Shown here one piece after another: positions 1 to 64,000 of a stretch of DNA of 64,000 nucleotides; position 1 is the first letter of the stretch; each line of letters starts with the position of its first letter. Below the pieces are notes generated by a model. That model searched no databases, was not told where the DNA came from, and worked only from the letters and a program-made list of their open reading frames with translations. Both the position numbers and the translations under genes were made by a program. This DNA comes from Bacillota bacterium (GTDB taxonomy: Bacteria; Bacillota; Bacilli; Paenibacillales; NBRC-103111). Location: assembly GCA_023386955.1 (NCBI GenBank), contig JAEWIS010000039.1:1-64000 (forward strand). The letters run 5' to 3'.

Positions 1-90
1 TGGAGGGAGCCCTTAAGCGCGCGTCCGCGTCACATTCGGCCAAGTATTGGCCGGAAGACACGGAGTATTCCCATCACCCGCTTGAAAAGA

Positions 91-118
91 AAGAAGCCGT
101 CGCGGACGGCTTTTTTCT
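91..118 (+). terminator. Rho-independent terminator
   Basis: A 7-bp stem (AGCCGTC against GACGGCT, 95-101 with 105-111) with a 3-nt loop is followed by TTTTTTCTTT. The stem is preceded by an A-rich run, so it could work in both directions. It would end a plus-strand gene lying left of the window, or the minus-strand Gre-domain gene. Bases 1-90 hold nothing else I can support. Confidence 0.75.
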
Positions 119-186
119 TTGTATGGGGTATATTCGACCTGCTTTCCTTGCGGCGCAACCCGGAACACGAACAATCCGAAGCTATG

Positions 187-325
187 CTAACGGACACCAC
201 AACCGCTATTTCGGCCAAATAACCCTCCCCTGCAATCTAACGGACCCCAGCGCCGTTATTCCGTCCATTTCGCCCGCTGACGAGCTAAAATAATGGAAAT
301 AGCGGCGTCTGCTTCCGTTAGAATT
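187..325. repeat. TAACGGA/CTATTT repeat cluster (3 units)
   Basis: Three copies of a unit of about 30 bp that starts with CTAACGGA and ends with CGCTATTT or CGTTATT. Two are forward (from 187 and 237) and one is inverted (AAATAGCGG at 296 to TCCGTTAG at 321). The same unit recurs in the same arrangement (forward copies, then inverted) at 4590-4780. The stretch 120-432 has no gene. Confidence 0.6.
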
Positions 326-432
326 ACAAATGGCACCTTTTAAATAAACTTACTGGATGAAATATATTGAATGTGGCCAACAGTCGAACCGAATGGAATG
401 ACTCGCACCCTATACCCCACAGACCACTTCCT

Positions 433-915
433 CTAGAGCGCCTGCTGCTCTCCCTCTCCTGCTGCAAGAGCGGCTTCGGACAGACTGATCTGTTCAATTC
501 TTACGGGAAGCCGGCCGGAAGGAGTTTGCACATGGACCAGCTCCCCGCACGGCTTCATGAGAAGCTGTTTTCCCATGGGGGACAGGAACGAAACCGGGCA
601 TTCTCCGGAACCGTCCTCCGGGAGGACTGCATGATGGGGACTGACAATGGTCAGCGTGTCCGTGGACATATCGTCCAAGTAGGAGATCACTACACGGCTG
701 CCGATGAGCACCTTCCCGCACCAGCCTTCTTCTCCGTCGGCCAATTGCTGCCGGAGGATCTGCGTGTAGTCGGACAGAAGCTGATCCGCTTGGGAGCGCC
801 CGTTTCCGAAATCGGGAAAATACGCGTCAAGAAATCTTGCGCGCTCATCATCGAACATAATCAGCTGACGGATGAAAAACTCACGCCATACACTCTCCTT
901 GACTCTAGGGCTCAT
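433..915 (-). CDS. GreA/GreB C-terminal-domain protein
   Basis: Protein of 160 aa. Its C-terminal half (about residues 68-150) has the fold signature of the GreA/GreB C-terminal domain: a VLIGSRVVISYLDD strand, a middle segment ending PVSFLSPMGKQLL, and a G-x-x-V-x-V-x-T-P-x-G strand. The N-terminal part (about residues 1-65) is charged and helical but lacks a clear Gre coiled coil, so it is more likely a Gre-like RNA polymerase secondary-channel factor (Rnk or YgaC style) than GreA itself. I chose the ATG at 915, which sits 11 nt after TTAGGAGG. An upstream in-frame GTG overlaps that ribosome site and is unlikely. A possible 24-codon leader frame overlaps the start. The specific function is inferred. 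Confidence 0.72.
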   Translation of the reverse strand: MSPRVKESVWREFFIRQLIMFDDERARFLDAYFPDFGNGRSQADQLLSDYTQILRQQLADGEEGWCGKVLIGSRVVISYLDDMSTDTLTIVSPHHAVLPEDGSGECPVSFLSPMGKQLLMKPCGELVHVQTPSGRLPVRIEQISLSEAALAAGEGEQQAL

Positions 916-979
916 AGTAGATATCACCTCCTAAATAAAGCATCTTGGAACGGATCATGTCTTGTTTGGGCATCATCAT
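905..979 (-). CDS. Possible 24-aa leader peptide upstream of the Gre-domain gene
   Basis: A small frame of 24 codons starts at a triple ATG at 979, 8 nt after AAGGAGG (988-994), and ends at TAG 905-907. Its end overlaps the start of the Gre-domain gene by 11 nt in another frame, and the downstream gene's ribosome site (TTAGGAGG) lies inside it, so the two would be translationally coupled. The peptide begins MMMPKQDMIRSK and ends GGDIYYEP. I do not recognise it. An upstream hairpin (AAGGCC at 1007-1012 with GGCCTT at 1028-1033) lies in the same leader RNA. Evidence is the strong ribosome site and the overlap only, so it may not be real. Confidence 0.4.
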   Translation of the reverse strand: MMMPKQDMIRSKMLYLGGDIYYEP

Positions 980-1039
980 CGCGCTTTCCTCCTTCAATAG
1001 AAATAGAAGGCCCCTATAGGATATAGAGGCCTTACCCTC

Positions 1040-1067
1040 ATCTTAGCACCTGCGGCAGGTATGTCAA
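1040..1067 (-). promoter_or_regulatory. Sigma-A promoter for the Gre-domain gene with internal palindrome
   Basis: On the minus strand the sequence reads TTGACA (1067-1062), 16 nt, TAAGAT (1045-1040). The spacer contains a perfect 13-bp palindrome, ACCTGC-G-GCAGGT (1048-1060), which could be an operator. The promoter is divergent from the one at 1104-1132. Confidence 0.62.
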
Positions 1068-1103
1068 GGCCAGGGGTAATGGGCCGGGACGATCCGACGA
1101 AGG

Positions 1104-1132
1104 TTAACATCATTCGCGAAAAATGCTATACT
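1104..1132 (+). promoter_or_regulatory. Sigma-A promoter of the Dlt-like operon (shared 28-bp block)
   Basis: TTAACA (1104-1109), a 17-nt spacer, then TATACT (1127-1132). Bases 1117-1144 are identical over 28 nt to 11592-11619, which lies upstream of the MBOAT gene. There TTAACA-17-TATACT is also repeated at the same spacing. The -35 and -10 match and the shared block are read directly. Co-regulation is inferred. Confidence 0.75.
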
Positions 1133-1199
1133 ACTTTTATTGCCCGGTTCATGCCGGACAGCTGCAAGTTAACTAAAAAGCAACAGTTAGGAGTGTCCC

Positions 1200-4100
1200 T
1201 TGAAAGCGACAAAAGCAGCCAAATTAACCATCGCCATGCTGCTGGCGCTTCTTGTTGTGTCCGTGTGCGCCCTATTCTTCATACAGCGGGAGGAGCGGGT
1301 TACCCTCCTATTCGCCGTAAGCGCGGATGGTTTCGACCAGGCCGCTTACGACCATTTCAGCCAGACCCTGGCCGCCAACGCGAGCGTGTCGAAACATCCC
1401 TTGGCAGAGTTAAGCCAGCGGCAGTTAAACCGGTATGATTCCATCTATCTGGACTACAATCTGAAAGCGGCCCCCGAGCTCACCGGCGCTGTGGAGAAGC
1501 TGTCCCGGTACGTGGAGCAGGGCGGTCATCTGTTCCTTGAAAATGATTTTGCCGCAGACTTTCCTGCCGCCCTCCTGGGAGGCTCGGAGCTGGTCCGGAT
1601 GGGCTCGCCCACGGAGATTTCCTTTGAATACCCGGACGTCGACCTTCATCTGCAAAACATGCAGCAGGTGTTCCGGCTGTTCGTGGACAGCTTCGCCAGC
1701 CAGAACCAGATGACGGACAGCCAGGCGGCCAACGGCCAATTGAATGCCTTGCCCGGCTACGACTGGGGATATGGCTTGAAGCCTACCACAGCGGAAACCC
1801 TGGTGCGCATGAACGGCGCCAGTGTGATGACCGCCAACCGTTACGGCAAAGGAACCGTGTTATGGTCCAGCGCCCTTTTGCCCACCCACTATTATATTAC
1901 AGGCTTCGATCTGGCCAGCGGGATGGACCCGGAGAAGGGCTTTGCCGAGAAGCAGAAGCAAGCCGCCGGCAGCTACCAGCTGACCCAAGGGGGTACATAT
2001 TTCCGGTTCAAAAATGAGGCTCCCCTTCAGCCTTACTTCCAGTTTGCCTTTGCCACCGCCAACTACCAGCTGCGCAATGCCTATCTGGACTACGTGTCCA
2101 AGGAGAAGCTGGGATACAGCGTCACCAAGATTCATGGCCCTTACGGGCGTCCGGCTATGGCGTACCAAAACCACTTTGAGGTGGCAAGCGCTTATTTCCA
2201 TGATGAAGGGATTCAATGGACCGAGCTGCTGCGCAAGTACAACCAGATCCCTTCCTTCTCCATTGTCCGTTCCTCCTACGAATGGAATGAGTGGTTCGAA
2301 AATCTGACCGTACATCTGAACACGGGCAGCACCCGGGAGCCAGCGTTTATCGGGCAGCTGGAGAATTCCTTCTATGGAAGCGGCGTGCGCATATCCAGTG
2401 AAGGCCGAGCCCTGACACTGGAGAAATACCCGGTCCCGACCCAGTTGGGCGACAAGCTGGATAACCCCTACCGGGCTTATCCGGCATTGGCCGACCTGGA
2501 CGGGGATGGGCGAACAGATTTGGTGGTGGGCAGCGCCAACGGGCAGCTGTATCTCTTCCGCAATCTGGGCAGCCGTCCGGAGGATTATGCCGACCAGCGG
2601 CTTCCGGAAGGGCTGGCTGCTCCTGATTCCTTTGGCAAAAAAGAGCCGCTCCTGAGCATTTCCGGCAAGTCCCTGCAGCTTCCCTCAGGTTATTCGGCCC
2701 CTGCTTTAGGGGACCTGAACGCAGACGGCGTTTTGGATCTGATTGTAGGTGACAAGGACGGCAGGGTATGGGTGGCTTACGGCAAGCAGAACCTTCGCTT
2801 CACCGAGCCGGTGCCCGTGCGGGCAGGTGGTGTGGAGGTGCGGGTGGAAAGCTATGCGGCGCCTGCCCTTGGAGATTATGACGGAGACGGCACGCTGGAT
2901 CTGGTAGTCGGCGACGGCCTGGGCCGGATTTACGGCTACCGCGGAGTGCCCGGAAAATCTGGCCAATGGGAAAAGGGACAGCTGCTGTTCACTCATTCCG
3001 CCCATTATGCCTCCCCTGCCGTCCGGGATATGAACGGAGACGGTGTACCGGATATTGTAACGGGCAGCCAGGACGGGGATATTACGGTTTACATCCGTTC
3101 CCCCGGCGGAAGCTACACGAAACAAGGCACGGTGAACGGAGCCACCTCCAACCAGGTGAACACCAAGGCGCTTGTGGGCGGGCATAATTCCGTGCCGCTG
3201 TGGGCGGACTTGAATCACGACGGCAAGGAGGATCTGGTGGTAGGCCAATTGGAATTCGGTCTGCCTGTCCCGTTGGACGATCCGGACTTCCCTTACCCCG
3301 GCGAGGTGAAGAAATTTGTGGAGTATGCCAAGGCCAACAAGCTGGAGCTGTACCCCCATCTTTTCTTCCACAGCTATCTATCGGATGCCCAGGAAAAACG
3401 GGAAATTGAGCTCCACCGCCAAATGTTCGAAAAGCTGGGTATTCCTTGGACGGCCATGGGCACCAACCAGCATACCTGGCGGATCAACAATACCGACCGG
3501 CTGCAAACCCTGCGTAACGAAAATGAGGCAGGGCTGTGGTTCAACTTCGGCTTCCGGCCTCCCAATAATCCTATGGACCCACAGTACGGCCAGGATTATG
3601 TGTGGAGTATGCCGTTTCTGCTGGAGGACAGCAAGCTTGCGCGGCCCATGGTGCTAAGCTCGCCCAACATGATTTTCCGGGCCAAAGGCTCCGATTACGC
3701 CACGGAGGATATTTACCGGGCTTACGCCGCATTGGATATGCCAATTATTTATTTTGATCATATTGAGTACAAGCTTCCCGGGCAGACCAATCTGCTGCTG
3801 CCTTACGTGACGTTTTTGGACCAGCTGCGCAATACGGAGAATTACAACTTTATGACCGAGCCCCAGCTGGCCCGCTCGGCACTGACCACCCTGAAGACCA
3901 AGGTGCATGTCAAACAAACCTATGCCGCCTGGCTGATGGACAAGGTGAAGAACAAGCTGGGCAAAGGCGCCCATTTGACGCTGACCCTGACCGCCGACAC
4001 CTCGGAGGTTTCCGATGGGCTGGCGGGTGTATACAAGTTTACACCCGGGGTGGCCATCGAAGCGGGCAAACCTTACCAAGGCTCGCCCCTTGGCGTGGAT

Positions 4101-4472
4101 TCCCGGATTTACACCCGGCAGAACGGAACTCTGTATACGGGACTAGGCGAGCCGGTGAAGCTGACCGTGGACTGGAGTCCGGCGGGGCTGCATCTGGAGC
4201 GCAGCAATGTGCCCTTCCGGTGGACGGAGGTGCGGGACGGCGAAGTTACCCTGCAGCTTCTGGACGGCGGCATGCAGCAGGCAAAGATCTACAGCCCGAC
4301 TCCGCTTGTGATTAGCGGCGACAATCTGAAGATTGAGCAAAGCGAAGCCGGCTCGGGCGGGCTGCCCGGACAAACGGGGCAGAATGGGCAGACAACGCCT
4401 GTGGGATACACCTATACGGTTACCCACTTTGGGGAAGCCACCACCGTGACGCTGAAGTGGGCCAAGGATTAA
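1200..4472 (+). CDS. Exported FG-GAP repeat protein with deacetylase-like regions
   Basis: Protein of 1090 aa, TTG start 7 nt after GGAG. Residues about 8-28 form a signal anchor. Residues about 34-250 look like a GATase-type Rossmann domain (YVEQGGHLFLEN; YGKGTVLWSSALLP). Five FG-GAP/VCBS blades with calcium-type D-x-D/N-x-D-G-x-x-D loops follow at about 426-690 (DLDGDGRTD, DLNADGVLD, DYDGDGTLD, DMNGDGVPD, DLNHDGKED). After them comes an alpha/beta region (about 690-960) with an ELYPHLFFHSY segment reminiscent of polysaccharide-deacetylase barrels, then a C-terminal beta region. The order (anchor, Rossmann, barrel, beta domain) loosely recalls PelA-type deacetylases with a propeller inserted. 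That is a weak inference and no catalytic triad was assigned. It is first in the operon with the carrier-protein, ligase and DltD/DltX-like genes, so it probably handles the same envelope polymer. Confidence 0.7.
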   Translation: MKATKAAKLTIAMLLALLVVSVCALFFIQREERVTLLFAVSADGFDQAAYDHFSQTLAANASVSKHPLAELSQRQLNRYDSIYLDYNLKAAPELTGAVEKLSRYVEQGGHLFLENDFAADFPAALLGGSELVRMGSPTEISFEYPDVDLHLQNMQQVFRLFVDSFASQNQMTDSQAANGQLNALPGYDWGYGLKPTTAETLVRMNGASVMTANRYGKGTVLWSSALLPTHYYITGFDLASGMDPEKGFAEKQKQAAGSYQLTQGGTYFRFKNEAPLQPYFQFAFATANYQLRNAYLDYVSKEKLGYSVTKIHGPYGRPAMAYQNHFEVASAYFHDEGIQWTELLRKYNQIPSFSIVRSSYEWNEWFENLTVHLNTGSTREPAFIGQLENSFYGSGVRISSEGRALTLEKYPVPTQLGDKLDNPYRAYPALADLDGDGRTDLVVGSANGQLYLFRNLGSRPEDYADQRLPEGLAAPDSFGKKEPLLSISGKSLQLPSGYSAPALGDLNADGVLDLIVGDKDGRVWVAYGKQNLRFTEPVPVRAGGVEVRVESYAAPALGDYDGDGTLDLVVGDGLGRIYGYRGVPGKSGQWEKGQLLFTHSAHYASPAVRDMNGDGVPDIVTGSQDGDITVYIRSPGGSYTKQGTVNGATSNQVNTKALVGGHNSVPLWADLNHDGKEDLVVGQLEFGLPVPLDDPDFPYPGEVKKFVEYAKANKLELYPHLFFHSYLSDAQEKREIELHRQMFEKLGIPWTAMGTNQHTWRINNTDRLQTLRNENEAGLWFNFGFRPPNNPMDPQYGQDYVWSMPFLLEDSKLARPMVLSSPNMIFRAKGSDYATEDIYRAYAALDMPIIYFDHIEYKLPGQTNLLLPYVTFLDQLRNTENYNFMTEPQLARSALTTLKTKVHVKQTYAAWLMDKVKNKLGKGAHLTLTLTADTSEVSDGLAGVYKFTPGVAIEAGKPYQGSPLGVDSRIYTRQNGTLYTGLGEPVKLTVDWSPAGLHLERSNVPFRWTEVRDGEVTLQLLDGGMQQAKIYSPTPLVISGDNLKIEQSEAGSGGLPGQTGQNGQTTPVGYTYTVTHFGEATTVTLKWAKD

Positions 4473-4589
4473 CTGCAGCAGCCCGATGACCGGCCACCGG
4501 GACCATAGGGGGCTTTAAACGAAAGTGCCACACCTGTACGTGTACCCAGCATTTCCGTTGCTGGCGCTGGTCATCAGGCCATAGGTGAA

Positions 4590-4780
4590 ATTCTAACGGC
4601 GGTCAGAGCCGTTATTCCAGCTAAAAGCAGGCCATTGAAATTCTAACGGCGATGAGCGCCGCTATTTGGAGCAAATGCGTCCGATTGGGTGCCATCAAGG
4701 CCAAATAAGAGCACTGGCTTCCGTTAGAATTGGGAAAGGCCGATTTTTCGCCAAATAGCGGCTCCTGCTTCCGTTAGAAA
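4590..4780. repeat. TAACGG/CTATTT repeat cluster (4 units)
   Basis: Four copies of a unit of about 30 bp: ATTCTAACGG at the start, GCCGTTATT or GCCGCTATTTGG at the end. Forward copies are at 4590-4618 and 4640-4669, inverted copies at 4701-4730 and 4751-4780. The arrangement mirrors 187-325. It lies in the gap of 466 nt between the FG-GAP gene and the carrier-protein gene. Bases 4473-4589 show no other feature. Confidence 0.65.
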
Positions 4781-4803
4781 TGCCGGGTGGATGCTGCGGC
4801 CCC

Positions 4804-4923
4804 AGCGTATGCTTACGATGCGAGTTTTGCTGACGCAAAACTTAGTTTATGCTTACGATGTTGGCTATCCTTCGGATAGCCCAGCTTATGCTTACGAAGT
4901 GAGTTTTTGCTGACGCAAAACTC
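4804..4923 (+). repeat. Three tandem fixed-head/variable-hairpin modules
   Basis: Each module has a head close to AGCTTATGCTTACGAAGT (4804-4821, 4844-4861, 4883-4900) followed at once by a hairpin whose stem differs: AGTTTTGC/GCAAAACT (4823-4842), GGCTATCC/GGATAGCC (4863-4881), and GAGTTTTTGC/GCAAAACTC (4901-4923). The last hairpin ends just before the AGGAGG of the carrier-protein gene, so all three would lie in its mRNA leader. Related modules lie at 47663-47701 and, inverted, at 41826-41863. Confidence 0.7.
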
Positions 4924-4938
4924 TTAGGAGGAATAAAA

Positions 4939-5190
4939 ATGACCGAGATTGCTAACCAACTGGAGGAGCATATCCGCGCCCGCTACGAGATTGATCCGGA
5001 CGACGAGGATTTTTCCCAGAATGTGCACTTGTTCGATTACGGCTTTATCGATTCCATCGGCGCCACCGCTCTGATTGCCCACATCGAAAAAACCTACAAT
5101 CTGCAAGTCACCAACCAGGACCTGATGCTCTACCCCCTGAACACCATCAATGAAATCGCGGCCTTCATCAGCCGCAAGATTGCGAGGTAA
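4939..5190 (+). CDS. Acyl/aminoacyl carrier protein (DltC-like)
   Basis: Protein of 83 aa, ATG start after TTAGGAGG with good spacing. It has the four-helix carrier-protein pattern with the phosphopantetheine site in YGFIDSIGA (Ser39), preceded by the usual acidic first loop. Acidic residues dominate the first half. It overlaps the next gene (TAATG), which encodes a ligase known to load amino acids on carrier proteins. DltD-like, DltX-like and MBOAT genes are also nearby, so it most likely carries an activated amino acid as a phosphopantetheinyl thioester to the membrane, as DltC does with D-alanine. The amino acid itself cannot be read from the sequence. A fatty-acid ACP is less likely given the neighbours. 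Confidence 0.85.
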   Translation: MTEIANQLEEHIRARYEIDPDDEDFSQNVHLFDYGFIDSIGATALIAHIEKTYNLQVTNQDLMLYPLNTINEIAAFISRKIAR

Positions 5191-6392
5191 TGAAAATGGA
5201 ATGCACGGTTTCCCTGGAGGGATTGTCCACCTCCCAATACGGCCAGCTGAAATATGCCTGCGCCTTTGTGGACGAGACCATTACCGGGATTGACATTGAG
5301 GGGGATATTCTGCGCATCACCCACAGCTCACCCCTGGGCAATGCGGTCATCGAGGAACGGGCCAAACGGCTGGCGGAGCGTTTTTCCAAGGGGGATTTCG
5401 GCTTTAAGGAAAACATCCTCTTCGAGCACCGGGTAGACGTTCCCCACCACGAGGACATTATCGCCGAGCTGGTCGAGAAAAAAATCATCAAGGTGCTGGA
5501 GCCCGGCATGTTCATCTTCCGGGAGCCCTTTTCCAGCCTGATGCGGTTTATGGATGATTCCTTCGTGGCCAAGATCGCCCGCCGCTTCGAGGGCTTGAAG
5601 GAGGAGCATTACCCCGCCGTCATCCATGCGGATACCCTGAACAAAACCAACCACTTCACCTCCTTCCCCGAGCATATTCACTTTCTGACCCATCTGCGGG
5701 AGGATCTGGACGTCATCGAGGGTTTCTCCCAAACCATCCGCGAAATCGGCGGCTGGAAGCAGGACGCACCGCTGGACCTAAACGCCAGCATGCCCAAGCC
5801 CAAATTCACCATGAACCCCTCCACCTGCTACCACTGCTATGAGGGACTGCAGGACGAGGTGCTGGAGGGCGACGGCATCACCGTCACCGCCATCTCCAAG
5901 TGCCACCGGTTCGAGTCCCGGAACCATACGGATTTTGGCCGCCTGCTGGACTTTAGCATGCGGGAGATCATCTTCGTGGGCAAACCCGACTACGTCAAGG
6001 AAAACCGCCTGAAGGCCATCGAGTACCTGAAGGAATTGGCTGCCGAGTGGGACGTAGACAGCTGGATGGAAATTGCCAACGATCCCTTCTTCACCAACGA
6101 CTTCCAAGTGAAGGCCTCCTTCCAACGGAACCAGGAGATGAAGTACGAGCTGCGCCTGTCTGTCCCCTATCTGGACAAGTCTATTGCCGCCAGCTCCGTC
6201 AACTTCCACAGCAACACCTTCGGCAATGCCTTCAACATCAAATTCGGCAAACGCAGCGCCGTAACCGGCTGTGTCGGCTTTGGCATCGAACGCTGGGTCT
6301 TTGCCTTCCTGGCTCAATACAGCCTGGACGAGACCCGTTGGCCCGCCGCTTTCCGGGAGCAATATGCGGACTGGCAGAAAAAGCAGTTTTAA
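5190..6392 (+). CDS. Amino acid:[carrier protein] ligase (seryl-tRNA synthetase-like)
   Basis: Protein of 400 aa resembling the stand-alone catalytic core of atypical zinc-dependent seryl-tRNA synthetase. Visible are TCYHCYEG (Cys213, Cys216), a motif-2-like KCHRFES (Cys238, Arg240, Glu242) and class II motif 3, GFGIERW (Glu367, Arg368). It has no N-terminal tRNA-binding coiled-coil domain. Characterised members of this family adenylate a small amino acid (Gly or Ala) and transfer it to a carrier-protein phosphopantetheine instead of tRNA. The start overlaps the carrier-protein stop (TAATG), as expected for coupled partners. An in-frame ATG two codons later is an alternative start. In this operon it takes the place of DltA, a different adenylate-forming fold. 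The amino acid used is unknown. Confidence 0.85.
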   Translation: MKMECTVSLEGLSTSQYGQLKYACAFVDETITGIDIEGDILRITHSSPLGNAVIEERAKRLAERFSKGDFGFKENILFEHRVDVPHHEDIIAELVEKKIIKVLEPGMFIFREPFSSLMRFMDDSFVAKIARRFEGLKEEHYPAVIHADTLNKTNHFTSFPEHIHFLTHLREDLDVIEGFSQTIREIGGWKQDAPLDLNASMPKPKFTMNPSTCYHCYEGLQDEVLEGDGITVTAISKCHRFESRNHTDFGRLLDFSMREIIFVGKPDYVKENRLKAIEYLKELAAEWDVDSWMEIANDPFFTNDFQVKASFQRNQEMKYELRLSVPYLDKSIAASSVNFHSNTFGNAFNIKFGKRSAVTGCVGFGIERWVFAFLAQYSLDETRWPAAFREQYADWQKKQF

Positions 6393-7335
6393 TCCCGGCA
6401 GGCCCTTCTCGAAAGCCGCCTCGCGCACCCGCCGGTACGGCTTCCTGATCGGCCTGGCGGTGTTGTTCCTCCTGGCGGATCTGGCGTTGGCCTGGTGGAA
6501 CCCGATGGAATCCTCCCGGCGCTTCTACAAGAATGACTTTACCAAAACGCTGTACCATCACTCCTGGGCCCGCACCGGCTCCGTGTTCTTCGGAAACTCG
6601 GCGGTGACGGGTGCCTATATGGAGGACAAGTCCTCCCATCCCCTAACGGAGATGGGCCTCTCCTACGGCCGGATCACCGATCTAAAGGCTATCCTGGAGA
6701 AGGGTCTATACCAGGTGAAGGACGAGCTGGTGGTGGGCATTGACGTCCATACCATGATCGACGACATGCAGACCGACCCCACCTACCAGTGGTTCAAAAA
6801 GCCCTATCAGCCTTACATCTATGCATACCGGGATTACTTCCGGGATTCCGGCACGGAGGCGGTGAAGAACCTGTATGCCGGAGCAGTGGAGCTTGATGCG
6901 GGGAAGCTTCTGGACTACCAGCCCAGGTGGATTGATAAGGAGCTGTATTTTGGCCTGAAGGAAAAGGCGTGGATGGCGGAGCGCTGGGACTACTACGATA
7001 AGCTGTGGGGCCATCTGACCCTGCCTGATTTCCGGGAAAATCTCGATGCTCTGGCTTGGGTGGCCGACTACGCGGCCGAGCACGGATTGGCTCTCCGGGT
7101 CATCTGGATGCCGTGGCATAAGGACTTCCCCAAGCCGCCCTATGTAGAACCGCTTAAGGCGGAGGCCAACCGGATTCTGGAAGAGCATCAGACACCGGTG
7201 CTGGACGTAATGGACCGGTATAGCGCAGAATACTTCCACGATCTGGTCCACCTGAACCGGGAAGTAGGGGCTCCCCTGTTTACGAAGGAGGTGGATGAAT
7301 GGCTCCGGTCATTCGCAAAACCGTCGAACTCCTAG
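6364..7335 (+). CDS. DltD-like membrane-anchored SGNH protein
   Basis: Protein of 323 aa from the ATG at 6364, which overlaps the ligase gene by 29 nt (GGGAG ribosome site with short spacing). A longer frame open from 6271 has no better site. One N-terminal membrane segment (YGFLIGLAVLFLLADLALAWW) is followed by an extracytoplasmic domain with SGNH-type marks: block I FFGNSAVTG (Ser79) and the C-terminal DxxH, DLVHLN (Asp293, His296). GNS in place of GDS is also usual for DltD- and AlgX/AlgJ-like partners of MBOAT acyltransferases. Its likely role is handling or transfer of the aminoacyl group to the outer polymer. Overall similarity to DltD cannot be scored here, so the assignment rests on motifs, topology and neighbours. 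Confidence 0.72.
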   Translation: MRTGRKSSFNPGRPFSKAASRTRRYGFLIGLAVLFLLADLALAWWNPMESSRRFYKNDFTKTLYHHSWARTGSVFFGNSAVTGAYMEDKSSHPLTEMGLSYGRITDLKAILEKGLYQVKDELVVGIDVHTMIDDMQTDPTYQWFKKPYQPYIYAYRDYFRDSGTEAVKNLYAGAVELDAGKLLDYQPRWIDKELYFGLKEKAWMAERWDYYDKLWGHLTLPDFRENLDALAWVADYAAEHGLALRVIWMPWHKDFPKPPYVEPLKAEANRILEEHQTPVLDVMDRYSAEYFHDLVHLNREVGAPLFTKEVDEWLRSFAKPSNS

Positions 7336-7409
7336 CCTATCTTATCATGCTGATTCTGGTACTGATGTATTTTACCGGCAAGGGACTATTCATTTATGAG
7401 GGCTTCTGA
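7299..7409 (+). CDS. DltX-like single-pass microprotein
   Basis: Protein of 36 aa. ATG at 7299 sits 7 nt after AAGGAGG and overlaps the end of the SGNH gene by 37 nt. It has a short basic N-terminus, one membrane helix (LLAYLIMLILVLMYF) and the exact C-terminal ending FIYEGF. DltX proteins of Dlt operons are about 45-50 aa, single-pass, and end in an F-x-Y-x-x-F motif (FIYNEF in many species) whose tyrosine has been reported to take part in aminoacyl transfer with DltB and DltD. Here Tyr33 would be that residue. Size, topology, C-terminal motif and position beside carrier-protein, ligase and DltD-like genes all agree. Confidence 0.85.
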   Translation: MAPVIRKTVELLAYLIMLILVLMYFTGKGLFIYEGF

Positions 7410-7426
7410 CCCGATTCCCCCAACCA

Positions 7427-7467
7427 AAAAAGTAAAAAAACCCTTCATCCGCAATCGCGGCTACGGG
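7427..7467 (-). terminator. Terminator for the GNAT gene
   Basis: On the minus strand, AACCC pairs with GGGTT around an inner CCGC-AATC-GCGG hairpin, and a run of seven T follows. It lies just past the GNAT stop at 7515. Confidence 0.6.
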
Positions 7468-7477
7468 TTCCTGGTAA

Positions 7478-7514
7478 GGCAAGTCAATTGAGCATCAATT
7501 GGCTTGTCTTTTCT
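7478..7514. terminator. Bidirectional terminator after the DltX-like gene
   Basis: CAAGTCAATTGA pairs with TCAATTGGCTTG (one G-T pair) around a 3-nt loop, followed by TCTTTTCTTC on the plus strand. It separates the convergent DltX-like and GNAT genes and ends the first Dlt-like operon. Confidence 0.75.
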
Positions 7515-8057
7515 TCATTTTAAACGGCCCATTACAATGGTGTTGTAAAACTGCCCGTCGGAAAGACGTTTATCCCGGCGCAGAAGCCCTTCCTGCTCAA
7601 AACCGAAGGTCTCGTACAGCCGGATTGCCGTGGTATTGGTCTCCAGCACATGCAGGCCAATCTTCTCCACACCTGCGGCATCCGCCCAGGAGACGGTTTC
7701 CTGCAGAAGATTCCTGCCTACCCCGTATCCCCAGAACTCCTTCAGGATACAAATGCCGAACTCTACTTGATGGGAAAGCCGCTTCAAAGCACTCCCCTGG
7801 CACCTGCAAAAACCCAGCAGCCTGCCTTCAGCCTCCGCTACCAGAAATAAATTCCGGGCTTCCTCCGTGTCTGTACGGATGATCTCCTCAAACCCCGCCG
7901 GGTCAATAAAACCCTCGCCCCGCTCCCGGTCCATAAATTCCGTCTCTCCGTCGATCTGAAGCCGGATGTCGGACAATGCCGCGGCATCCCCGGGAAGGGC
8001 AGAACGGATAACATAGCTCATTCCTTTAACTGAAAAAGCTGCAGGTTGGATCTTCAT
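7515..8057 (-). CDS. GNAT family N-acetyltransferase
   Basis: Protein of 180 aa. The start is the ATG at 8057, 6 nt after AAGGAG. The frame is open 28 codons further upstream but without a good ribosome site. It has the GNAT fold: an N-terminal strand YVIRSALPGDAAALSDIR, the acetyl-CoA loop EFWGYGVGRNLL (Q/R-x-x-G-x-G/A), and the C-terminal NTTAIRLYETFGFEQEGLLRR segment typical of RimJ/RimL-like or PhnO-like acetyltransferases. The substrate is unknown. It lies on the opposite strand between the two parts of the Dlt-like system, with the HD-domain gene upstream, and there is no sign that it works with that system. Confidence 0.85.
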   Translation of the reverse strand: MKIQPAAFSVKGMSYVIRSALPGDAAALSDIRLQIDGETEFMDRERGEGFIDPAGFEEIIRTDTEEARNLFLVAEAEGRLLGFCRCQGSALKRLSHQVEFGICILKEFWGYGVGRNLLQETVSWADAAGVEKIGLHVLETNTTAIRLYETFGFEQEGLLRRDKRLSDGQFYNTIVMGRLK

Positions 8058-8162
8058 CAGCTGCTCCTTTTTGAACCGTTGTGGGTTACCAGCCCTATTG
8101 TATAGCGGTTCTCCACCCGGTTCAAGCCTCTCCACCTTCATCAGTGGGTGAATCCTTTCCTT

Positions 8163-8792
8163 TCATTGGCTGAGCGCTTCCTCGGTAATCCGTTTAATGT
8201 CGATAGGCGAAAGAGACTCTTCGTTGACCATATCAGGCAGGATGTGCTTCAGGAAATAATCCACACACGCCAGAGGTATATGCTTGATCTTCACCAGCGC
8301 CTCCCGGTACATCTTCACAAATTCCTTCTCCGTATTGCCCCGCTGCAGCTCTGCAAACGCCTCGTACACCTGGTCCAGCTTGTCCGCCACTTCCAGAATA
8401 AGCCCCTCTACCGACTGATCCTTGCCTTCCCGCAATTGGTTGAAGAAAATCGGGCGGAACTCCTCGGGAATATGCTCATTGATGAAGTGATGGACCATCC
8501 CCTCTTCCACCTGCTGGATCAGGGAACGCAGCTCCATGGACGAATGCTTCACCGGCGTTTTGATATCCCCGATGAAGATTTCCCCGTAATCATGGCTGCT
8601 GGTGATTTCATAAAGTTTTTTCCAATTCACGGGAGTGCCGTGCATTTCTTCGATGTCCGCCAGAGTTTTGGCATATTGGACCACCTTCCAGGAATGGGCC
8701 GCCACCGTATGCTCCTCAAACTTAAACTTGCCGGGGCAGCGGTAAATCCGCTCCATTTCGTTCAGCGACCGGAAATACGTGTGAATTCCCAT
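8163..8792 (-). CDS. HD-domain phosphohydrolase, YfbR-like
   Basis: Protein of 209 aa. I chose the ATG at 8792, about 10 nt after AAGGAG. An in-frame GTG at 8801 is too close to the ribosome site. Metal ligands of the HD superfamily are visible: the His in EEHTVAAHS, the HD pair in ITSSHDYGEIFIGD, and a later Asp in LEVADKLDQVYEAF. The family includes YfbR 5'-deoxynucleotidases, which dephosphorylate deoxyribonucleoside monophosphates. The activity here is inferred from the family. It lies 105 nt upstream of the GNAT gene on the same strand and may share its transcript. Confidence 0.78.
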   Translation of the reverse strand: MGIHTYFRSLNEMERIYRCPGKFKFEEHTVAAHSWKVVQYAKTLADIEEMHGTPVNWKKLYEITSSHDYGEIFIGDIKTPVKHSSMELRSLIQQVEEGMVHHFINEHIPEEFRPIFFNQLREGKDQSVEGLILEVADKLDQVYEAFAELQRGNTEKEFVKMYREALVKIKHIPLACVDYFLKHILPDMVNEESLSPIDIKRITEEALSQ

Positions 8793-8903
8793 CGATGCCA
8801 CTCTCCTTTTTTACCTGATGTAAGAGCAGTATACCAACACCGTGTTAGCGGCGGATTAATGGAGGGTCTGTACTGTGTAAAGAGGGTTTGCACCCCGGCT
8901 GCA

Positions 8904-8944
8904 CAAAAAAACCGGCAGCGGCTGGTAAGCAGCCAACTGCCGGG
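8904..8944 (-). terminator. Terminator of the SLH-peptidase gene
   Basis: On the minus strand, CCGGCAG (8943-8937) pairs with CTGCCGG (8918-8912) around an inner GGCTG/CAGCC hairpin, and seven T follow. It begins 27 nt after the peptidase stop. Confidence 0.85.
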
Positions 8945-8970
8945 TATAGACGACACATTTAAACTTCAAA

Positions 8971-11424
8971 TTAAGGATGCAGATGACGGTCCAGGAACTT
9001 CTCCAGTGCACGGTAGAAATCCAGCTGGTTCTCCAAATTAAGGAAGCCATGGCCTTCATCCTTCTTCAGCATGTACGGCACATCCACACCGCGTTCCTTC
9101 AGCGCCTGAACGATTTGATCGGATTCCGCCTGCTTCACCCGGGGGTCATTGGCACCCTGGGCTACGAAAAGAGGCGCCTTGATTTGGTCCACATGGAACA
9201 GGGGCGAAATCGCCTCCAGCATTTCTTTATCCTTCACCGGATCCCCCATCCGCTCGTGGAACAGCTCACGTTCGGATTCCCAATACGGAGGCAGGGATTC
9301 CAGCAGGGTAAACAGGTTGGACGGACCAACATAGCTGACACCTGCGGCATATACGTCAGGCGTAAAGGTCAATCCGGCCAACGCGGCATACCCGCCGTAG
9401 GAGGCGCCGTAGATGGCCACCCGGTCGGCATCCACGATGCCTTGATCCACCAGCCATTCCACACCGTCGGTAAGGTCATTCTGCATGGCCTTGCCCCACT
9501 CCTTGTTGCCGGCATTCAGGAAGTCCTTGCCGTAGCCGGTGGAGCCGCGGAAGTTCACCTGCAGCACCGCATAGCCGCGGCTGGCCAGGAATTGCACCTC
9601 CGGATTGTAGCCCCACATATCACGGGCCCAGGGTCCGCCATGAGGGTTGACCACCAAAGGCAAATCCTTGGCTTCCTTGCCCTTGGGCAGAGTCAGGTAG
9701 CCGTGAAGCGTAAGGCCGTCGCGGCCTTTGAAGGTGACGGGCTTCATGTCCGCCAGCTTGCTTTCGTCCAGCCAATAGGAGAGCTCGGCAATCTTTTCTA
9801 ACTCGCCGGTTTCCGCATTGTAGGTGTAGTCTACACCCTTGTTCTTGTCATTGTAAGCCTGGAAGCGGAAGTTGCCCTTCTCATCCGGGCTGCCGAGAGC
9901 AATTTCCTTGCCGGGCAGCTCCTTGCGGATTTTGTTGTAGGCCTCCTCCAGCTTGGAGTCAAAGAAGGTATAGTGAATTTTATCCGTGATATAGAGAGCG
10001 GCTACCAGGGTTTTGGTGGCGCGGGACGATACAGCTCCCGACACATCCACATCCGGGTGGGAAAATACGGTTTTGACCACCTTGTTGGCGGAGGGATCGA
10101 ATTCCACCAACGCCGCCTTGTCCGCGCCCAGGTTGGACATGGCGTACAGATTTTTGTTGTCATTGGTAAACATCAGCGGAGCGAAGGTTTCCCCCAGCCG
10201 GGTTTCCAGAAGCGGCTTGAAGGCATCCTCCTCCTTCTCGCGGTAAAGCAGCGAGGAGATGTTGCCGTCGCTGGAAATGGCAATCCGCAGCTTGCCGTTA
10301 TTGTCCGTCATCCAGCCGGTAATATTACCCGGGTTCTCTGCGGCCAATACGGTTTCACCGGTGTCCATATTGACCCGGTACACGTCGAAGATCCGCGGGT
10401 CACGTTTGTTCATGCCGATCAGCACCTGATCCGGAACCTCCGGCAGGAGATCAATCAATTGGGAGGTGGTATTCTCATAGGGAGTCAGATCACGCTGCCC
10501 CTTGCCGTCGATGCCCACCACCAGCAGGTGGTAATTTTCATCCCCGCCGGTGTCCTTGGCATAAATCAGCCGGTCATTGGATACCCAGGCAAATCCCTGG
10601 ATGCTGCGCTCGGTTTCATGGGTAAGCTGCACCGCATCCTTTTCCTGCCCGACTTCCATCACAAACAAGTTGAGACGGTTGTTTACAGGCTGAACAAAGG
10701 CCATATGCTTGCCGTCCGGGGACAGCTGAAAGCCTTGCTGGTCGGATTCCCGGAAGAAGTCCTCCAGAGGGATGGCCCCCGGAGTGGCTACGTCCAGTCC
10801 AAGTGTCATATACAGAGCACGTGCGAATTCAGCCTTGGTAACTACGGTCTGGGGAGCAAAATTCTGTCCGTCCCAGATAAAATGCTGCTTCAGCTTCAGC
10901 GCATCCGCCGCATGGGCAGCCGAAATCGCCTGTCCGTCTGCATAGGAGGTTTGAATGCCGTTGTCATTCAGCTGGAAGGCCCGGCTGAGCAAAGAAGCCA
11001 GCTGCTCCCGGGTCAGCGCGGCATCAGGCTGATAGCCGGTGTCGCCCCCCTGCACGATGCCTTGTGCCCGGAGGGCATAAATGGCAGGCGCCGCGGCATT
11101 CTCCGACGTGACATCCGGGAAGCCGGTGAGGGCTTCAGGTGCCTTCAGCTGAAGGGCCTGCTGCAGCAGAACAGCCGCCTGGGCACGGGTCATGGGGGCG
11201 GTTGAATTTTGCAAATCCTCGGTATATTGTATGTACCCTTGGGTAATTAACGCGCGCATGTATTGGCCGCCGTCATTAACAAGCGATGTTGCCTGGGCCT
11301 GGTTCTGAACCTCCGGTGCTGCGGATGCAGCTTGGGCAGCCGGCAAATAAGAAGTCGCGATAAGTGCCGAAAGCAGAATGCCGATGCTGATTTTTCGCAT
11401 GGATTGAAGCGGATGCTTAAACAA
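8971..11424 (-). CDS. SLH-anchored S9 family prolyl oligopeptidase-like peptidase
   Basis: Protein of 817 aa. TTG start at 11424, 7 nt after AGGAGG. An ATG eight codons in (MRKISIG) is the alternative. A signal peptide (to about residue 33, AAQA-ASA) is followed by three SLH domains (about 45-210), which bind pyruvylated secondary wall polymer. A seven-bladed propeller region (about 225-540, repeats such as LSPDGKHMAFVQ) follows, then an alpha/beta hydrolase domain. The catalytic triad is Ser675 in GASYGGY, Asp760 in QGANDPRV and His792 in DEGHGF, all intact. It is therefore a cell-surface-tethered serine exopeptidase or acylaminoacyl peptidase. It sits between the two parts of the Dlt-like system on the other strand. 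Its terminator lies at 8904-8944. Confidence 0.88.
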   Translation of the reverse strand: MFKHPLQSMRKISIGILLSALIATSYLPAAQAASAAPEVQNQAQATSLVNDGGQYMRALITQGYIQYTEDLQNSTAPMTRAQAAVLLQQALQLKAPEALTGFPDVTSENAAAPAIYALRAQGIVQGGDTGYQPDAALTREQLASLLSRAFQLNDNGIQTSYADGQAISAAHAADALKLKQHFIWDGQNFAPQTVVTKAEFARALYMTLGLDVATPGAIPLEDFFRESDQQGFQLSPDGKHMAFVQPVNNRLNLFVMEVGQEKDAVQLTHETERSIQGFAWVSNDRLIYAKDTGGDENYHLLVVGIDGKGQRDLTPYENTTSQLIDLLPEVPDQVLIGMNKRDPRIFDVYRVNMDTGETVLAAENPGNITGWMTDNNGKLRIAISSDGNISSLLYREKEEDAFKPLLETRLGETFAPLMFTNDNKNLYAMSNLGADKAALVEFDPSANKVVKTVFSHPDVDVSGAVSSRATKTLVAALYITDKIHYTFFDSKLEEAYNKIRKELPGKEIALGSPDEKGNFRFQAYNDKNKGVDYTYNAETGELEKIAELSYWLDESKLADMKPVTFKGRDGLTLHGYLTLPKGKEAKDLPLVVNPHGGPWARDMWGYNPEVQFLASRGYAVLQVNFRGSTGYGKDFLNAGNKEWGKAMQNDLTDGVEWLVDQGIVDADRVAIYGASYGGYAALAGLTFTPDVYAAGVSYVGPSNLFTLLESLPPYWESERELFHERMGDPVKDKEMLEAISPLFHVDQIKAPLFVAQGANDPRVKQAESDQIVQALKERGVDVPYMLKKDEGHGFLNLENQLDFYRALEKFLDRHLHP

Positions 11425-11578
11425 CTAATCTCCTCCTTCGTGAATGTGTCCCGTCCGTTACGCCCGCTATGAAGCGGACAAGCTTGGACAGACTCCTTCA
11501 TTATACGTCCAAACCCCCAGATCGTTCCAATTTTTCAGGAAAAACCATTCCGCCGGGAGGATGCTGCCGAAGCCCCCG

Positions 11579-11607
11579 TTAACAGCACTGCCGAAAAATG
11601 CTATACT
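11579..11607 (+). promoter_or_regulatory. Sigma-A promoter of the MBOAT gene (copy of the operon promoter)
   Basis: TTAACA (11579-11584), a 17-nt spacer, TATACT (11602-11607). Bases 11592-11619 repeat 1117-1144 exactly over 28 nt, reaching past the -10 box toward the transcription start. The flanks differ, so it is not one large duplication. Confidence 0.78.
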
Positions 11608-11646
11608 ACTTTTATTGCCTTCGTTAGGAATGAGGAGATTCGACAC

Positions 11647-12804
11647 ATGTGGTATTTGAATATGACGGCTGTGCTGGCCATTGCCGGCATGTCCGTGCTT
11701 ATGGGGCTGACCCGCAGGCTGCCCGGACAGAAGCGATGGCTGCTTTTGGCCTTCAATCTGGCCTTTATCGGATTGTACAGCCAGCGGCTGCTGGTCTTCT
11801 ACGCGGTGTATACGCTGGTCAACTATCTGTTGTTTGTGTTTCTGGCCCGCCTTGAGCGGGGGAAGCTGTTTTGGTTTATCCTGTTTCTTGCCCTGAATGT
11901 GGGAGGTGTGGTCCTCCTTCGCCTGGCGGATATGGAGATCTTCCAGCATCCGGTATTGGGCACCCTGGTCACCATCGGAATCATCTATAATGTACTGAAA
12001 GCCATCGACGCTCTGTACTTTGCTTATTTCATCGGGCGGGACGCCATCTGCAAGCCGGTGGACTATGCCAACTACCTGCTGTTTGTGCCCACCTTCACCT
12101 CCGGTCCGATTCTTAAGTTCCGGGATTTCATGGCGGATACCAAGGTTCCGTATCAGGTGGATGCACCCATGGCCGAAGCTTGCGTGAAACGGATCATCCT
12201 GGGCATGTTCAAAAAAATCGTCCTGGTCACCTGGATGACCACCGCCTTTGACCATGTGTCGTCGGGCGAGCTGAACACCTTTACCTCGTTGTTTCTGATG
12301 GTGTGGTTCTACATCCTGATCTTCTTCGACTTCTCCGGATATTCGGACATTGCAGTAGGCTTCGGACGGCTGTTCGGCTACCAAGTGCCGGAGAACTTCA
12401 AACGGCCCTTCATGTCCCCCACCCTGACCCAATATTGGCGCAACTGGCATGCCACTCTGGGTGACTGGTTCCGGGATCACATCTATATGTTTTTCTCCCG
12501 GAAATCCCCCTCCAAGTGGACCGGCGCCGGGTTGTCCGTCCTCATTATGGTGCTCATCGGCCTGTGGCACGGCTTTACCTGGCTCTATGTGGCCTGGGGA
12601 GTTTACCACGGCGTCATCATAGCGGCAGAATCTCTGTTGAAGAAATCGCTGGTTAATCGCAAAAAGGTGTCCAAGCTTTACTTTTACTGGCGCTGCTTCC
12701 TGACCCAATCCATTGTGACCCTGGCGGTCATCGTATACTGCCCTAATCATGAAATCGTCATCCGCATTTATAAAGGCCTGCTTCATTTCCCCTCCTTCTT
12801 CTGA
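11647..12804 (+). CDS. MBOAT family O-acyltransferase (DltB-like)
   Basis: Protein of 385 aa, close to DltB length. The ATG is 9 nt after GAGGAG. It is polytopic, with about ten hydrophobic segments. Family marks in order are SGPILKFRDF, YWRNWHATLGDWFRDHIY (His268) and the catalytic-region LWHGFTWLYVAWGVYHG (His308). DltB moves D-alanine from DltC across the membrane toward teichoic acid together with DltX and DltD. Here the carrier, ligase, DltD-like and DltX-like genes lie 4 kb upstream under an identical promoter block, so this is very probably their membrane partner. By itself the sequence cannot tell which acyl group or polymer is used. It forms a one-gene unit with its own terminator. 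Confidence 0.88.
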   Translation: MWYLNMTAVLAIAGMSVLMGLTRRLPGQKRWLLLAFNLAFIGLYSQRLLVFYAVYTLVNYLLFVFLARLERGKLFWFILFLALNVGGVVLLRLADMEIFQHPVLGTLVTIGIIYNVLKAIDALYFAYFIGRDAICKPVDYANYLLFVPTFTSGPILKFRDFMADTKVPYQVDAPMAEACVKRIILGMFKKIVLVTWMTTAFDHVSSGELNTFTSLFLMVWFYILIFFDFSGYSDIAVGFGRLFGYQVPENFKRPFMSPTLTQYWRNWHATLGDWFRDHIYMFFSRKSPSKWTGAGLSVLIMVLIGLWHGFTWLYVAWGVYHGVIIAAESLLKKSLVNRKKVSKLYFYWRCFLTQSIVTLAVIVYCPNHEIVIRIYKGLLHFPSFF

Positions 12805-12818
12805 AGGCGGGGTTTTTC
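12787..12818 (+). terminator. Terminator of the MBOAT gene
   Basis: CCCC-T-CCTTC (12789-12798) pairs with GAAGG-C-GGGG (12803-12812), one mismatch, then TTTTTC. The stem starts inside the last codons of the gene. Confidence 0.75.
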
Positions 12819-12937
12819 TTTTGCAAAATCGGATACAAACTCCGCAACTTCGGACATAGGCAGGAGCGGGCTTTTTTTCTACAATGGAAGCAGAATGAAG
12901 AAGGTTTACGCTATCCATAACGGAGGTGCTTTTTGTA

Positions 12938-13906
12938 ATGAAACTGGGTGTATTCACTGTACTGTTCCAACAAAAGCCGTTCGAGGAAATGCTGGATCAT
13001 GTGGCATCCAAGGGCCTGCAGGCCGTAGAAATCGGCACCGGCGCCTATCCCGGAACCGCCCACTGCAACCCTGACGAGCTGTTAGGCGACCCGGCCAAAC
13101 TGAAAGCGTTTAAGCAGGCGGTGGATTCCCGCGGCCTGGTCATTAGCGCCTTATCCTGCCACGGCAACCCCCTGCATCCGCAAAAGGCTGTTGCCAAGGA
13201 TTATCACGATACCTTCCTCAAAACCGTAGAGCTGGCCCAAAAGCTGGAGGTGCCCGTAGTCAACACCTTCTCCGGCTGCCCCGGCGACCATGAGGATGCC
13301 AAATACCCCAACTGGCCGGTCGCTCCTTGGCCCAACGATTATCAGGAAATTCTGAAGTGGCAGTGGGAAGAAAAGGTGATCCCGTACTGGACGGAAATGG
13401 GCAAGTTCGCTTCGGACCATCAGGTGAAAATCGGTCTGGAGCTGCACGGCGGTTTCTCCGTCCATACACCGGCCACCCTGCTGCGTCTCCGCGATGCTGC
13501 CGGAGAAGCCATCGGCGCCAATTTGGACCCGAGCCATATGTGGTGGCAGGGGATTGATCCGGTACAAGCAGTGCAAGTCCTGGGCCGTGCCGGGGCGATT
13601 CACCATTTCCATGCCAAGGATACCTCCATTGACCCCATCAATGTGAACAAATACGGCCTGACGGATATGCAGACCTATGACCATATGCTGGACCGGGCTT
13701 GGCAGTTCCGCAGCGTAGGCTTCGGCCATGACCTGAAGGTATGGGCCGATATTATGAGCGCCCTGCGTCTGGTGGGTTACGATTATGTAGTGAGCATTGA
13801 GCACGAAGACGGGCTAATGTCCATTGACGAGGGCTTCAGCAAGGCCGTGGCCAACCTCCAGCAGGTGCTGATTAAGGAGCCTTTGGGCGAAGCTTGGTGG
13901 ATTTAA
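12938..13906 (+). CDS. Sugar phosphate isomerase/epimerase (xylose-isomerase-like TIM barrel)
   Basis: Protein of 322 aa from the ATG at 12938 (GGAGG 11 nt upstream). An in-frame GTG at 12926 overlaps the ribosome site. TIM-barrel family signs are KLGVFTVLFQQKPFEEML at the N-terminus and metal-site segments with Glu/His/Asp: LELHGGFS, NLDPSHMWWQG, HHFHAKDT and VSIEHED. These match the xylose isomerase-like epimerases (IolE/IolH and inositol or sugar-acid catabolic enzymes), with four metal ligands intact. The substrate is unknown. The gene stands alone with a terminator after it, so the neighbours give no pathway. A run of T and TACAAT about 60 nt upstream may be part of its promoter, but no good -35 was found. 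Confidence 0.82.
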   Translation: MKLGVFTVLFQQKPFEEMLDHVASKGLQAVEIGTGAYPGTAHCNPDELLGDPAKLKAFKQAVDSRGLVISALSCHGNPLHPQKAVAKDYHDTFLKTVELAQKLEVPVVNTFSGCPGDHEDAKYPNWPVAPWPNDYQEILKWQWEEKVIPYWTEMGKFASDHQVKIGLELHGGFSVHTPATLLRLRDAAGEAIGANLDPSHMWWQGIDPVQAVQVLGRAGAIHHFHAKDTSIDPINVNKYGLTDMQTYDHMLDRAWQFRSVGFGHDLKVWADIMSALRLVGYDYVVSIEHEDGLMSIDEGFSKAVANLQQVLIKEPLGEAWWI

Positions 13907-13934
13907 TAAGGACATACCGCTTGTTTATTGACAT

Positions 13935-13964
13935 AACCGCCGGGCTTTAGGCCAGGCGGTTTTC
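13935..13964 (+). terminator. Terminator of the isomerase gene
   Basis: AACCGCC (13935-13941) pairs with GGCGGTT (13955-13961), followed by TTCTGTTT. It is 29 nt past the stop codon. Confidence 0.7.
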
Positions 13965-14122
13965 TGTTTGGGCGGATTATAACCCGAATGCCCGTTATCT
14001 ATAATAAACCCTTATGGCACGCAGCATTTACGCTGGGCTTGGGATATGATACGATAGCGGTATAAAAACATACTAGATTAATCGGATTTATTTTTTCGAA
14101 TCCGAAGGAGGATAAAGACGCT

Positions 14123-15736
14123 ATGGCTTACCAACCCATTTGGGCGGAGGATACCTCCAAGCTGAACAAGGTAGAGCTGATCAAGCTCGAAAAAGACGGA
14201 CTGGATGTCATTCGTACGATTATTGAGGAATATGCGGCAGGCGGGTATGCATCTATTACCGAGGATGATCTGAACCGGTTCAAATGGGCCGGCGTCTATG
14301 AGCAGAAGCCCCGGGACGGCCATTTTATGATGCGGGTGCGGATCAACAGCGGAATTGTCAATTCGGCGCAAGCCCGGGTACTGGCCGGGATCTCCCGGGA
14401 TTACGGGCGCAACCTGCTGGATATCACTACCCGCCAGGCTATTCAATTCCATTGGCTCAGGGTGGAGCATCTGCCGGATATCTTTAAACGTCTGGAATCG
14501 GTGGGGCTGTACTCCTACGAGGCCTGCGGCGACTGCCCCCGCACCATTGTCGGCAATCCTTTGGCTGGAATCGACCCCAATGAGCTCTTGGATACGGAGG
14601 CGCTGGTCAATCAGGTTAACGACTTCTTTCTCTTGAACCGGGACTTTTCCAATCTTCCCCGCAAATTCAAAATGTCCATTTCCGGCAATATCTACAATAC
14701 CGCTCATGCGGAAATCAATGACTTGGCCTACACCCCGGCTGTTAAGGTGATTGACGGTGAAGAAGTGACCGGCTTCCATGTATGGGTGGGAGGCGGCTTG
14801 TCCGCGAAGCCCCATCTGGCCAAACGCCTGGATGTATTCGTGCGTCCCGAGGATGTACTGAAGGTAGCAGTTGGCGTTGTCACGATTTTCCGGGATTACG
14901 GCTACCGGGAGAAGCGCCATCATGCCCGTCTGAAGTTCCTTGTAGCGGACTGGGGACCGGAGAAGTTCCTGGAGAAGCTAACGGAGATTATTGGCGAGCT
15001 GCCTGCTTCCGGCGATGATAAAACCGCAGGCTGGAATGCCGCTTATTTCGACGGGGTTCACCCCCAAAAGCAGTCCGGCCTGAACTATGTGGGCCTGAAT
15101 GTTCCTGTAGGACGGCTGACCGGTGAAGAATTTGAGGAACTGGCCCGCCTATCCGATGAGTATGGGCAAGGTTCGCTTCGTACGACCATGGCCCAGAATA
15201 TCATCTTCTCGGATATTCCTGATACCAAGGTGGACGCCCTGCTGGCGGAGCCGCTGCTGAAGCGCCTGACGCCGAACCCCAATACCTTCATGAGCCGGAC
15301 GGTTTCCTGCACAGGCAATGAGTTCTGCAATCTGGCGATTGTGGAGACCAAGGTCCGTGCGGTGCGTGTGGCTGAATATCTGGATGAGCATGTGGATTTG
15401 AACGAGGATATCCGCATTCACTTCGTAGGCTGCCCCAATGCCTGCGGTCAAAAGCAAATCGCCGATATCGGCCTTCAAGGGGCGCTGGTGAAAACACCGG
15501 AAGGCACCGTTGATGCCTTCGATATCGCTGTCGGCGGCACCTTGGGCCCCAATGCCCAATTCAATCAGCCGTTGAAGGGCCGGGTGAAAGGCGACGACGT
15601 TGCCCCTGTATTGGCCCGGCTGATCCTGTATTATAAGGAAAACCGGAACGAAGGAGAATCCTTCAACCGGTTTGTAGCCCGGGTGGGCGTCCCCGCCTTC
15701 CAAGAGGTGCTGAACGGTATCCTGGCAGCCTCCTAG
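14123..15736 (+). CDS. Nitrite/sulfite reductase (siroheme, 4Fe-4S)
   Basis: Protein of 537 aa, ATG after AAGGAGG. It has the duplicated ferredoxin-like half domains of siroheme reductases. The siroheme/4Fe-4S cysteines are all present: TVSCTGNEFC (Cys396, Cys402) and VGCPNACG (Cys437, Cys441). Basic residues of the first half (DGHFMMRVRINSG, TTRQAIQFHW) fit anion and siroheme binding. Length and the lack of flavin or NADPH domains fit the ferredoxin-dependent single-chain type, which reduces nitrite or sulfite by six electrons. Choosing between the two substrates from sequence alone is not safe, and no cys or nas genes lie beside it to decide. It is monocistronic with a strong terminator. 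Confidence 0.88.
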   Translation: MAYQPIWAEDTSKLNKVELIKLEKDGLDVIRTIIEEYAAGGYASITEDDLNRFKWAGVYEQKPRDGHFMMRVRINSGIVNSAQARVLAGISRDYGRNLLDITTRQAIQFHWLRVEHLPDIFKRLESVGLYSYEACGDCPRTIVGNPLAGIDPNELLDTEALVNQVNDFFLLNRDFSNLPRKFKMSISGNIYNTAHAEINDLAYTPAVKVIDGEEVTGFHVWVGGGLSAKPHLAKRLDVFVRPEDVLKVAVGVVTIFRDYGYREKRHHARLKFLVADWGPEKFLEKLTEIIGELPASGDDKTAGWNAAYFDGVHPQKQSGLNYVGLNVPVGRLTGEEFEELARLSDEYGQGSLRTTMAQNIIFSDIPDTKVDALLAEPLLKRLTPNPNTFMSRTVSCTGNEFCNLAIVETKVRAVRVAEYLDEHVDLNEDIRIHFVGCPNACGQKQIADIGLQGALVKTPEGTVDAFDIAVGGTLGPNAQFNQPLKGRVKGDDVAPVLARLILYYKENRNEGESFNRFVARVGVPAFQEVLNGILAAS

Positions 15737-15767
15737 GTCAACGGGAGTAAGAGTGAACGTGAAGTTG

Positions 15768-15811
15768 AAGAACCCGAGTGGGCGTGAGCCCTTCGGGTTC
15801 TTTGGGTTTTG
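15768..15811 (+). terminator. Strong terminator of the reductase gene
   Basis: AAGAACCCGA (15768-15777) and GGGC (15780-15783) pair with GCCC (15788-15791) and TCGGGTTCTT (15793-15802) around a GTGA tetraloop, followed by TGGGTTTT. The next stretch (15812-16060) has no gene I can support. Confidence 0.85.
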
Positions 15812-16060
15812 GGAAATAAGGAGCTGGACAGCAGGAGAGCTTGAACTCCTGGGGAGGGCGGCTTGGGTCCTGGGGAAGAGCGGCTGGAGCTCCTTGGGAA
15901 GGGCGAAGGGCTGGGGCTCCCTGAGGCGGAACTGATGATTGGGGCTGGAGCATCCCGGCTCTTGAGAGCTCACCCTTTGGCTCCCTGAGGCCTCGGAGGC
16001 TTTTGGGGTTGTGTGCGAAGGCTATCTCCCATGGAGAAGCCCCACGGTAACAGCCGGGTT

Positions 16061-16255
16061 GAGCTGTAACGGAACTCAACGAAGCTTAGACACCGAAAAT
16101 CGGGAGCTGCCCCGGCTAACGGAACTCAGACGCTCTTAGCCGCTGTTTTGGGACTAACTAGCCACCTTTTACTGCTCTAACGGTTTCTGAGTTCCGTTAC
16201 AAATTCAAAACCTCCAAATTCCCCCTCTAAGCGTCAAATCGTTCCGTTACAGCTC
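16061..16255. repeat. Nested inverted TAACGGAAC repeats
   Basis: The outer arms are a perfect 15-bp inverted pair, GAGCTGTAACGGAAC (16061-16075) and its complement at 16241-16255. Inside, TAACGGAACTCAGA (16118-16131) pairs perfectly with 16186-16199, and GTAACGGAACTCA (16066-16078) with 16188-16200. The core TAACGGAA is shared with the other intergenic repeats of this window. No frame of note lies within it. Confidence 0.75.
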
Positions 16256-16307
16256 CAGTCCTGCAGAAACTAAGTCTATATCGCCCCAACCAACCTTCTG
16301 TGAGGCC

Positions 16308-17129
16308 TCAGCCGGACGCCCGACCTTGGCCCGGTCCTCGAAGATACTCCTCCGGGGTTTGGCCCGTCACATTCTTGAAGTCCTTAATAAAATGGGCTTG
16401 GTCATGGTAGCCTAAATCCATGGCCAGTTGCACCAACTCACCATATGTGCCATTATCCAGCCGCTCGGCCGCTTCTTGTATCCGGTACAGCCGGATGACC
16501 CATTTGGGACTGACCCCGATATACTGATCAAACATACGCTGCACAGTCCGCTTATTCATATCCATATGAGCACATAGCAAATCCACCTTGGTCAGTCCGC
16601 GGTCATTGCAAATATGCTCCACCACCTCCCGCAAAAATTGGACCTGCGAGTCAGACTCAGGCAACCGGCACAAGAGAAGCCGCTCCATTTCCTCCGCCAT
16701 TGCCTGCTCATCCTTCCGGCTAAGCACTGCTTCCTCCAGCTCTCTGCCGGAAAGTCCCAGCACTTCGTTTGCGGGTATGGGGGTCCCACGGTATGAAGAT
16801 ATCGGCGCTCGGATAAAAGGGTAGAAACCGCCCGGGTGAAACTTTACACCAAAGACACAACCGGCTCCCTTCAGCCTATAAGAGAAGGTGGTAACACCCG
16901 GAGCAAAACATGCCGTTTTGCCCGGCTCCACCACCAAATTTACACATGGATTGGGCACCACCAGTTGGTCATACTCCTCTCCATCCGCCAAATTCCAAGC
17001 GACAATCCAATAATGCTTAACGAACGGCGCTAGCTCCGCACAAGGCTGGATGCGGGTTAGACGGAACCGCTGCGCACCGTCCTTTGTATGCAGCACACCC
17101 AATGCAGGTGTGGGAAAATCCTGGTGCAT
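16308..17129 (-). CDS. AraC family transcriptional regulator
   Basis: Protein of 273 aa from the ATG at 17129, 7 nt after AGGAGG. An upstream in-frame TTG spans the ribosome site. The N-terminal half (about 1-160) resembles the DUF6597/AraC-effector domain (FVKHYWIVAWNL; VVPNPCVNLVVEPG; FGVKFHPGGFYPF). The C-terminal half has two helix-turn-helix units (LLCAHMDMNKRTVQRMFDQYIGVSPKWVIRL, then LAMDLGYHDQAHFIKDFKNVTGQTPEEY), the AraC DNA-binding signature. It is divergent from the SRPBCC gene with 139 nt between them, a usual arrangement for a regulator and its target. The ligand is unknown. Confidence 0.9.
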   Translation of the reverse strand: MHQDFPTPALGVLHTKDGAQRFRLTRIQPCAELAPFVKHYWIVAWNLADGEEYDQLVVPNPCVNLVVEPGKTACFAPGVTTFSYRLKGAGCVFGVKFHPGGFYPFIRAPISSYRGTPIPANEVLGLSGRELEEAVLSRKDEQAMAEEMERLLLCRLPESDSQVQFLREVVEHICNDRGLTKVDLLCAHMDMNKRTVQRMFDQYIGVSPKWVIRLYRIQEAAERLDNGTYGELVQLAMDLGYHDQAHFIKDFKNVTGQTPEEYLRGPGQGRASG

Positions 17130-17268
17130 GAAGCATCCTCCTCTGAACAAAGGTAACTGCTCAAACCAAGCTGCTGCTCATAGCTTTCTACCATCTGTCG
17201 CGTTTTTACAAGACTTGTCCGCTTGGGCACTATATAGTAAAGGCACTCACCAATAAGGAGGATGTTTG

Positions 17269-17718
17269 ATGGGACATCAATATGATTTTTATATAGCGGC
17301 AACTCCGGAGCAACTGTGGGAAATTCTCACAGGGCCTGAGGGAGTACGTCAAATTTTCTTCGGCTGTGAGCTGCGCAGCACTTTCCAGCCCGGGGAGGAC
17401 TTGGCATATGTCGGTCCCGGCAATGACGGTCCCGAAACGGTCCACGTATATGGAACCTGGCTGGAGTGGGAGCCGCATCACAAATTCAGCTATATCGAAC
17501 ATCCCGGGCCTTCCTATGCCCCGAACCATGCCAAGCTGGAATCCCGGGTCACCTTTACCTTCGAACCAGCGGGCAGCTGTACCAAAATGAGACTGGTGAA
17601 TAATCAATTCACTCCCGGCCATCCGGCAATGGAGCGGTCAGGTGAAAGCTGGTGGATGATCCTAAGCAATATCAAAACCTTGGCGGAAACCGGAAAAACT
17701 TTAGACTTCGGCTGGTAA
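17269..17718 (+). CDS. SRPBCC (AHSA1-like) domain protein
   Basis: Protein of 149 aa. The ATG at 17269 sits 7 nt after AAGGAGG. The whole length is one START/Bet v1-like fold: YDFYIAATPEQLWEILTGPEGVRQIFFG at the start, GTWLEWEPHHKFSYIEHPG in the middle, and the final helix ESWWMILSNIKTLAET. Such AHSA1-type proteins bind small hydrophobic molecules or act as co-chaperone-like modules; the specific role is unknown. A TATAGT box 28-33 nt before the ribosome site may be its -10. Given the divergent AraC gene, AraC control is likely but is an inference. Confidence 0.85.
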   Translation: MGHQYDFYIAATPEQLWEILTGPEGVRQIFFGCELRSTFQPGEDLAYVGPGNDGPETVHVYGTWLEWEPHHKFSYIEHPGPSYAPNHAKLESRVTFTFEPAGSCTKMRLVNNQFTPGHPAMERSGESWWMILSNIKTLAETGKTLDFGW

Positions 17719-17747
17719 CCTAAGGTCCTGCCGATACAAAGGAAAAG

Positions 17748-17793
17748 CGAATGGCCGTACAGCTTTTGGTGTACGGCCATTCGGTGTTTTTTT
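17748..17793. terminator. Bidirectional terminator between SRPBCC gene and uvrA
   Basis: A perfect 14-bp stem (CGAATGGCCGTACA, 17748-17761, with 17770-17783) around an 8-nt loop, then GTGTTTTTTT on the plus strand. It serves the convergent genes on both sides. Confidence 0.9.
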
Positions 17794-17825
17794 GCTTTAT
17801 GGGTTCTTCATCGTTTTCTGTTGTT

Positions 17826-20720
17826 CTATACGCTAGCCGCGTTCTCTTCCGCTTCCTGCGGCTCTTCTTCCTCCAAAGCCTTCCGGGTCCGGGCCAAATC
17901 CCGTTCCAGAACGGGCTTCAGATATTTGCCGGTATAGGAGCCTGCCACAGCGGCAATATCCTCCGGGGTCCCGGTAGCCACAATCGTACCGCCCCGGTTG
18001 CCCCCTTCCGGTCCCAGATCAATCAGGTAATCCGCTGTTTTGATTACGTCCAAATTATGCTCGATGACCAGCACCGAATCGCCGTTGTCCACCAGCCGGT
18101 GGAGTACAGTCAGCAGACGGTCGATATCATCGGTATGCAGACCTGTTGTAGGCTCGTCCAGAATATAGATGGACTTGCCGGTGCTTCTGCGGTACAGCTC
18201 GGCCGCCAGCTTCACCCGTTGGGCTTCACCGCCGGACAGGGTGGTAGCAGGCTGCCCCAGCTTCATATAGCCCAGGCCTACATCCACGAGAGTCTGGATT
18301 TTGCGGTGAATCCGCGGGATGTTCTTAAAGAACTCCGCAGACGCCTCAATGGTCATTTCCAGCAGCTCGGCAATGCTCTTGCCCTTGTACTTGATCTCCA
18401 GCGTCTCCCGGTTGTAACGCTGCCCCTTGCAGACCTCGCAGGGAACGTAGACGTCGGGCAGGAAGTGCATTTCGATGCGGATGATTCCGTCCCCGCGGCA
18501 GGCTTCACAGCGTCCGCCCTTCACGTTAAAGCTGAAACGTCCCTTTTTGTAGCCGCGGATCTTGGATTCCGAGGTAGCCGAGTAGACATCGCGGATATCA
18601 TCGAACACACCTGTATAGGTGGCCGGGTTGGAGCGGGGTGTCCGCCCGATAGGGGATTGGTCAATATCGATAACCTTCTCCACATGCTCCAGGCCGCTGA
18701 TGGATTTGTATTCGCCGGGACGGGTTTTGGCGCCGTTCAAGTCACGGGCCAGCGTCTTATACAGAATCTCATTCACCAATGTGGATTTGCCGCTGCCGGA
18801 TACACCGGTCACACAGCCGAAAACCCCAAGGGGGAACCTGACGTTCACATTCTTCAGGTTGTTTTCCTTCGCGCCCTTTACCTCCAGCCACTTGCCGTTA
18901 GGCTTGCGCCTGGTCAGCGGCACCTTGATGAACTTGCGCCCGCTCAAATATTGGCCGGTCAGGGATGCTTCGTTATCCATTACCTCTTGGGGAGTGCCCT
19001 GAGCGATGACCTCTCCACCATGGATGCCTGCTCCCGGACCGATATCGATGATATAGTCGCAGGCCAGCATGGTGTCCTCGTCATGCTCCACTACAATCAG
19101 GGTATTCCCCAGATTGCGCATATGGTGCAGCGTCTGGATCAAACGGTCATTGTCCCGCTGATGCAGGCCAATGCTGGGTTCATCCAAAATGTACAAAACG
19201 CCCATCAGACTGGAGCCGATCTGAGTAGCCAGCCGGATCCGCTGCGCCTCTCCACCGGAGAGGGAGCCCGCAGCGCGGCTCAGAGTCAGATAATCCAGGC
19301 CCACATTAACCAGGAAACCCAGACGAGCTTTGACTTCCTTCAGAATCAAGTGGGCAATCGTCTCTTCCTTCTGCGTCAGAGGAAGCTGATCGAAGAAACC
19401 CTGTGCTTCGCCGATGGACAGCGAGGTGACGTAGGAAATGTTCTGCGTGCCTACCGTAACCGCCAGAATCTCAGGCTTCAGGCGGTGTCCCTTACACTTG
19501 GCGCAGGGTTTGGAGCCCATAAACTGTTCGATAAACTCGCGGATGCCCTCTGAGGCCGTATCCCGGTACCGCCGTTCCAGGTTATGGACAATCCCCTCGA
19601 AGGGAACCATAGCGTCCTTGCGCTGGCCAAAATCATTCTCATACTGGAAACGGATCCGCTCTCCGCTCGTTCCGTACATAATGATCTTCATTTGTTCGGA
19701 GGTAAGATCCCGTACCGGTACATCCATGGGAATGCCGTAATGACGGCAGGCGGAAGCCAGAAACTGGGGGTAGTAGGTGGAGGTGCTGCCAGCCCAAGCG
19801 GCAAACGCTCCGTCCTCAATGGTTTTTTCCTTATCGGACACCAGAAGATCCGGGTCCACAATCATCTTCATGCCCAGACCGTCACATTCCGGACAAGCGC
19901 CGAAGGGGCTGTTGAAGGAGAACATCCGGGGGGATAATTCCTCCATGCTGAAGCCGCATTCGGGACAGGCCAGATTCTGGCTGAACAGAAGCTCCTCATG
20001 CTCCATCACGTCCACCAATACTCGGCCTTCACCCAGCTTAAGAGCGGTTTCGAGAGAATCGGCAAGACGGGACTGGACGTCTTCCTTGACGACGATACGG
20101 TCCACCACAACCTCGATGCTGTGCTTCTTGTTCTTCTCCAGCTCGATTTTCTCCGAAAGCTCACGCAGCTCGCCGTTCACACGGACACGGACGAAGCCCT
20201 GCTTCCCGATGTCGGCCAAGAGCTTGGTATGTTCGCCCTTACGCCCTGAAACCACCGGTGCCAGAATCTGCAGCCGGGTGCGCTCCGGGTATTCCATCAA
20301 ACGATCCACCATCTGCTCAACCGTCTGGGCCGTGATCTCCACACCGTGCTCCGGACAATGAGGGCGGCCGATCCGCGCAAACAAAAGCCGCAGATAGTCA
20401 TAAATCTCCGTTACGGTACCAACCGTGGAACGGGGATTACGGCTGGTGGTTTTCTGGTCGATGGAGATGGCCGGGGAGAGGCCTTCAATGGAGTCCACAT
20501 CCGGCTTGTCCATTTGGCCGAGAAACTGCCGGGCATAAGCGGACAGCGATTCCACATAGCGCCGCTGCCCTTCCGCGTAGATGGTATCAAAAGCAAGAGA
20601 CGACTTGCCCGAGCCGCTCAAACCCGTCAGCACCACAAACCGGTCCCGCGGGATGGTGACATCGATATTCTTCAAATTATGGGCGCGGGCGCCCTTCACA
20701 ACTATGGATTCACTTGCCAC
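17826..20720 (-). CDS. uvrA: UvrABC excinuclease subunit A
   Basis: Protein of 964 aa, the usual UvrA length. GTG start at 20720 with GGTGGAG 8 nt upstream. Two ABC ATPase modules: Walker [13 protein letters not shown] near the N-terminus and [12 protein letters not shown] in the second half; signatures [13 protein letters not shown] and [13 protein letters not shown]; Walker [13 protein letters not shown] and [11 protein letters not shown]. Zinc-binding cysteine sets are [11 protein letters not shown] with CPECDGLG, and CEACRGDG with CEVCKG. It detects DNA lesions and loads UvrB in nucleotide excision repair. It follows uvrB after 51 nt on the same strand. The C-terminal tail (about 30 residues) is Glu/Ala-rich, as often in Bacilli. 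Confidence 0.97.
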
Positions 20721-20771
20721 TTTCAGGCCTCCACCTTTCTCCTCAACCGTATTGGAGCCGTAAGCCCCTCT

Positions 20772-22769
20772 CTAATCCTGCACCTTCAGCTCCATAATGG
20801 CGTCACGCAGCTGCGCCGCCTTTTCGAACTGCAGGTTTTTGGCCGCATCCTTCATTTCCTTCTCCAGACGTTCGATGAGGCTCATCCGGTCCTTCTTGGA
20901 CATCTTGGCACCCTTGACCTCCGCCAGATATTCGGTCTTGGATTCGGCCGCTTTGGTGGCTTCGATAACATCCCGTACCCGCTTTTGGATGGTCTGGGGT
21001 GTAATGCCGTTCTTGCGGTTATGCTCCTCCTGGATGGCACGCCGCCGCTTCGTTTCGCTGATGGCCTTCTCCATGGAGTCGGTTATTTTGTCCCCGTACA
21101 TGATGACCTTGCCGCCCGAATTCCGGGCCGCACGCCCGATGGTCTGGATCAGGGAACGCTCCGCACGGAGGAACCCTTCCTTGTCCGCATCGAGAATAGT
21201 GACCAGAGATACCTCAGGAAGGTCGAGGCCCTCCCGCAGCAGGTTGATGCCCACTAGCACATGGAACACCCCAAGACGCAGCTCCCGGAGAATCTGCATC
21301 CGCTCGATAGTCTTGATATCGGAGTGCAAATAGCGTACCTTAATGCCCAGTTCCTTCAGGTAGTCCGTCAGATCCTCGGACATCTTCTTTGTCAGAGTGG
21401 TGACCAGCACCCGCTCGTCCTTGGCGATCCGGTCGCGGATCTCTCCGATCATATCGTCAATCTGCCCCTTGGTGGGACGGACCTCCACAATGGGGTCAAG
21501 CAGCCCGGTAGGCCGGATAATCTGCTCCACCATCTGGGGGCAGTGCTCCAGCTCGAAGGGACCCGGAGTTGCCGATACAAAGACCCCTTGGGTAAACTTG
21601 CTCTCGAATTCCTCGAAGCGCAGCGGCCGGTTGTCCAGCGCAGAAGGCAGACGAAACCCATGGGCCACCAGCATCTCCTTGCGTGCCCGGTCACCGTTGT
21701 ACATCCCCCTGATCTGGGGCAGGGTCACGTGGGATTCGTCGATAATAAACAGCATATCCTCCGGGAAATAATCCAACAGCGTATATGGGGTTTCGCCCCG
21801 CTGGCGGAAGGTCAAATGGCCGGAGTAATTCTCGATGCCGGAGCAGTAGCCCATCTCCATCATCATCTCGATATCGTACCGGGTGCGCTGCTCCAGACGC
21901 TGAGCCTCCAGCAGCTTATTGTCCGCCCGCAATTCCGCCAGGCGTTCCTCCAGCTCCACCTCAATGTTGGCCACCGCCCGCTGAAGCGTGGACTGTTGGG
22001 TGACAAAGTGAGAGGCCGGAGGAATCGTCACATGATCCCGCGTACCGAGAATTTCCCCGGTGAGCACGTCGATCTCCGTAATACGCTCAATCTCGTCCCC
22101 GAACATCTCCACCCGCACCGCATGCTCCCCTTGGGAGGCGGGGAAAATCTCCACCACATCGCCCCTCACCCGGAAGGTGCCCCGGACAAAGTTCAGGTCA
22201 TTGCGCTGGTACTGGATATCCACCAGCTTATGGAGAATGTCGTTGCGCGGCCGCTCCATGCCAACACGCAGAGATAGGCGCAGGTCCTTGTATTCCTGCG
22301 GCGAACCCAAGCCGTAGATGCAGGACACACTGGCCACGATAATGACGTCCCGGCGCTCGAACAGTGAGCTGGTGGCCGAGTGGCGCAGCTTGTCGATCTC
22401 GTCGTTGATGCTGGAATCCTTCTCTATATAGGTATCCGATGAGGGAATATAGGCTTCCGGCTGGAAGTAGTCATAGTAGCTGACGAAATACTCCACTGCA
22501 TTATTCGGAAAAAACTCCTTGAACTCGCTGCACAGCTGGGCTGCCAGCGTCTTGTTGTGGGCGATGACCAGCGTCGGGCGGTTGAGCCTGGCAATGACCT
22601 GGGCTGCCGTAAAGGTTTTGCCTGTTCCCGTAGCACCCAGGAGGGTCTGGAACTTCTGTCCCGACTCGATGCTCTTGACCAGCTCCTCAATGGCGGCAGG
22701 CTGATCCCCCTGAGGCGAAAACTCGGACACCAGTTCAAATTTCCGCTGGCTTAATGCAGATTCACTCAT
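20772..22769 (-). CDS. uvrB: UvrABC excinuclease subunit B
   Basis: Protein of 665 aa from the ATG at 22769 (GAGGGTG upstream). The frame is open 46 codons further but that part has no family match. Helicase-like: Walker [14 protein letters not shown], the beta-hairpin region [30 protein letters not shown] (motif II), QTIGRAARN (motif VI), and a C-terminal UVR motif ([22 protein letters not shown]) that contacts UvrC. It forms the damage-verification complex in nucleotide excision repair. uvrB-uvrA is the usual Bacilli order. I saw no clean CGAAC-N4-GTTCG LexA box in the upstream 200 nt. Confidence 0.97.
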
Positions 22770-22944
22770 ACGATCACCCTCACAGCGGAGAACCCGCTTG
22801 ATTGATTTATGGTAGGGCCCTAGGGTACCCCCGGTACGCCTTCGCGTAAGCTCCTTGCTATGGACGAAAATTCGGCAAAATCTGCTCCCCTCGGAGTTTT
22901 CAGACACGCCCTAAACTTTTCAGTGACAGAACCCGATAAAAAAA

Positions 22945-22971
22945 TTGACAAAGTTACAAATTTTGTACAAT
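22945..22971 (+). promoter_or_regulatory. Possible motAB promoter
   Basis: TTGACA (22945-22950) and TACAAT (22966-22971) are separated by only 15 nt. A near-palindrome, GTTACAAA-TTTTGTAC, fills the spacer and -10 region (22953-22968). The short spacer leaves the call uncertain. The rest of 22770-23103 holds a G/C-rich stretch with no gene. Confidence 0.45.
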
Positions 22972-23103
22972 GGGAATGCATGTTCCTATCAATTATACCC
23001 GCTTTCCCAGTGGATTGCAAAGGGAACAGCATACTTATTTTTTCTTTACCTGTAATTGTTTTACATACATAACTAATACCAGCCTTGAAAGGGGAAACAT
23101 GAT

Positions 23104-23901
23104 GTGGATATTACAACATTAATCGGCCTGATCATCGGCTTTGCCGGCCTGATCGGCGGATATGCAATGGACGGAGGCCATCTGAGTGCGCTCTTTATTC
23201 CCAGCGCCTTGCTGATTGTATTCGGAGGCACCCTCGGTGCGGTGGTGGTCAGCTTTCCCGCATCCCGCCTGAAGGGAGCCGGCGAAGGTCTCAAGATGGC
23301 TTTTACCCAGAACAAAAGCGATCCGGACGTATTAATTGATGAGATTGTGGATATGGCCACCATTGCCCGCCGGGAGGGTGTGTTGGCCCTGGAGCAGCGG
23401 GCTCTGGAGAACCCGCATCCGTTTTTGCACGAGGGGCTGTTGATGGTGGTGGACGGCACTGATCCGGAGCTGACCCGGCAGATCCTGGAGCTGGAGATGG
23501 ATTCCCTGGAATCCCGGCATGAAGGCCATGCCAAAATTTTTGAAGCCGCCGGCGGCTTTGCCCCGACTATGGGGATTATCGGTACGGTGCTGGGGCTGAT
23601 CCACGTGCTGGGCAGTCTGGAAAACCCGGAATCCCTGGCTCCTGCCATCGCCATTGCTTTTACCGCCACCTTGTACGGCGTATTCAGCGCCAACGTGATT
23701 TACCTGCCCATTGCATCCAAAATCAAGGTCAGAAGCGAGGAGCAGATTGCCGAGCGGGAAATGATGCTGGAGGGCATCCTGGCTCTTCAAGCCGGAGAGA
23801 ATCCGCAATTGATTCGCAAGAAGCTGCTTTCCTTCACCCAGCATAAGAAGAACAGGGGCAGCATCAGGGAGGCAGGTGCCGGCATTGAGAAGGAGCAATA
23901 G
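23104..23901 (+). CDS. motA: Flagellar motor stator protein MotA
   Basis: Protein of 265 aa. The start is GTG at 23104 after AAGGGG. Two ATGs just before it are out of frame. Four membrane segments: the first two at about 3-50 and the second pair in GGFAPTMGIIGTVLGLIHVLG and AIAIAFTATLYGVFSANVIYLPIAS. The cytoplasmic loop carries conserved charged residues (ARREGVLALE) that meet the rotor protein FliG. With MotB it forms the ion channel that drives the flagellum. It overlaps motB by 26 nt. No other flagellar genes are in the window, which is common for motAB. H+ or Na+ use cannot be fixed from sequence alone. Confidence 0.95.
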   Translation: MDITTLIGLIIGFAGLIGGYAMDGGHLSALFIPSALLIVFGGTLGAVVVSFPASRLKGAGEGLKMAFTQNKSDPDVLIDEIVDMATIARREGVLALEQRALENPHPFLHEGLLMVVDGTDPELTRQILELEMDSLESRHEGHAKIFEAAGGFAPTMGIIGTVLGLIHVLGSLENPESLAPAIAIAFTATLYGVFSANVIYLPIASKIKVRSEEQIAEREMMLEGILALQAGENPQLIRKKLLSFTQHKKNRGSIREAGAGIEKEQ

Positions 23902-24658
23902 GAAAAAGCGGAACGCCCCCGAGAATCATGAACGCTGGCTGATCACCTACTCGGACTTGATTACACTGCTCCTGATTTTTTTTATTGTCATGTACTCCAT
24001 GAGCAAGGTGGATATGGCCAAATACGAAATGCTCTCCGAATCCCTGCATCTGCAGTTCGCCAAAGGCGATACCATTATCGAAAAGCATAACGGCCCTGCA
24101 GGCGATTTGAAGCAAGGGGATAAAGCCACGCCCATACCCACTGACACTCCCACCCCCTCCCCAAGCGCCAGCGCCCAGGCGGAAAGGGAACGGGAGCTGC
24201 AGGACCTGCTCTCCAAGGTGAATCAATATATTGAAGAAAACAATCTGCAGGCTCAGGTCTCTACCGGGGATCTTCAGCGGGGCGTGGTTATCAAGCTGAA
24301 CGATATGGTGCTGTTCGATTTGGGCAAGGCCGACTTGAAGCAGGCCTCCCTGCCAATTCTGGACAAGCTGGGTTCCCTGTTCCGCAGTCTGGACACCAAG
24401 ATCAGCATTGAAGGCCACACGGATAATCTACCCCTGCAGACCGGTTCTTTGTACAAGGACAACCTGGGGCTGTCCCAGGCCCGTTCCGTTTCGGTAATCC
24501 GGTATCTGCTCAGTACTCCGGGGATGAATGACAGGATGTTTGTATCCACTGCCTATGGAGATACCATGCCCATCGCCCCCAACGATACAGAAGAAAACCG
24601 GGCGAAAAACAGGCGTGTGGAAATTGTCGTCCTGCGGGAGCCGCAAAAGCTGAATTAA
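23876..24658 (+). CDS. motB: Flagellar motor stator protein MotB
   Basis: Protein of 260 aa from a GTG at 23876 that overlaps motA. A TTG three codons later is another possible start. A single membrane helix follows a short basic tail, with the ion-binding aspartate Asp27 in WLITYSDLITLLL. A linker rich in Pro/Thr/Ser (PIPTDTPTPSPSAS, about 85-100) leads to an OmpA-like peptidoglycan-binding domain (SIEGHTDNLPL; LSQARSVSVIRYLL; NRRVEIVV). It anchors the stator to the wall. A terminator follows at once. Confidence 0.95.
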   Translation: MPALRRSNRKKRNAPENHERWLITYSDLITLLLIFFIVMYSMSKVDMAKYEMLSESLHLQFAKGDTIIEKHNGPAGDLKQGDKATPIPTDTPTPSPSASAQAERERELQDLLSKVNQYIEENNLQAQVSTGDLQRGVVIKLNDMVLFDLGKADLKQASLPILDKLGSLFRSLDTKISIEGHTDNLPLQTGSLYKDNLGLSQARSVSVIRYLLSTPGMNDRMFVSTAYGDTMPIAPNDTEENRAKNRRVEIVVLREPQKLN

Positions 24659-24663
24659 CCTAT

Positions 24664-24702
24664 AAAACCCCTTCGCGGCTGCGGCTCGCGCAAGGGGTTT
24701 TG
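24664..24702 (+). terminator. Terminator of motAB
   Basis: AAAACCCCTTCGCG pairs with CGCG-C-AAGGGGTTTT, one bulge, right after the motB stop. The T tract is part of the stem end (GGGGTTTTGC). Confidence 0.75.
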
Positions 24703-24754
24703 CAGTTAATTGGAGTATGTACAGGAGCCTATACAGGAATCTTGCTTATGTACA

Positions 24755-24775
24755 GTAAACAATGGAGCTGTTTAC
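24755..24775. promoter_or_regulatory. Inverted repeat upstream of the SGNH/glycosidase operon
   Basis: A perfect 7-bp dyad, GTAAACA-N7-TGTTTAC, lies 52 nt before the SGNH start. Its position suits an operator for a sugar-responsive repressor. No regulator gene is adjacent. Confidence 0.4.
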
Positions 24776-24827
24776 GAGGTATGCTTGGAGCGTTCAATCA
24801 TGGAATTTGCTTAAAAGGAGGCTCAAC

Positions 24828-25769
24828 ATGTCTGCATGGGTGCACAAGCAAAACCGGTTGCCGGTTAGCGCGAAAATCCTGGTTCTGGGGGACAGCGTCA
24901 CGGACAACGGTCTTTATATCGCCTACCTGGATGCTTATTTCCGCCGATACCATCCCGGAAAGGACCTGTCCCTGATTCCCCTGGGAGTGAGCAGCGAAAC
25001 CGCGTCCGGCCTGAGCGAAGCCAAACATCCCTTTCCCCGCCCCTGCGTCCATGACCGAGTACAGAGGGCACTGGATCTAACAGAGCCCGATTGGGTGTTC
25101 TGCTGCTACGGGATGAACGACGGGATCTACCATCCCTTGTCGGAGGAACGGTTCCAGGCTTACAGAGCGGGGATGCTCCTGCTTCTCGAAAAAATCAAAG
25201 CCGCGGGAGCCAAAGCGGTGGTTTTAACCCCGCCGCCTTTTGACGCCGCATCCTTCTCATTTCCTGCCCCGCGGACCGGAGAGGGCGGCAAGCCGGATTA
25301 CAGCTATTTATCCCCAAACCGGGATTATGACGATGTGTTGAGTGCTTATGCGGAGTGGTTGTTAACTGACCCGGCACTGGAGGCAGCTGGCGCCGTAATC
25401 GACATCCGGACTCCCCTGCTTCAAGCCACCGCCTCAGAGCGGAATCGGCAGCCGGGTTATTCTTCAGGCGACGGGATCCACCCTAACGCTTATGGCCACG
25501 GGGTTATCGCGCGCACCCTGCTGGCCGAGTGTTTTGGCGAGAACATGGCCCATATAGAGGATCTTTCGGCGTCACTTGAGGAATGGATGGGGTTTCCGTT
25601 GGTCCTTAGGCGGCACCGGATTCTGGCGGACGCTTGGAAGGAGCATGTGGGCCACACACATCCCGTTAAAACGACGGAGGCCCTACCTCTGGAGGAAGCT
25701 CTGGCGGCTGCACGGCTCTTAGAGCAAGAGATTACACATATCGGCACACTACAAAATGAGGAGAGATAA
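24828..25769 (+). CDS. SGNH/GDSL family hydrolase
   Basis: Protein of 313 aa from the ATG at 24828 (AAGGAGG, 6-nt spacer). The frame is open 22 codons upstream without a ribosome site. It carries the SGNH blocks: LVLGDSVTDNG (nucleophile Ser), the Gly-containing LIPLGVSSETA, YGMNDGIY (Asn), and SGDGIHPNAYGHGVIA (Asp/His). There is no signal peptide, so it is cytoplasmic. A C-terminal tail of about 70 residues lies beyond the catalytic domain. It ends 2 nt before a glycosidase-like gene, so the pair probably removes ester groups from and then cleaves an imported sugar. Carbohydrate esterase activity is an inference from the family and the neighbour. Confidence 0.85.
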   Translation: MSAWVHKQNRLPVSAKILVLGDSVTDNGLYIAYLDAYFRRYHPGKDLSLIPLGVSSETASGLSEAKHPFPRPCVHDRVQRALDLTEPDWVFCCYGMNDGIYHPLSEERFQAYRAGMLLLLEKIKAAGAKAVVLTPPPFDAASFSFPAPRTGEGGKPDYSYLSPNRDYDDVLSAYAEWLLTDPALEAAGAVIDIRTPLLQATASERNRQPGYSSGDGIHPNAYGHGVIARTLLAECFGENMAHIEDLSASLEEWMGFPLVLRRHRILADAWKEHVGHTHPVKTTEALPLEEALAAARLLEQEITHIGTLQNEER

Positions 25770-25771
25770 TT

Positions 25772-27754
25772 ATGCGGTTGCGACAGGTCCATCTGGATTT
25801 TCATACATCTGAAGCCATTCCCGATATTGCCAAGGATTTTTCCAAGACTCAATTCCAGGCGATGCTGCGGGAGGGTCATGTTGATTCCATCACCGTATTC
25901 TCCAAGTGTCATCACGGCTGGGCGTACCACCCCAGTGAAACCAACGAGATGCACCCGAATCTGTCCTTTGACCTGCTGGGGGAAATGATTGAAGCCGCCC
26001 ATGCCATCGGAGTCAAGACTCCCGTGTATCTGTCCGCCGGACTGGACGAAAAGCTGGCCCGGCGCCACCCCGACTGGCTCATCCGCGACATTCAGGACCA
26101 AACCCGCTGGGTGAAGGGGTTTATGGAGGCCGGGTATCACGAATTTTGCTTTAACACCCCTTATCTGGATATCCTGCTGGCTCAAATTGAAGAGGTCACC
26201 CGCAACTATGACGCGGACGGTATCTTCCTGGATATTGTGGGCAGCCGCAGATGCTACTGCCAATATTGCGTCGCCGAGCTGCGGCGCAACGGCCAGGACC
26301 CCCGCGATCTGAATGCGGTCATCGCCCTCGGACGCAAAACCTATCTCCGCTACACCGAGCGTGTGCGGGAGGTGGTGCATGCAATTAAACCCGGCCTGCC
26401 GATCTTCCACAACAGCGGACACCAAACCCGGGGCCGCCGGGAGCTGGCCCACGCCAACACCCACCTGGAGCTGGAGTCTCTGCCCACCGGAGGCTGGGGC
26501 TATGACCACTTCCCCTTGTCCGCCCGTTATGCGCAGACTCTGGGAATGGATTTCCTGGGCATGACCGGCAAATTCCATCAGGCCTGGGGAGAATTCGGGG
26601 GTTACAAACATCCCAATGCCCTGCGGTTCGAAACGGCTCTGAGCCTGGCCCACGGAGCAGGCTGCTCCATTGGCGATCAGCTCCATCCCAAGGGGCTGAT
26701 GGACCCGGCCACTTATTCTCTGATTGGAGAGGCCTACGCTGAGGTGGAGGCCAAGGAGCCCTGGTGCACCGGCGTTTCCGGTGTGGCGGAGGTAGCGGTG
26801 CTGTCTCTGGAGGCAGTGCAGGAGGCCGCTCCCCCGGCGTTGAAGAAGCAGGAGCGCAACAAGCTGGCTGACCCGGGTGTGGTGCGGATTTTGACCGAAT
26901 GTCACTACCTGTTTGACGTGGTGGATACGCAGGCAGATTTTGGTGCGTACAAGGTTCTGGTGCTGCCGGATGAGGCGGTGCTTTGGCCGGAGCTGGCGGA
27001 GCGGATCCGCAGCTTTATCGCCGGAGGCGGCAAGGTGTTGGCTACGGGGCAGTCCGGGCTGGATGAGACAGAATCGGCCTTTGCCCTGGAGCTTGGGGTA
27101 ACGCATATGGGCACTAACCCGTATTGCCCGAGTTATTTCCGGCCGGATTTTGTGCCTGGGCCTCTGAAGCCCGCCGCCTTCGTCATGTATGCGGAGGGAG
27201 AGCAGGTAGAGCTGGCTCCCGGAGGACGGCAGTTGGGCAGCAGGGAGAACCCCTATTTTAACCGGGACGTCTTCGCCTTCTGCTCCCACCAGCATACCCC
27301 CACCAACGGCGAGGACGCAGGTCCGGGTATGGTGGAAAGTGATGCAGGCATCTATATCGCCTGGAAGCTGTTCTCTGATTATGCCGATAACGGGCATCTG
27401 ATTCTGAAGGAAATGGCCCATTATGCGCTCCAGCGCCTGCTGCCCAAGCCCATAGTGGAGACCAGTCTGCCGGCCAGAGGGATTGTCACCCTCCAGCATC
27501 AGGTGAAGGAACGCCGTTACGTCCAGCATCTACTCTACAACACTCCGGTGAAAAAAGGCCGGGTAGAGGTAATCGAGGATATTGTACCGCTGTACAATAT
27601 CCCCGTCACTCTCCGGCTGCCTGAGCCGGTGAAGCGGGTCTATCTGGCCCCGCAGGGGACGGAGCTGGCCTTCACCGCCGACGAGGGCGGCCAATCCGTC
27701 AGCTTCACGCTGCCGCTGCTGGAGAATCACCAGATGGTGGTGCTGGAGGTGTGA
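25772..27754 (+). CDS. Glycoside-hydrolase-like protein with trimerisation (GATase-like) domain
   Basis: Protein of 660 aa, ATG after GAGGAG. The N-terminal region (about 1-380) reads as a TIM barrel of the alpha-L-fucosidase / beta-galactosidase type: VFSKCHHGWAYHPS, DADGIFLDIVGSRRCYCQYC, and HLELESLPTGGWGYDHFP. A GATase-like domain of the kind called the beta-galactosidase trimerisation domain follows (about 385-520: YKVLVLPDEAVLWPELAERI, FIAGGGKVLATG), then a C-terminal beta domain. Acidic residues in DGIFLD could be catalytic. There is no signal peptide, so it acts on internal oligosaccharides. It is co-transcribed with the SGNH hydrolase. The substrate is not known. Confidence 0.72.
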   Translation: MRLRQVHLDFHTSEAIPDIAKDFSKTQFQAMLREGHVDSITVFSKCHHGWAYHPSETNEMHPNLSFDLLGEMIEAAHAIGVKTPVYLSAGLDEKLARRHPDWLIRDIQDQTRWVKGFMEAGYHEFCFNTPYLDILLAQIEEVTRNYDADGIFLDIVGSRRCYCQYCVAELRRNGQDPRDLNAVIALGRKTYLRYTERVREVVHAIKPGLPIFHNSGHQTRGRRELAHANTHLELESLPTGGWGYDHFPLSARYAQTLGMDFLGMTGKFHQAWGEFGGYKHPNALRFETALSLAHGAGCSIGDQLHPKGLMDPATYSLIGEAYAEVEAKEPWCTGVSGVAEVAVLSLEAVQEAAPPALKKQERNKLADPGVVRILTECHYLFDVVDTQADFGAYKVLVLPDEAVLWPELAERIRSFIAGGGKVLATGQSGLDETESAFALELGVTHMGTNPYCPSYFRPDFVPGPLKPAAFVMYAEGEQVELAPGGRQLGSRENPYFNRDVFAFCSHQHTPTNGEDAGPGMVESDAGIYIAWKLFSDYADNGHLILKEMAHYALQRLLPKPIVETSLPARGIVTLQHQVKERRYVQHLLYNTPVKKGRVEVIEDIVPLYNIPVTLRLPEPVKRVYLAPQGTELAFTADEGGQSVSFTLPLLENHQMVVLEV

Positions 27755-27854
27755 TGGGATCCGGACGGCCACTCGGGGCACTTGGGGCACTTGGGGCAAC
27801 ACTTTTGGCGGGAAAAGCTTCTTGGATAGGATGGCCCGGCAGGCTGCGGGAGGA

Positions 27855-28215
27855 TTAACGGAAGAGAATTTCCGCTAAGCTTGATGCAAGCACAGCGTGG
27901 AAGGGAGTTAGCGGAAGGGGTTTTCCGTTATGAGTCCTGCAACCTCGGGTTACCAGCAGGCAAATGGGTCATTAGCGGAAGATTGCTTCCCCTAATAAGA
28001 TGAAACGCCCTTGTTGACGGCAGATAGCGGAAGATTACTTCCGCTATCTGGGCGGAATGCCCTGTTAGCGGCGGATAGCGGAAGAGGAATTTCCGCTATT
28101 GGCGGCGTAGCTGGCCATTTTTCCGAAATGACGCTGCAATAACGGAAGGTTGCCTTCCCTTATGCAGCGTTTATCGGGCTGCCGCGGCAAATAGCGGAAG
28201 GTTGCCTTCCGTTAT
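27855..28215. repeat. Array of seven short palindromes (TAGCGGAAG...CTTCCGCTA)
   Basis: Seven imperfect palindromes of 23-30 bp start at 27855, 27908, 27971, 28021, 28075, 28139 and 28191, spaced 50-64 bp apart. The most perfect is 28021-28050 (13-bp arms CAGATAGCGGAAG, 4-nt loop). The arms keep TAGCGGAAG or TAACGGAAG while the loops and the DNA between units differ. Bases 28216-28360 have no gene or repeat that I can see. Confidence 0.85.
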
Positions 28216-28360
28216 CCGCGTAAAATGGGGGAGTGGTTGTCCGACCAGGTGCGCGCGATAAGCTCTGCGGGCCCAGACTGCCGTCAGGTGAACGGGCAAT
28301 AGCAGAAGAGGCCTCCGCTCCCGAAGTAACACCGGTTCTTGCTGCAGCCACACTCCATAC

Positions 28361-28405
28361 AACCGAAAAAGGACGCCGCCGGATTTCAGTCCGCTGCGTC
28401 CTTTT
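28361..28405 (-). terminator. Terminator of the minJ-like gene
   Basis: AAAAGGACGC (28367-28376) pairs with GCGTCCTTTT (28396-28405) with an inner partly paired loop. It lies 13 nt past the stop codon at 28418. Confidence 0.8.
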
Positions 28406-28417
28406 CTTTGTGCGTTC

Positions 28418-29713
28418 TTACATCGCCCTGTCGTTGCTCCTCTGCTGCTTATCGAACAAGCCGCCCAAGGAGCGGGCCAGCACCGATACCAGCCCATGCT
28501 GCTGCCGCTCCTCCACCACATAACGGGTGTCCTCGTCCGGGCAGAGAAGAATACCCAGCTGATGGTGCTCCCCCGCAAAAATCGCTCTTCCCGCAAAGCG
28601 GCTCTCCCCCTGCAGGTTGAGAATCTCCAGCTTGCAATAGGCCGGATTCTCCTGCAAGGCGGCATGGAGCCCTTCGCGGGTGCGCACTGGGAGTCCGTTT
28701 ACCTTGGCGAGGATTTCTCCGGTCCGGATACCCAGTGCCTCCGCCGGACTGTCCGGCAGCACGGCGAGAATCTTCAGCCCGCGGCTGTCATGGACAAACC
28801 GGAGTGTCTCCTTGGTTTCCTCCCAGCGCCCCCACCACAGAATGCCTTCGTGGAGAACGATAGTCAGCACCGCAGCCACCGGAAGGAACGCCCCAACCCA
28901 ATGGGACAGAAGAGCCAGCCCCGTTACGGCCACACCATAAATCAGGAGCCGTCCCGAGGTTCTCCGGGCTTTGTCCTCCGGCAATTGGGTCCACGTGGAC
29001 TCCATAAAGCCCATGGCTACGGGCAAGGCCAGAATGGTCCAGCCTGAAGAGGCCAGACCGGAGCCGAACACCGGTGTCCACGGCAGCTGGAAGCCGCCGG
29101 ACTGGGCCGGCACCAGCAGGAACAGTGCCACCGGCCAAAAAGCATATAACTGAAAGCCGCCCATGACGCGGCCACGCTTGCTCTCCGAAAACAACGGTGT
29201 CCGGGTCAGGCTTCCCTGATGGCGGACAAGCAGCGCCTCCGCCAGATGGAGCACCCCTGCCAAAGCTAGCAGCGCCGGTGTCTCCACTCCCTCCATCCAC
29301 CGGTACAGCCACCCCAGGGCCGCCGTATCCGCTCCTTGGGGCAGCCAACCCATCACTGCATCGGCCAAGGCCAGGATGCCCGCGGCATACGCCAGGCACA
29401 AAAACCGGAGCCGGAACAGGATCAGCACCGCCGACAGCGCCCATAACAGCACCATAGCCTCCAGCGTGAAGGCGGAGCCCAGTGCTGCCAGCACCAGGGA
29501 TGCCCCCAGCCCGGCTGCCAGCCCCCAAACCACCAATCTCCAGACAACCCGGCCCATATAATGAAAGCGGGAATGGAACAGCTTGCGCTCCAGCCGGATC
29601 TGCCGTCTGTATTGAAGCAGAATCACCACCAGCCCCAGGTAATAGAAGGGATTCACCAAGAGCCCCAGCAGCGCTCTTCCCCAAGCGGACAACAGATTCA
29701 AAGCCAGGTCCAT
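28418..29713 (-). CDS. minJ: MinJ-like multi-spanning PDZ protein
   Basis: Protein of 431 aa, ATG at 29713 with AAAGGAG 14 nt away. About eight membrane segments fill residues 5-305. A PDZ domain (about 315-400: LKILAVLPDSPAEALGIRTGEILAKVNGLPVRTREGLHAAL) faces the cytoplasm, and a short tail follows. Size, topology and place next to the ctp protease and ftsEX match MinJ (YvjD) of Bacillus, which links DivIVA at the poles to the MinCD division inhibitor. The N-terminal membrane part is poorly conserved in the family, so the name rests on the layout. A terminator sits between it and ctp, so it may have its own promoter. Confidence 0.75.
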   Translation of the reverse strand: MDLALNLLSAWGRALLGLLVNPFYYLGLVVILLQYRRQIRLERKLFHSRFHYMGRVVWRLVVWGLAAGLGASLVLAALGSAFTLEAMVLLWALSAVLILFRLRFLCLAYAAGILALADAVMGWLPQGADTAALGWLYRWMEGVETPALLALAGVLHLAEALLVRHQGSLTRTPLFSESKRGRVMGGFQLYAFWPVALFLLVPAQSGGFQLPWTPVFGSGLASSGWTILALPVAMGFMESTWTQLPEDKARRTSGRLLIYGVAVTGLALLSHWVGAFLPVAAVLTIVLHEGILWWGRWEETKETLRFVHDSRGLKILAVLPDSPAEALGIRTGEILAKVNGLPVRTREGLHAALQENPAYCKLEILNLQGESRFAGRAIFAGEHHQLGILLCPDEDTRYVVEERQQHGLVSVLARSLGGLFDKQQRSNDRAM

Positions 29714-29765
29714 AACCGCATATCAGCTCCTTTACACAATCCCCCTCATGGAACTTGCAACAACG

Positions 29766-29833
29766 CAAAAAAAGAGAAGGCGGGGAACCTAGTCCCCTGG
29801 GCCGTGCTCGCAAACACGCCCTAACCTTCTCTT
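29766..29833 (-). terminator. Terminator of the ctp gene
   Basis: On the minus strand AAGAGAAGG (29833-29825) pairs with CCTTCTCTT (29780-29772) around a long, partly paired G/C-rich insert, followed by a T run. Confidence 0.65.
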
Positions 29834-29906
29834 CATTCTACATGGCTGCCGCTTTTTCCTGCCAAAGCCATCATTTTCCCTAATTATTCCATGAACGCCA
29901 TAAGAA

Positions 29907-31352
29907 TCACGGGTTCAAAAGCCGGATAGCCTCCTGCAGCTGCGCATCATTGGCCGGGCTCTTCAGGAGAGTGATGATATCATTCTCCAAACTCTCCATC
30001 GTGGCAATGTTGGCCACTCCGGTGGCAGGCAGACTGCGGCTGTTCTGATACTGCTTCAGCACCTCAGCCGTTTGCTGGCTGAAATACCCGTCCGTACGGC
30101 CCGGCTTGAAGCCCAGCCCCTCCAGCATCACCTGCAGCGACTTCACCTCATCGCTGTTGGCATCCACCGTCAGCTCATTCTTCTTCGAGAACGGCATCAC
30201 GTGGTAATAGGCAGGCTGATCCACCTTCACATCCGGTTCAATCCCCGTTTTGTGAATCCAGGTTCCTTTGGGCGTCAGCCACTTATAGGTGGTCATTTTG
30301 ATATTGCTGCCGTCGCCCATTTCCTTCTCGAAGGTCATCTGGACGGTACCCTTGCCGAAGGTTTTTTCACCCACCAGCTTGCCCAGTCCCGTATCCTTGA
30401 ACACGCCGGCCAATATTTCCGAAGCGCTGGCACTGCCGTTGTTGATGAGCACCGCCACCGGAAGCTGCTTGCCCGCTGTAGTGCCGTTGGACAAGGTGGG
30501 GGCACGTTTGCCGTCCCGGTCCTCGATCTGCAGAATCGGTTTGCCCTTGGCCACGAAGTTCTCGGAGATATCCACAACAACCGGCAGGAGGCCGCCCGGA
30601 TTATTCCGCACATCGATGATCAGGGACTTCATGCCCTTGGTTTCCAGACGGGTGAGCTCCTCCTTGAAGCGCACAGCCGTATTGGTGGCAAACTGCCGGA
30701 TTTCGATTTTGCCGACGGTATCGTTCACCATCTCACCGTAGACTGTTTCGACGGGAATGTCATCCCGCACCACGATGACCTCGATGGCTTCCGTCAGCCC
30801 GGTGCGCACGACACCCAGCTTGGCCTGTGTTCCCTTGGGGCCGCGGATTTTGACTACCGCCTGGGTAAGGGTGAGTCCGTCCAACGGCTCCCCATTGACG
30901 GTCAGAATTACATCATTGGCCCGCAAGCCGGCCTTCTCCGCAGGAGAGCCCTTAATGGGGGACACAATGGTCACCTTGCCGCTCTCCAGGGATACCTCCG
31001 CTCCTATTCCCTGGAAGGAGGAATGGATGGTGTCGTCAAACTGCTTGGCCTCTTGCGCATCCATGTAGCTGGTGAACGGGTCCTCCAAGGCATTGACCAT
31101 GCCGTGAATAGCGCCGTTCATCAGCTTGTCGTGATCCACCTGGCTGAGATACTTGGAGCTGATCAGCTCGAATGTGGTGGATAACTTCTTCAGATCGTCC
31201 TTCGACAAGCTGCTGCCGGGGGCGGTTGAAGACACCGCAGCCGAAGTCGCCTGTACTCCCGCCTCCGGGGAGCCGACGATGGTAAGGGTAAGAATGCTGC
31301 TGGCAAACATGCCTAGCAGCACAAAGGTAAGAACTGCCCGTCCGCGAAACAT
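29907..31352 (-). CDS. ctpB: S41 carboxyl-terminal processing protease
   Basis: Protein of 481 aa from the ATG at 31352. The preceding TTG codon or sites up to 20 codons upstream are alternatives. One N-terminal membrane anchor (RAVLTFVLLGMFASSILTLTIVG) is followed by a cap helix region, a PDZ domain (about 110-190: GIGAEVSLESGKVTIVSPIKGSPAEKAGL) and the S41 protease core. The Ser-Lys-Gln catalytic set sits at Ser309 (GSASASE), Lys334 and Gln338 (TFGKGTVQ). A C-terminal peptidoglycan-binding-like domain (about 405-470: VKSLQVMLEGLGFKPGRTDGYF) completes it. It resembles CtpB of Bacillus, which cleaves SpoIVFA during sporulation and adjoins ftsEX there too. Paralogues such as CtpA cannot be excluded. 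Confidence 0.88.
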   Translation of the reverse strand: MFRGRAVLTFVLLGMFASSILTLTIVGSPEAGVQATSAAVSSTAPGSSLSKDDLKKLSTTFELISSKYLSQVDHDKLMNGAIHGMVNALEDPFTSYMDAQEAKQFDDTIHSSFQGIGAEVSLESGKVTIVSPIKGSPAEKAGLRANDVILTVNGEPLDGLTLTQAVVKIRGPKGTQAKLGVVRTGLTEAIEVIVVRDDIPVETVYGEMVNDTVGKIEIRQFATNTAVRFKEELTRLETKGMKSLIIDVRNNPGGLLPVVVDISENFVAKGKPILQIEDRDGKRAPTLSNGTTAGKQLPVAVLINNGSASASEILAGVFKDTGLGKLVGEKTFGKGTVQMTFEKEMGDGSNIKMTTYKWLTPKGTWIHKTGIEPDVKVDQPAYYHVMPFSKKNELTVDANSDEVKSLQVMLEGLGFKPGRTDGYFSQQTAEVLKQYQNSRSLPATGVANIATMESLENDIITLLKSPANDAQLQEAIRLLNP

Positions 31353-31460
31353 CAAACCAAACCACCACCTTTTACTCTCTAACCTGAAATAACACGGTTT
31401 AGTATATGACAAGCGCGTCCGGAATATAAAGCCTCTCCCGGAAATGTATCGCCTTCATTT

Positions 31461-31503
31461 GGAAAAAAAGTCTGCAAAAGCCTGCATCGAATGCAGGCTT
31501 TTG
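31461..31503 (-). terminator. Terminator after the M23 peptidase gene
   Basis: A perfect 13-bp stem (CAAAAGCCTGCAT, 31475-31487, with 31491-31503) is followed on the minus strand by CAGACTTTTTTT. It separates ftsEX-M23 from ctp. Confidence 0.85.
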
Positions 31504-31528
31504 GGGAACTGCCATGTAAGTAAGGGGG

Positions 31529-32749
31529 CTACAGGCCCAGATACGGTCTCGGGTTGGTCGGGGTATCCCCGTTGTCCTTCCGCACCTCAAAGTGCAGATG
31601 GTTACCGGTGGAATCGCCGGTGGAGCCCACTTCCCCCACCTTGCCGCCGCGTTTCACGGAATCGCCTTCGCTGACGCTGATAGCCGACATATGACCGTAC
31701 CAGGTCACCAGACCATTGTTATGGTCCACGACTACCGCATTGCCGTAGCCGCTAACCCAGCTGGCCAGGATAACGGTACCCTCATCGGCCGACAGCACCG
31801 GAGTGCCCTTGGGCGCTGCGATATCCATGCCTTTATGAAGCTTATTGACCTTCTTGATGGGGTCAACCCGGTAGCCGAACTCCGAGCTGATAGTGCCGTT
31901 TATGGTTAAGGGCCATTGCAGCTTGCCTCCGGCATACACCGGTTTGGATGCGGCTGCCGTTCCCTTTTTCTTCGCTTCTTCCTTGCGTTTCTCCTCCGCC
32001 AGCTTCGCATACAGGGCCTGCTTGTCCTTGACCAGCTTCTCGGCGGCTGCTTCTGCCTCCTCGCTGATATGCTCCTGCTTTTGCTCCTCTTTGGTCAGAC
32101 TGGCGATGGTTACTTCTTTTTGCTTCAGGTTCTTTTGCAGTGTGGCATAAATCGCTGACTTCTGGCTGTGCATATCAGTCACCTGGGCCAGCTGCGTTTT
32201 GATTTCGGCTTCCTTCTGGGTAATGGCCTCCTTGTCCAATTCATTGGCATGGAGGATTTCCGTGTCCTTACCTACAATGGTTCTGAGGTTTTGGAACCGG
32301 TCGATGAAGTCGCTGAAGCTGGTAGAGCTCAAGAGGACATCCAGATAAGAGACAGAGCCGTTCATATACATCAGACGGACTCTGGATTCCAGCAGACTTT
32401 TGCGGGAAGCCACACGCTCCTCCGCCTCCGCTTTCTGCTTGCCGGTGTCCGCGAGATTGAGATTGGTTTGGGCTATCTGCTGCTCCAATGCCATGACCTG
32501 ATTGCTTTGCTCCTCAATTTCCTTCTGGAGCTGGTCCATGCCTTTTTGCTCCTGCTTGATCTGCCCACTGATGACGCTTTGCTTCTTCTCGGCGTCCTCT
32601 TTTTCCTTCTGCCGGGCCTTCTCCTGCTGTGCAATCTGATCAATCTGCTTCTGAATATCCAGCACTCCGGCATGCCCGCTCACAGGCACAAATACAAGAC
32701 TGGCGGCCGCTACAAAGGCTATAAAAGGGACAAGTACGCGTTTTTTCAC
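31529..32749 (-). CDS. EnvC-like coiled-coil M23 peptidoglycan hydrolase
   Basis: Protein of 406 aa. Signal peptide at 1-27 (VPVSGHAG). A long coiled coil follows (about 30-130 and 165-270, heptads rich in K/E/Q), then a LytM/M23 domain (about 285-406) with zinc ligands in LHKGMDIAAP and NHLHFEVR and the YGNAVVVDHNNGLVTWYGHM core. Unlike E. coli EnvC the metal ligands look intact, so it is probably itself a D,L-endopeptidase. It lies directly downstream of ftsX (30 nt). FtsEX is known to drive such coiled-coil hydrolases or activators (PcsB, CwlO, EnvC) through the FtsX outer loop. Confidence 0.9.
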   Translation of the reverse strand: MKKRVLVPFIAFVAAASLVFVPVSGHAGVLDIQKQIDQIAQQEKARQKEKEDAEKKQSVISGQIKQEQKGMDQLQKEIEEQSNQVMALEQQIAQTNLNLADTGKQKAEAEERVASRKSLLESRVRLMYMNGSVSYLDVLLSSTSFSDFIDRFQNLRTIVGKDTEILHANELDKEAITQKEAEIKTQLAQVTDMHSQKSAIYATLQKNLKQKEVTIASLTKEEQKQEHISEEAEAAAEKLVKDKQALYAKLAEEKRKEEAKKKGTAAASKPVYAGGKLQWPLTINGTISSEFGYRVDPIKKVNKLHKGMDIAAPKGTPVLSADEGTVILASWVSGYGNAVVVDHNNGLVTWYGHMSAISVSEGDSVKRGGKVGEVGSTGDSTGNHLHFEVRKDNGDTPTNPRPYLGL

Positions 32750-32778
32750 CGACCGTTTTCCTCCTGAAACTAATATAT

Positions 32779-33696
32779 TTAGGCCTTCAAATATTTGCGG
32801 ACAGACAAAAGACTTCCCCAGATTCCGATCCCGATGCCGATGGCCAGGAGGATCGCCGATAATTGCAGATGCACATCATCAAAAGGCTTTAATTCCATCA
32901 TCATGGTTTCGAGACCCGACCTGCTGGAATCCACCAGCCGGTAGTAGCCGTACAGGAGTACACCTGCGGGAATGACCGAGCCGATCACACCCAGAAGCGC
33001 TCCTTCTATAAAGAAAGGCCAGCGGATAAAGCCGTTGGTGGCGCCAACCAGCTTCATAATCTTGATTTCCCTGTCGCGGGCCATAATGGTCAGCTTAATG
33101 GTATTGGAAATAAGGAACATCGCCGTTAAAGCCAGGCAGGCTACCAGAATCAGGCCGATATTGCGCACGATGCCGGTAATTCTGAACAGGGTGTCTACTG
33201 TGGATTTGCCGTAGTCCACCTTGACCATCGGTTTCGGGTTCTTAGATTCGTTCAGGCTTACGATCCGGGCGGTCACATCCCCAACCTCCCGCGGTTCCTT
33301 GACCGTCACCGTAAAAGCGTCATTCAAGGGATTGTTCTCCCCGTCCATCCCCTCCAGGTACTGCTTGCCGGTTTCGCCCATGCGCTCGCGCATCAGAGCG
33401 AGCCCCTCATCCTTGGAGATATAATCCACCTTGGCAACCCCCTCCAGCGCCTCCAGCTCGGAACGCAGCTTGGCGACACTTTCCTGGGCAATATTCACAT
33501 CAAGAAACACCTTGATTTCAACCTTGGATTCGATTTGCGCGGACATGTGGTTGACATTAACCGCCAACAGCAGGAAGATGCCCAGGATAAACAGGGAAAT
33601 GGCGATGGAGCTGACTGAGGCGAAGGTCATCCAGCCGTTGCGGATAAGGCTTTTGCCCCCTTCCCGGAAGTGCCTGCCCAGGGTACTAATCTTCAT
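32779..33696 (-). CDS. ftsX: Cell-division ABC transporter permease FtsX
   Basis: Protein of 305 aa. It has four membrane segments: one at about 25-48 (MTFASVSSIAISLFILGIFLLLAV), then after a large outer loop (about 50-175) three more between about 178 and 300. The FtsX-type MARDREIKIMKLVGATNGFI coupling segment that docks on FtsE is present. FtsX forms a mechanotransmission complex with FtsE that switches on cell-wall hydrolases. The gene starts 11 nt inside the end of ftsE, and the M23 hydrolase follows. Confidence 0.95.
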   Translation of the reverse strand: MKISTLGRHFREGGKSLIRNGWMTFASVSSIAISLFILGIFLLLAVNVNHMSAQIESKVEIKVFLDVNIAQESVAKLRSELEALEGVAKVDYISKDEGLALMRERMGETGKQYLEGMDGENNPLNDAFTVTVKEPREVGDVTARIVSLNESKNPKPMVKVDYGKSTVDTLFRITGIVRNIGLILVACLALTAMFLISNTIKLTIMARDREIKIMKLVGATNGFIRWPFFIEGALLGVIGSVIPAGVLLYGYYRLVDSSRSGLETMMMELKPFDDVHLQLSAILLAIGIGIGIWGSLLSVRKYLKA

Positions 33697-34372
33697 AACC
33701 GTAATCCCCTCTCGCCTGGTCGCGGGCGATGAGGCCCTTCTCCACAGCGATGACCCGCTTGCGCATGGAGTTCACGATCTCTTTGTTGTGGGTCGCCATA
33801 ATGATGGTGGTGCCCCGGTAGTTGATCTCTTCCATCAGCTTCATGATATCCCAGGAGGTATCCGGATCCAGATTGCCCGTAGGCTCGTCGGCGATGATAA
33901 CCGATGGGCTGTTGACAATGGCTCTGGCAATAGCTACCCGCTGCTGCTCTCCTCCCGACAGCTGGGTCGGCAGCGAATCTGCCTTGTCCCGCAGCTTGAC
34001 CAGCTCCAGCACCTCCAGGGTGCGCTTCCTAATCAGCTTCTTGGGGGTTTCGATGACTTCCATGGCAAACGCGATATTTTCCGACACGGTCATCTTGGGC
34101 AGGAGCCGGAAGTCCTGGAAGATGACTCCGATATTCCGCCGCAAAAAAGGGATTTTCCGCGGTTTCAGCTTGGCGAGATTAAAGCCGTTAACAAAAATAT
34201 GCCCCTTGGTGGGCTTTTCCTCGCGGTAAATCATCTTCATGAAGGTCGATTTGCCTGCGCCGGAAGGCCCTACCACGTATACGAATTCATTGCGGTCTAC
34301 CTTGAGGTTGATGCCCCGTATGGCGTGTGTTCCGTCCGGATATGTTTTCCAGACGTCTTGCATTTCGATCAC
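33686..34372 (-). CDS. ftsE: Cell-division ATP-binding protein FtsE
   Basis: Protein of 228 aa. GTG start at 34372 with only a weak upstream ribosome site; an ATG three codons on is the alternative. ABC ATPase motifs: Walker [14 protein letters not shown]-loop VIFQDFRLL, signature [14 protein letters not shown], Walker [13 protein letters not shown], and the switch His in ATHNKE. It powers FtsX and overlaps it by 11 nt. It is the first gene of the ftsE-ftsX-M23 operon. Confidence 0.96.
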
Positions 34373-34702
34373 AGTATCACATCCACTCTTTCATAATGAT
34401 CGGACAGCGCGCAGGTAAAACAAATAGCCTGAAAACACAGTCAGCTTATTAAACTTCGACAGAAAAACTGTTATTCCTTTATCGCAGAAGCGATTTTCCG
34501 TAAGATTCCATGAAATGTACACTTTTCTGTGAAAATCCGGGAATTGCCTACGGGCCGAATGCGCCATTAGACGCCTCCGGGACAGGGTGAACTATTTCGG
34601 CGGACACGCTCATATAGTGGTAGGAGAAGGCTTGGACTTCGGGCTGTTGCTGTTGCCTGCGGACCAAACCTCTCTCACACAAACTTTTAGGGGGGTGTCC
34701 CC
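34373..34702. other. Divergent intergenic region ftsE / vanW
   Basis: A 330-nt gap without a supported gene. It holds a short hairpin followed by T (ATCGC-AGAA-GCGATTTT, 34481-34497), A/T-rich DNA at about 34430-34540 that probably carries the ftsE promoter, and a TATAGT about 65 nt before the VanW gene without a clear -35 box. Confidence 0.4.
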
Positions 34703-36166
34703 ATGTTAGCGGACAAACACAAGCGTGCAGCCGCGGCGGCCGGTGTGCTGGTACTTCTGGCAGCCGGGGGCTTATGGGGAATCAGAGCATACGGCCTGGA
34801 TGATCAAATGCCACATGGCTTGGCCTTCGGCGGTATTCCCGTAGGCAAACTGCCGCTTACCCGGGCGGAGCAGCTGCTGGAGGCCCATCTGGCGCAAACA
34901 GCGGGCTGGCGCCTCCGCTTTGCCTCGGAGGTACCCGGCGCCGAGCAAGCGTCTGCCTTCGGCAGCACGGGGCTGCGCTGGGATGCCTCCGCTCCCCGGC
35001 AGGCACTGGCAGAGCTTAAAGGCGGCAGCCCCTTCCGTCGCGCCTGGGCTAAATGGCAGCTCCGCAACCGGGATCTGCCCGTGGGGATTCTATACGATGA
35101 AGGGGCTTATGCCGGATTCGTCAAACAAACCTGGGCGGAGCTACATGCCAAACAACCCACACCGGCTAAACGGCTGATTACCGGACAGGATCGGGTGGAG
35201 ATTATTCCCGACATCCCGGTGTACCGGGTGGACGAGAAAAAATTGCTGGACAGCCTGCTGGCTACGGACTGGCTCTCCATGTGGCGCGGACTGGCTCCGG
35301 AGCAGGAGGCGGCCAAAGCGGATCCCGTCGTGATTCCGGTGCCCCTTGCGGAAATCCACGCCCAGGTCACCTATGATTCCCTGACTGGTCAAGGCATTGA
35401 ACGCAAAATAAGCGAATTCGCCACCACCATTCTTCCCGGCGGCGAAGGGCGCCTGCACAATATTGTCTCCGCGGCCAAAACCATTCAAGACCGGGTTCTT
35501 GCGCCGGGTGATATATTCGATTACGCCCCAGTTATTGAAGAAACCAAAAACCGCTTCGGCTTCCGGGAGGCTCCGGTCATCTATAACGGCAAGCTGGTGC
35601 CCGGCGTGGGCGGCGGAATCTGCCAAGTCTCCTCCACCTTGTACAATGCGGTGCTGCGGGCCGGGCTGGAGATTGTGGAGCGGCGGAATCATACCCTGCC
35701 GGTAAGCTATGTTCCGCTGGGACAGGATGCCACCTTCTCGGAGGGGTATATTAATTTCAGGTTTCGCAATAACACCGGCGCGTATCTGCTGATCCGCACC
35801 GTGACCGAATCCAAGAAGCTGACAGTGAAGCTGTTCGGCACACTGCCCCAGAGCCAGTCCTTCGACATTGAGTCCGTCACCGTGGAGGAGTTGGAGGCCC
35901 CGGTCAAAACCGTCATCAACCCCACGCTCCGCATCGGCCAGCGTGAGGTGCTGCAGAAAGGCAAACCGGGTTATGTGGTGGAAACCTACCGCACCAAACG
36001 GGAGAACGGCACCATCCTCTCCCGGGAGCTGATTTCACGGGACCGTTATCAACCCCAGCCAGCCCTGGTGGCCGTAGGGGGCAAAGCCGGTGAAGGTACA
36101 GGTTCCGGCGGCGAAGGTAAGGAGGGTGTGCTGGAGGACGGAGTGGAGGGCCCCCGCTTCCGGTAA
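34703..36166 (+). CDS. VanW family protein with G5-like C-terminus
   Basis: Protein of 487 aa. ATG 6 nt after a G-rich GGGGGGTG site. It has an N-terminal membrane anchor (about 10-27), a putative peptidoglycan-binding region (about 35-225, with DRVEIIPDIPVYRVDEKKLLDSL), the VanW core (about 240-370: FATTILPGGEGRLHNIVSAAKTI, VPGVGGGICQVSSTLYNAVLRAGLEIVERRNH) and a G5-like segment (about 390-455). VanW was named from vancomycin-resistance clusters, but most members, such as this YoaR-like type, have no van neighbours and no proven function. Nothing here suggests resistance. A Gly/Glu-rich tail ends the protein. Confidence 0.85.
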   Translation: MLADKHKRAAAAAGVLVLLAAGGLWGIRAYGLDDQMPHGLAFGGIPVGKLPLTRAEQLLEAHLAQTAGWRLRFASEVPGAEQASAFGSTGLRWDASAPRQALAELKGGSPFRRAWAKWQLRNRDLPVGILYDEGAYAGFVKQTWAELHAKQPTPAKRLITGQDRVEIIPDIPVYRVDEKKLLDSLLATDWLSMWRGLAPEQEAAKADPVVIPVPLAEIHAQVTYDSLTGQGIERKISEFATTILPGGEGRLHNIVSAAKTIQDRVLAPGDIFDYAPVIEETKNRFGFREAPVIYNGKLVPGVGGGICQVSSTLYNAVLRAGLEIVERRNHTLPVSYVPLGQDATFSEGYINFRFRNNTGAYLLIRTVTESKKLTVKLFGTLPQSQSFDIESVTVEELEAPVKTVINPTLRIGQREVLQKGKPGYVVETYRTKRENGTILSRELISRDRYQPQPALVAVGGKAGEGTGSGGEGKEGVLEDGVEGPRFR

Positions 36167-36297
36167 GCCTGATTTTGGGCCCCCGGCTGTCCGGCAGCCC
36201 GCGTCTATGCTGGTCTTCGGGATAGTCCGGCTCCCGGTCTGAGGTCCGATCCCCCTCTTCACTTCCGTCATATTACTCTGCGGGAGCCTTGGCGAGA

Positions 36298-36313
36298 ATG
36301 TGACAGGTCACAT
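36298..36313. promoter_or_regulatory. PadR-type operator dyad
   Basis: The perfect 16-bp palindrome ATGTGAC-AG-GTCACAT fits the ATGT-N8-ACAT pattern reported for PadR-family sites. It lies 36 nt before the -10 box of the DUF1700/DUF4097 operon, a gene pair often found beside padR genes. No padR gene lies in the window. Confidence 0.6.
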
Positions 36314-36345
36314 GACTGCGGTTACTTCGTCCTCCACATATTGCC

Positions 36346-36354
36346 TGCTATACT
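36346..36354 (+). promoter_or_regulatory. Extended -10 promoter of the DUF1700/DUF4097 pair
   Basis: TGC-TATACT (TATACT 36349-36354) lies 42 nt before the ATG. There is no good -35 hexamer, as is common with extended -10 sites. Confidence 0.55.
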
Positions 36355-36396
36355 AAGAATCAAGTTCTTCATCAAGAAAAGAAGCAGGGGATGCAC

Positions 36397-36939
36397 ATGT
36401 CAAAGGCCGATTTTTTCCAGCAGCTCCGGGCCCGTCTCCGCGGCTTGCCTCCGGAAGAGCAAGAAAACATTCTCGGCGTGTATGAGGATTTGTTCCGCCA
36501 GGCCGAAGCCGGCGGCAAAAGTGAAGAGGACATTATCCGATCTCTGGGCTTTATACCCGTTCCTGTGGAGCAGCCGCCCCACATGCAGAACCACCAGTTA
36601 AATGCAGCCCGCAAGGGGGGCTTGCGGCCTTACGCAGCAGCCGTCTCGCTGCTGCTGTTCAATCTGGTTTTCGCAGTGGCGCCTTTTTTGACCATAGCCT
36701 TGCTGTTGTTTTCTTTATCCCTGGTGGCCGTATTGTTTTCCTTCAGTGTGGTCTGGGTTATTATCGGAACGGGAATTCCCGCAACTGTGGATGTGCTGCT
36801 TCTGGAGATTTTCACCACCATGACATTAAGCGGGCTAGGAATTCTGCTGGGGGCTGCAATGTGGAAATTAAATATTGCCTTCTGGTCTGTGGTCAAACGC
36901 TATGTGGCCTTGAACCTCAGACTGGTCAGGGGGGATTAG
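36397..36939 (+). CDS. DUF1700 (HAAS-type) membrane protein
   Basis: Protein of 180 aa. I chose the ATG at 36397, 7 nt after AGGGG; an ATG two codons earlier overlaps the site. The N-terminal helical region (about 1-60: KADFFQQLRARLRGLPPEEQENILGVYEDLF ... EEDIIRSLGFIPVP) is the HAAS/DUF1700 signature. Three or four membrane segments follow (about 78-165). In related genomes such proteins are paired with DUF4097 proteins and PadR regulators and respond to envelope stress. Here the DUF4097 gene follows after 1 nt and a PadR-type dyad lies upstream. Confidence 0.85.
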   Translation: MSKADFFQQLRARLRGLPPEEQENILGVYEDLFRQAEAGGKSEEDIIRSLGFIPVPVEQPPHMQNHQLNAARKGGLRPYAAAVSLLLFNLVFAVAPFLTIALLLFSLSLVAVLFSFSVVWVIIGTGIPATVDVLLLEIFTTMTLSGLGILLGAAMWKLNIAFWSVVKRYVALNLRLVRGD

Positions 36940-36940
36940 G

Positions 36941-37822
36941 TTGAACTTGAGATGGAGTTTGAAGCAAATTGTAATGACGGCGCTGGCCTGTACCCTGATT
37001 GGGATCGGCGGGCTGATGCTTCTGTACCGGGTTGGAGTCATCGACAATGCCACTATAGACCTGGATGTTCAAAAGGAGCTGGATGTGTCAACCGTCCAAG
37101 CCTTCTCGCTGACGACGGATACGACTCCCATTACCGTGGTTTCCACCACCGGCGATCAATTGCGGATCAAGCTAAGCGGACGGGTCCGTGAAGCCGATGC
37201 GGAGTATGCCGCCATTGAGCTGGATAACCGGAGCGGTGAAGTAAAAGCGGTAGCCCGCACCACCAAGAAGTTTTCCATCGGGATTGACGTAACCCAGTTG
37301 TTCCAGCTGTTCTCTAACAACCTGGAGGTAACTGTGGAGCTGCCCGAGAAGGTATACCGCAGCCTTTCCTTTAGTGCCGATACAGGGAGGATTACCCTGC
37401 CGGCGCTTCAAGCGGATACACTGGAGATAAAGACTGACACCGGCGAGATTCGTCTGGACGGGTTTACCGGCAAAAGCCTTACAGCCCGGAGCGACACCGG
37501 CACGATGAGGCTGGACCACTTGTCCGCCAAGCTGGCGCTTCGCACGGATACCGGACATATTATTGCTGGACTGGATGCCCTTCCGGCTGCTGCTGATCTG
37601 CAGACCGATACGGGGGATATCCGCTTGAACCTGGCCAAGGTTATCCCGGCGGAATTAAAATTCGCCACAGATACCGGCCGGACCACCCTGCAGATTCCGT
37701 CGCAGGATCAGTTTAGCGCCAAACGGATGGAGAAACGCCGGCTGGAGGGCCAGCTGTCCGGCGGAGGTCCTCTGCTGCAGGCCCGTGCGGATACAGGAGA
37801 TATTGAGCTTGTTGTGGAATAG
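36941..37822 (+). CDS. DUF4097 beta-solenoid protein
   Basis: Protein of 293 aa, TTG start at 36941 right after the upstream stop, with GGGGGGA as ribosome site. One membrane anchor (about 8-32) precedes an outer region of regular short beta repeats built on T-D-T-G-x-I/T: SADTGRITLPALQ, KTDTGEIRLDGF, RSDTGTMRLDHL, RTDTGHIIAGL, QTDTGDIRLNL, ATDTGRTTLQI, RADTGDIELVVE. This is the DUF4097 right-handed solenoid seen in LiaG-type envelope-stress proteins. The function is unknown. It is translationally coupled with the DUF1700 gene. Confidence 0.88.
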   Translation: MNLRWSLKQIVMTALACTLIGIGGLMLLYRVGVIDNATIDLDVQKELDVSTVQAFSLTTDTTPITVVSTTGDQLRIKLSGRVREADAEYAAIELDNRSGEVKAVARTTKKFSIGIDVTQLFQLFSNNLEVTVELPEKVYRSLSFSADTGRITLPALQADTLEIKTDTGEIRLDGFTGKSLTARSDTGTMRLDHLSAKLALRTDTGHIIAGLDALPAAADLQTDTGDIRLNLAKVIPAELKFATDTGRTTLQIPSQDQFSAKRMEKRRLEGQLSGGGPLLQARADTGDIELVVE

Positions 37823-37843
37823 TCATCCATGTCTTTTTATCAG

Positions 37844-37891
37844 ATACAAAAAATCCCCGGCACTCCTTTTAGGGAGCCCGGGGATTTTGTA
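37844..37891. terminator. Bidirectional terminator between DUF4097 gene and argH
   Basis: ACAAAAAATCCCCGGCACTCC pairs with GGGAGCCCGGGGATTTTGT around TTTTA, one mismatch. It directly abuts the argH stop at 37892. Confidence 0.88.
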
Positions 37892-39307
37892 TTATTTGCT
37901 CTTTTCGGCATATTCCTTGTGCCAATCCTGAAGCTGCTGCAGCGCCGCTTCCGCACGCTCCACCGCTGCCGCCACCTGTACGGAGGCTGTGCCGCCGTAG
38001 ACATTACGAGCGTTGACCACATGCTCCGGCTGAAGCACGTTGTAGATGTCGTCACCGAAGAGTTTGGAGAAGCTGTGGTATTCGGACAGCTCCAGATCCA
38101 GCAGATATTTCTTGTGCTCGATGCTGTACAGCACCAGCTTGCCGATGACTTCATGGGCTTGACGGAAGGGCATACCCTTGTTCACCAGATAGTCGGCAAT
38201 ATCGGTGGCATTGGAGAAGTCCTGGTTGACGGCCTGGCGCATCCGCTCCTTGTTCACCTTCATGGTGGAGATCATGGGAGCGAATAGCTGGAGGGCACCA
38301 TCCAGAGTTTTGACGGTATCCAGCATGCCTTCCTTGTCCTCCTGCATGTCCTTGTTGTATGCCAGCGGCAGGGACTTCAGGACGGTCAGGAGACCCATCA
38401 GGTTGCCGTAGACCCGGCCTGTTTTGCCCCGGACCAGCTCCGGCACGTCGGGATTCTTCTTCTGCGGCATGATGCTTGAGCCGGTGCAGAAGGCGTCATC
38501 CAGCTCCACAAAGGCAAACTCATTGCTGGACCAGAGAATCAGCTCCTCGCTGAGCCGGGAAAGATGCATCATGATCAGGGAAGCATTGCTCAGAAACTCC
38601 AGAATGAAATCCCGGTCGCTTACAGCATCCAGACTGTTTTCGTAAACCCGTTCAAAACCCAACCGTCCGGCCACAAAATGCCGGTCGATGGGGAAGGTGG
38701 TGCCCGCCAGGGCACCTGCGCCAAGGGGCAGGGTGTTGACCCGCTTGTAGCTGTCGGTGAGACGCTCCGCATCCCGCTGGAACATGGAGACATACGCCAT
38801 CAGATGATGGGCGAATAGAATCGGCTGAGCCCTCTGCAGATGGGTATACCCGGGGACAATGGTATCCAGATTGGCCTTAGCCTGTCCGATCAAGGCCTCC
38901 TGCAGCTTCGCCAGGAGTCCGACGAAATGGACCACCCGCTTGCGCAGGTACAAATGCATGTCCGTGGCCACTTGGTCATTGCGGCTGCGGCCCGTATGAA
39001 GCTTGCCGCCTACCGGTCCGATTTCGTCGATCAGCGCCTTTTCGATATTCATGTGGATGTCTTCGTCACCGATGGAGAATTCCTGCTCTCCGCGTTTAAT
39101 CCGATTGGAGACCAGATGAAGGCCGTCCGTAATTTTCTCCACATCCGCCAGAGGCAAAATCCCGCATTTGCCCAGCATGGCCACATGGGCCAGGCTGCCT
39201 TGAATATCCTCCTCCGCCAGCTCCTTGTCGAAGGTAATGGAAGCTGTATATTCCTCCACCAGTTGATCCGTTTGTTTGGTAAAGCGTCCGCCCCACAATT
39301 TTGACAC
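37892..39307 (-). CDS. argH: Argininosuccinate lyase
   Basis: Protein of 471 aa from the GTG at 39307, 7 nt after AGGAGGG; the frame is open ten codons further. The fumarase/aspartase superfamily signature [12 protein letters not shown] carries the flexible catalytic loop, with [15 protein letters not shown] and [13 protein letters not shown] as further conserved blocks. It splits argininosuccinate into arginine and fumarate, the last step of arginine synthesis, and is the last gene of the argCJBDFGH series. A weak hairpin separates it from argG. Confidence 0.97.
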
Positions 39308-39389
39308 GCGCTTGCCCTCCTCTGTCTGCTCTCGCACTTACAATCTTCGTTCTATTATACACAATATGCAGCCATTTTTCTTTGCAAGA

Positions 39390-39422
39390 AACGGACTGCC
39401 GAACCCTCCGGCAGCCCGTCCC
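39390..39422 (-). terminator. Weak terminator/attenuator hairpin between argG and argH
   Basis: On the minus strand ACGGGCTGCCG pairs with CGGCAGTCCGT around a short loop, followed by TTCTTGC. The T tract is poor, so it probably reduces rather than stops read-through into argH. Confidence 0.5.
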
Positions 39423-39442
39423 TTTACCTGCATACAATTGAT

Positions 39443-40675
39443 TTATTTGGTTTGATCCACGCCGGAGGATACCTTCAACCGCAGCGCGTTCAGGCGGATA
39501 AAGCCGGTGGCGTCGTTCTGGTTGTAGGCTTGGGTCGGATCGGCTTCCATGGTGGCGATGTTCGGGTTGTACAGGCTCACCGGGCTCTTCACGCCGGCGC
39601 CGATCACATTGCCCTTGTACAGCTTCAGGCGCACGGTTCCGGTGACGTTCTTCTGGCTTTCGCTCACCAGGGCCTGCAGCGCCAGACGCTCCGGCGCAAA
39701 CCAGAAGCCGTTGTACACCAGGGAGGCGTATTTGGAAATCAGGGAATCCCGCAAATGCATGACATCGCGGTCCATGGTGATGGATTCCATCTTCCTGTGG
39801 GCGGTGAAGAGGATCGTGCCGCCAGGGGTTTCATACACGCCGCGGCTCTTCATCCCCACGAAGCGGTTCTCCACCATGTCCACACGGCCGATGCCGTGTT
39901 TGCCGCCCAGCTCGTTGAGCTTCTCCATAGCTTCCAGCGGGGTTACCGGCACGCCATTAATGGCGGTGCAGTCGCCTTGGGCGAATTCCAGCTCCACATA
40001 TTCGGGCTGGTCCGGAGCATCCTCGGGAGCTACGCTCAGCACGAACATCCCCTTGTTGGACTCGGCGCTAGGATCAAACCAGGGGTCCTCCAGAATGCCG
40101 CTTTCGAAGCTGATATGCAGCAGGTTGCGGTCCGTGGAATAGGGTTTGGCTGCGGAAGCCTGTACGGGAATGCCGTGGGCTTCGGCATACGCAATCATTT
40201 CGGCGCGGCCCGGGAACTCTTCGCGGAACTGCTCGGAACGCCAAGGAGCGATGACCTCCAGCTCCGGAGCCAGGGCTGCCGCAGTCAGCTCAAAGCGGAC
40301 TTGATCATTGCCCTTGCCGGTTGCGCCGTGGGCGATGGCGGTGGCGCCTTCGGCACGGGCGATTTCGACCATGCGCTTGGCGATCAGCGGACGGGCGATG
40401 CTGGTGCCCAGCAGGTATTGGCCCTCATACAGGGCGCCTGCCTGGAACATGGGGTAGATGAAGTCCTTGGCGAACTCATCACGCAGATCGTCGATGTACA
40501 CCTTGGAGGCGCCTGTAGCCAGAGCCTTGGCCTCCAGGCCGTCCAGCTCATCCTTTTGGCCGATGTCGGCGGTGAAGGTAATGATCTCCGCATCGTAGGT
40601 GTGCTTCAGCCAAGCCAGGATCACCGAGGTATCCAGACCGCCGGAATACGCGAGAACAATTTTTTGCTTTGCCAT
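39443..40675 (-). CDS. argG: Argininosuccinate synthase
   Basis: Protein of 410 aa. The N-type PP-loop [16 protein letters not shown] binds [16 protein letters not shown] and the aspartate/citrulline loops ([28 protein letters not shown]) are present. It joins citrulline and aspartate to argininosuccinate with ATP. GAGGAG lies 12 nt before the ATG. It is 51 nt downstream of argF on the same strand. Confidence 0.97.
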
Positions 40676-40725
40676 GTTAAGTTGATGCTCCTCTCATTTC
40701 ACTTATCCTATATTGTACACGATTA

Positions 40726-41682
40726 TCACATGATCGCTGCCATAATTGCTTTTTGTGCGTGAAGGCGGTTTTCCGCCTCGTCGAAAATCTGGGAGTTAGG
40801 GCCGTCGATGACTCCGGCACTGACCTCTTCGCCCCGGTGGGCGGGCAGACAGTGAAGGAACATATAATCCGGCTTGGCATACTGTACCAGCTCTTCATTC
40901 ACCTGATACTCGGCGAAGGCCTTCTCCCGGATCTTCTGCTCTTCCTCAAAGCCCATGCTGGCCCACACATCGGTGTAGACAATATCCGCATCGGCAATAG
41001 CCTCACGGGTATCCCCGGTCACCAGCACGCTGCCGCCGGTGGAAGCCGCTACGGTCATGGAGCGTGCGGTCATTTCCGCATCCGGCAGATACCCTTCCGG
41101 CGCGGCAATGGCAAAGTGCATACCGAACTTGGCTGCACCCATCATCAGGGAGTGGGCCATATTGTTGCCATCGCCGATAAAAGCGACCTTGAGGCCGGCC
41201 AGCTTGCCCTTTTGCTCCAGCACCGTTTGGTAATCCGCCATAGCCTGGCAGGGATGGGACCAGTCGGTAAGAGCGTTGATGACGGGAACGGAGGCATACT
41301 TGGCCAGGTCCGTCAGGGTGGTGTGGGCGAAGGTCCGGATCATAATGCCGTCCACATAACGGGACAGCACCTGTGCCGTATCGGCAATGGGCTCGCCCCG
41401 GCCGATCTGCAGATCATTGCGGCTTAAGAACAGCGGATGCCCGCCCAGCTGGTACATGCCGACCTCGAAGGATACCCGTGTCCGGGTGGAGGATTTTTCG
41501 AAGATCATCCCCAGTGTTTTGCCCTTCAAGGGCTGGTAAACCTCGCCTGCCTTCTGCTTGCGCTTCAGCTCGATGGCGTAATCCAACAGATACTGCAATT
41601 CCTCGGTGGTAAAGTCCTCCAGGTCCAGGAAATCCCTGCCCTTGAGCTGTAACTGGTCATTTTGCTCCACAAACTGCGCCAT
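40726..41682 (-). CDS. argF: Ornithine carbamoyltransferase
   Basis: Protein of 318 aa. The carbamoyl-phosphate loop FEKSSTRTRVSFE, the HPCQ motif (DWSHPCQAMADYQ) and the ornithine/SMG loop (DVWASMGFEEE) with HCLPAHRGEEV are all intact. It makes citrulline from ornithine and carbamoyl phosphate. No carAB genes are nearby, so carbamoyl phosphate comes from elsewhere. A structured 145-nt repeat lies between argD and argF. Confidence 0.97.
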   Translation of the reverse strand: MAQFVEQNDQLQLKGRDFLDLEDFTTEELQYLLDYAIELKRKQKAGEVYQPLKGKTLGMIFEKSSTRTRVSFEVGMYQLGGHPLFLSRNDLQIGRGEPIADTAQVLSRYVDGIMIRTFAHTTLTDLAKYASVPVINALTDWSHPCQAMADYQTVLEQKGKLAGLKVAFIGDGNNMAHSLMMGAAKFGMHFAIAAPEGYLPDAEMTARSMTVAASTGGSVLVTGDTREAIADADIVYTDVWASMGFEEEQKIREKAFAEYQVNEELVQYAKPDYMFLHCLPAHRGEEVSAGVIDGPNSQIFDEAENRLHAQKAIMAAIM

Positions 41683-41772
41683 GAATGGATTGAGCCCCTC
41701 TCCCGCTTAAAATAAAGGGTACACGCACCGCTTTACCCGTTCCGCGATGCTGCCCTGTTTCCTGATCGTTTC

Positions 41773-41917
41773 TTAGAGACTGTCACGAAATAAGTACCGC
41801 TAATTTGCCGACAAAACTCCCTGAGGGCTTTCCCAAGGAAAGCCGGCTTCGTAAGCATCAGCTACCCTTGGAGATTTTGTCAGCAAAAGCGGGTACTAAT
41901 CTCCTGACAGCTCCTTA
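41773..41917. repeat. Long palindromic repeat element A (argD 3' end)
   Basis: Imperfect arms of about 45 bp: left arm 41773-41820 (contains AAGTACCGCTAATTTG and GACAAAACTCC), right arm 41870-41917 (contains GGAGATTTTGTCAGC and GCGGGTACT). The loop holds an inverted copy of the fixed-head hairpin module (41826-41863). The outer edge (CAGCTCCTTA) supplies the argD stop codon. Its sister element is 47643-47789. Confidence 0.8.
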
Positions 41918-43117
41918 CTCCGCTACGCCTGCTGCCTTCTTCGCCGCATGTTCGGCCAGCACCCGGCAGATGACGGCAATGCCCTCATCCAGCTCTTCCT
42001 TCGTAACCAGCAGATTAGGCAAAAGACGCACCACATTGGGGCCTGCCGGCACAACCAGCACTCCTGCCTGGTGAATGTCGGCGATAACCGCTGCCGTCGG
42101 CTCCGTACAAATTACACCGATCAGCAGCCCCAAACCGCGAACCTCCTTCACCAGCGGATTACCTGCTGTTCCTTCCATAAGCTTGTCGATGGCGTAATGG
42201 CCCATCTCGGCAGCATGCTCCGGCAGCTTTTGACCGAGGATGATTTCCAGCGTTGCGATGGCCGCAGCCGAAACCAGCGGCGTTCCACCGAAGGTGGAGG
42301 CGTGCGCCCCAGCCGTGAAGGCGTCGCGCAGCTTGGCTTTGCCCAGCATAGCGCCCATAGGCAGCCCTGCAGCAATTCCCTTGGCCAGGGTGAAAATATC
42401 CGGCTCGATGCCGTAATGCTCATATGCAAACAGCTTGCCGGTCCGGCCCATTCCGGTTTGCACCTCGTCGACGATCAGGAGCAGATCATGCTCCTTGCAG
42501 AGCCTTACGATCTCGTCGATAAAACCCTGCTCCGCCGTAATGACGCCGCCCTCGGCCTGCACCATCTCCAGCATAATGGCACAGGTTTTGTCCGTGATGC
42601 AGGAGGAGAGCGCCGGCGCATCGTTAAACGGGGCATAGACGAAGCCTTCAGGCAGCGGATGGAAGCCGTCCTTAACCTTGTCCTGTCCGGTGGCCGTCAG
42701 CGTCGCCAGAGTGCGCCCGTGGAAGGATTGATGGAAGGTAATGATCTCATAGCGGTTTTTGCCCAAAATCTTGCTGTTATAGCGGCGGGCCAGCTTAATG
42801 GCGGCTTCGTTGGCCTCCGCTCCGCTGTTACAGAAGAACACGTTGTCGGCGCAGCTGTTGTCCACCAGCATCCGGGCCAGCTTCTCCTGGTTCTCCGAAT
42901 AAAACAGATTGCTCACATGCCACAGCTGGTCCAATTGTGCGGCGATCCGTTCAGCTACCTGCTTAGGGGCATGCCCCAGACTGGTTACGGCCAGCCCGCT
43001 CATCAGATCCAGATACTCCTTGCCCTCCGAGTCCCACAGCCGGCTGCCCTCCCCCTTGACCATAGTAATGGGATAACGGGCATACGATGGAAAAATGGCA
43101 CTTTCCTGATTGCTCAC
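41915..43117 (-). CDS. argD: Acetylornithine aminotransferase
   Basis: Protein of 400 aa from the GTG at 43117, 10 nt after AAGGAG; the frame is open 39 codons upstream. Class III PLP aminotransferase: FCNSGAEANEAAIKLAR, FHQSFHGRTLATL, LLIVDEVQTGMGRTG, and the PLP-lysine region FTLAKGIAAGLPMGAML. It converts N-acetylglutamate semialdehyde to N-acetylornithine. The stop codon lies in repeat element A, so the last residues may have been changed by its insertion. Confidence 0.95.
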   Translation of the reverse strand: MSNQESAIFPSYARYPITMVKGEGSRLWDSEGKEYLDLMSGLAVTSLGHAPKQVAERIAAQLDQLWHVSNLFYSENQEKLARMLVDNSCADNVFFCNSGAEANEAAIKLARRYNSKILGKNRYEIITFHQSFHGRTLATLTATGQDKVKDGFHPLPEGFVYAPFNDAPALSSCITDKTCAIMLEMVQAEGGVITAEQGFIDEIVRLCKEHDLLLIVDEVQTGMGRTGKLFAYEHYGIEPDIFTLAKGIAAGLPMGAMLGKAKLRDAFTAGAHASTFGGTPLVSAAAIATLEIILGQKLPEHAAEMGHYAIDKLMEGTAGNPLVKEVRGLGLLIGVICTEPTAAVIADIHQAGVLVVPAGPNVVRLLPNLLVTKEELDEGIAVICRVLAEHAAKKAAGVAE

Positions 43118-43196
43118 GTCACTCACTCTCCTTTCGCCTGAAACAGAATGTGTATGGGTTAAATCCTGATTGAACGGTTGTTGTTCGTGCACCTTC

Positions 43197-44018
43197 TTAA
43201 CGTACGATCCGCGTACCTGCCGAACCCTCCGCAACTGCCTGCCGGAGAATACCCGGCTCGGCGCCGTTGACGATCAGGACCTCCTGCACCTCGCCCTGAA
43301 TGCATTCCATGGCAGCCCGCACCTTAGGGATCATACCCCCATAAATCTCACCGGAGGCAATCATGGCCTCAATCTCCGCTACGGTCACCACGGGAAGCAC
43401 CCGCTTGACCCCTTCGCCGTCCGTCCGCAGGATGCCTGGCACGTCCGTCACCACCACCAGCCGGGAAACGCCCAGCTGGGACGCTACCGCACCCGCTGCC
43501 GTATCCGCGTTGATATTATACCGCTGTGCGCCGTCTTTACCAAGACCGACGGGAGCAATAACAGGGACATACCCCATATCCACAAGACTTTGGATCAGCT
43601 GTGCATTCACCCGGGTGACGTTGCCCACCAAACCCACCTCATGGGCATTGGGCACCGGTTCCGCTTCAATCAGCCGCCCGTCTGCGCCGGAGAGGCCTAC
43701 CGCCTTGGCGCCGGACAATTGGATCCGCCGGACGATTTCCTTGTTGATTTTGCCCGCTAAAACCATCTCCACTACATCCAGCACCGCTTCGCTGGTTTTG
43801 CGCAGGCCGCCGACGAACTCCGACTCGATGCCCAGCCGGTTCAAGGTTTCGGAGATGGCCGGGCCGCCGCCGTGTACGATCACGGGCACAAAACCCTCCT
43901 CCGCCAGCTCCTTCATCTCCCGGAAGAAATCCTCCGGCAGAGCTGCCAGGGTGCTTCCCCCGCACTTGATCACGTAGGCCGAAGCCGTACGCTGCTGCTG
44001 ATTGCTTATTTGCGTCAC
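43197..44018 (-). CDS. argB: Acetylglutamate kinase
   Basis: Protein of 273 aa, GTG start with AGGAGG 10 nt before. Amino-acid kinase fold: YVIKCGGSTLA, VIVHGGGPAISE (substrate Gly loop), KAVGLSGADGRLI, YNINADTAAGAVA, and VVTDVPGILR. It phosphorylates N-acetylglutamate, usually the arginine-inhibited step. The short N-terminus lacks the extra helix typical of strongly arginine-inhibited hexameric forms; feedback behaviour cannot be settled here. Confidence 0.96.
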   Translation of the reverse strand: MTQISNQQQRTASAYVIKCGGSTLAALPEDFFREMKELAEEGFVPVIVHGGGPAISETLNRLGIESEFVGGLRKTSEAVLDVVEMVLAGKINKEIVRRIQLSGAKAVGLSGADGRLIEAEPVPNAHEVGLVGNVTRVNAQLIQSLVDMGYVPVIAPVGLGKDGAQRYNINADTAAGAVASQLGVSRLVVVTDVPGILRTDGEGVKRVLPVVTVAEIEAMIASGEIYGGMIPKVRAAMECIQGEVQEVLIVNGAEPGILRQAVAEGSAGTRIVR

Positions 44019-44087
44019 CTGTGTTGCGCCTCCTGTTCCGGTTCGGGCTTTGGTTTCGGTTTATGAGACTGGCCTTGCAGCCTCTAT

Positions 44088-45308
44088 CTACGTCCGGTAT
44101 GCCGCATTGATCCGCACATATTCGTAGCTGAGGTCACAGCCCCACGCTGTGGCGGTTTCCCGGCCCATATGCAGATTCACGTATATCTGAACCAGGTCTC
44201 CCCGCAGGTAAACCAGAGCCTTCTCTTCATCAAATTTCACCGGCCGGGATTGCTCCAGCGTCACCAGATCGCCGATGCGGATATCCACGGTTTCCGTATT
44301 CACCGGGTATCCGGCTCTACCGACGGCGGCAATAATCCGGCCCCAGTTGGCATCCGCGCCGAAGCAAGCGGACTTCACCAGAGAGGAACCGATCACCGTT
44401 TTGGCAATGGCCCGCGCCGCTTCCAGGGATTCAGCACCCGCCACGTTCACCTCAATGAGCTTGGTAGCTCCTTCACCGTCACGGGCAATGGCCTTGGCCA
44501 AATATTCACCCACATACCGAAAACCCTCGGCGAATGCCTCATAGTCGGGATGCGCTTCGGTCAGCTCTCCGCTGCCGGCCAGACCGCTGGCCATGGCCAC
44601 TACCATATCGTTGGTACTGGTATCACCATCTACTGTAATCATATTGAAGGTGGTGTCCGTCACGCTGCCCAGCAGCTTCTGGAGACCCTCGGCACTGATC
44701 TTGGCATCAGTGGTGATAAAACCCAGCATGGTGGCCATGTTGGGGTGGATCATCCCAGAGCCTTTGGCCGCCCCGGCAATATGCACCGTCTCTCCGCCTA
44801 CGGTCACTTGAACACAAACCAGCTTCTGCGCCAGGTCTGTGGTCATAATCGCCTGGCAGAAGTCCTCACTGCCGTCCGCCTTCAACACCTCCGGCAGGCC
44901 GGCAATGCCGTTACGGACCTTCTCCATGGGCAGCGGCTCGCCTATGACACCGGTGGAGGTCACCCCGGCCAGCTCCTCCGCCACACCGAAGGCCTTGGCA
45001 GCCAGCGCCCGCATCTCGTAGGCGTCAGCTTCCCCTTGTTTGCCGGTGCAGGCATTAGCATTGCCGCTGTTCACCAGCATCACCTGAAGCTTGCCGCCGT
45101 GGCCGATGCTCTCCCGGGTCACCGCAAGCGGCGCCGCCTGGAACTGGTTCAAGGTATACACACCCGCCGCCGCTGCAGGCACCTGGCACACAATGACGCC
45201 AAGGTCATAACGCTCCGTCTTCTTCAGGCCGCAATGCAGCCCGGCTGCCTTAAATCCCTGGGGCGTCGTGATGCCCCCGCCTTCCACTACGGCGAACCGC
45301 TTCGTCAT
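44088..45308 (-). CDS. argJ: Glutamate N-acetyltransferase / ornithine acetyltransferase
   Basis: Protein of 406 aa. I chose the third ATG (MTKRFAVVEGGGI, 45308) for ribosome-site spacing; the first in-frame ATG is nine codons upstream. The Ntn-type self-cleavage site is in MITVDGDTSTNDMVV, where the second Thr becomes the nucleophile of the beta chain. Conserved blocks include VNSGNANACTGKQGE and GAAKGSGMIHPNMATML. It recycles the acetyl group from acetylornithine to glutamate, and monofunctional or bifunctional use cannot be read from sequence. Confidence 0.95.
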   Translation of the reverse strand: MTKRFAVVEGGGITTPQGFKAAGLHCGLKKTERYDLGVIVCQVPAAAAGVYTLNQFQAAPLAVTRESIGHGGKLQVMLVNSGNANACTGKQGEADAYEMRALAAKAFGVAEELAGVTSTGVIGEPLPMEKVRNGIAGLPEVLKADGSEDFCQAIMTTDLAQKLVCVQVTVGGETVHIAGAAKGSGMIHPNMATMLGFITTDAKISAEGLQKLLGSVTDTTFNMITVDGDTSTNDMVVAMASGLAGSGELTEAHPDYEAFAEGFRYVGEYLAKAIARDGEGATKLIEVNVAGAESLEAARAIAKTVIGSSLVKSACFGADANWGRIIAAVGRAGYPVNTETVDIRIGDLVTLEQSRPVKFDEEKALVYLRGDLVQIYVNLHMGRETATAWGCDLSYEYVRINAAYRT

Positions 45309-45370
45309 TTTATTCATCCTCTCCTGTGATAACATGGTCCTTAGCCGGAGGCCGGATATGTTATGGAAGC

Positions 45371-45396
45371 CTCGAAATTGGTGCGACCAATTTGAG
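45371..45396 (-). other. Small hairpin between argC and argJ
   Basis: A perfect 7-bp stem AAATTGG/CCAATTT around TGCGA (45375-45393), extended by CTC/GAG with one bulge. It lies in the 120-nt argC-argJ gap and has no T tract. Its role may be mRNA processing or none. Confidence 0.4.
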
Positions 45397-45428
45397 GGTC
45401 ATCTTTGCTTTTCATTAGCTCTTTATCC

Positions 45429-46481
45429 TTACGGATACACCGGCGTAAACGCCAATCCCGCACCTTCGTCCCAGCCCAGCATCAGATTCAGGTTCTGCAC
45501 CGCTTGGCCCGCTGCACCCTTCATCAGGTTATCGATTACCGACAGGATGGTGACGCGGCCTGTCCGCTCATCTACGGCAAAGCCGATGTCGCAATAGTTG
45601 GAGCCCCACACTTCCTTGGTGGCGGGCCATTTGCCCTTGTCGCGGATACGCACGAAGCGCCGTCCTTCATAATACTCCCGGTACAGCTTGATAAAATCCT
45701 CTTCCGTATGCGTCCCTTGCACTGTGGCATACATGGTGCTCAGAATGCCTCGGGTCATCGGGGTCAAATGGGTAGAGAAGGTAACCGCCACCTCCCGCCC
45801 GGCAATGCGCCCCAACGTTTGCTCAATTTCGGGAATATGCTGATGTTTGTTCAGCTTATACGGAGCCAGATTTTCGTTAATCTCCGCATAATGCACCGAT
45901 AACCCCAGTCCGCGCCCTGCACCCGACACACCGGACTTGGCATCGATAATAATAGTCGCCGGATCGATCCAGCCAGCCTCTACCGCAGGGATCAGTCCCA
46001 GCAGAGTAGCAGTGGGATAACAGCCCGGGTTGGAAATAAAGGGCTTGCCCGGCACCTCCGTACCAAAAACCTCCGCCAGGCCATATACAGCCTCATCCAG
46101 ATAGGCTTGTGCCGCCGGCTCTTTTTTGTACCACTTGCTGTATACATCGGGACTCTTCAGCCGGAAATCTCCCGACAGGTCAATCACCTTCAGCCCCGCC
46201 TCCAGCAGCTGCGGCGCAAGCTTGGCACTTACACCAGAGGGAGTAGCGGTAAAAACCACATCCGCCTTTTCCTTCATCTCCGCTACATCCACACCGTCCA
46301 GATTCTCCACCATAATCTGATTCAGATGGGGATATCCGTCGGCAATAGGCACGCCAGAGCTCGAGGAGGAAATTACCGAGGTAATCTCCACGTGGGGGTG
46401 CTGCAGCAGCAGTCGGATCAGCTCCACTCCGCCGTATCCGGTAGAACCGACAATGGCAACCCTGCATTTGGTTTGCGTCAT
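45429..46481 (-). CDS. argC: N-acetyl-gamma-glutamyl-phosphate reductase
   Basis: Protein of 350 aa from the ATG at 46481 (GGAAGGGA site); the frame is open 23 codons upstream through the promoter. Rossmann start [18 protein letters not shown], the active-site cysteine in [18 protein letters not shown], and the family end [26 protein letters not shown]. It reduces acetylglutamyl phosphate with NADPH. First gene of the arginine operon, under the promoter with the overlapping ARG box. Confidence 0.97.
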   Translation of the reverse strand: [350 protein letters not shown]

Positions 46482-46521
46482 TCGAATCCCTTCCTTTCCG
46501 CCGTCCAAAAAGATATGTATT

Positions 46522-46550
46522 ATTATACGTTTCATGGTATAAAAATTCAA
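46522..46550 (-). promoter_or_regulatory. Sigma-A promoter of the arg operon
   Basis: Minus strand: TTGAAT (46550-46545), a 17-nt spacer, TATAAT (46527-46522), 41 nt before the argC ATG. Confidence 0.82.
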
Positions 46551-46552
46551 TG
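46533..46552 (+). promoter_or_regulatory. ARG box (ArgR/AhrC operator)
   Basis: CATGGTATAAAAATTCAATG resembles the Bacillus ARG box (CATGAATAAAAATTCAAG type) at most positions and covers the spacer and -35 box of the argC promoter. This is where the arginine-bound ArgR/AhrC repressor would block RNA polymerase. A second, weaker half-match (TTTTTCTTGACATTC) follows at 46554-46568. Confidence 0.72.
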
Positions 46553-46580
46553 CATTTTTCTTGACATTCTCCGGCGGTGT

Positions 46581-47528
46581 TCAGGTCTCCAGCTTAAATC
46601 CCTTGCCCAGCACCTCCCGGGTTTCGCTGATAATAATGAAGGCCGCCGGGTCCACATCCCGGACCAGCTCCTTCAGCCGTGAAACCTCATTCTGGCTGAC
46701 CACCACCATCAGCACCGTCCGCTCTGCGCCGGTATATCCACCTGCTCCGTTCAGCCGGGTTAAACCCCGGTCCAGGTCATGAAGCACCGCTTCGGCGATA
46801 GCCTCCGTCTCCTCGGAGATGATATACGCCACCTTGGCGTAATTGAAGCCCAGTTGCACCACGTCAATAGTTTTGCTGGTTACATACAGACCGATCAGGG
46901 CGAACAAGGCTTTTTCCGCATCGAATACCAAACCCGCTGTCAGAATGACCAGCCCGTCCAACATGGCAACGGCAATCCCCAGACTGATTCCGGTAAAACG
47001 GTGGAGCAGCTGCGCCGCCAGATCCAGCCCTCCCGTGGAGCCCCGTCCGCGAAACACAATGCCCAACCCCACACCGATTCCGATCCCTCCATAAATCGTC
47101 GCCAGCAGCAAATTATCCGTCAGCGGCTCGCCGTTTTGCGTCAACAGTACAAACAGCGGGAGCACAAAGGATCCCACTGCCGTTTTCAGCCCGAATTGCT
47201 TGCCCAACAGTGATATTCCCAGCAAAAATAACGGGATGTTCAGCGCCCACTGGACCAGCGCGGGCTGGAAGCCGAACAGCTCCAGGGTGATTACGGAAAT
47301 TCCTGTCACACCACCGGAGGCCACCTGATTGGGCTTCAGGCAGTAGTTGAAGCTTAGGGCGATAATCAGGGAGCCCAGCAGCAGCAGGCCGTACTCCAGC
47401 ATATAATGGGCCGCGGTGCCCTTCCGGGGCGAAAAGGATCTTCTTCTGGCGGGAAGCCTCCATATTCTGGCCGGTTCTTCCTGCGCCCCCTCCTTCCGGT
47501 GATGGTTGTCATATTCGTTTGTGGACAT
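46581..47528 (-). CDS. YitT family membrane protein (DUF161/DUF2179)
   Basis: Protein of 315 aa. A charged cytoplasmic N-terminus of about 40 residues (longer than usual) is followed by five or six membrane segments (about 45-215) with the family patterns LKPNQVASGGVTGISVI and RGRGSTGGLDLAAQLLHRFTG, then a C-terminal DUF2179 domain (about 225-310: YIISEETEAIAEAVLHDLDRGLTRLNGAGGYTG). Members are proposed transporters or permeases but no substrate is established. It follows prfB after a strong terminator. Confidence 0.88.
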   Translation of the reverse strand: MSTNEYDNHHRKEGAQEEPARIWRLPARRRSFSPRKGTAAHYMLEYGLLLLGSLIIALSFNYCLKPNQVASGGVTGISVITLELFGFQPALVQWALNIPLFLLGISLLGKQFGLKTAVGSFVLPLFVLLTQNGEPLTDNLLLATIYGGIGIGVGLGIVFRGRGSTGGLDLAAQLLHRFTGISLGIAVAMLDGLVILTAGLVFDAEKALFALIGLYVTSKTIDVVQLGFNYAKVAYIISEETEAIAEAVLHDLDRGLTRLNGAGGYTGAERTVLMVVVSQNEVSRLKELVRDVDPAAFIIISETREVLGKGFKLET

Positions 47529-47563
47529 GCCTTCCCCTGCCTCCTGTATTCATGCATTCTCGC

Positions 47564-47625
47564 AAAAAAATCCTACACCGCCCGCCACCCCCTGCCGGTT
47601 CGGGTTCGGACTTGATGTAGGATTC
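47564..47625 (-). terminator. Terminator after prfB
   Basis: Minus strand: AATCCTACA (47624-47616) pairs with TGTAGGATT (47577-47569) around a long G/C-rich partly paired loop, followed by seven T. It separates prfB and the repeat element from the YitT gene. Confidence 0.8.
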
Positions 47626-47642
47626 TTTTTCCTGACAGTTTG

Positions 47643-47789
47643 TTAGAGACTGCGACGAAATAAGCTTATGCTTACGAAGTGGCGTTTGCTTTCGCAAACG
47701 CTCAAGTACCGCTAATTTGCTGACAAAACTCCCAAAACCGTGGAGATTTTGTCAGCAAAAGCGGGTACTAGTTTCCTCGCAGCTCCTTA
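47643..47789. repeat. Long palindromic repeat element B (prfB 3' end)
   Basis: Same family as 41773-41917, with arms at 47643-47730 and 47741-47789. The left arm is interrupted by a 42-bp fixed-head hairpin module (47665-47706) exactly where element A reads straight through. Its outer edge (CAGCTCCTTA) supplies the prfB stop codon, as element A does for argD. Confidence 0.8.
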
Positions 47790-48912
47790 CATATTATCGC
47801 TGTCGTTTTTGGTGTTGATTTGGCCCCGCAGATAAGCATCGATCAGAAAATCGATTTCCCCGTCCATCACCGATCCGATATTGCCGGATTCGGCGCCGGT
47901 CCGGTGATCCTTGACCATGCTGTAGGGGTGAAATACATAGGAGCGGATTTGGCTGCCCCAGGCAATATCCATCTGTACCCCGCGGATCTCAGCCAGATGC
48001 TGCTGCTGCTCCTCGATCTTCTTCTCGTAGAGCTTGGAACGGAGCATGGTCATACAGCGTTCTCTGTTCTGAATCTGGGAGCGTTCCGTCTGGCAGGAAA
48101 CCACGATGCCTGTAGGCATGTGGGTAATCCGCACCGCGGACTCCGTTTTGTTAATATGCTGTCCGCCGGCACCGCTGGAGCGGTAGGTATCCACATGCAG
48201 ATCCTCGGGGCGGATTTCAATCTCGATGGAATCGTCAATCTCCGGCATCACATCACAGGAGACAAAGGAGGTATGGCGGCGTCCTGAAGAGTCGAAGGGA
48301 GAAATCCGTACCAGCCGGTGGACCCCTTTCTCCGCCTTGAGATAGCCGTAAGCATTGAAGCCCTTGAAGAGAAGGGTGACACTCTTTACACCCGCTTCAT
48401 CACCGGGAAGATAATCCACAACCTCAACCTTGAAGCCCCGTTTTTCACCCCAGCGGCGGTACATACGCAGAAGCATATCCGCCCAATCCTGGGATTCGGT
48501 GCCGCCTGCACCGGGATGAAGCTCCAGGTAGGCGTTCAGCTTATCATAAGGCTGGTTCAACAGAAGCTGCAGCTCGTATTCATCCAGCTTCTTCATGAGA
48601 GCGGCAACACCGGTTCCCAATTCAGCAGCCAAACTGTCGTCCTGCTCTTCCTCCACCAGCTCCCGGGTCAGCTCCAGGTCCTCGTACTGGTTGCTCAGCT
48701 CGGTGAATTCCTCCACCACAGCTTTGATGGCATTCAGTTCGCCGATAATCTTCTGCGCCCGGTCATTGTCATCCCAGAAATCGGGAGCCGTCATCTTTTC
48801 CTCATAATCCGAAATTTGCTCCTGCTTCAGATCTAAGTCAAAGAGACCCCCTAAGGTTTGTGAGTCGCTCCGCAATCTCGCGGAGGTCTTGCTTTATTTC
48901 AGGTTCCAGCAT
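47787..48912 (-). CDS. prfB: Peptide chain release factor 2 (programmed +1 frameshift)
   Basis: The true start is the ATG at 48912 (GAGGTG site). Translation runs 24 codons to CTT-TGA (stop at 48840-48838), where a +1 shift on CTTTGA continues in the frame 48839-47787, giving about 374 aa. The shift site has the classic SD-like AGGGGG just upstream. The body has the recognition motif SPF ([11 protein letters not shown]) and the catalytic GGQ loop ([17 protein letters not shown]). RF2 ends translation at UGA and UAA, and low RF2 favours the shift, so the gene autoregulates. It starts 33 nt after secA, the standard secA-prfB order. The stop codon comes from repeat element B. Confidence 0.97.
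48837..48850 (-). other. prfB: prfB frameshift site
   Basis: Minus strand AGGGGG-TCT-CTT-TGA-C: internal SD-like sequence, slippery CTT codon, in-frame UGA followed by C. This is the conserved RF2 recoding signal. Confidence 0.95.
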
Positions 48913-48945
48913 ACTGCATACACCTCATTCGGATTTCTATAATGT

Positions 48946-51447
48946 TCAGCCTGCACCATGGCAGTTCTTGTATTTTTTGCCGCTGCCGCAAGGGCAGAGC
49001 TCGTTGCGTCCAACCTTTTCATCACGCCGAGCAGGGGACTTATCTGCAGCAACCTGGCCTTCGGCCACAGCCTGGCGTTCGATATTGGCTTCCACGTGAG
49101 CCTTCATAATATAAGTGGAAACTTCCTCTTGGATGGAATCGATCATCTCCTGGAACATCTGGAAGCCTTCCTTTTGGTACTCGCGCAGCGGATCGGTACC
49201 GCCATAAGCACGCAGGTGGATACCTTGACGGAGCTGGTCCATGGCGTCGATGTGATCCATCCACTTGGAGTCCACGGCACGCAGCACAACCACCTTCTCA
49301 AACTCCCGCATCAGCTCGCCCAGCTGCTCTTCACGGGCATTGTACAGGGGGTCCACCATCCCCTTAAGCTGCTCGACAACTTCTTCCTTTTCCTTGCCCC
49401 ACAGGTCGTCGCGGGAGATTGTACCTTCCTGCAGGAAGGTGCGGTTGCAGTATTCCACCACTGCCTCCAAATCCCACTCTTCGGGAATCACATCGTCGCC
49501 GCAGTGGGCGTCCACAATGCGGTCAATAGTTTCGTTAATCATGCCTACCACTACATCGCGGAGGTTCTCGGATTCAAGGATTTCCTTCCGCTGCTTGTAA
49601 ATGATGTTCCGCTGCTGGTTCATGACATCGTCATACTGCAGGACGTTGCGCCGTGCGTCGAAGTTATTGCCTTCCACCCGCTTCTGGGCAGATTCGACGG
49701 CGCGGGTAATCATCTTGCTCTCGATAGGCATGTCTTCCTCAAAACCAAGCCGGTCCATCATCCCCATGATGTTCTCGGCGCCGAACCGGCGCATGAGTTC
49801 ATCCTCCATAGACAGATAGAACTGGGAGGAGCCCGGGTCGCCTTGGCGTCCGGAACGGCCCCGCAGCTGGTTATCGATCCGGCGGCTCTCATGGCGCTCC
49901 GTACCTATAATATGCAGCCCGCCCAGATCCGCTACTCCCGTTCCGAGCAAAATGTCTGTACCACGGCCAGCCATATTGGTAGAAATAGTAACGGCGCCAG
50001 GCTGACCGGCCTTCGCCACGATTTCCGCTTCTTCTTTATGATACTTGGCATTCAACACCTGGTGCTGAACGCCTTTTTTCTTCAGCATGGCCGACAGCTT
50101 CTCGGAGTTCTCGATGGAGACCGTACCGACCAGCACCGGTTGTTTGTTCTGGTGGCGCTTGACGATTTCCTCCACCACTGCACGGAACTTACTGCCTTCG
50201 GATTTGTAGACCACGTCCGGCAGATCCTTCCGGATCATCGGCCGGTTGGTGGGCACGACCACAACCTCCAGGCCGTAAATCTTCTTGAATTCCTCTTCCT
50301 CGGTCTTCGCCGTACCGGTCATACCGGCAAGCTTGCGGTACATCCGGAAGTAGTTCTGGAAGGTGATGGTAGCCAGGGTCATGCTTTCGTTCTGGATCTT
50401 AATGCCTTCCTTGGCTTCGATGGCTTGATGCAGCCCGTCGCTGTACCGGCGGCCTACCATGAGGCGTCCGGTAAATTCGTCAACGATAATAACTTCCTCC
50501 GACCCGTCCTCATCCACCTGCACCACATAGTCCACGTCGCGCTTCATAATGGCGTGGGCCTTCAGACCTTGGGTCACATGGTGGTTGATGGTTACATTGG
50601 CGTGATCGAAGAGGTTTTCAATATCGAAATAGCTCTCCGCCTTGGCTACACCCGCTTCCGTGAGGGTAACCGACTTCAGCTTCACATCCACATTGTAGTC
50701 CAGCTCGTCCTTCAGCGTCATCACAAACCGGTTAGCTGTTACATACAAGTCCGTGGACTTGGAGGCTTGTCCGGAAATAATAAGAGGCGTCCGCGCTTCA
50801 TCCACCAGAATGGAGTCGACTTCGTCCACAATGGCATAATAAAGGGGCCGCTGCACCATTTGCTCTTTATACAGAACCATGTTGTCCCGCAGGTAATCGA
50901 AGCCGAACTCATTGTTCGTCCCGTATGTGATGTCACAGGCATACGCGGCCTGCTTGTCCTCATGGCTCATTTGCGCCAGGTTCAGACCCACAGTCATTCC
51001 CAGGAAATTATATATTTTACCCATTTCGTCCCGGCCCACGGTGGCCAGATAATCATTGACCGTTACCAGATGGACACCTTTGCCTGTAAGGGCGTTCAAA
51101 TACAAGGGCAAGGCGGCGGTTTGGGTTTTGCCTTCACCAGTTTTCATCTCGGAAATACGGCCGCTGTGGAGCACCATACCACCGATCAATTGCACATCAA
51201 AGTGGCGTTTGCCCAGCACCCGCTTGGAGGCTTCCCGGACGACAGCAAAAGCATCGGTGAGGACATTGTCCAGTTCTTCCCCTTTGGCCACACGTTCCTT
51301 CAGTACCTCGGTCTGCGCACGAAGCTCCTCATCGGACATGGCCTGATATTTCGGTTCAAGGGAGTTGATGATTTCCACATTCCTCATCATCTTCTTGATT
51401 TCTCTCTCGTTGGCGTCGCCAAAAATTTTCTTTACGAGTCCCAGCAT
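48946..51447 (-). CDS. secA: Preprotein translocase ATPase SecA
   Basis: Protein of 833 aa from the ATG at 51447 (AAAGGGG site). The frame is open 71 codons upstream but without family similarity. DEAD-type motor: [17 protein letters not shown] (Walker A), [20 protein letters not shown] (Walker B), [10 protein letters not shown], and [17 protein letters not shown]. The C-terminal zinc SEC-C motif ([14 protein letters not shown]) binds SecB-type partners or ribosomes. It drives export through SecYEG. Downstream of hpf, upstream of prfB. A TATAAT about 120 nt before the start may be its -10 box. Confidence 0.97.
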
Positions 51448-51637
51448 GGGCGTACTACCCCTTTCAACATCCATTATCGATGGACACACATACAGAAATT
51501 GTAACAGTTTCGTCCCCCGGTAGCAACAGCACATCCTGCCAGCTGCCGGCCAAGCTGCACACATAACTCTTATTATACGCAAGAAATGTCCGGGCGTTTC
51601 ATTTTCTCTACCGATGTCACCCGCACGCCATATATAA

Positions 51638-51665
51638 AAGGCCTGACCGGTAACGGTCAAGCCTT
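51638..51665 (-). terminator. Weak terminator between hpf and secA
   Basis: AAGGC-C-TGACCG pairs with CGGTCA-A-GCCTT, with a single unpaired base on each arm. On the minus strand only TTTTATATA follows, so termination may be partial. Confidence 0.55.
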
Positions 51666-51687
51666 GGATAATCAGGTCAAAATGGAA

Positions 51688-52239
51688 TTATTGAGCCGGC
51701 TCGATCAAGCCGTACTTGCCATCGGCACGCTTATACACTACATTCACCTGGGACGAGTCCGAGTTGGCAAAAACAAAGAAGGTGTGTCCCACCATGTTCA
51801 TCTGGAGGATTGCTTCCTCCACATCCATGGGCTTCAGCGTAAACCGCTTCGTCCGGACGACCTCATACTCATCTTCTTCCTCCAACAGATGTACGGGGGT
51901 AACCACATCATCCTTAAACAAGTTCTTGTAGCCGGATTCCTGGCGGATCTTGCGATTCACCTTGGTCTTGTGCTTGCGGATCTGGCGCTCCAGTTTGTCT
52001 ACCACCAGGTCAATGGAGGCATACATGTCGTCGCTCTTCTCCTCCGCACGGAGCAGAACACCAGTCAAGGGAATGGTCACCTCAACGCTCTGCTTCTCCC
52101 GGATGACGCTCAACGTTACATTCACTTCAGATGTAGGGGGAGCTTCGAAATACCTTTCGAGCCGGCCGAGCTTTTTCTCCACGTAGTCACGCAATGCTTC
52201 CGTAACCTCAATGCGATCGCCTCTGATGCTGAATTTCAT
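51688..52239 (-). CDS. hpf: Long ribosome hibernation promoting factor
   Basis: Protein of 183 aa. The N-terminal domain (about 1-100: MKFSIRGDRIEVTEALRDYVEKKLGRLERYF) binds the 30S decoding centre. The C-terminal domain (about 125-180: VVRTKRFTLKPMDVEEAILQMNMVGHTFFVFANSDSSQVNVVYKR) dimerises two ribosomes into 100S particles. This is the single long form of Firmicutes. It sits upstream of secA as in Bacillus. Confidence 0.96.
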   Translation of the reverse strand: MKFSIRGDRIEVTEALRDYVEKKLGRLERYFEAPPTSEVNVTLSVIREKQSVEVTIPLTGVLLRAEEKSDDMYASIDLVVDKLERQIRKHKTKVNRKIRQESGYKNLFKDDVVTPVHLLEEEDEYEVVRTKRFTLKPMDVEEAILQMNMVGHTFFVFANSDSSQVNVVYKRADGKYGLIEPAQ

Positions 52240-52370
52240 GGATAAACTCCTCCTTTCTCTCTCTAGTATATCCTATTCGCCGCCCATCTTCAAAAACCCT
52301 TTACATTGGCCAAAACATTTTTATTCCCAGGGTTAGAAGCTTACGAAATTGGGAATACCTGATATCAAAC

Positions 52371-52400
52371 AGAAAAACACCCCGAACGAATCGGGGTGCC
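52371..52400 (-). terminator. Terminator of the cold-shock gene
   Basis: CACCCCGA (52378-52385) pairs with TCGGGGTG (52391-52398), and TGTTTTTCTG follows on the minus strand. Confidence 0.85.
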
Positions 52401-52448
52401 TCTCTGCTTATGGGACCATTTATTCAAGCGGTCACCCAGACCGGTTGA

Positions 52449-52646
52449 TTACAGTTTTACCACATTAGCTGCTTGCGGACCGCGTGCGCCTTCAACGATA
52501 TCAAATTCCACTTCTTGTCCTTCTTCGAGGGTCTTGAAACCTTCGGATTGGATTGCGGAGAAGTGAACGAATACGTCGCCGCCATCTTCGCGTTCGATGA
52601 AGCCATAGCCTTTTTCTGCGTTAAACCATTTCACTTTACCTTGCAT
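52449..52646 (-). CDS. Cold shock protein (CspA family)
   Basis: Protein of 65 aa from the ATG at 52646, 8 nt after GAAGGGA; in-frame ATGs up to 15 codons upstream lack a site. It has the five-stranded OB fold with RNP1 KGYGFIE and RNP2 VFVHFS, and [11 protein letters not shown] at the start. It binds single-stranded RNA/DNA and melts mRNA structure. Cold-shock genes usually carry a long structured leader; the region upstream here overlaps the DnaA-box intergenic stretch. Confidence 0.96.
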
Positions 52647-52851
52647 GCAGAACATTCCCTTCGTGTTCAAGTAGCTGTGAGTCATGCTCACAACCTGATG
52701 ATATCACCGGATGTAACCGATGTCAATTGAAATGAAGCCCCCCAAAAGCCATTCGACAAAACTAGATATTATTCTCCTCAATTTTCTAAAAATTCCGGTA
52801 TGCACACGATAAGCACATTCTATGCACTCTATGAAACCTTGTTTTCATTGA

Positions 52852-52893
52852 CTATCCACAAAGTTATGCACATTATCCACAGGCTGGGGATAA
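52852..52893. promoter_or_regulatory. DnaA-box cluster
   Basis: CTATCCACA (52852-52860), TTATGCACA (52864-52872) and TTATCCACA (52873-52881) follow each other on the plus strand; the last two abut. TTATCCCCA on the minus strand (52893-52885) is one base from consensus. Further partial matches, such as TGTGCACAG at about 52898-52906, flank it. The consensus is TTATNCACA. The cluster lies in the gap of about 450 nt (52647-53095) between the cold-shock gene and the XRE regulator. Confidence 0.72.
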
Positions 52894-53052
52894 ATTTGTG
52901 CACAGGTTGTGGGGATTTTTTTGTTGCCTTTGTTCGATTCTTGTCTATCTATGCCCCCGTTTGGCTTACCGGCCGCCTCTCTTTACTCCGTAACCGGTCC
53001 CTGATCCGCGTCTCTGTTTCTTCAATATATATCACGGTCCTCTCCGCGAATA

Positions 53053-53061
53053 TGCTATGAT
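53053..53061 (+). promoter_or_regulatory. Extended -10 promoter of the XRE regulator
   Basis: TGC-TATGAT (TATGAT 53056-53061) about 35 nt before the ATG at 53096. No clear -35 box. Confidence 0.5.
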
Positions 53062-53095
53062 AGAAATCAGAATAAAGAGACAGGGAGACAGATGT

Positions 53096-53860
53096 ATGGA
53101 CTTAACTTCAATCGGAACCAGAATCAGAACGCTCCGAATGGGCACTGGTCTTTCGATGAAAGCGCTGGCGGAGAAAATTACGGAACAAACCGGTGTAACC
53201 ATATCCTCCGGGCAAATCAGCGATTGGGAGAACGGCTACAAGAACCCTTCCGCCCCGGGGCTAATTGCCTTATCCCTGTTCTTCCAGGTTTCCGCCGACT
53301 GGCTTTTGAAGGGCAGCGATCTTCCCGAGGACCAAATGGAGCTGATCCGCCTGTTTCACGAGCTGTCCGACCTGGATCAGGCCTTCGTCAAACGATACTT
53401 CCAGCTGGCTCTTCTGGACAAGGACATTTCACTCCCAACAGGGAAAATCCCCAACAAGCTTTTGCGCCGTTCCAAGGCCCTTTCCTTAAAGAAGCTTCCG
53501 GCCGTTCGGGAGGACGCCTCTGAATATACCCTGGATGCAGGGAGGATCATTCCTGTGCTTAAGCCGGAGTCTGCCGGTACTGCCGCAGATTGGCTAAAGC
53601 ATATCCAAGGTTATCTCCATGTTGCAGAGCCTCTAGATCATTGTTTTGCCATTTCTGTTCCTTCCGGCAAGGACATGCTTGAACAGGAAACCGGTATCGG
53701 CACCCATTATGCCATCGTCCAGCCGCAGGAACGGTACGAGCATGGCGACCCCGTAGCGGTCTACTCCGCAGAGGGGATTATAATAGAAGCCTTCGACGAT
53801 ACACTTGGCCCCGCCGTCATCGGCAGGATCATCAGTGAAGCAGCTCCTCCTTCAAAATAA
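53096..53860 (+). CDS. XRE regulator with degenerate S24 (LexA-like) C-terminal domain
   Basis: Protein of 254 aa from the ATG at 53096 (GGGAG, 9-nt spacer); an upstream in-frame ATG at 53057 lies in the promoter. The N-terminal helix-turn-helix (about 5-70: IRTLRMGTGLSMKALAEKI ... ISSGQISDWENGYKNPSAPGLIALSLFF) binds DNA. The C-terminal part (about 165-250) follows the S24/LexA fold (FAISVPSGKDMLEQETGIGTHYAIVQPQERYEHGDPVAVY), but the usual G-D-S-M catalytic serine reads S-G-K-D-M and the catalytic lysine is not apparent. It should therefore dimerise but not cleave itself. Its end overlaps the convergent unknown gene by 29 nt. Confidence 0.78.
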   Translation: MDLTSIGTRIRTLRMGTGLSMKALAEKITEQTGVTISSGQISDWENGYKNPSAPGLIALSLFFQVSADWLLKGSDLPEDQMELIRLFHELSDLDQAFVKRYFQLALLDKDISLPTGKIPNKLLRRSKALSLKKLPAVREDASEYTLDAGRIIPVLKPESAGTAADWLKHIQGYLHVAEPLDHCFAISVPSGKDMLEQETGIGTHYAIVQPQERYEHGDPVAVYSAEGIIIEAFDDTLGPAVIGRIISEAAPPSK

Positions 53861-55436
53861 ACGCTCGCAGCAGCTCTGTATTATTGGCCAGCGCCTTGCA
53901 AATATGATAGACACTGTATTCGTCCGCTTTGACCGAAAGCAGGAGATACACCAGCTCCTGCTGGCAGGGGCGGTTTTTCAGGCTTAATATGAAATCCCAT
54001 CCATGCTTATGAAGGTAATAGGATCTGCACCGGGAGACCAGCATCACTTCCTTCTTCCGCTGGTCACCAGCATGGAACCTCTCCAGCTCCTCCCGGCACA
54101 CCTCCCGCCCTACCCCTGTTATATAATCGCTGACCTGGCCCAGCTTCTCTATAATGCGGGGGTGGATGCGATCTCCCCATGTCCATCCCATAAGACCCTC
54201 CACTTGATGAATATCGTAACCATGGGCCTGGCTTTGCTCCAGATCATCCATAATCAGCTCCATCTTCTCCAGGAAAGCATTCCTTCTACCCGCCCTTACA
54301 GATTCCGCGCGCCGCTCCAGAACCGCATTGATATCACAGTGCTCCCCTAGCTCCGCCCTCAGCAGGTCCACAACCTCGGAATATGAGTTTCCAATCCGCA
54401 AGGGCTCACTCACCCCCGCTACCGTCAAAATTACCCTTCCCAGCATAGAATAGACCGTCTCCGGTATTTCCCGCCGCGGCTCCAGCAATCCGGATAATCG
54501 TTTATGTTCCTTCTGTTCTGGACCATCCGTCCACCCTAATTGAAGAACAGCCTCAGCGAAAGCCGCAGCGTCATACTTGCAGCCCTTCGGGTCCAGCACA
54601 CAAATCCGGCAGGCTTCTGCCAGAGGAAAGCCCTGGAGCAGAAACTCCTGCAACACCTTACGGAAACCCATCATCCCCACCGGATGCTCCCGAAACCGGG
54701 CAAGATAATAAGAACGAATCACCGAAACGGAAAATTGCCCTCTCATAAACGCGCCCCGCTCCTCATCCGAGTCCACCAGGGACAGCCTCATCCACGCCTC
54801 CAACGCGCTTACCTCATTGCGCACCAGCGGACGAATCCGATTCAATAACCGGCTGGCATCACACCGTTCGGAAGCCGTAATCGGTTGCTGCAGGATCGCA
54901 TTCGCCCACCCCACCGCAGACATCATCTGCTCCCATGTTACGTCCCCCGTCACCACAGCCTTTCCCGGGAAGCGGCTTTCTATTAAACAAGCAATTGCCA
55001 ACACATACAAATGATACGGATGTCCTTTCGTCTTCCCATCAAAAACCACCACAGCGCCACCCGCATCCGCAGCGGCCGGCTCCAGCCACTCCTCCTCCAG
55101 CAAACCGGCCAACACATCCGTTCTACTCCCCCCGCCACGCCGGGACAGCCTACTCCGGTACACTTCCAGACTCCTCACCAGCTCGAAGGATTCCCCAGTC
55201 TGCAGCGACACCTCATCCCCGAACACATGCCACCCGACACCATTCCCCGCCTGCTTCAACAGCCGCTCCCTGGAGCGGTCCACATAGGACCACAACACCT
55301 TATACGTCTCCTCATCAACCAGCAAATCCAAAAAAGGATACGCCCCCACCAGCAGCAGCGACTCCTCATACACCCGCTCCCACTCAACCGGCTCCATCTC
55401 TATCGGCAGAATCTCCAACCGGATGTAACCCCCCAT
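53832..55436 (-). CDS. Unknown protein, 534 aa
   Basis: I do not recognise this family. The start is the ATG at 55436, 7 nt after GGGAGGG; an upstream TTG overlaps that site. It is soluble, with no signal peptide or membrane helix. It is mostly alpha-helical by residue pattern, with many Leu/Glu/Arg and segments such as YDIHQVEGLMGWTWGDRIHPRI and SRCRSYYLHKHGWDFILSLKNRP. No catalytic motif stands out. Its promoter region carries a strong dyad (55478-55501). It converges on and overlaps the XRE regulator gene by 29 nt. The frame is long, has a good ribosome site and no competing frame of similar quality, so it is very probably real. Confidence 0.75.
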   Translation of the reverse strand: MGGYIRLEILPIEMEPVEWERVYEESLLLVGAYPFLDLLVDEETYKVLWSYVDRSRERLLKQAGNGVGWHVFGDEVSLQTGESFELVRSLEVYRSRLSRRGGGSRTDVLAGLLEEEWLEPAAADAGGAVVVFDGKTKGHPYHLYVLAIACLIESRFPGKAVVTGDVTWEQMMSAVGWANAILQQPITASERCDASRLLNRIRPLVRNEVSALEAWMRLSLVDSDEERGAFMRGQFSVSVIRSYYLARFREHPVGMMGFRKVLQEFLLQGFPLAEACRICVLDPKGCKYDAAAFAEAVLQLGWTDGPEQKEHKRLSGLLEPRREIPETVYSMLGRVILTVAGVSEPLRIGNSYSEVVDLLRAELGEHCDINAVLERRAESVRAGRRNAFLEKMELIMDDLEQSQAHGYDIHQVEGLMGWTWGDRIHPRIIEKLGQVSDYITGVGREVCREELERFHAGDQRKKEVMLVSRCRSYYLHKHGWDFILSLKNRPCQQELVYLLLSVKADEYSVYHICKALANNTELLRAFILKEELLH

Positions 55437-55477
55437 CCTCCAGCCCTCCCCCAAATGACATTCCCACGACCGCTCCT

Positions 55478-55501
55478 AAATGAGATTAAAATATCTCATT
55501 T
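55478..55501. promoter_or_regulatory. Operator-like dyad in the leader of the unknown 534-aa gene
   Basis: AAATGAGAT-TAAAAT-ATCTCATTT, a perfect 9-bp dyad, lies just downstream of a minus-strand promoter. An outer pair, CTCCTAAA (55473-55480) and TTTAGGAG (55520-55527), encloses both the dyad and the -10 box. Confidence 0.6.
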
Positions 55502-55507
55502 TTATTC

Positions 55508-55537
55508 ATTATAAACCCTTTTAGGAGTGAAGATCAA
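55508..55537 (-). promoter_or_regulatory. Promoter of the unknown 534-aa gene
   Basis: Minus strand: TTGATC (55537-55532), an 18-nt spacer, TATAAT (55513-55508), 72 nt before the ATG. Confidence 0.6.
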
Positions 55538-55577
55538 TGTGGTGGGTAATTTTGGGAATGAAAGAACCATATTCATA

Positions 55578-55613
55578 GGAAAAAGACCCATTCCGAGGGT
55601 TCGGAAATGGGCC
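55578..55613 (-). terminator. Terminator of the pseudaminic-acid gene block
   Basis: GGCCCATTTCCGA pairs with TCGGAATGGGTC on the minus strand, followed by TTTTTCCT. It lies 26 nt past the pseC stop and ends the A/T-rich block. Confidence 0.8.
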
Positions 55614-55638
55614 AACTCTGGGATAACAAATGCTCAGT

Positions 55639-56829
55639 TCAAATTAGGTAATATCCAACCACCTTGTTGACTGCTTTAATGACATCATGTACATCCTCGT
55701 TTTTCATCTTGGGGTATAACGGCAAGGTCAGCAGGCCTTCATAAAGCTGTTCCGCTACGGGGCAGTCCCCCTTTTTATGTCCCAGTTCTTTGTAATACGG
55801 CTGTAGATGCACAGGAATATAGTGAACGTTGACCCCAATGTTTTCAGCACGCAAAGCCTCAAATACCTCTTTACGCGTGACATTGATACAACTCAAGTTC
55901 AACTGAAGCATATAAAGATGCCAAGCCGACTCCGCTTCAGGATGCTGATGGGGAAGAAGGACCCCTTTCATTTCAGCAAAAGCCTGATTATATAACTGGA
56001 TGATTTCCCTACGACGTTCCAAAAAATAATCAATTTTACCCATCTGGGAGATCCCTAACGCCGCTTGCATATCTGTCATCCGGTAGTTATATCCCAAAGC
56101 ATGCATTTCATAATACCAAGGGCCCTGCTGCTCCAACAGCTTCCTAGGCTCCCGTGTTACACCATGACTGCGGAACAGAAGCATTTTTTCGTAATATTCC
56201 TTGTTATCGGTGACAATGATGCCGCCTTCCCCCGTCGTTACATGCTTCACCGGATGAAAACTAAACATCGTCATGTCTGCCATTGTCCCTACACTCTTGC
56301 CTTGAAATTTGGCTCCCAAGGAATGCGCTGCATCCTCAATTACAATTAACCCATGTTTGGCGGCCAGCTCTCGGATGCGCACCATATCAGCAGGCTGACC
56401 CGTGTAGTCCACCGGAATAATGGCTTTTGTACGGGCGTTAATCTTTTCTTCAATCCTTTGAGGGTCAATATTATAAGTATCTGGAAGAACATCCGCAAAA
56501 ACAGGGGTTCCGCCCTGATACAGCACACAATTGCTGCTAGCCAGGAAAGTAATGGGGGAAGTAATGACTTCATCACCAGGCCCAATCCCCGCTGCGAAGC
56601 ATGCTCCATGAAGTGCGGCTGTCCCATTGCAGAAGGCGACTGCATATTGGGCTCCCACGTAGTCGGCAACCTTCTGCTCAAACGCCGGAATAGCCGGGCC
56701 TTGCGTTAAATATTCACCTCGTAGCACTTGTACTACCTGTGCAATATCCTCTTCATCAATCCATTGTTGGCCATAAGGCAGCAGGGTATCTCTTGCGGGC
56801 CTGCCTCCATAAAGGGCTAAATCGCTCAT
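55639..56829 (-). CDS. pseC: UDP-4-amino-sugar aminotransferase PseC (DegT/DnrJ family)
   Basis: Protein of 396 aa from the ATG at 56829 (GGAGTG site); the frame is open 16 codons more. Fold type I PLP enzyme: VAFCNGTAALHGACFAAGI, ITSPITFLASSNCVLYQGG, IEDAAHSLGAKFQGKSVG, and the PLP lysine Lys194 in MFSFHPVKHVTTGEGG. The N-terminal ITFLASSN and GEYLTQGPAIPAFE blocks are typical of PseC, which aminates the 4-keto sugar nucleotide made by PseB on the way to pseudaminic acid. PseI and PseG are in the same block. A PseB dehydratase is not within the window and may lie to the right. Last gene of the block. Confidence 0.85.
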   Translation of the reverse strand: MSDLALYGGRPARDTLLPYGQQWIDEEDIAQVVQVLRGEYLTQGPAIPAFEQKVADYVGAQYAVAFCNGTAALHGACFAAGIGPGDEVITSPITFLASSNCVLYQGGTPVFADVLPDTYNIDPQRIEEKINARTKAIIPVDYTGQPADMVRIRELAAKHGLIVIEDAAHSLGAKFQGKSVGTMADMTMFSFHPVKHVTTGEGGIIVTDNKEYYEKMLLFRSHGVTREPRKLLEQQGPWYYEMHALGYNYRMTDMQAALGISQMGKIDYFLERRREIIQLYNQAFAEMKGVLLPHQHPEAESAWHLYMLQLNLSCINVTRKEVFEALRAENIGVNVHYIPVHLQPYYKELGHKKGDCPVAEQLYEGLLTLPLYPKMKNEDVHDVIKAVNKVVGYYLI

Positions 56830-56881
56830 CAGGCACACTCCAATCTCATGCTGATTTCGTAATAGAAAGAAAGCCACCCGA

Positions 56882-57829
56882 CTACATCAGGTAGCTTGTC
56901 TGAATCCACTCTTCCGTTCTGCGGATTCCTTCCTCCAAGGATACTTGCGGCTCCCAACCCAGCAGCTGCTTCGCTTTGCTGGAATTGCACAGGAGTTTCT
57001 GAATTTCGCTTTGGGGATGAATATGCGGCACATGATGGATGCGGCCCGGGTCTTGTACAATCATAAGCGCCAGATCATTCACGCTGATGTCGCGGCCCAA
57101 ACCTGCATTAACAATATGCCCATCCACTTGTGAGCAATACCCGGCTTCCACTACGAAGCGTGCACAATCCTCCACATACAGCAAGTCCCGGGTTTGGGTT
57201 CCCTCGCCATAGATATTCAAATCCATACCAGAGAGCTTGTTGCGGATGAAAATGGCAACAACGCCGCCTTCACCACCCGTCTTCTGAAAGGGACCATAGG
57301 TATTAAATGGCCGGATAACGACGGTAGGCAGCCCATAAGCGTAATAATAGGACAATACCATGTTCTCAGCAGCGATTTTCGCTCCAGCATAGGGAGACGC
57401 AGGTTTAATCGGATGAAGTTCTGTAATTCCGGATGCATCTGTGCAGCGGTCGTATACCATACACGTACTCATAAATACAACCTTCACCTTGTGTTTACGG
57501 CATTGCTCCATCACATAGAAGGTACCTACCGTGTCATTATTAAAAGTAGTTCGTGGATCGTCGATAGAATCCTGTACATTAATGGAGGCTCCTAGATGAT
57601 AGCAGATGTCAAATGTATGGGCCTCAAATAATGCTACTAACAGCTTCTCGTCCTTAATATCGCCCTCAATAAACCGGATCAATCCGGGATGATCGTCAAA
57701 CTCGTCCAAGTTTTCCTTGCGGCCGTTGGATAAATCATCCAAAATCCATAGTTGATGTCCATCCGCCAGCAGGCGTTTTGCAACCCATCGACCGATAAAC
57801 CCGGCTCCGCCGGTAAGAAGAATATTCAA
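56882..57829 (-). CDS. NAD-dependent epimerase/dehydratase (extended SDR)
   Basis: Protein of 315 aa, TTG start at 57829 with GAGG about 9 nt before. NAD loop LLTGGAGFIGRWVAKRL, the catalytic Ser in FMSTCMVYDRC, and Tyr/Lys in SPYAGAKIAAE. Substrate-side segments (VVIRPFNTYGPFQ, GTQTRDLLYVEDCARFVVEA) place it among UDP-glucose 4-epimerase and dTDP-glucose or CDP-sugar dehydratase relatives. It does not have the PseB-type N-terminus. It could epimerise the hexose precursor or modify another sugar of the glycan. Overlaps none; 26 nt after the formyltransferase gene. Confidence 0.85.
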   Translation of the reverse strand: MNILLTGGAGFIGRWVAKRLLADGHQLWILDDLSNGRKENLDEFDDHPGLIRFIEGDIKDEKLLVALFEAHTFDICYHLGASINVQDSIDDPRTTFNNDTVGTFYVMEQCRKHKVKVVFMSTCMVYDRCTDASGITELHPIKPASPYAGAKIAAENMVLSYYYAYGLPTVVIRPFNTYGPFQKTGGEGGVVAIFIRNKLSGMDLNIYGEGTQTRDLLYVEDCARFVVEAGYCSQVDGHIVNAGLGRDISVNDLALMIVQDPGRIHHVPHIHPQSEIQKLLCNSSKAKQLLGWEPQVSLEEGIRRTEEWIQTSYLM

Positions 57830-57855
57830 TGTTCAAACCTCATTTCTTCCTATAC

Positions 57856-58659
57856 TCAGAATGCCTTCACAAGCGGCGGAGCCTGATGTCCCAATTCCCC
57901 ATCCAGATAACGGTCCACAATGTCATTATCGAAGGTATTATAAATCAACCGTAAATGCTGCGGCGTCCAGTCTGTAGAGGTAAATAATTTGCCACTGGAT
58001 TTTTGGGGAACCGGTACCGGCTCTACTCCAGCTTCCACCATCTGCAGCAGCCTGACCAAATCCTCCCCGGCTTGTTTAACAGCCTTACACGCTACATCAT
58101 GAATGCCGTCTCCCCGGGCAAGCTCTGGAACAGAATGGTGAATAATGTTGCCTCCATCCAGCCGTTGGGTAAGCTGATGTATGGTCATACCTGCCCAATT
58201 GGGCTTCAGGAAGTAAAAAGGCCAAAATAATGTAATGTTGCCACGGTACCAAGGTGAAAGCCCACCATGAATATTCCATGCCCGCTTGGGCAAAGCCTGC
58301 AGGGTTTCCTCATCTACCTTATGAATGCCGTAGCTGATGGCTGTGTCCGCACCGAGAGAAGATAGCCAGGCCCTGGTTGCAGCATGATTAAGCTCCTCTG
58401 GATGAACTGAAAGTACAGGAACCGCTGGAAAAATCGACTCTTCACCATCTGCACCAAAAGCATTTCGCTCGGCATTCATACGATCCGTAAAGTGGCGAAT
58501 AAAATTATCTTTATCCAAAAGGGGAATTCCCTGGGGAGGAGCGGGCATAAATGCTGCTCTGGTCTCAACAAGGAGGCCTTGGAGGAATCCCGCATCATAC
58601 AGCTTTTTCGCCAAATAGTAATGCCTTGGATGAGAGCCAATCAGCAACACCGTATTCAA
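57856..58659 (-). CDS. Formyltransferase-like protein (sugar amine N-formylation)
   Basis: Protein of 267 aa. The TTG at 58659 overlaps the stop of the upstream gene (TTGA) and has AGGAG 10 nt before, so I prefer it to the open frame from 58758. The catalytic triad of the methionyl-tRNA formyltransferase/hydroxymethyl transferase family is present: Asn129 and His131 in WNIHGGLSPWYRG and Asp168 in LTQRLDGGNII. The usual SLLP-RG loop is varied to GLSPWYRG. Such stand-alone domains formylate amino sugars with N10-formyl-tetrahydrofolate. In a pseudaminic-acid cluster with no visible PseH acetyltransferase, it may formylate the 4-amino sugar. This is inferred. Confidence 0.75.
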   Translation of the reverse strand: MNTVLLIGSHPRHYYLAKKLYDAGFLQGLLVETRAAFMPAPPQGIPLLDKDNFIRHFTDRMNAERNAFGADGEESIFPAVPVLSVHPEELNHAATRAWLSSLGADTAISYGIHKVDEETLQALPKRAWNIHGGLSPWYRGNITLFWPFYFLKPNWAGMTIHQLTQRLDGGNIIHHSVPELARGDGIHDVACKAVKQAGEDLVRLLQMVEAGVEPVPVPQKSSGKLFTSTDWTPQHLRLIYNTFDNDIVDRYLDGELGHQAPPLVKAF

Positions 58660-60086
58660 AAAACACCAGCTCCTCTCTCTGGATAGGGTCCTTCTATTAT
58701 ACCCTTCTCTTTTAATGTATCTACAATCGGAAGTAGTACATTTATGCCGCAGCCGCATTGATTCGCTATGTCCGTCAAGCTATGTTCACCGTCTGCATAG
58801 TTTAAGACTGTGAGAATCAAATGGAGCTGCTGCTTGGCGTTCAAATTTGATCGGGTGGCAGGGGAATTTACATCCGGATACAATCCGTGCTTATCCAGTT
58901 TTACCTCACCAAAAGGATAACGATTCACATAGTAGCCATCTGCTTCAAGGATTTGGAGCAAAAGCTCCAATTCATCAAGACTTTGCTGCAATGCATCAAT
59001 AGTCATAGCTTCTTTCGTATCGAGAGAGTTGTGGTATCCTGCAAAGGTTCCGTACACATTTCGGGCCATCTGCCCCACAGGCAGATTAAAGCCAGGAGAA
59101 CAGTATTGACGCTCATCGGAACCAAATGCCGGCGTGAATGGTCGGGTCTTTCCCTTTATTGCTTCATGGGAAGTAAGCTGCTTCCATATAGCATCAATTG
59201 GATTAAGCCCTGAACGCGACTGTTTATAGCTTAACGGCATATTCCCTCCCAAACAGGTCAAAACAAGCCCGGCATAAAGCCTTTCTTTCAATTCCTTGCC
59301 GTGCCGGTGCAAATAAGCGATGCTTCCAATGGTCTCCGGCACAAATACAAAGCGGTAGGTGAACCGACGGTGCTTCCACCGCGCTAGACGCTTATACAGT
59401 TGCAAGGCCACTAGGGGGCCGCTTAATTCGTTATTTGCCATGGAGGGATGGCATATATACGAGCTAATTAGCACCTCTTGATTTATCTCACCTGGAAGAA
59501 TTGCATGAGCATAATTCAGCTCTCCCTCAATATGCTCACTATCAATAAATGCGTGGTATTCCCCCTCCCGTAATTTCTCACGGGCGGAATGGGGTATGCA
59601 AAACCCCCATCTTTCCTTGTAATAGGATGTTACATAAGGAACAGCATCCGGTAAATGCGGAATAGAAAACAAGTGATTATCTAGCTCAGCTAATGACAGC
59701 TGTAGATTTACTGGTGTGCTGTAATTTACAATATGCAAATTGCTGACGTCAAAATCTGCAACAACCTCACCATCAGGACCTTTCAGCCATCCTCCACGAA
59801 TGATCCATTCCTTAGGAACCTGCCAATCGAATAGCTGTGTTCCTGTTGGGACGGAGAACATCTCCAGAGGAATTTGCTCTGACATTATGGAGATGGTTTC
59901 CCTTAATCCTGGTCCCGTAATACTCCTGCATATGGGAAAGAGTTTATCAAATAATTGGTCGAGTTCTGTCCACTCTTGAGCCTGCAAACTACCCTTATCA
60001 TTAAATTGTTGCTGTCCAAGTAATTTACTGCTTGATTCCACGTCCCTGCTGCCTCCCAATGTATGATTCGGCTCTATTATTAGCAT
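58656..60086 (-). CDS. DUF4910 / M28-like peptidase-fold protein
   Basis: Protein of 476 aa. The ATG at 60086 has a poor ribosome site and the first 40 residues look unconserved, so the start may be further in. The body (about 40-390) fits the DUF4910/DUF2172 family: LDQLFDKLFPICRSITGPGLRETI, VLISSYICHPSMANNELSGPLVALQLYKRL (an M28-type metal site), RFVFVPETIGSIAYL, and GSDERQYCSPGFNLPV. A C-terminal winged-helix-like part (about 405-470) follows. Such genes recur in surface-sugar clusters and are annotated as aminopeptidases. The real substrate is unknown; a deacylase of an amino sugar is a possibility. Confidence 0.72.
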   Translation of the reverse strand: MLIIEPNHTLGGSRDVESSSKLLGQQQFNDKGSLQAQEWTELDQLFDKLFPICRSITGPGLRETISIMSEQIPLEMFSVPTGTQLFDWQVPKEWIIRGGWLKGPDGEVVADFDVSNLHIVNYSTPVNLQLSLAELDNHLFSIPHLPDAVPYVTSYYKERWGFCIPHSAREKLREGEYHAFIDSEHIEGELNYAHAILPGEINQEVLISSYICHPSMANNELSGPLVALQLYKRLARWKHRRFTYRFVFVPETIGSIAYLHRHGKELKERLYAGLVLTCLGGNMPLSYKQSRSGLNPIDAIWKQLTSHEAIKGKTRPFTPAFGSDERQYCSPGFNLPVGQMARNVYGTFAGYHNSLDTKEAMTIDALQQSLDELELLLQILEADGYYVNRYPFGEVKLDKHGLYPDVNSPATRSNLNAKQQLHLILTVLNYADGEHSLTDIANQCGCGINVLLPIVDTLKEKGIIEGPYPERGAGVF

Positions 60087-60091
60087 ACCTC

Positions 60092-61144
60092 TTACAAGAG
60101 CTTCCAGGACAGTGGCGTTCCTTTTGCAATATCGGTTTTAGCTTGTTTGCCAATGATCCGGTCAAAATACTTTGGTGAAAGACCAGAGCCAGGACGAATG
60201 GCACGCACATTATCCTCCGAGAAAAATTCTCCTGCTTTGATATCCTGGGATACATAAAGAGAGCGGCGGTGCTTCATGGAGGCTTGTTCCGCTTCGGTAG
60301 CCCCATAGAGCACACTTCCAACAGCCTGCCATGCCCGCTCCGTTTCAATTGCTAATGAAGAAAATTCTTGAGGCTCTAGAGAGAAGGCTGAGTCGACTCC
60401 ACCATCGGCACGTGCCAGCGTAAAGTGTTTTTCGATTACGGTTGCTCCAAAGGCTACCGCCGCTACAGAAACACCAACGCCCATAGTATGGTCAGATAAA
60501 CCTGCTTGGCACCCGAACAACTGCTTCAAATGAGGTATTGTCGCCAAGTTGGTGTTTGCCGGAGTAGCTGGATACGTGCTTGTGCATTTCAGTAAAATGA
60601 GGTCGTTACAACCCATCTCTCTGACAGTTCTGACCACCTCATCTAATTCGGCGATAGATGCCATCCCTGTAGAAATAATTAGGGGTTTGCCTGTTGCAGC
60701 AGCCTTGCGGATAAGTGGAATATCCGTGTTTTCAAAAGAGGCAATTTTGTAAGCTGGAACATCCAGTCCTTCAAGAAATTCTACTGCTGTCGCATCAAAC
60801 GGTGTGCTGAATGCAATTAACCCAAGCTCTTTGCACCTATCAAAAATCGGTTTATGCCATTCCCAAGGGGTATATGCTTCCTGATAAAGCTTGTATAATG
60901 AGTTGCCCTTCCATAAATTATTGGGATCGGAAATAAAAAAATCCCCTTCATGGATATCGAGCGTCATGGTTTCCGCAGTATAGGTTTGCAATTTCAACGC
61001 ATCTGCTCCAGCAGCCGCCGCGGCCTCAACAATGGCCAATGCCCTGTCCAGAGAGTGGTTATGGTTGCCGGACATTTCTGCAATCAAAAAAGGCTTATGG
61101 TTCGGACCAATTAATCTACCTGCAATACTAATATCATTGATCAC
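60092..61144 (-). CDS. pseI: Pseudaminic acid synthase
   Basis: Protein of 350 aa, GTG start 7 nt after GGAGG. NeuB-type TIM barrel plus SAF antifreeze-like C-terminal domain (about 285-345: RRSLYVSQDIKAGEFFSEDNVRAIRPGSGLSP). PseI-typical blocks: FLIAEMSGNHNHSLDRAL, ALKLQTYTAETMTLDI, FSTPFDATAVEFLE, GLSDHTMG, and TVIEKHFTLARADGGVDSAFSLEP. It condenses the PseG product (2,4-diacetamido-2,4,6-trideoxy-altrose or a variant) with phosphoenolpyruvate. The EMSGNHNHS segment favours PseI over NeuB or LegI. Confidence 0.93.
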   Translation of the reverse strand: MINDISIAGRLIGPNHKPFLIAEMSGNHNHSLDRALAIVEAAAAAGADALKLQTYTAETMTLDIHEGDFFISDPNNLWKGNSLYKLYQEAYTPWEWHKPIFDRCKELGLIAFSTPFDATAVEFLEGLDVPAYKIASFENTDIPLIRKAAATGKPLIISTGMASIAELDEVVRTVREMGCNDLILLKCTSTYPATPANTNLATIPHLKQLFGCQAGLSDHTMGVGVSVAAVAFGATVIEKHFTLARADGGVDSAFSLEPQEFSSLAIETERAWQAVGSVLYGATEAEQASMKHRRSLYVSQDIKAGEFFSEDNVRAIRPGSGLSPKYFDRIIGKQAKTDIAKGTPLSWKLL

Positions 61145-61226
61145 GTTGTGGCCTCCGAATTTCTGATGTTTTATTCATACTATTTATATCGGCATCAGAC
61201 GCCATTTCTTGCACTTCTCTACAGTG

Positions 61227-62327
61227 TTACCACGTTTGTTCCATTAATATTCGGGCCACCCGGCTTTCGAAGGGTCCTTCTTTGCTTCCCGAAGCGGCCA
61301 GCGCCGACTGTCCCATGTTCAAAAGCGCATGAGCAGAGTCCGCAGCCTTGGTTAACACATTAGCATAATCCGAAGACATCACCCGATCATGCCAGCCCAA
61401 ATTCCAAATAGCATCTAGCCTGCGAGCTGAATGAACTGCTTCTGCTTGGTTATCTGCCACTATTGTAACGGCAGACGGCAATCCCAGGTAACAGCGTTCC
61501 CACATGGCCACTCCACCCGCTCCTAAAGCAAAATCAGCTTTTGCGATTAATTCAGCCACATTTTCAATTTGAATATGGAGGGTGACATTCTTCATCATTT
61601 GGCAGTGCTGCTCAATCTGATGCCGCCTGGGATTGGCTTGTCCAATAACTACGTCTACGAATATCTCTTTGTACGGAATAAGAGCCAGGGAATGAAGTGC
61701 TTTTGTGGTTTCGTCTGTCGGATCGCTGCCCCCAAAAAACACAAGAAGCCGTTCAAGATAACCAGACCGTTTACGCAGCGTACGTCTTGCTTCAAAAAAA
61801 GATGGACGCAGTAACAGAAATTCTACCCCAAGCAACATGCGGCATTGCTCAGAAACAAGTCCTTTGTATCTCGATTGTGGATGCTCGGACAGATTTTGAT
61901 CCAATAAAATATCCACATCATGCCGGCGGTCGGCCAAATCATCTATAGCCATGCGCTTACTGCAATAAGGGCGCATTTCCTTCTCCCATTGTTCATCAAT
62001 ATTGTAATGATCTACAATGAGCCAATCACAAGTGGATTGGGTATGCTCCACTGCCGCTTCAATGGTAACGGCTATGTCCTCTTGATCATAAGGTTGTGCC
62101 TTTAAATCCAAAGGAATAGCACTTGTGATTGGATAAACCCGATAACCTCTTTGCTTGATATAATTGCAAGCGTTTCCTTCCAATAAGCGGCAGACAAAAA
62201 CGACTTCTTTCCCATAGCTTTGCAGCTCATCAGCCAACGTTAAACACCGCATCACATGGCCGCTTCCGATCAAGGAGGAGGCATCTGTCCGGATAACCAC
62301 TCTTCCCTTATGTTGATGTGTCCCCAC
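61227..62327 (-). CDS. pseG: UDP-2,4-diacetamido-2,4,6-trideoxy-altropyranose hydrolase PseG
   Basis: Protein of 366 aa. GTG at 62327 sits 7 nt after GGAGG; the TTG before it is possible. GT-B-like fold: VVIRTDASSLIGSGHVMRCLTLADEL at the start (the catalytic His is in GSGHVMRC), LLVFFGGSDPTDETTK, and IENVAELIAKADFALGAGGVAMWERCYLGLPS. It removes UDP before the PseI step. No PseH-type GNAT domain is fused to it. It lies between the HAD gene and pseI. Confidence 0.92.
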   Translation of the reverse strand: MGTHQHKGRVVIRTDASSLIGSGHVMRCLTLADELQSYGKEVVFVCRLLEGNACNYIKQRGYRVYPITSAIPLDLKAQPYDQEDIAVTIEAAVEHTQSTCDWLIVDHYNIDEQWEKEMRPYCSKRMAIDDLADRRHDVDILLDQNLSEHPQSRYKGLVSEQCRMLLGVEFLLLRPSFFEARRTLRKRSGYLERLLVFFGGSDPTDETTKALHSLALIPYKEIFVDVVIGQANPRRHQIEQHCQMMKNVTLHIQIENVAELIAKADFALGAGGVAMWERCYLGLPSAVTIVADNQAEAVHSARRLDAIWNLGWHDRVMSSDYANVLTKAADSAHALLNMGQSALAASGSKEGPFESRVARILMEQTW

Positions 62328-62353
62328 CAAATGTCCTCCCCCTAAACCAGCTT

Positions 62354-63028
62354 CTACTCCGTCTCCCGGATCAACTGAGGCAATTCCATTAATGTTAGGA
62401 TGGTCTTGTCTGCTTCAAACTCATCAGTCAGACTGAGGGCGCTGAAATTCCCTCTCCTCACTCTTACAGTACGGTATCCTAAAGGCTTAATCCCTACAAA
62501 ATCTTTGTTGGGATTGTCACCAATATAATATACCTGCTCGGGAGAAACCTTCTCTATGCGGCGTATGATTTCAAAACAATGGGGTGACGGCTTTTCATTA
62601 TGAATTCCGAATCTCCTGCTGATAAAACAACGGCGGATTTGCTCATGCTCATATAAACCAAGCGCCTCCAGTTTGCGTTGCTGGACATGCTTGTTCCCAT
62701 CTGTGACAATGTACATCGGTTGCCCCCCCAATGACTGGAGGCAGGTTGCTGCATCAGGATAAAGCTGTATAGTAGGGGTATGGGTACGATAAACAGATAA
62801 ACAGCGGCTGATTTCCTTTTTGCTCAACACACCGAATTTGCTAAGCACGCTGTCAAAAACCTGCCCACGTCCTGAAAGTTCGAGCGCCTCCAGCATCAAA
62901 TGATAGGAATGATCCTCATTTATCCCATAAACATCTTTTAAATAGCGGGAAACTGCCCGAAAACCACTCCGTACGAAGGTTATTTCTTCGTATAGAGTAT
63001 CGTCCAAGTCAAACACAATTACAGGCAT
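62354..63028 (-). CDS. HAD superfamily phosphatase
   Basis: Protein of 224 aa. HAD motifs: I VFDLDDTLYEE (nucleophile Asp), II YIVTDGN, III Lys in FGIHNEKPSPHCF, and IV VYYIGDNPNKDFVG. The alpha-helical C1 cap lies between motifs I and II. It overlaps the upstream ATP-grasp gene by 10 nt, which suggests the two work together. In a sugar-acid cluster it could dephosphorylate a sugar phosphate, but the substrate is not evident. Confidence 0.88.
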   Translation of the reverse strand: MPVIVFDLDDTLYEEITFVRSGFRAVSRYLKDVYGINEDHSYHLMLEALELSGRGQVFDSVLSKFGVLSKKEISRCLSVYRTHTPTIQLYPDAATCLQSLGGQPMYIVTDGNKHVQQRKLEALGLYEHEQIRRCFISRRFGIHNEKPSPHCFEIIRRIEKVSPEQVYYIGDNPNKDFVGIKPLGYRTVRVRRGNFSALSLTDEFEADKTILTLMELPQLIRETE

Positions 63029-63960
63029 ATAATTTTATCCTCCGCAAAACGCACCAAACGAAGCTCCTGCTCCTTCCGGATGAACGGCATTTCCTCAAGC
63101 CCTGCTCCTTCGCATTCCTGCAAAAACCAATAAAAGCTGTCCAGGCCCGCTTCAAGGCCTAAGACGGAGGCTCCTCCAAATCGCCCGTTGCATTCTATAA
63201 GATGAAGGTTGCCTGAATCATCTTCTATGGCCTGAATTACCGCATGCCCATATAGGCCCAACACTTCCACTAGAGCTGAACAGAGTGTCTCCAACTGGGG
63301 ATGCTTGACTGTGGTCGTAATTTGCGACTCTCCGGAAACAACCAGATCCCGGGTACGGGCTACGGTTCCTTTGGCAACTCCCTTACGGTCAACATAAACA
63401 TCCACACTATATTCTTTTCCGGTTACAAAGGGCTGAATTACCGGGTGCTTTAATCCGGCCGCGTGGGCATAGGCCTCCGAATGCCCAAGCTTTAGTCCAA
63501 TTTGATTCGCTCCTGCGCCATAACGCTCCTTGACCACAAAGGACTGATAATTCTGCAGTTCCTCCATATGAAGAACTGTAGGGATAACAGGAAACCCGCG
63601 TTTGGCTAATACATGATAAAACTCTAATTTATCCAATGTAGGTCGTACCGCTGCGGGAGATGAAACCATCACCTGAATCCCCTGCTCCTGCAACAAATCA
63701 CGGCAATCTGCAAAAAATGACAGCTCCCCATCCCGTGAGGGAATGATAGCTTTGATTCCATGCTCCAGGCAGTATTCAATAAGGCTCCCTGCCGTGAGTT
63801 CACTCAATCTTGGCATATGCCAAAAGTGATCTACAAAGTATCGTCCGATACAAGCCTCGTTCACGTCTCCGCCGTACAGATGCCCATTATTATTCCATCT
63901 GTTCAGAGCGTACCGTACAGCCTTCAGCATAGGGACCTTCTTGGATATGCTCGTCACCAA
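63019..63960 (-). CDS. ATP-grasp enzyme (possibly partial at the window edge)
   Basis: Protein of at least 313 aa. Carbamoyl-phosphate-synthase-type ATP-grasp: FVVKERYGAGANQIGL (ATP lysine), VIQPFVTGKEYSVDVYVD, VIQAIEDDSGNLHLIECNGRFGGASVLGLEAGLD (metal-binding Glu/Asn). The frame stays open to the right edge, and the upstream codons (NVLVTSIS across the TTG at 63960) would complete the first beta strand, so the true start may lie beyond 64000. TTG 63960 with AAGGA is the alternative. It would ligate a carboxylate to an amine. Overlaps the HAD gene by 10 nt. Confidence 0.8.
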   Translation of the reverse strand: MVTSISKKVPMLKAVRYALNRWNNNGHLYGGDVNEACIGRYFVDHFWHMPRLSELTAGSLIEYCLEHGIKAIIPSRDGELSFFADCRDLLQEQGIQVMVSSPAAVRPTLDKLEFYHVLAKRGFPVIPTVLHMEELQNYQSFVVKERYGAGANQIGLKLGHSEAYAHAAGLKHPVIQPFVTGKEYSVDVYVDRKGVAKGTVARTRDLVVSGESQITTTVKHPQLETLCSALVEVLGLYGHAVIQAIEDDSGNLHLIECNGRFGGASVLGLEAGLDSFYWFLQECEGAGLEEMPFIRKEQELRLVRFAEDKIICL

Positions 63961-64000
63961 AACATTTCCTTGAGAGGACTTGAATGCATCTGCGTCATTC

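What the first reader, a model, noticed from the sequence alone, without database searches (positions are those of the whole stretch)
4939..12804. Dlt-like aminoacylation system that uses a seryl-tRNA-synthetase-like ligase instead of DltA
A carrier protein (Ser39), an amino acid:carrier-protein ligase with class II motifs (Cys213/216/238, Arg240, Glu367, Arg368), a DltD-like SGNH protein, a DltX-like microprotein and a DltB-like MBOAT together supply every role of the Dlt pathway. The activating enzyme comes from an unrelated fold. The aminoacyl-carrier products of this ligase family have had no clear physiological destination, so an operon linking it to DltX/DltD/MBOAT partners suggests one: esterification of an extracellular polymer with a small L- or achiral amino acid. 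The FG-GAP exported protein would be the polymer-side partner.
Basis: partly seen in the sequence, partly recalled or inferred. Interest (0 to 1): 0.9.

Follow-up and report, generated by a model that had tools for sequence, protein, structure and literature searches.

The report
Dlt-like pathway with synthetase-type activator
A conserved six-gene cluster in Paenibacillus bacteria looks like the machinery that hangs amino acids on cell-surface polymers, but the usual activating enzyme is replaced by a relative of the enzymes that load amino acids onto tRNA; this gives that enzyme family a testable purpose.

Summary
It is intact elsewhere: all 80 fetched relatives have FG-GAP protein, carrier, ligase, DltD-like and DltX-like genes in that order, and the MBOAT follows in all 77 loci that reach it, within 137 nt in 75. 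Among 392 sampled Paenibacillales genomes, all 98 with this ligase have the DltD-like gene; one genome has that gene alone. Proposed catalytic residues are conserved. The FG-GAP protein models as a PelA/Agd3-like deacetylase with an inserted propeller, so an amino-sugar polysaccharide is my favoured acceptor. None of 24 other ligase loci examined showed an MBOAT nearby. Most likely: a Dlt-type extracytoplasmic aminoacylation pathway with a non-homologous activator. Amino acid, polymer and loading of this carrier are untested. I found no description in print within the library searched.

The parts
1200..4472 (+). Exported protein: N-terminal TM helix, Rossmann/ThuA-like domain, PelA/Agd3-like deacetylase barrel interrupted by an FG-GAP beta-propeller, C-terminal beta domains; start codon (TTG) uncertain
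4939..5190 (+). Carrier protein, DltC-like, phosphopantetheine Ser39 (HLFDYGFIDSIG)
   Evidence: PP-binding 2e-10; 35% identity over 48 aa to the carrier of a canonical Paenibacillales dlt operon; Ser39 in 81 of 81
5190..6392 (+). SerRS-fold amino acid:carrier-protein ligase; zinc site C213/E259/C361, motif 2 R240, motif 3 R368 (numbered from 5190; conserved start 5196)
   Evidence: NCBIfam PRK07080 139 bits and type-2 SerRS 144 bits, both under cut-off; Bll0957 best PDB match
6364..7335 (+). DltD-like protein: N-terminal TM helix plus extracytoplasmic SGNH domain, S79, D293, H296
7299..7409 (+). 36-aa DltX-like microprotein, one TM helix, C-terminal acyl-shuttle motif FIYEGF (FxYxxF), overlaps the DltD-like gene
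   Evidence: Pfam DltX 15.7 bits (cut-off 25); 81 of 81 end FIYE[GKDN]F
7476..7510 (+). terminator-like hairpin after the DltX-like gene (window-specific end of the unit)
   Evidence: pattern match only; 15 found against 10.0 expected
7515..11424 (-). Three genes that are not part of the system and interrupt it in this sublineage: GNAT 7515-8141, YfbR-like 8163-8801, S9 peptidase 8971-11424
   Evidence: matches between DltX and MBOAT only in the window, L001, L002 and L077 (S9 named from its sequence, no family search)
11579..11607 (+). promoter-like site in front of the displaced MBOAT gene (TTAACA-17-TATACT)
   Evidence: pattern match only; 5 found against 5.1 expected
11647..12804 (+). DltB-type MBOAT, H268 and H308 at DltB His289/His336; no FxYxxF motif of its own at the C-terminus
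   Evidence: TIGR04091 LTA_dltB 1.8e-51, under cut-off; only PDB hits are DltB, 2e-36; both His in 77 of 78, the exception being a broken copy

Best explanation
This is a Dlt-type extracytoplasmic aminoacylation pathway whose activating enzyme is of another fold. (1) The SerRS-fold ligase makes an aminoacyl-AMP from a small amino acid (Gly, Ala or Ser; inferred) and moves it to the phosphopantetheine on Ser39 of the adjacent carrier protein. (2) The DltB-type MBOAT takes the aminoacyl group from the carrier through His268/His308 and passes it across the membrane to Tyr33 of the DltX-like microprotein (FIYEGF). (3) The acyl-Tyr hands it to Ser79 of the SGNH DltD-like protein. (4) That protein esterifies a surface polymer. 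The co-encoded PelA/Agd3-like protein works on the same polymer, so it is probably an amino-sugar-containing polysaccharide rather than a poly(glycerol phosphate) wall teichoic acid. Shown here: the parts, their conserved linkage, co-occurrence, residue conservation and predicted folds. Inferred: every reaction step, the amino acid and the polymer.
For: Conserved gene order in 80 of 80 fetched relatives, MBOAT in 77 of 77 that reach it. 98 of 98 close-ligase genomes have the DltD-like gene, 1 genome has it alone, 293 have neither, of 392. Carrier stop and ligase start within 10 nt in 78 of 81. Proposed catalytic residues conserved in 77 of 78 to 81 of 81 (one Asp 79 of 81). Ligase closest to Bll0957 by profile. 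MBOAT matches only DltB in PDB, with both catalytic His. Low dN/dS for all six genes in four pairs. Carrier protein plus separate FxYxxF microprotein is described as distinguishing Dlt from CoA-fed MBOAT/SGNH systems (passages of PMC12148441). SGNH fold with DltD as top Foldseek hit. PelA/Agd3-like fold of the first gene. TagF-type polymerase in 1 of 39 carriers.
Against: No biochemistry. Linkage is within one order and could be largely vertical inheritance, so the counts are not independent events. The ligase misses the NCBIfam cut-offs for both known families, and by single sequence is as near to type-2 SerRS as to Bll0957. The DltD-like protein fails the Pfam DltD model that canonical DltDs of the same order pass at 242-283 bits; hhalign against them gives 23% probability, and the Foldseek match to DltD has TM-score 0.40 and rmsd 12.7. 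DltX-like is under Pfam's cut-off, which canonical DltXs of the order pass (29.5-45 bits). The PelA match is a 10%-identity superposition of a model (rmsd 6.9); Foldseek itself ranked PelA 24th behind FG-GAP propellers and others. PelG is in only 8 of 39 carriers (4 of 39 non-carriers), so the polymer is not generally Pel. LTA synthase was not tested, so LTA is not excluded. In this window the MBOAT is unlinked from the rest.
Confidence: 0.72

Rival explanations
1. Same pathway logic, but the product is ordinary: the system puts D-Ala (or another amino acid) on lipoteichoic acid, as a Dlt substitute in bacteria that lack DltA; the PelA-like protein is a passenger or acts separately.
For: Canonical DltA was not found in 388 of 392 Paenibacillales at E<=1e-125, at most three candidates scored per genome. 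The carrier resembles DltC and the MBOAT resembles DltB.
Against: The four genomes with canonical DltA (three over the cut-off) are all carriers of this system too, and the three such regions read in full are complete dltXABCD operons, so the two coexist. The PelA-like gene is part of the unit in 80 of 80. aa:CP ligases are listed as using Ala, Gly or Ser (table passage of PMC9437257); that these are L- or achiral is recalled.
Confidence: 0.17
2. Two unrelated activities share the cluster: MBOAT, DltX-like and DltD-like proteins O-acetylate the polymer from acetyl-CoA, while the aminoacyl-carrier feeds another product.
For: MBOAT/SGNH systems other than Dlt are described as acyl-CoA-fed (PMC12148441 passages). 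Four annotated ligase relatives on plasmids sit in clusters with acyl-CoA dehydrogenase, NRPS or ATP-grasp genes.
Against: The MBOAT is DltB-like and lacks a C-terminal shuttle motif, a separate DltX-like protein having it instead. No seventh gene recurs that could consume an aminoacyl-carrier, and none of the six is an acyl-CoA dehydrogenase, condensation domain or ATP-grasp.
Confidence: 0.07
3. The ligase is a SerRS paralogue acting on tRNA or as a regulator, and its place beside the MBOAT set is incidental.
For: Almost equal NCBIfam scores to type-2 SerRS and aa:CP ligase (144 and 139 bits) and a near tie by single sequence.
Against: Alignment to type-2 SerRS starts only at SerRS residue 158-189, so its large N-terminal domain has no counterpart; canonical SerS in 18 of 18 carriers; profile favours Bll0957; tightly linked to a carrier gene.
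Confidence: 0.02
4. The grouping is a chance neighbourhood read into an operon.
For: In the window three opposite-strand genes separate the MBOAT from the other genes.
Against: Same six genes in the same order in every locus that reaches the MBOAT; the separation is confined to the window and close relatives.
Confidence: 0.02

Closest known systems
Dlt pathway (dltXABCD; D-alanylation of teichoic acids)
   Same: Carrier protein, DltB-type MBOAT with two catalytic His, FxYxxF microprotein, membrane-anchored SGNH protein of DltD-like fold
   Different: No DltA (AMP-binding adenylation domain); a class II synthetase fold activates instead. DltD-like protein does not match the DltD sequence family. 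Gene order differs. Extra PelA-like gene. TagF-type polymerase nearly absent from the 39 carriers tested
Amino acid:[carrier protein] ligases (Bll0957 / NCBIfam PRK07080)
   Same: SerRS-type catalytic core, zinc ligands Cys/Glu/Cys, no large tRNA-binding domain, adjacent carrier protein
   Different: Extra N-terminal region of about 80 residues; under the family cut-off; partner genes MBOAT/DltX/DltD rather than the acyl-CoA dehydrogenase, NRPS or ATP-grasp genes seen beside four plasmid relatives
PatA/PatB, AlgI/AlgX-J and B. cereus PatA1/PatB1 (MBOAT-SGNH O-acetylation)
   Same: MBOAT paired with an SGNH protein to acylate an extracytoplasmic polymer; acyl-Tyr shuttle shown for PatA (PMC12148441 passages)
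   Different: Those are described as CoA-fed, with the shuttle motif fused to the MBOAT and no carrier protein (PMC12148441 passages)
PelA / Agd3 polysaccharide deacetylases
   Different: FG-GAP propeller inserted in the barrel; no Pel synthesis genes recur next to it; PelG in 8 of 39 carriers
Type-2 (archaeal) seryl-tRNA synthetase
   Same: Catalytic core and zinc site
   Different: No counterpart of its N-terminal domain; the 18 carriers tested have a normal SerRS

Membership tests
Dlt pathway (as a system) | DltA-type AMP-binding D-alanine ligase | tested here: not met
   no DltA gene in the conserved unit; 0 of 39 carrier genomes over the TIGR01734 cut-off (40 asked, one not held; G018 just below); 4 of 392 Paenibacillales at E<=1e-125, in separate dlt operons where read
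Dlt pathway (as a system) | Carrier protein with phosphopantetheine Ser | tested here: met
   PP-binding 2e-10; Ser39 in 81 of 81; DltC equivalog models hit far below cut-off
Dlt pathway (as a system) | DltB-type MBOAT with His289/His336 equivalents | tested here: met
   TIGR04091 1.8e-51 but 176 bits against a cut-off of 375; only DltB in PDB; both His in 77 of 78
Dlt pathway (as a system) | DltX microprotein with C-terminal FxYxxF | tested here: met
   81 of 81 end FIYE[GKDN]F; but Pfam DltX sub-threshold, 15.7 of 25 bits, where canonical DltXs of the order score 29.5-45
Dlt pathway (as a system) | DltD family protein (sequence family PF04914) | tested here: not met
   no DltD match at E<=10, only FadA at 0.19, no NCBIfam match; positive control: three canonical DltDs of the order score 242-283 bits; hhalign to them 23% probability, C-terminal DxxH region only
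Dlt pathway (as a system) | SGNH fold with Ser/Asp/His | tested here: met
   S79 in 81 of 81, H296 in 80, D293 in 79
Dlt pathway (as a system) | D-Ala ester on teichoic acid | not testable with these tools
   needs chemistry
aa:CP ligase | Profile match to the curated family | tested here: inconclusive
   PRK07080 139 bits against cut-off 357; SerRS model 144 against 611; profile search ranks Bll0957 first, single sequence near tie
aa:CP ligase | Zinc ligands equal to Bll0957 Cys131/Glu176/Cys279 (recalled; an offset of 20 assumed for the tagged chain) | tested here: met
   C213, E259, C361 by HMMER alignment; C213 and E259 in 81 of 81, C361 in 80 of 81
aa:CP ligase | No tRNA-binding domain; carrier gene nearby | tested here: met
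   alignment to type-2 SerRS begins after its N-terminal domain; carrier gene within 10 nt in 78 of 81
aa:CP ligase | Loads an amino acid on carrier phosphopantetheine | not testable with these tools
   ATP-PPi exchange and mass spectrometry needed
PelA/Agd3-like deacetylase | Fold | tested here: met
PelA/Agd3-like deacetylase | Metal-binding catalytic residues | tested here: inconclusive
   H720 in 80 of 81, H724 in 78 of 81, N324/H325/E327 in 79 of 79 that reach them; the classical first-motif Asp (recalled) is not obvious

The most novel reading that the evidence does not exclude
A second, independent carrier-protein-fed route for putting amino acids on the outside of the cell: a class II aminoacyl-tRNA-synthetase relative charges the carrier with a small L- or achiral amino acid, and a DltB/DltX/DltD-type relay esterifies it onto an amino-sugar exopolysaccharide trimmed by a PelA/Agd3-like deacetylase, in bacteria that mostly lack both DltA and TagF-type teichoic acid polymerases. 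It would be the first envelope-polymer destination for products of the aa:CP ligase family.
Probability: 0.45. Interest if true: 0.87.

Novelty: new variant of a known kind. Interest (0 to 1): 0.76.

Why it matters
SerRS-like aa:CP ligases have known chemistry (listed in a table passage of PMC9437257) but no settled purpose (recalled). Here one is tied, by a strictly conserved gene unit, to a complete Dlt-type transfer relay. If true, the relay can be fed by an unrelated activating enzyme, so the activator does not define the pathway. It predicts ester-linked amino acids on a surface polymer in a quarter (98 of 392) of the sampled Paenibacillales, an order in which canonical DltA was found in only 4 of 392. 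Surface-charge control by amino acid esters is a known defence against cationic peptides, and many Paenibacillus make such peptides (both recalled), so a function is easy to test.

Tried and rejected
Window gene order taken at face value would have argued against the finding, since the MBOAT is unlinked; relatives showed that to be derived. Idea that carriers use this because they lost Dlt: not supported as a specific trade-off, because almost all sampled Paenibacillales lack DltA whether or not they carry the system, and the four with DltA all carry it (at most three DltA candidates were scored per genome). Idea that the polymer is Pel, from the PelA-like fold: PelG in 8 of 39 carriers and 4 of 39 non-carriers, so not Pel in general; no Pel genes were seen to recur next to the unit (ORFs of 100 aa or more grouped by similarity, most groups not named). 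TagF-type polymerase (PF04464): 1 of 39 carriers, 4 of 39 non-carriers. Search for similar ligase-MBOAT pairs elsewhere: 0 of 20 distant Paenibacillales ligase loci by profile at E<0.01 (17 from the 34 genomes that have only a distant ligase, 3 second copies in carriers; the other 17 genomes were not fetched) and 0 of 4 plasmid relatives by their annotation (of 93 records; PLSDB tables are incomplete). Phylum-wide sample: 2 of 398 genomes, the centre genome and a distant ligase. The sequence search of the PDB with the DltD-like profile gave only two weak xylanase matches, and with DltX-like nothing. DltD paralogues in G149 and G003 (full length) and G091 (97-aa piece) stand without MBOAT, carrier or ligase matches in the 16-17 kb read. 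LTA synthase was not tested. No tree of the ligase against type-2 SerRS was built. The promoter scan was no better than shuffles. 13 of the 93 relatives were not kept by the tool and not seen.


Full report
What is there. The + strand of the window carries, in order, an FG-GAP protein (1200-4472), a carrier protein (4939-5190), a SerRS-fold ligase (5190-6392), a membrane-anchored protein with a GNSA motif (6364-7335) and a 36-residue microprotein (7299-7409) whose last six residues are FIYEGF. An MBOAT gene lies at 11647-12804. Between them three unrelated genes run on the minus strand: GNAT and YfbR-like and an S9-type peptidase (named from its sequence).

Conserved neighbourhood. One scan of the genome collection with the ligase alignment confirmed 93 relatives; the best 80 were kept, all titled Paenibacillus or Paenibacillaceae except one Gordonibacillus. 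In all 80, FG-GAP protein, carrier, ligase, DltD-like and DltX-like genes lie in this order on one strand. The MBOAT follows in 77; in the other three (L002, L059, L080) the fetched contig ends first. Of 78 places with an MBOAT (window included), 75 have it within 137 nt of DltX; the three exceptions are the window, L001 and L077, which share inserted genes. Carrier and ligase are within 10 nt in 78 of 81; the DltX-like gene overlaps the DltD-like gene in 80 of 81. All 81 microproteins end FIYEGF (54), FIYEKF (25), FIYEDF (1) or FIYENF (1). Apart from these six genes only chromosomal flanks recur widely: a peptidase U32 gene, a xylose-isomerase-like gene, uvrA and uvrB.

Control for chance. 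In the window 1 of 561 ORFs of 25-80 aa has an FxYxxF tail; in the 80 loci 71 of 14,171, every one with FIYE (some copies of this gene lie in ORFs longer than 80 aa because of upstream start codons). Pairwise dN/dS for four pairs lies between 0 and 0.18 for the six genes.

Co-occurrence. In 392 sampled Paenibacillales genomes the close ligase is in 98 and the DltD-like gene in 99; the overlap is 98, and the one extra (G149) is a lone paralogue with no MBOAT nearby. These genomes are related, so this is strong linkage rather than many independent gains. Another 34 genomes have only a distant SerRS-like ligase. Of 20 distant loci read, none had an MBOAT, DltD-like or DltX-like gene by profile. 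Four plasmid relatives sit near carrier genes: Streptomyces, Azospirillum and Priestia megaterium with an acyl-CoA dehydrogenase, Streptomyces also with NRPS genes, both Priestia with an ATP-grasp gene; none has an annotated MBOAT. So the link to a Dlt-type relay looks particular to this clade of the ligase family, within what was sampled.

Relation to Dlt. DltA over the TIGR01734 cut-off is in 0 of 39 carriers tested (40 asked, one not held). At E<=1e-125 it is in 4 of 392 genomes, three over the cut-off, all four carriers. Three of these regions were read: each has dltX (tails FVYNEF, FIYNGF, FIYTEF), dltA, an MBOAT, a carrier and a DltD; Pfam confirms DltD at 242-283 bits and DltX at 29.5-45 bits. 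They are positive controls that the window proteins do not pass. The window MBOAT is 26-28% identical to those DltBs with both His shared, and the DltX alignment shares the F-x-Y-x-x-F residues. The two systems coexist in these genomes, so this is not simply a replaced dlt operon. All 18 carriers tested have canonical SerS, so the ligase is not the housekeeping enzyme.

Active-site residues. Across 81 orthologs: carrier Ser39 81; ligase C213, R240, E259 81, C361, E367, R368 80; DltD-like S79 81, H296 80, D293 79; DltX-like Y33 81; MBOAT H268, H308 77 of 78. The misses are in broken copies (L070, L079) and one D-to-E (L059). The zinc site maps to C213/E259/C361 when Bll0957 Cys131/Glu176/Cys279 (recalled) are placed with a 20-residue offset assumed for the tagged chain.

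Mechanism. The relay proposed is ligase to carrier to MBOAT to DltX-like Tyr33 to DltD-like Ser79 to polymer, by direct analogy to the Dlt mechanism described in PMC12148441. Each step is inferred from homology, fold and residue conservation; none is shown by experiment.

Literature. Nine library searches were answered; the ones aimed at this link listed no paper that, by title, term counts and abstract opening, connects a SerRS-type carrier ligase to MBOAT, DltX or polymer acylation. PMC12148441, PMC9437257, PMC11035591, PMC9487903, PMC9338922 and PMC10142376 were seen as passages only. The two most relevant papers (the DltX mechanism paper and the original aa:CP ligase paper) are not held, so absence from print is limited to this library.

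One search was added; the composition of the 20 distant loci, the genes inserted in L001, the Foldseek rank of PelA, the TM-score of the DltD match and the single-sequence near tie were corrected or added.

Noticed in passing
window 7515-11424; L001, L002, L077: Minus-strand genes are inserted between DltX and MBOAT in one sublineage, in differing sets: YfbR and S9 peptidase in L001, GNAT and YfbR in L077, all three in L002 (which ends before an MBOAT) and in the window.
   Followed up: partly
window 4586-4923: Non-coding stretch before the carrier gene holds several short direct and inverted repeats (units of 28-33 nt; TTTTGCTGACGCAAAACT twice), possibly mobile or regulatory.
   Followed up: no
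L111, L112, L113 (genomes G218, G018, G114): Complete canonical dltXABCD operons in a few Paenibacillales, all in genomes that also carry the synthetase-fed unit.
   Followed up: partly
L108 7278-8306, L109 8231-9235: Lone paralogue of the DltD-like gene in two genomes in a similar context without MBOAT or carrier matches.
   Followed up: partly
G042 C1:536109-539872, G051 C27:40892-44644: Two distant SerRS-like ligases in opposite orientation about 3 kb apart; G375 has four such matches.
   Followed up: no
L059 4176-4880, L075 11416-12654: The DltX-like ORF of L059 and the DltD-like ORF of L075 have long low-complexity N-terminal extensions as open frames.
   Followed up: no
L070, L079: Frame-broken copies of ligase, DltD-like or MBOAT genes in two genomes; sequencing error or decay not decided.
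   Followed up: no
L015 2516-4369: A diguanylate cyclase (GGDEF, PAS, 5TM) gene upstream of the unit on the same strand; a group of this kind recurs in 14 loci.
   Followed up: no
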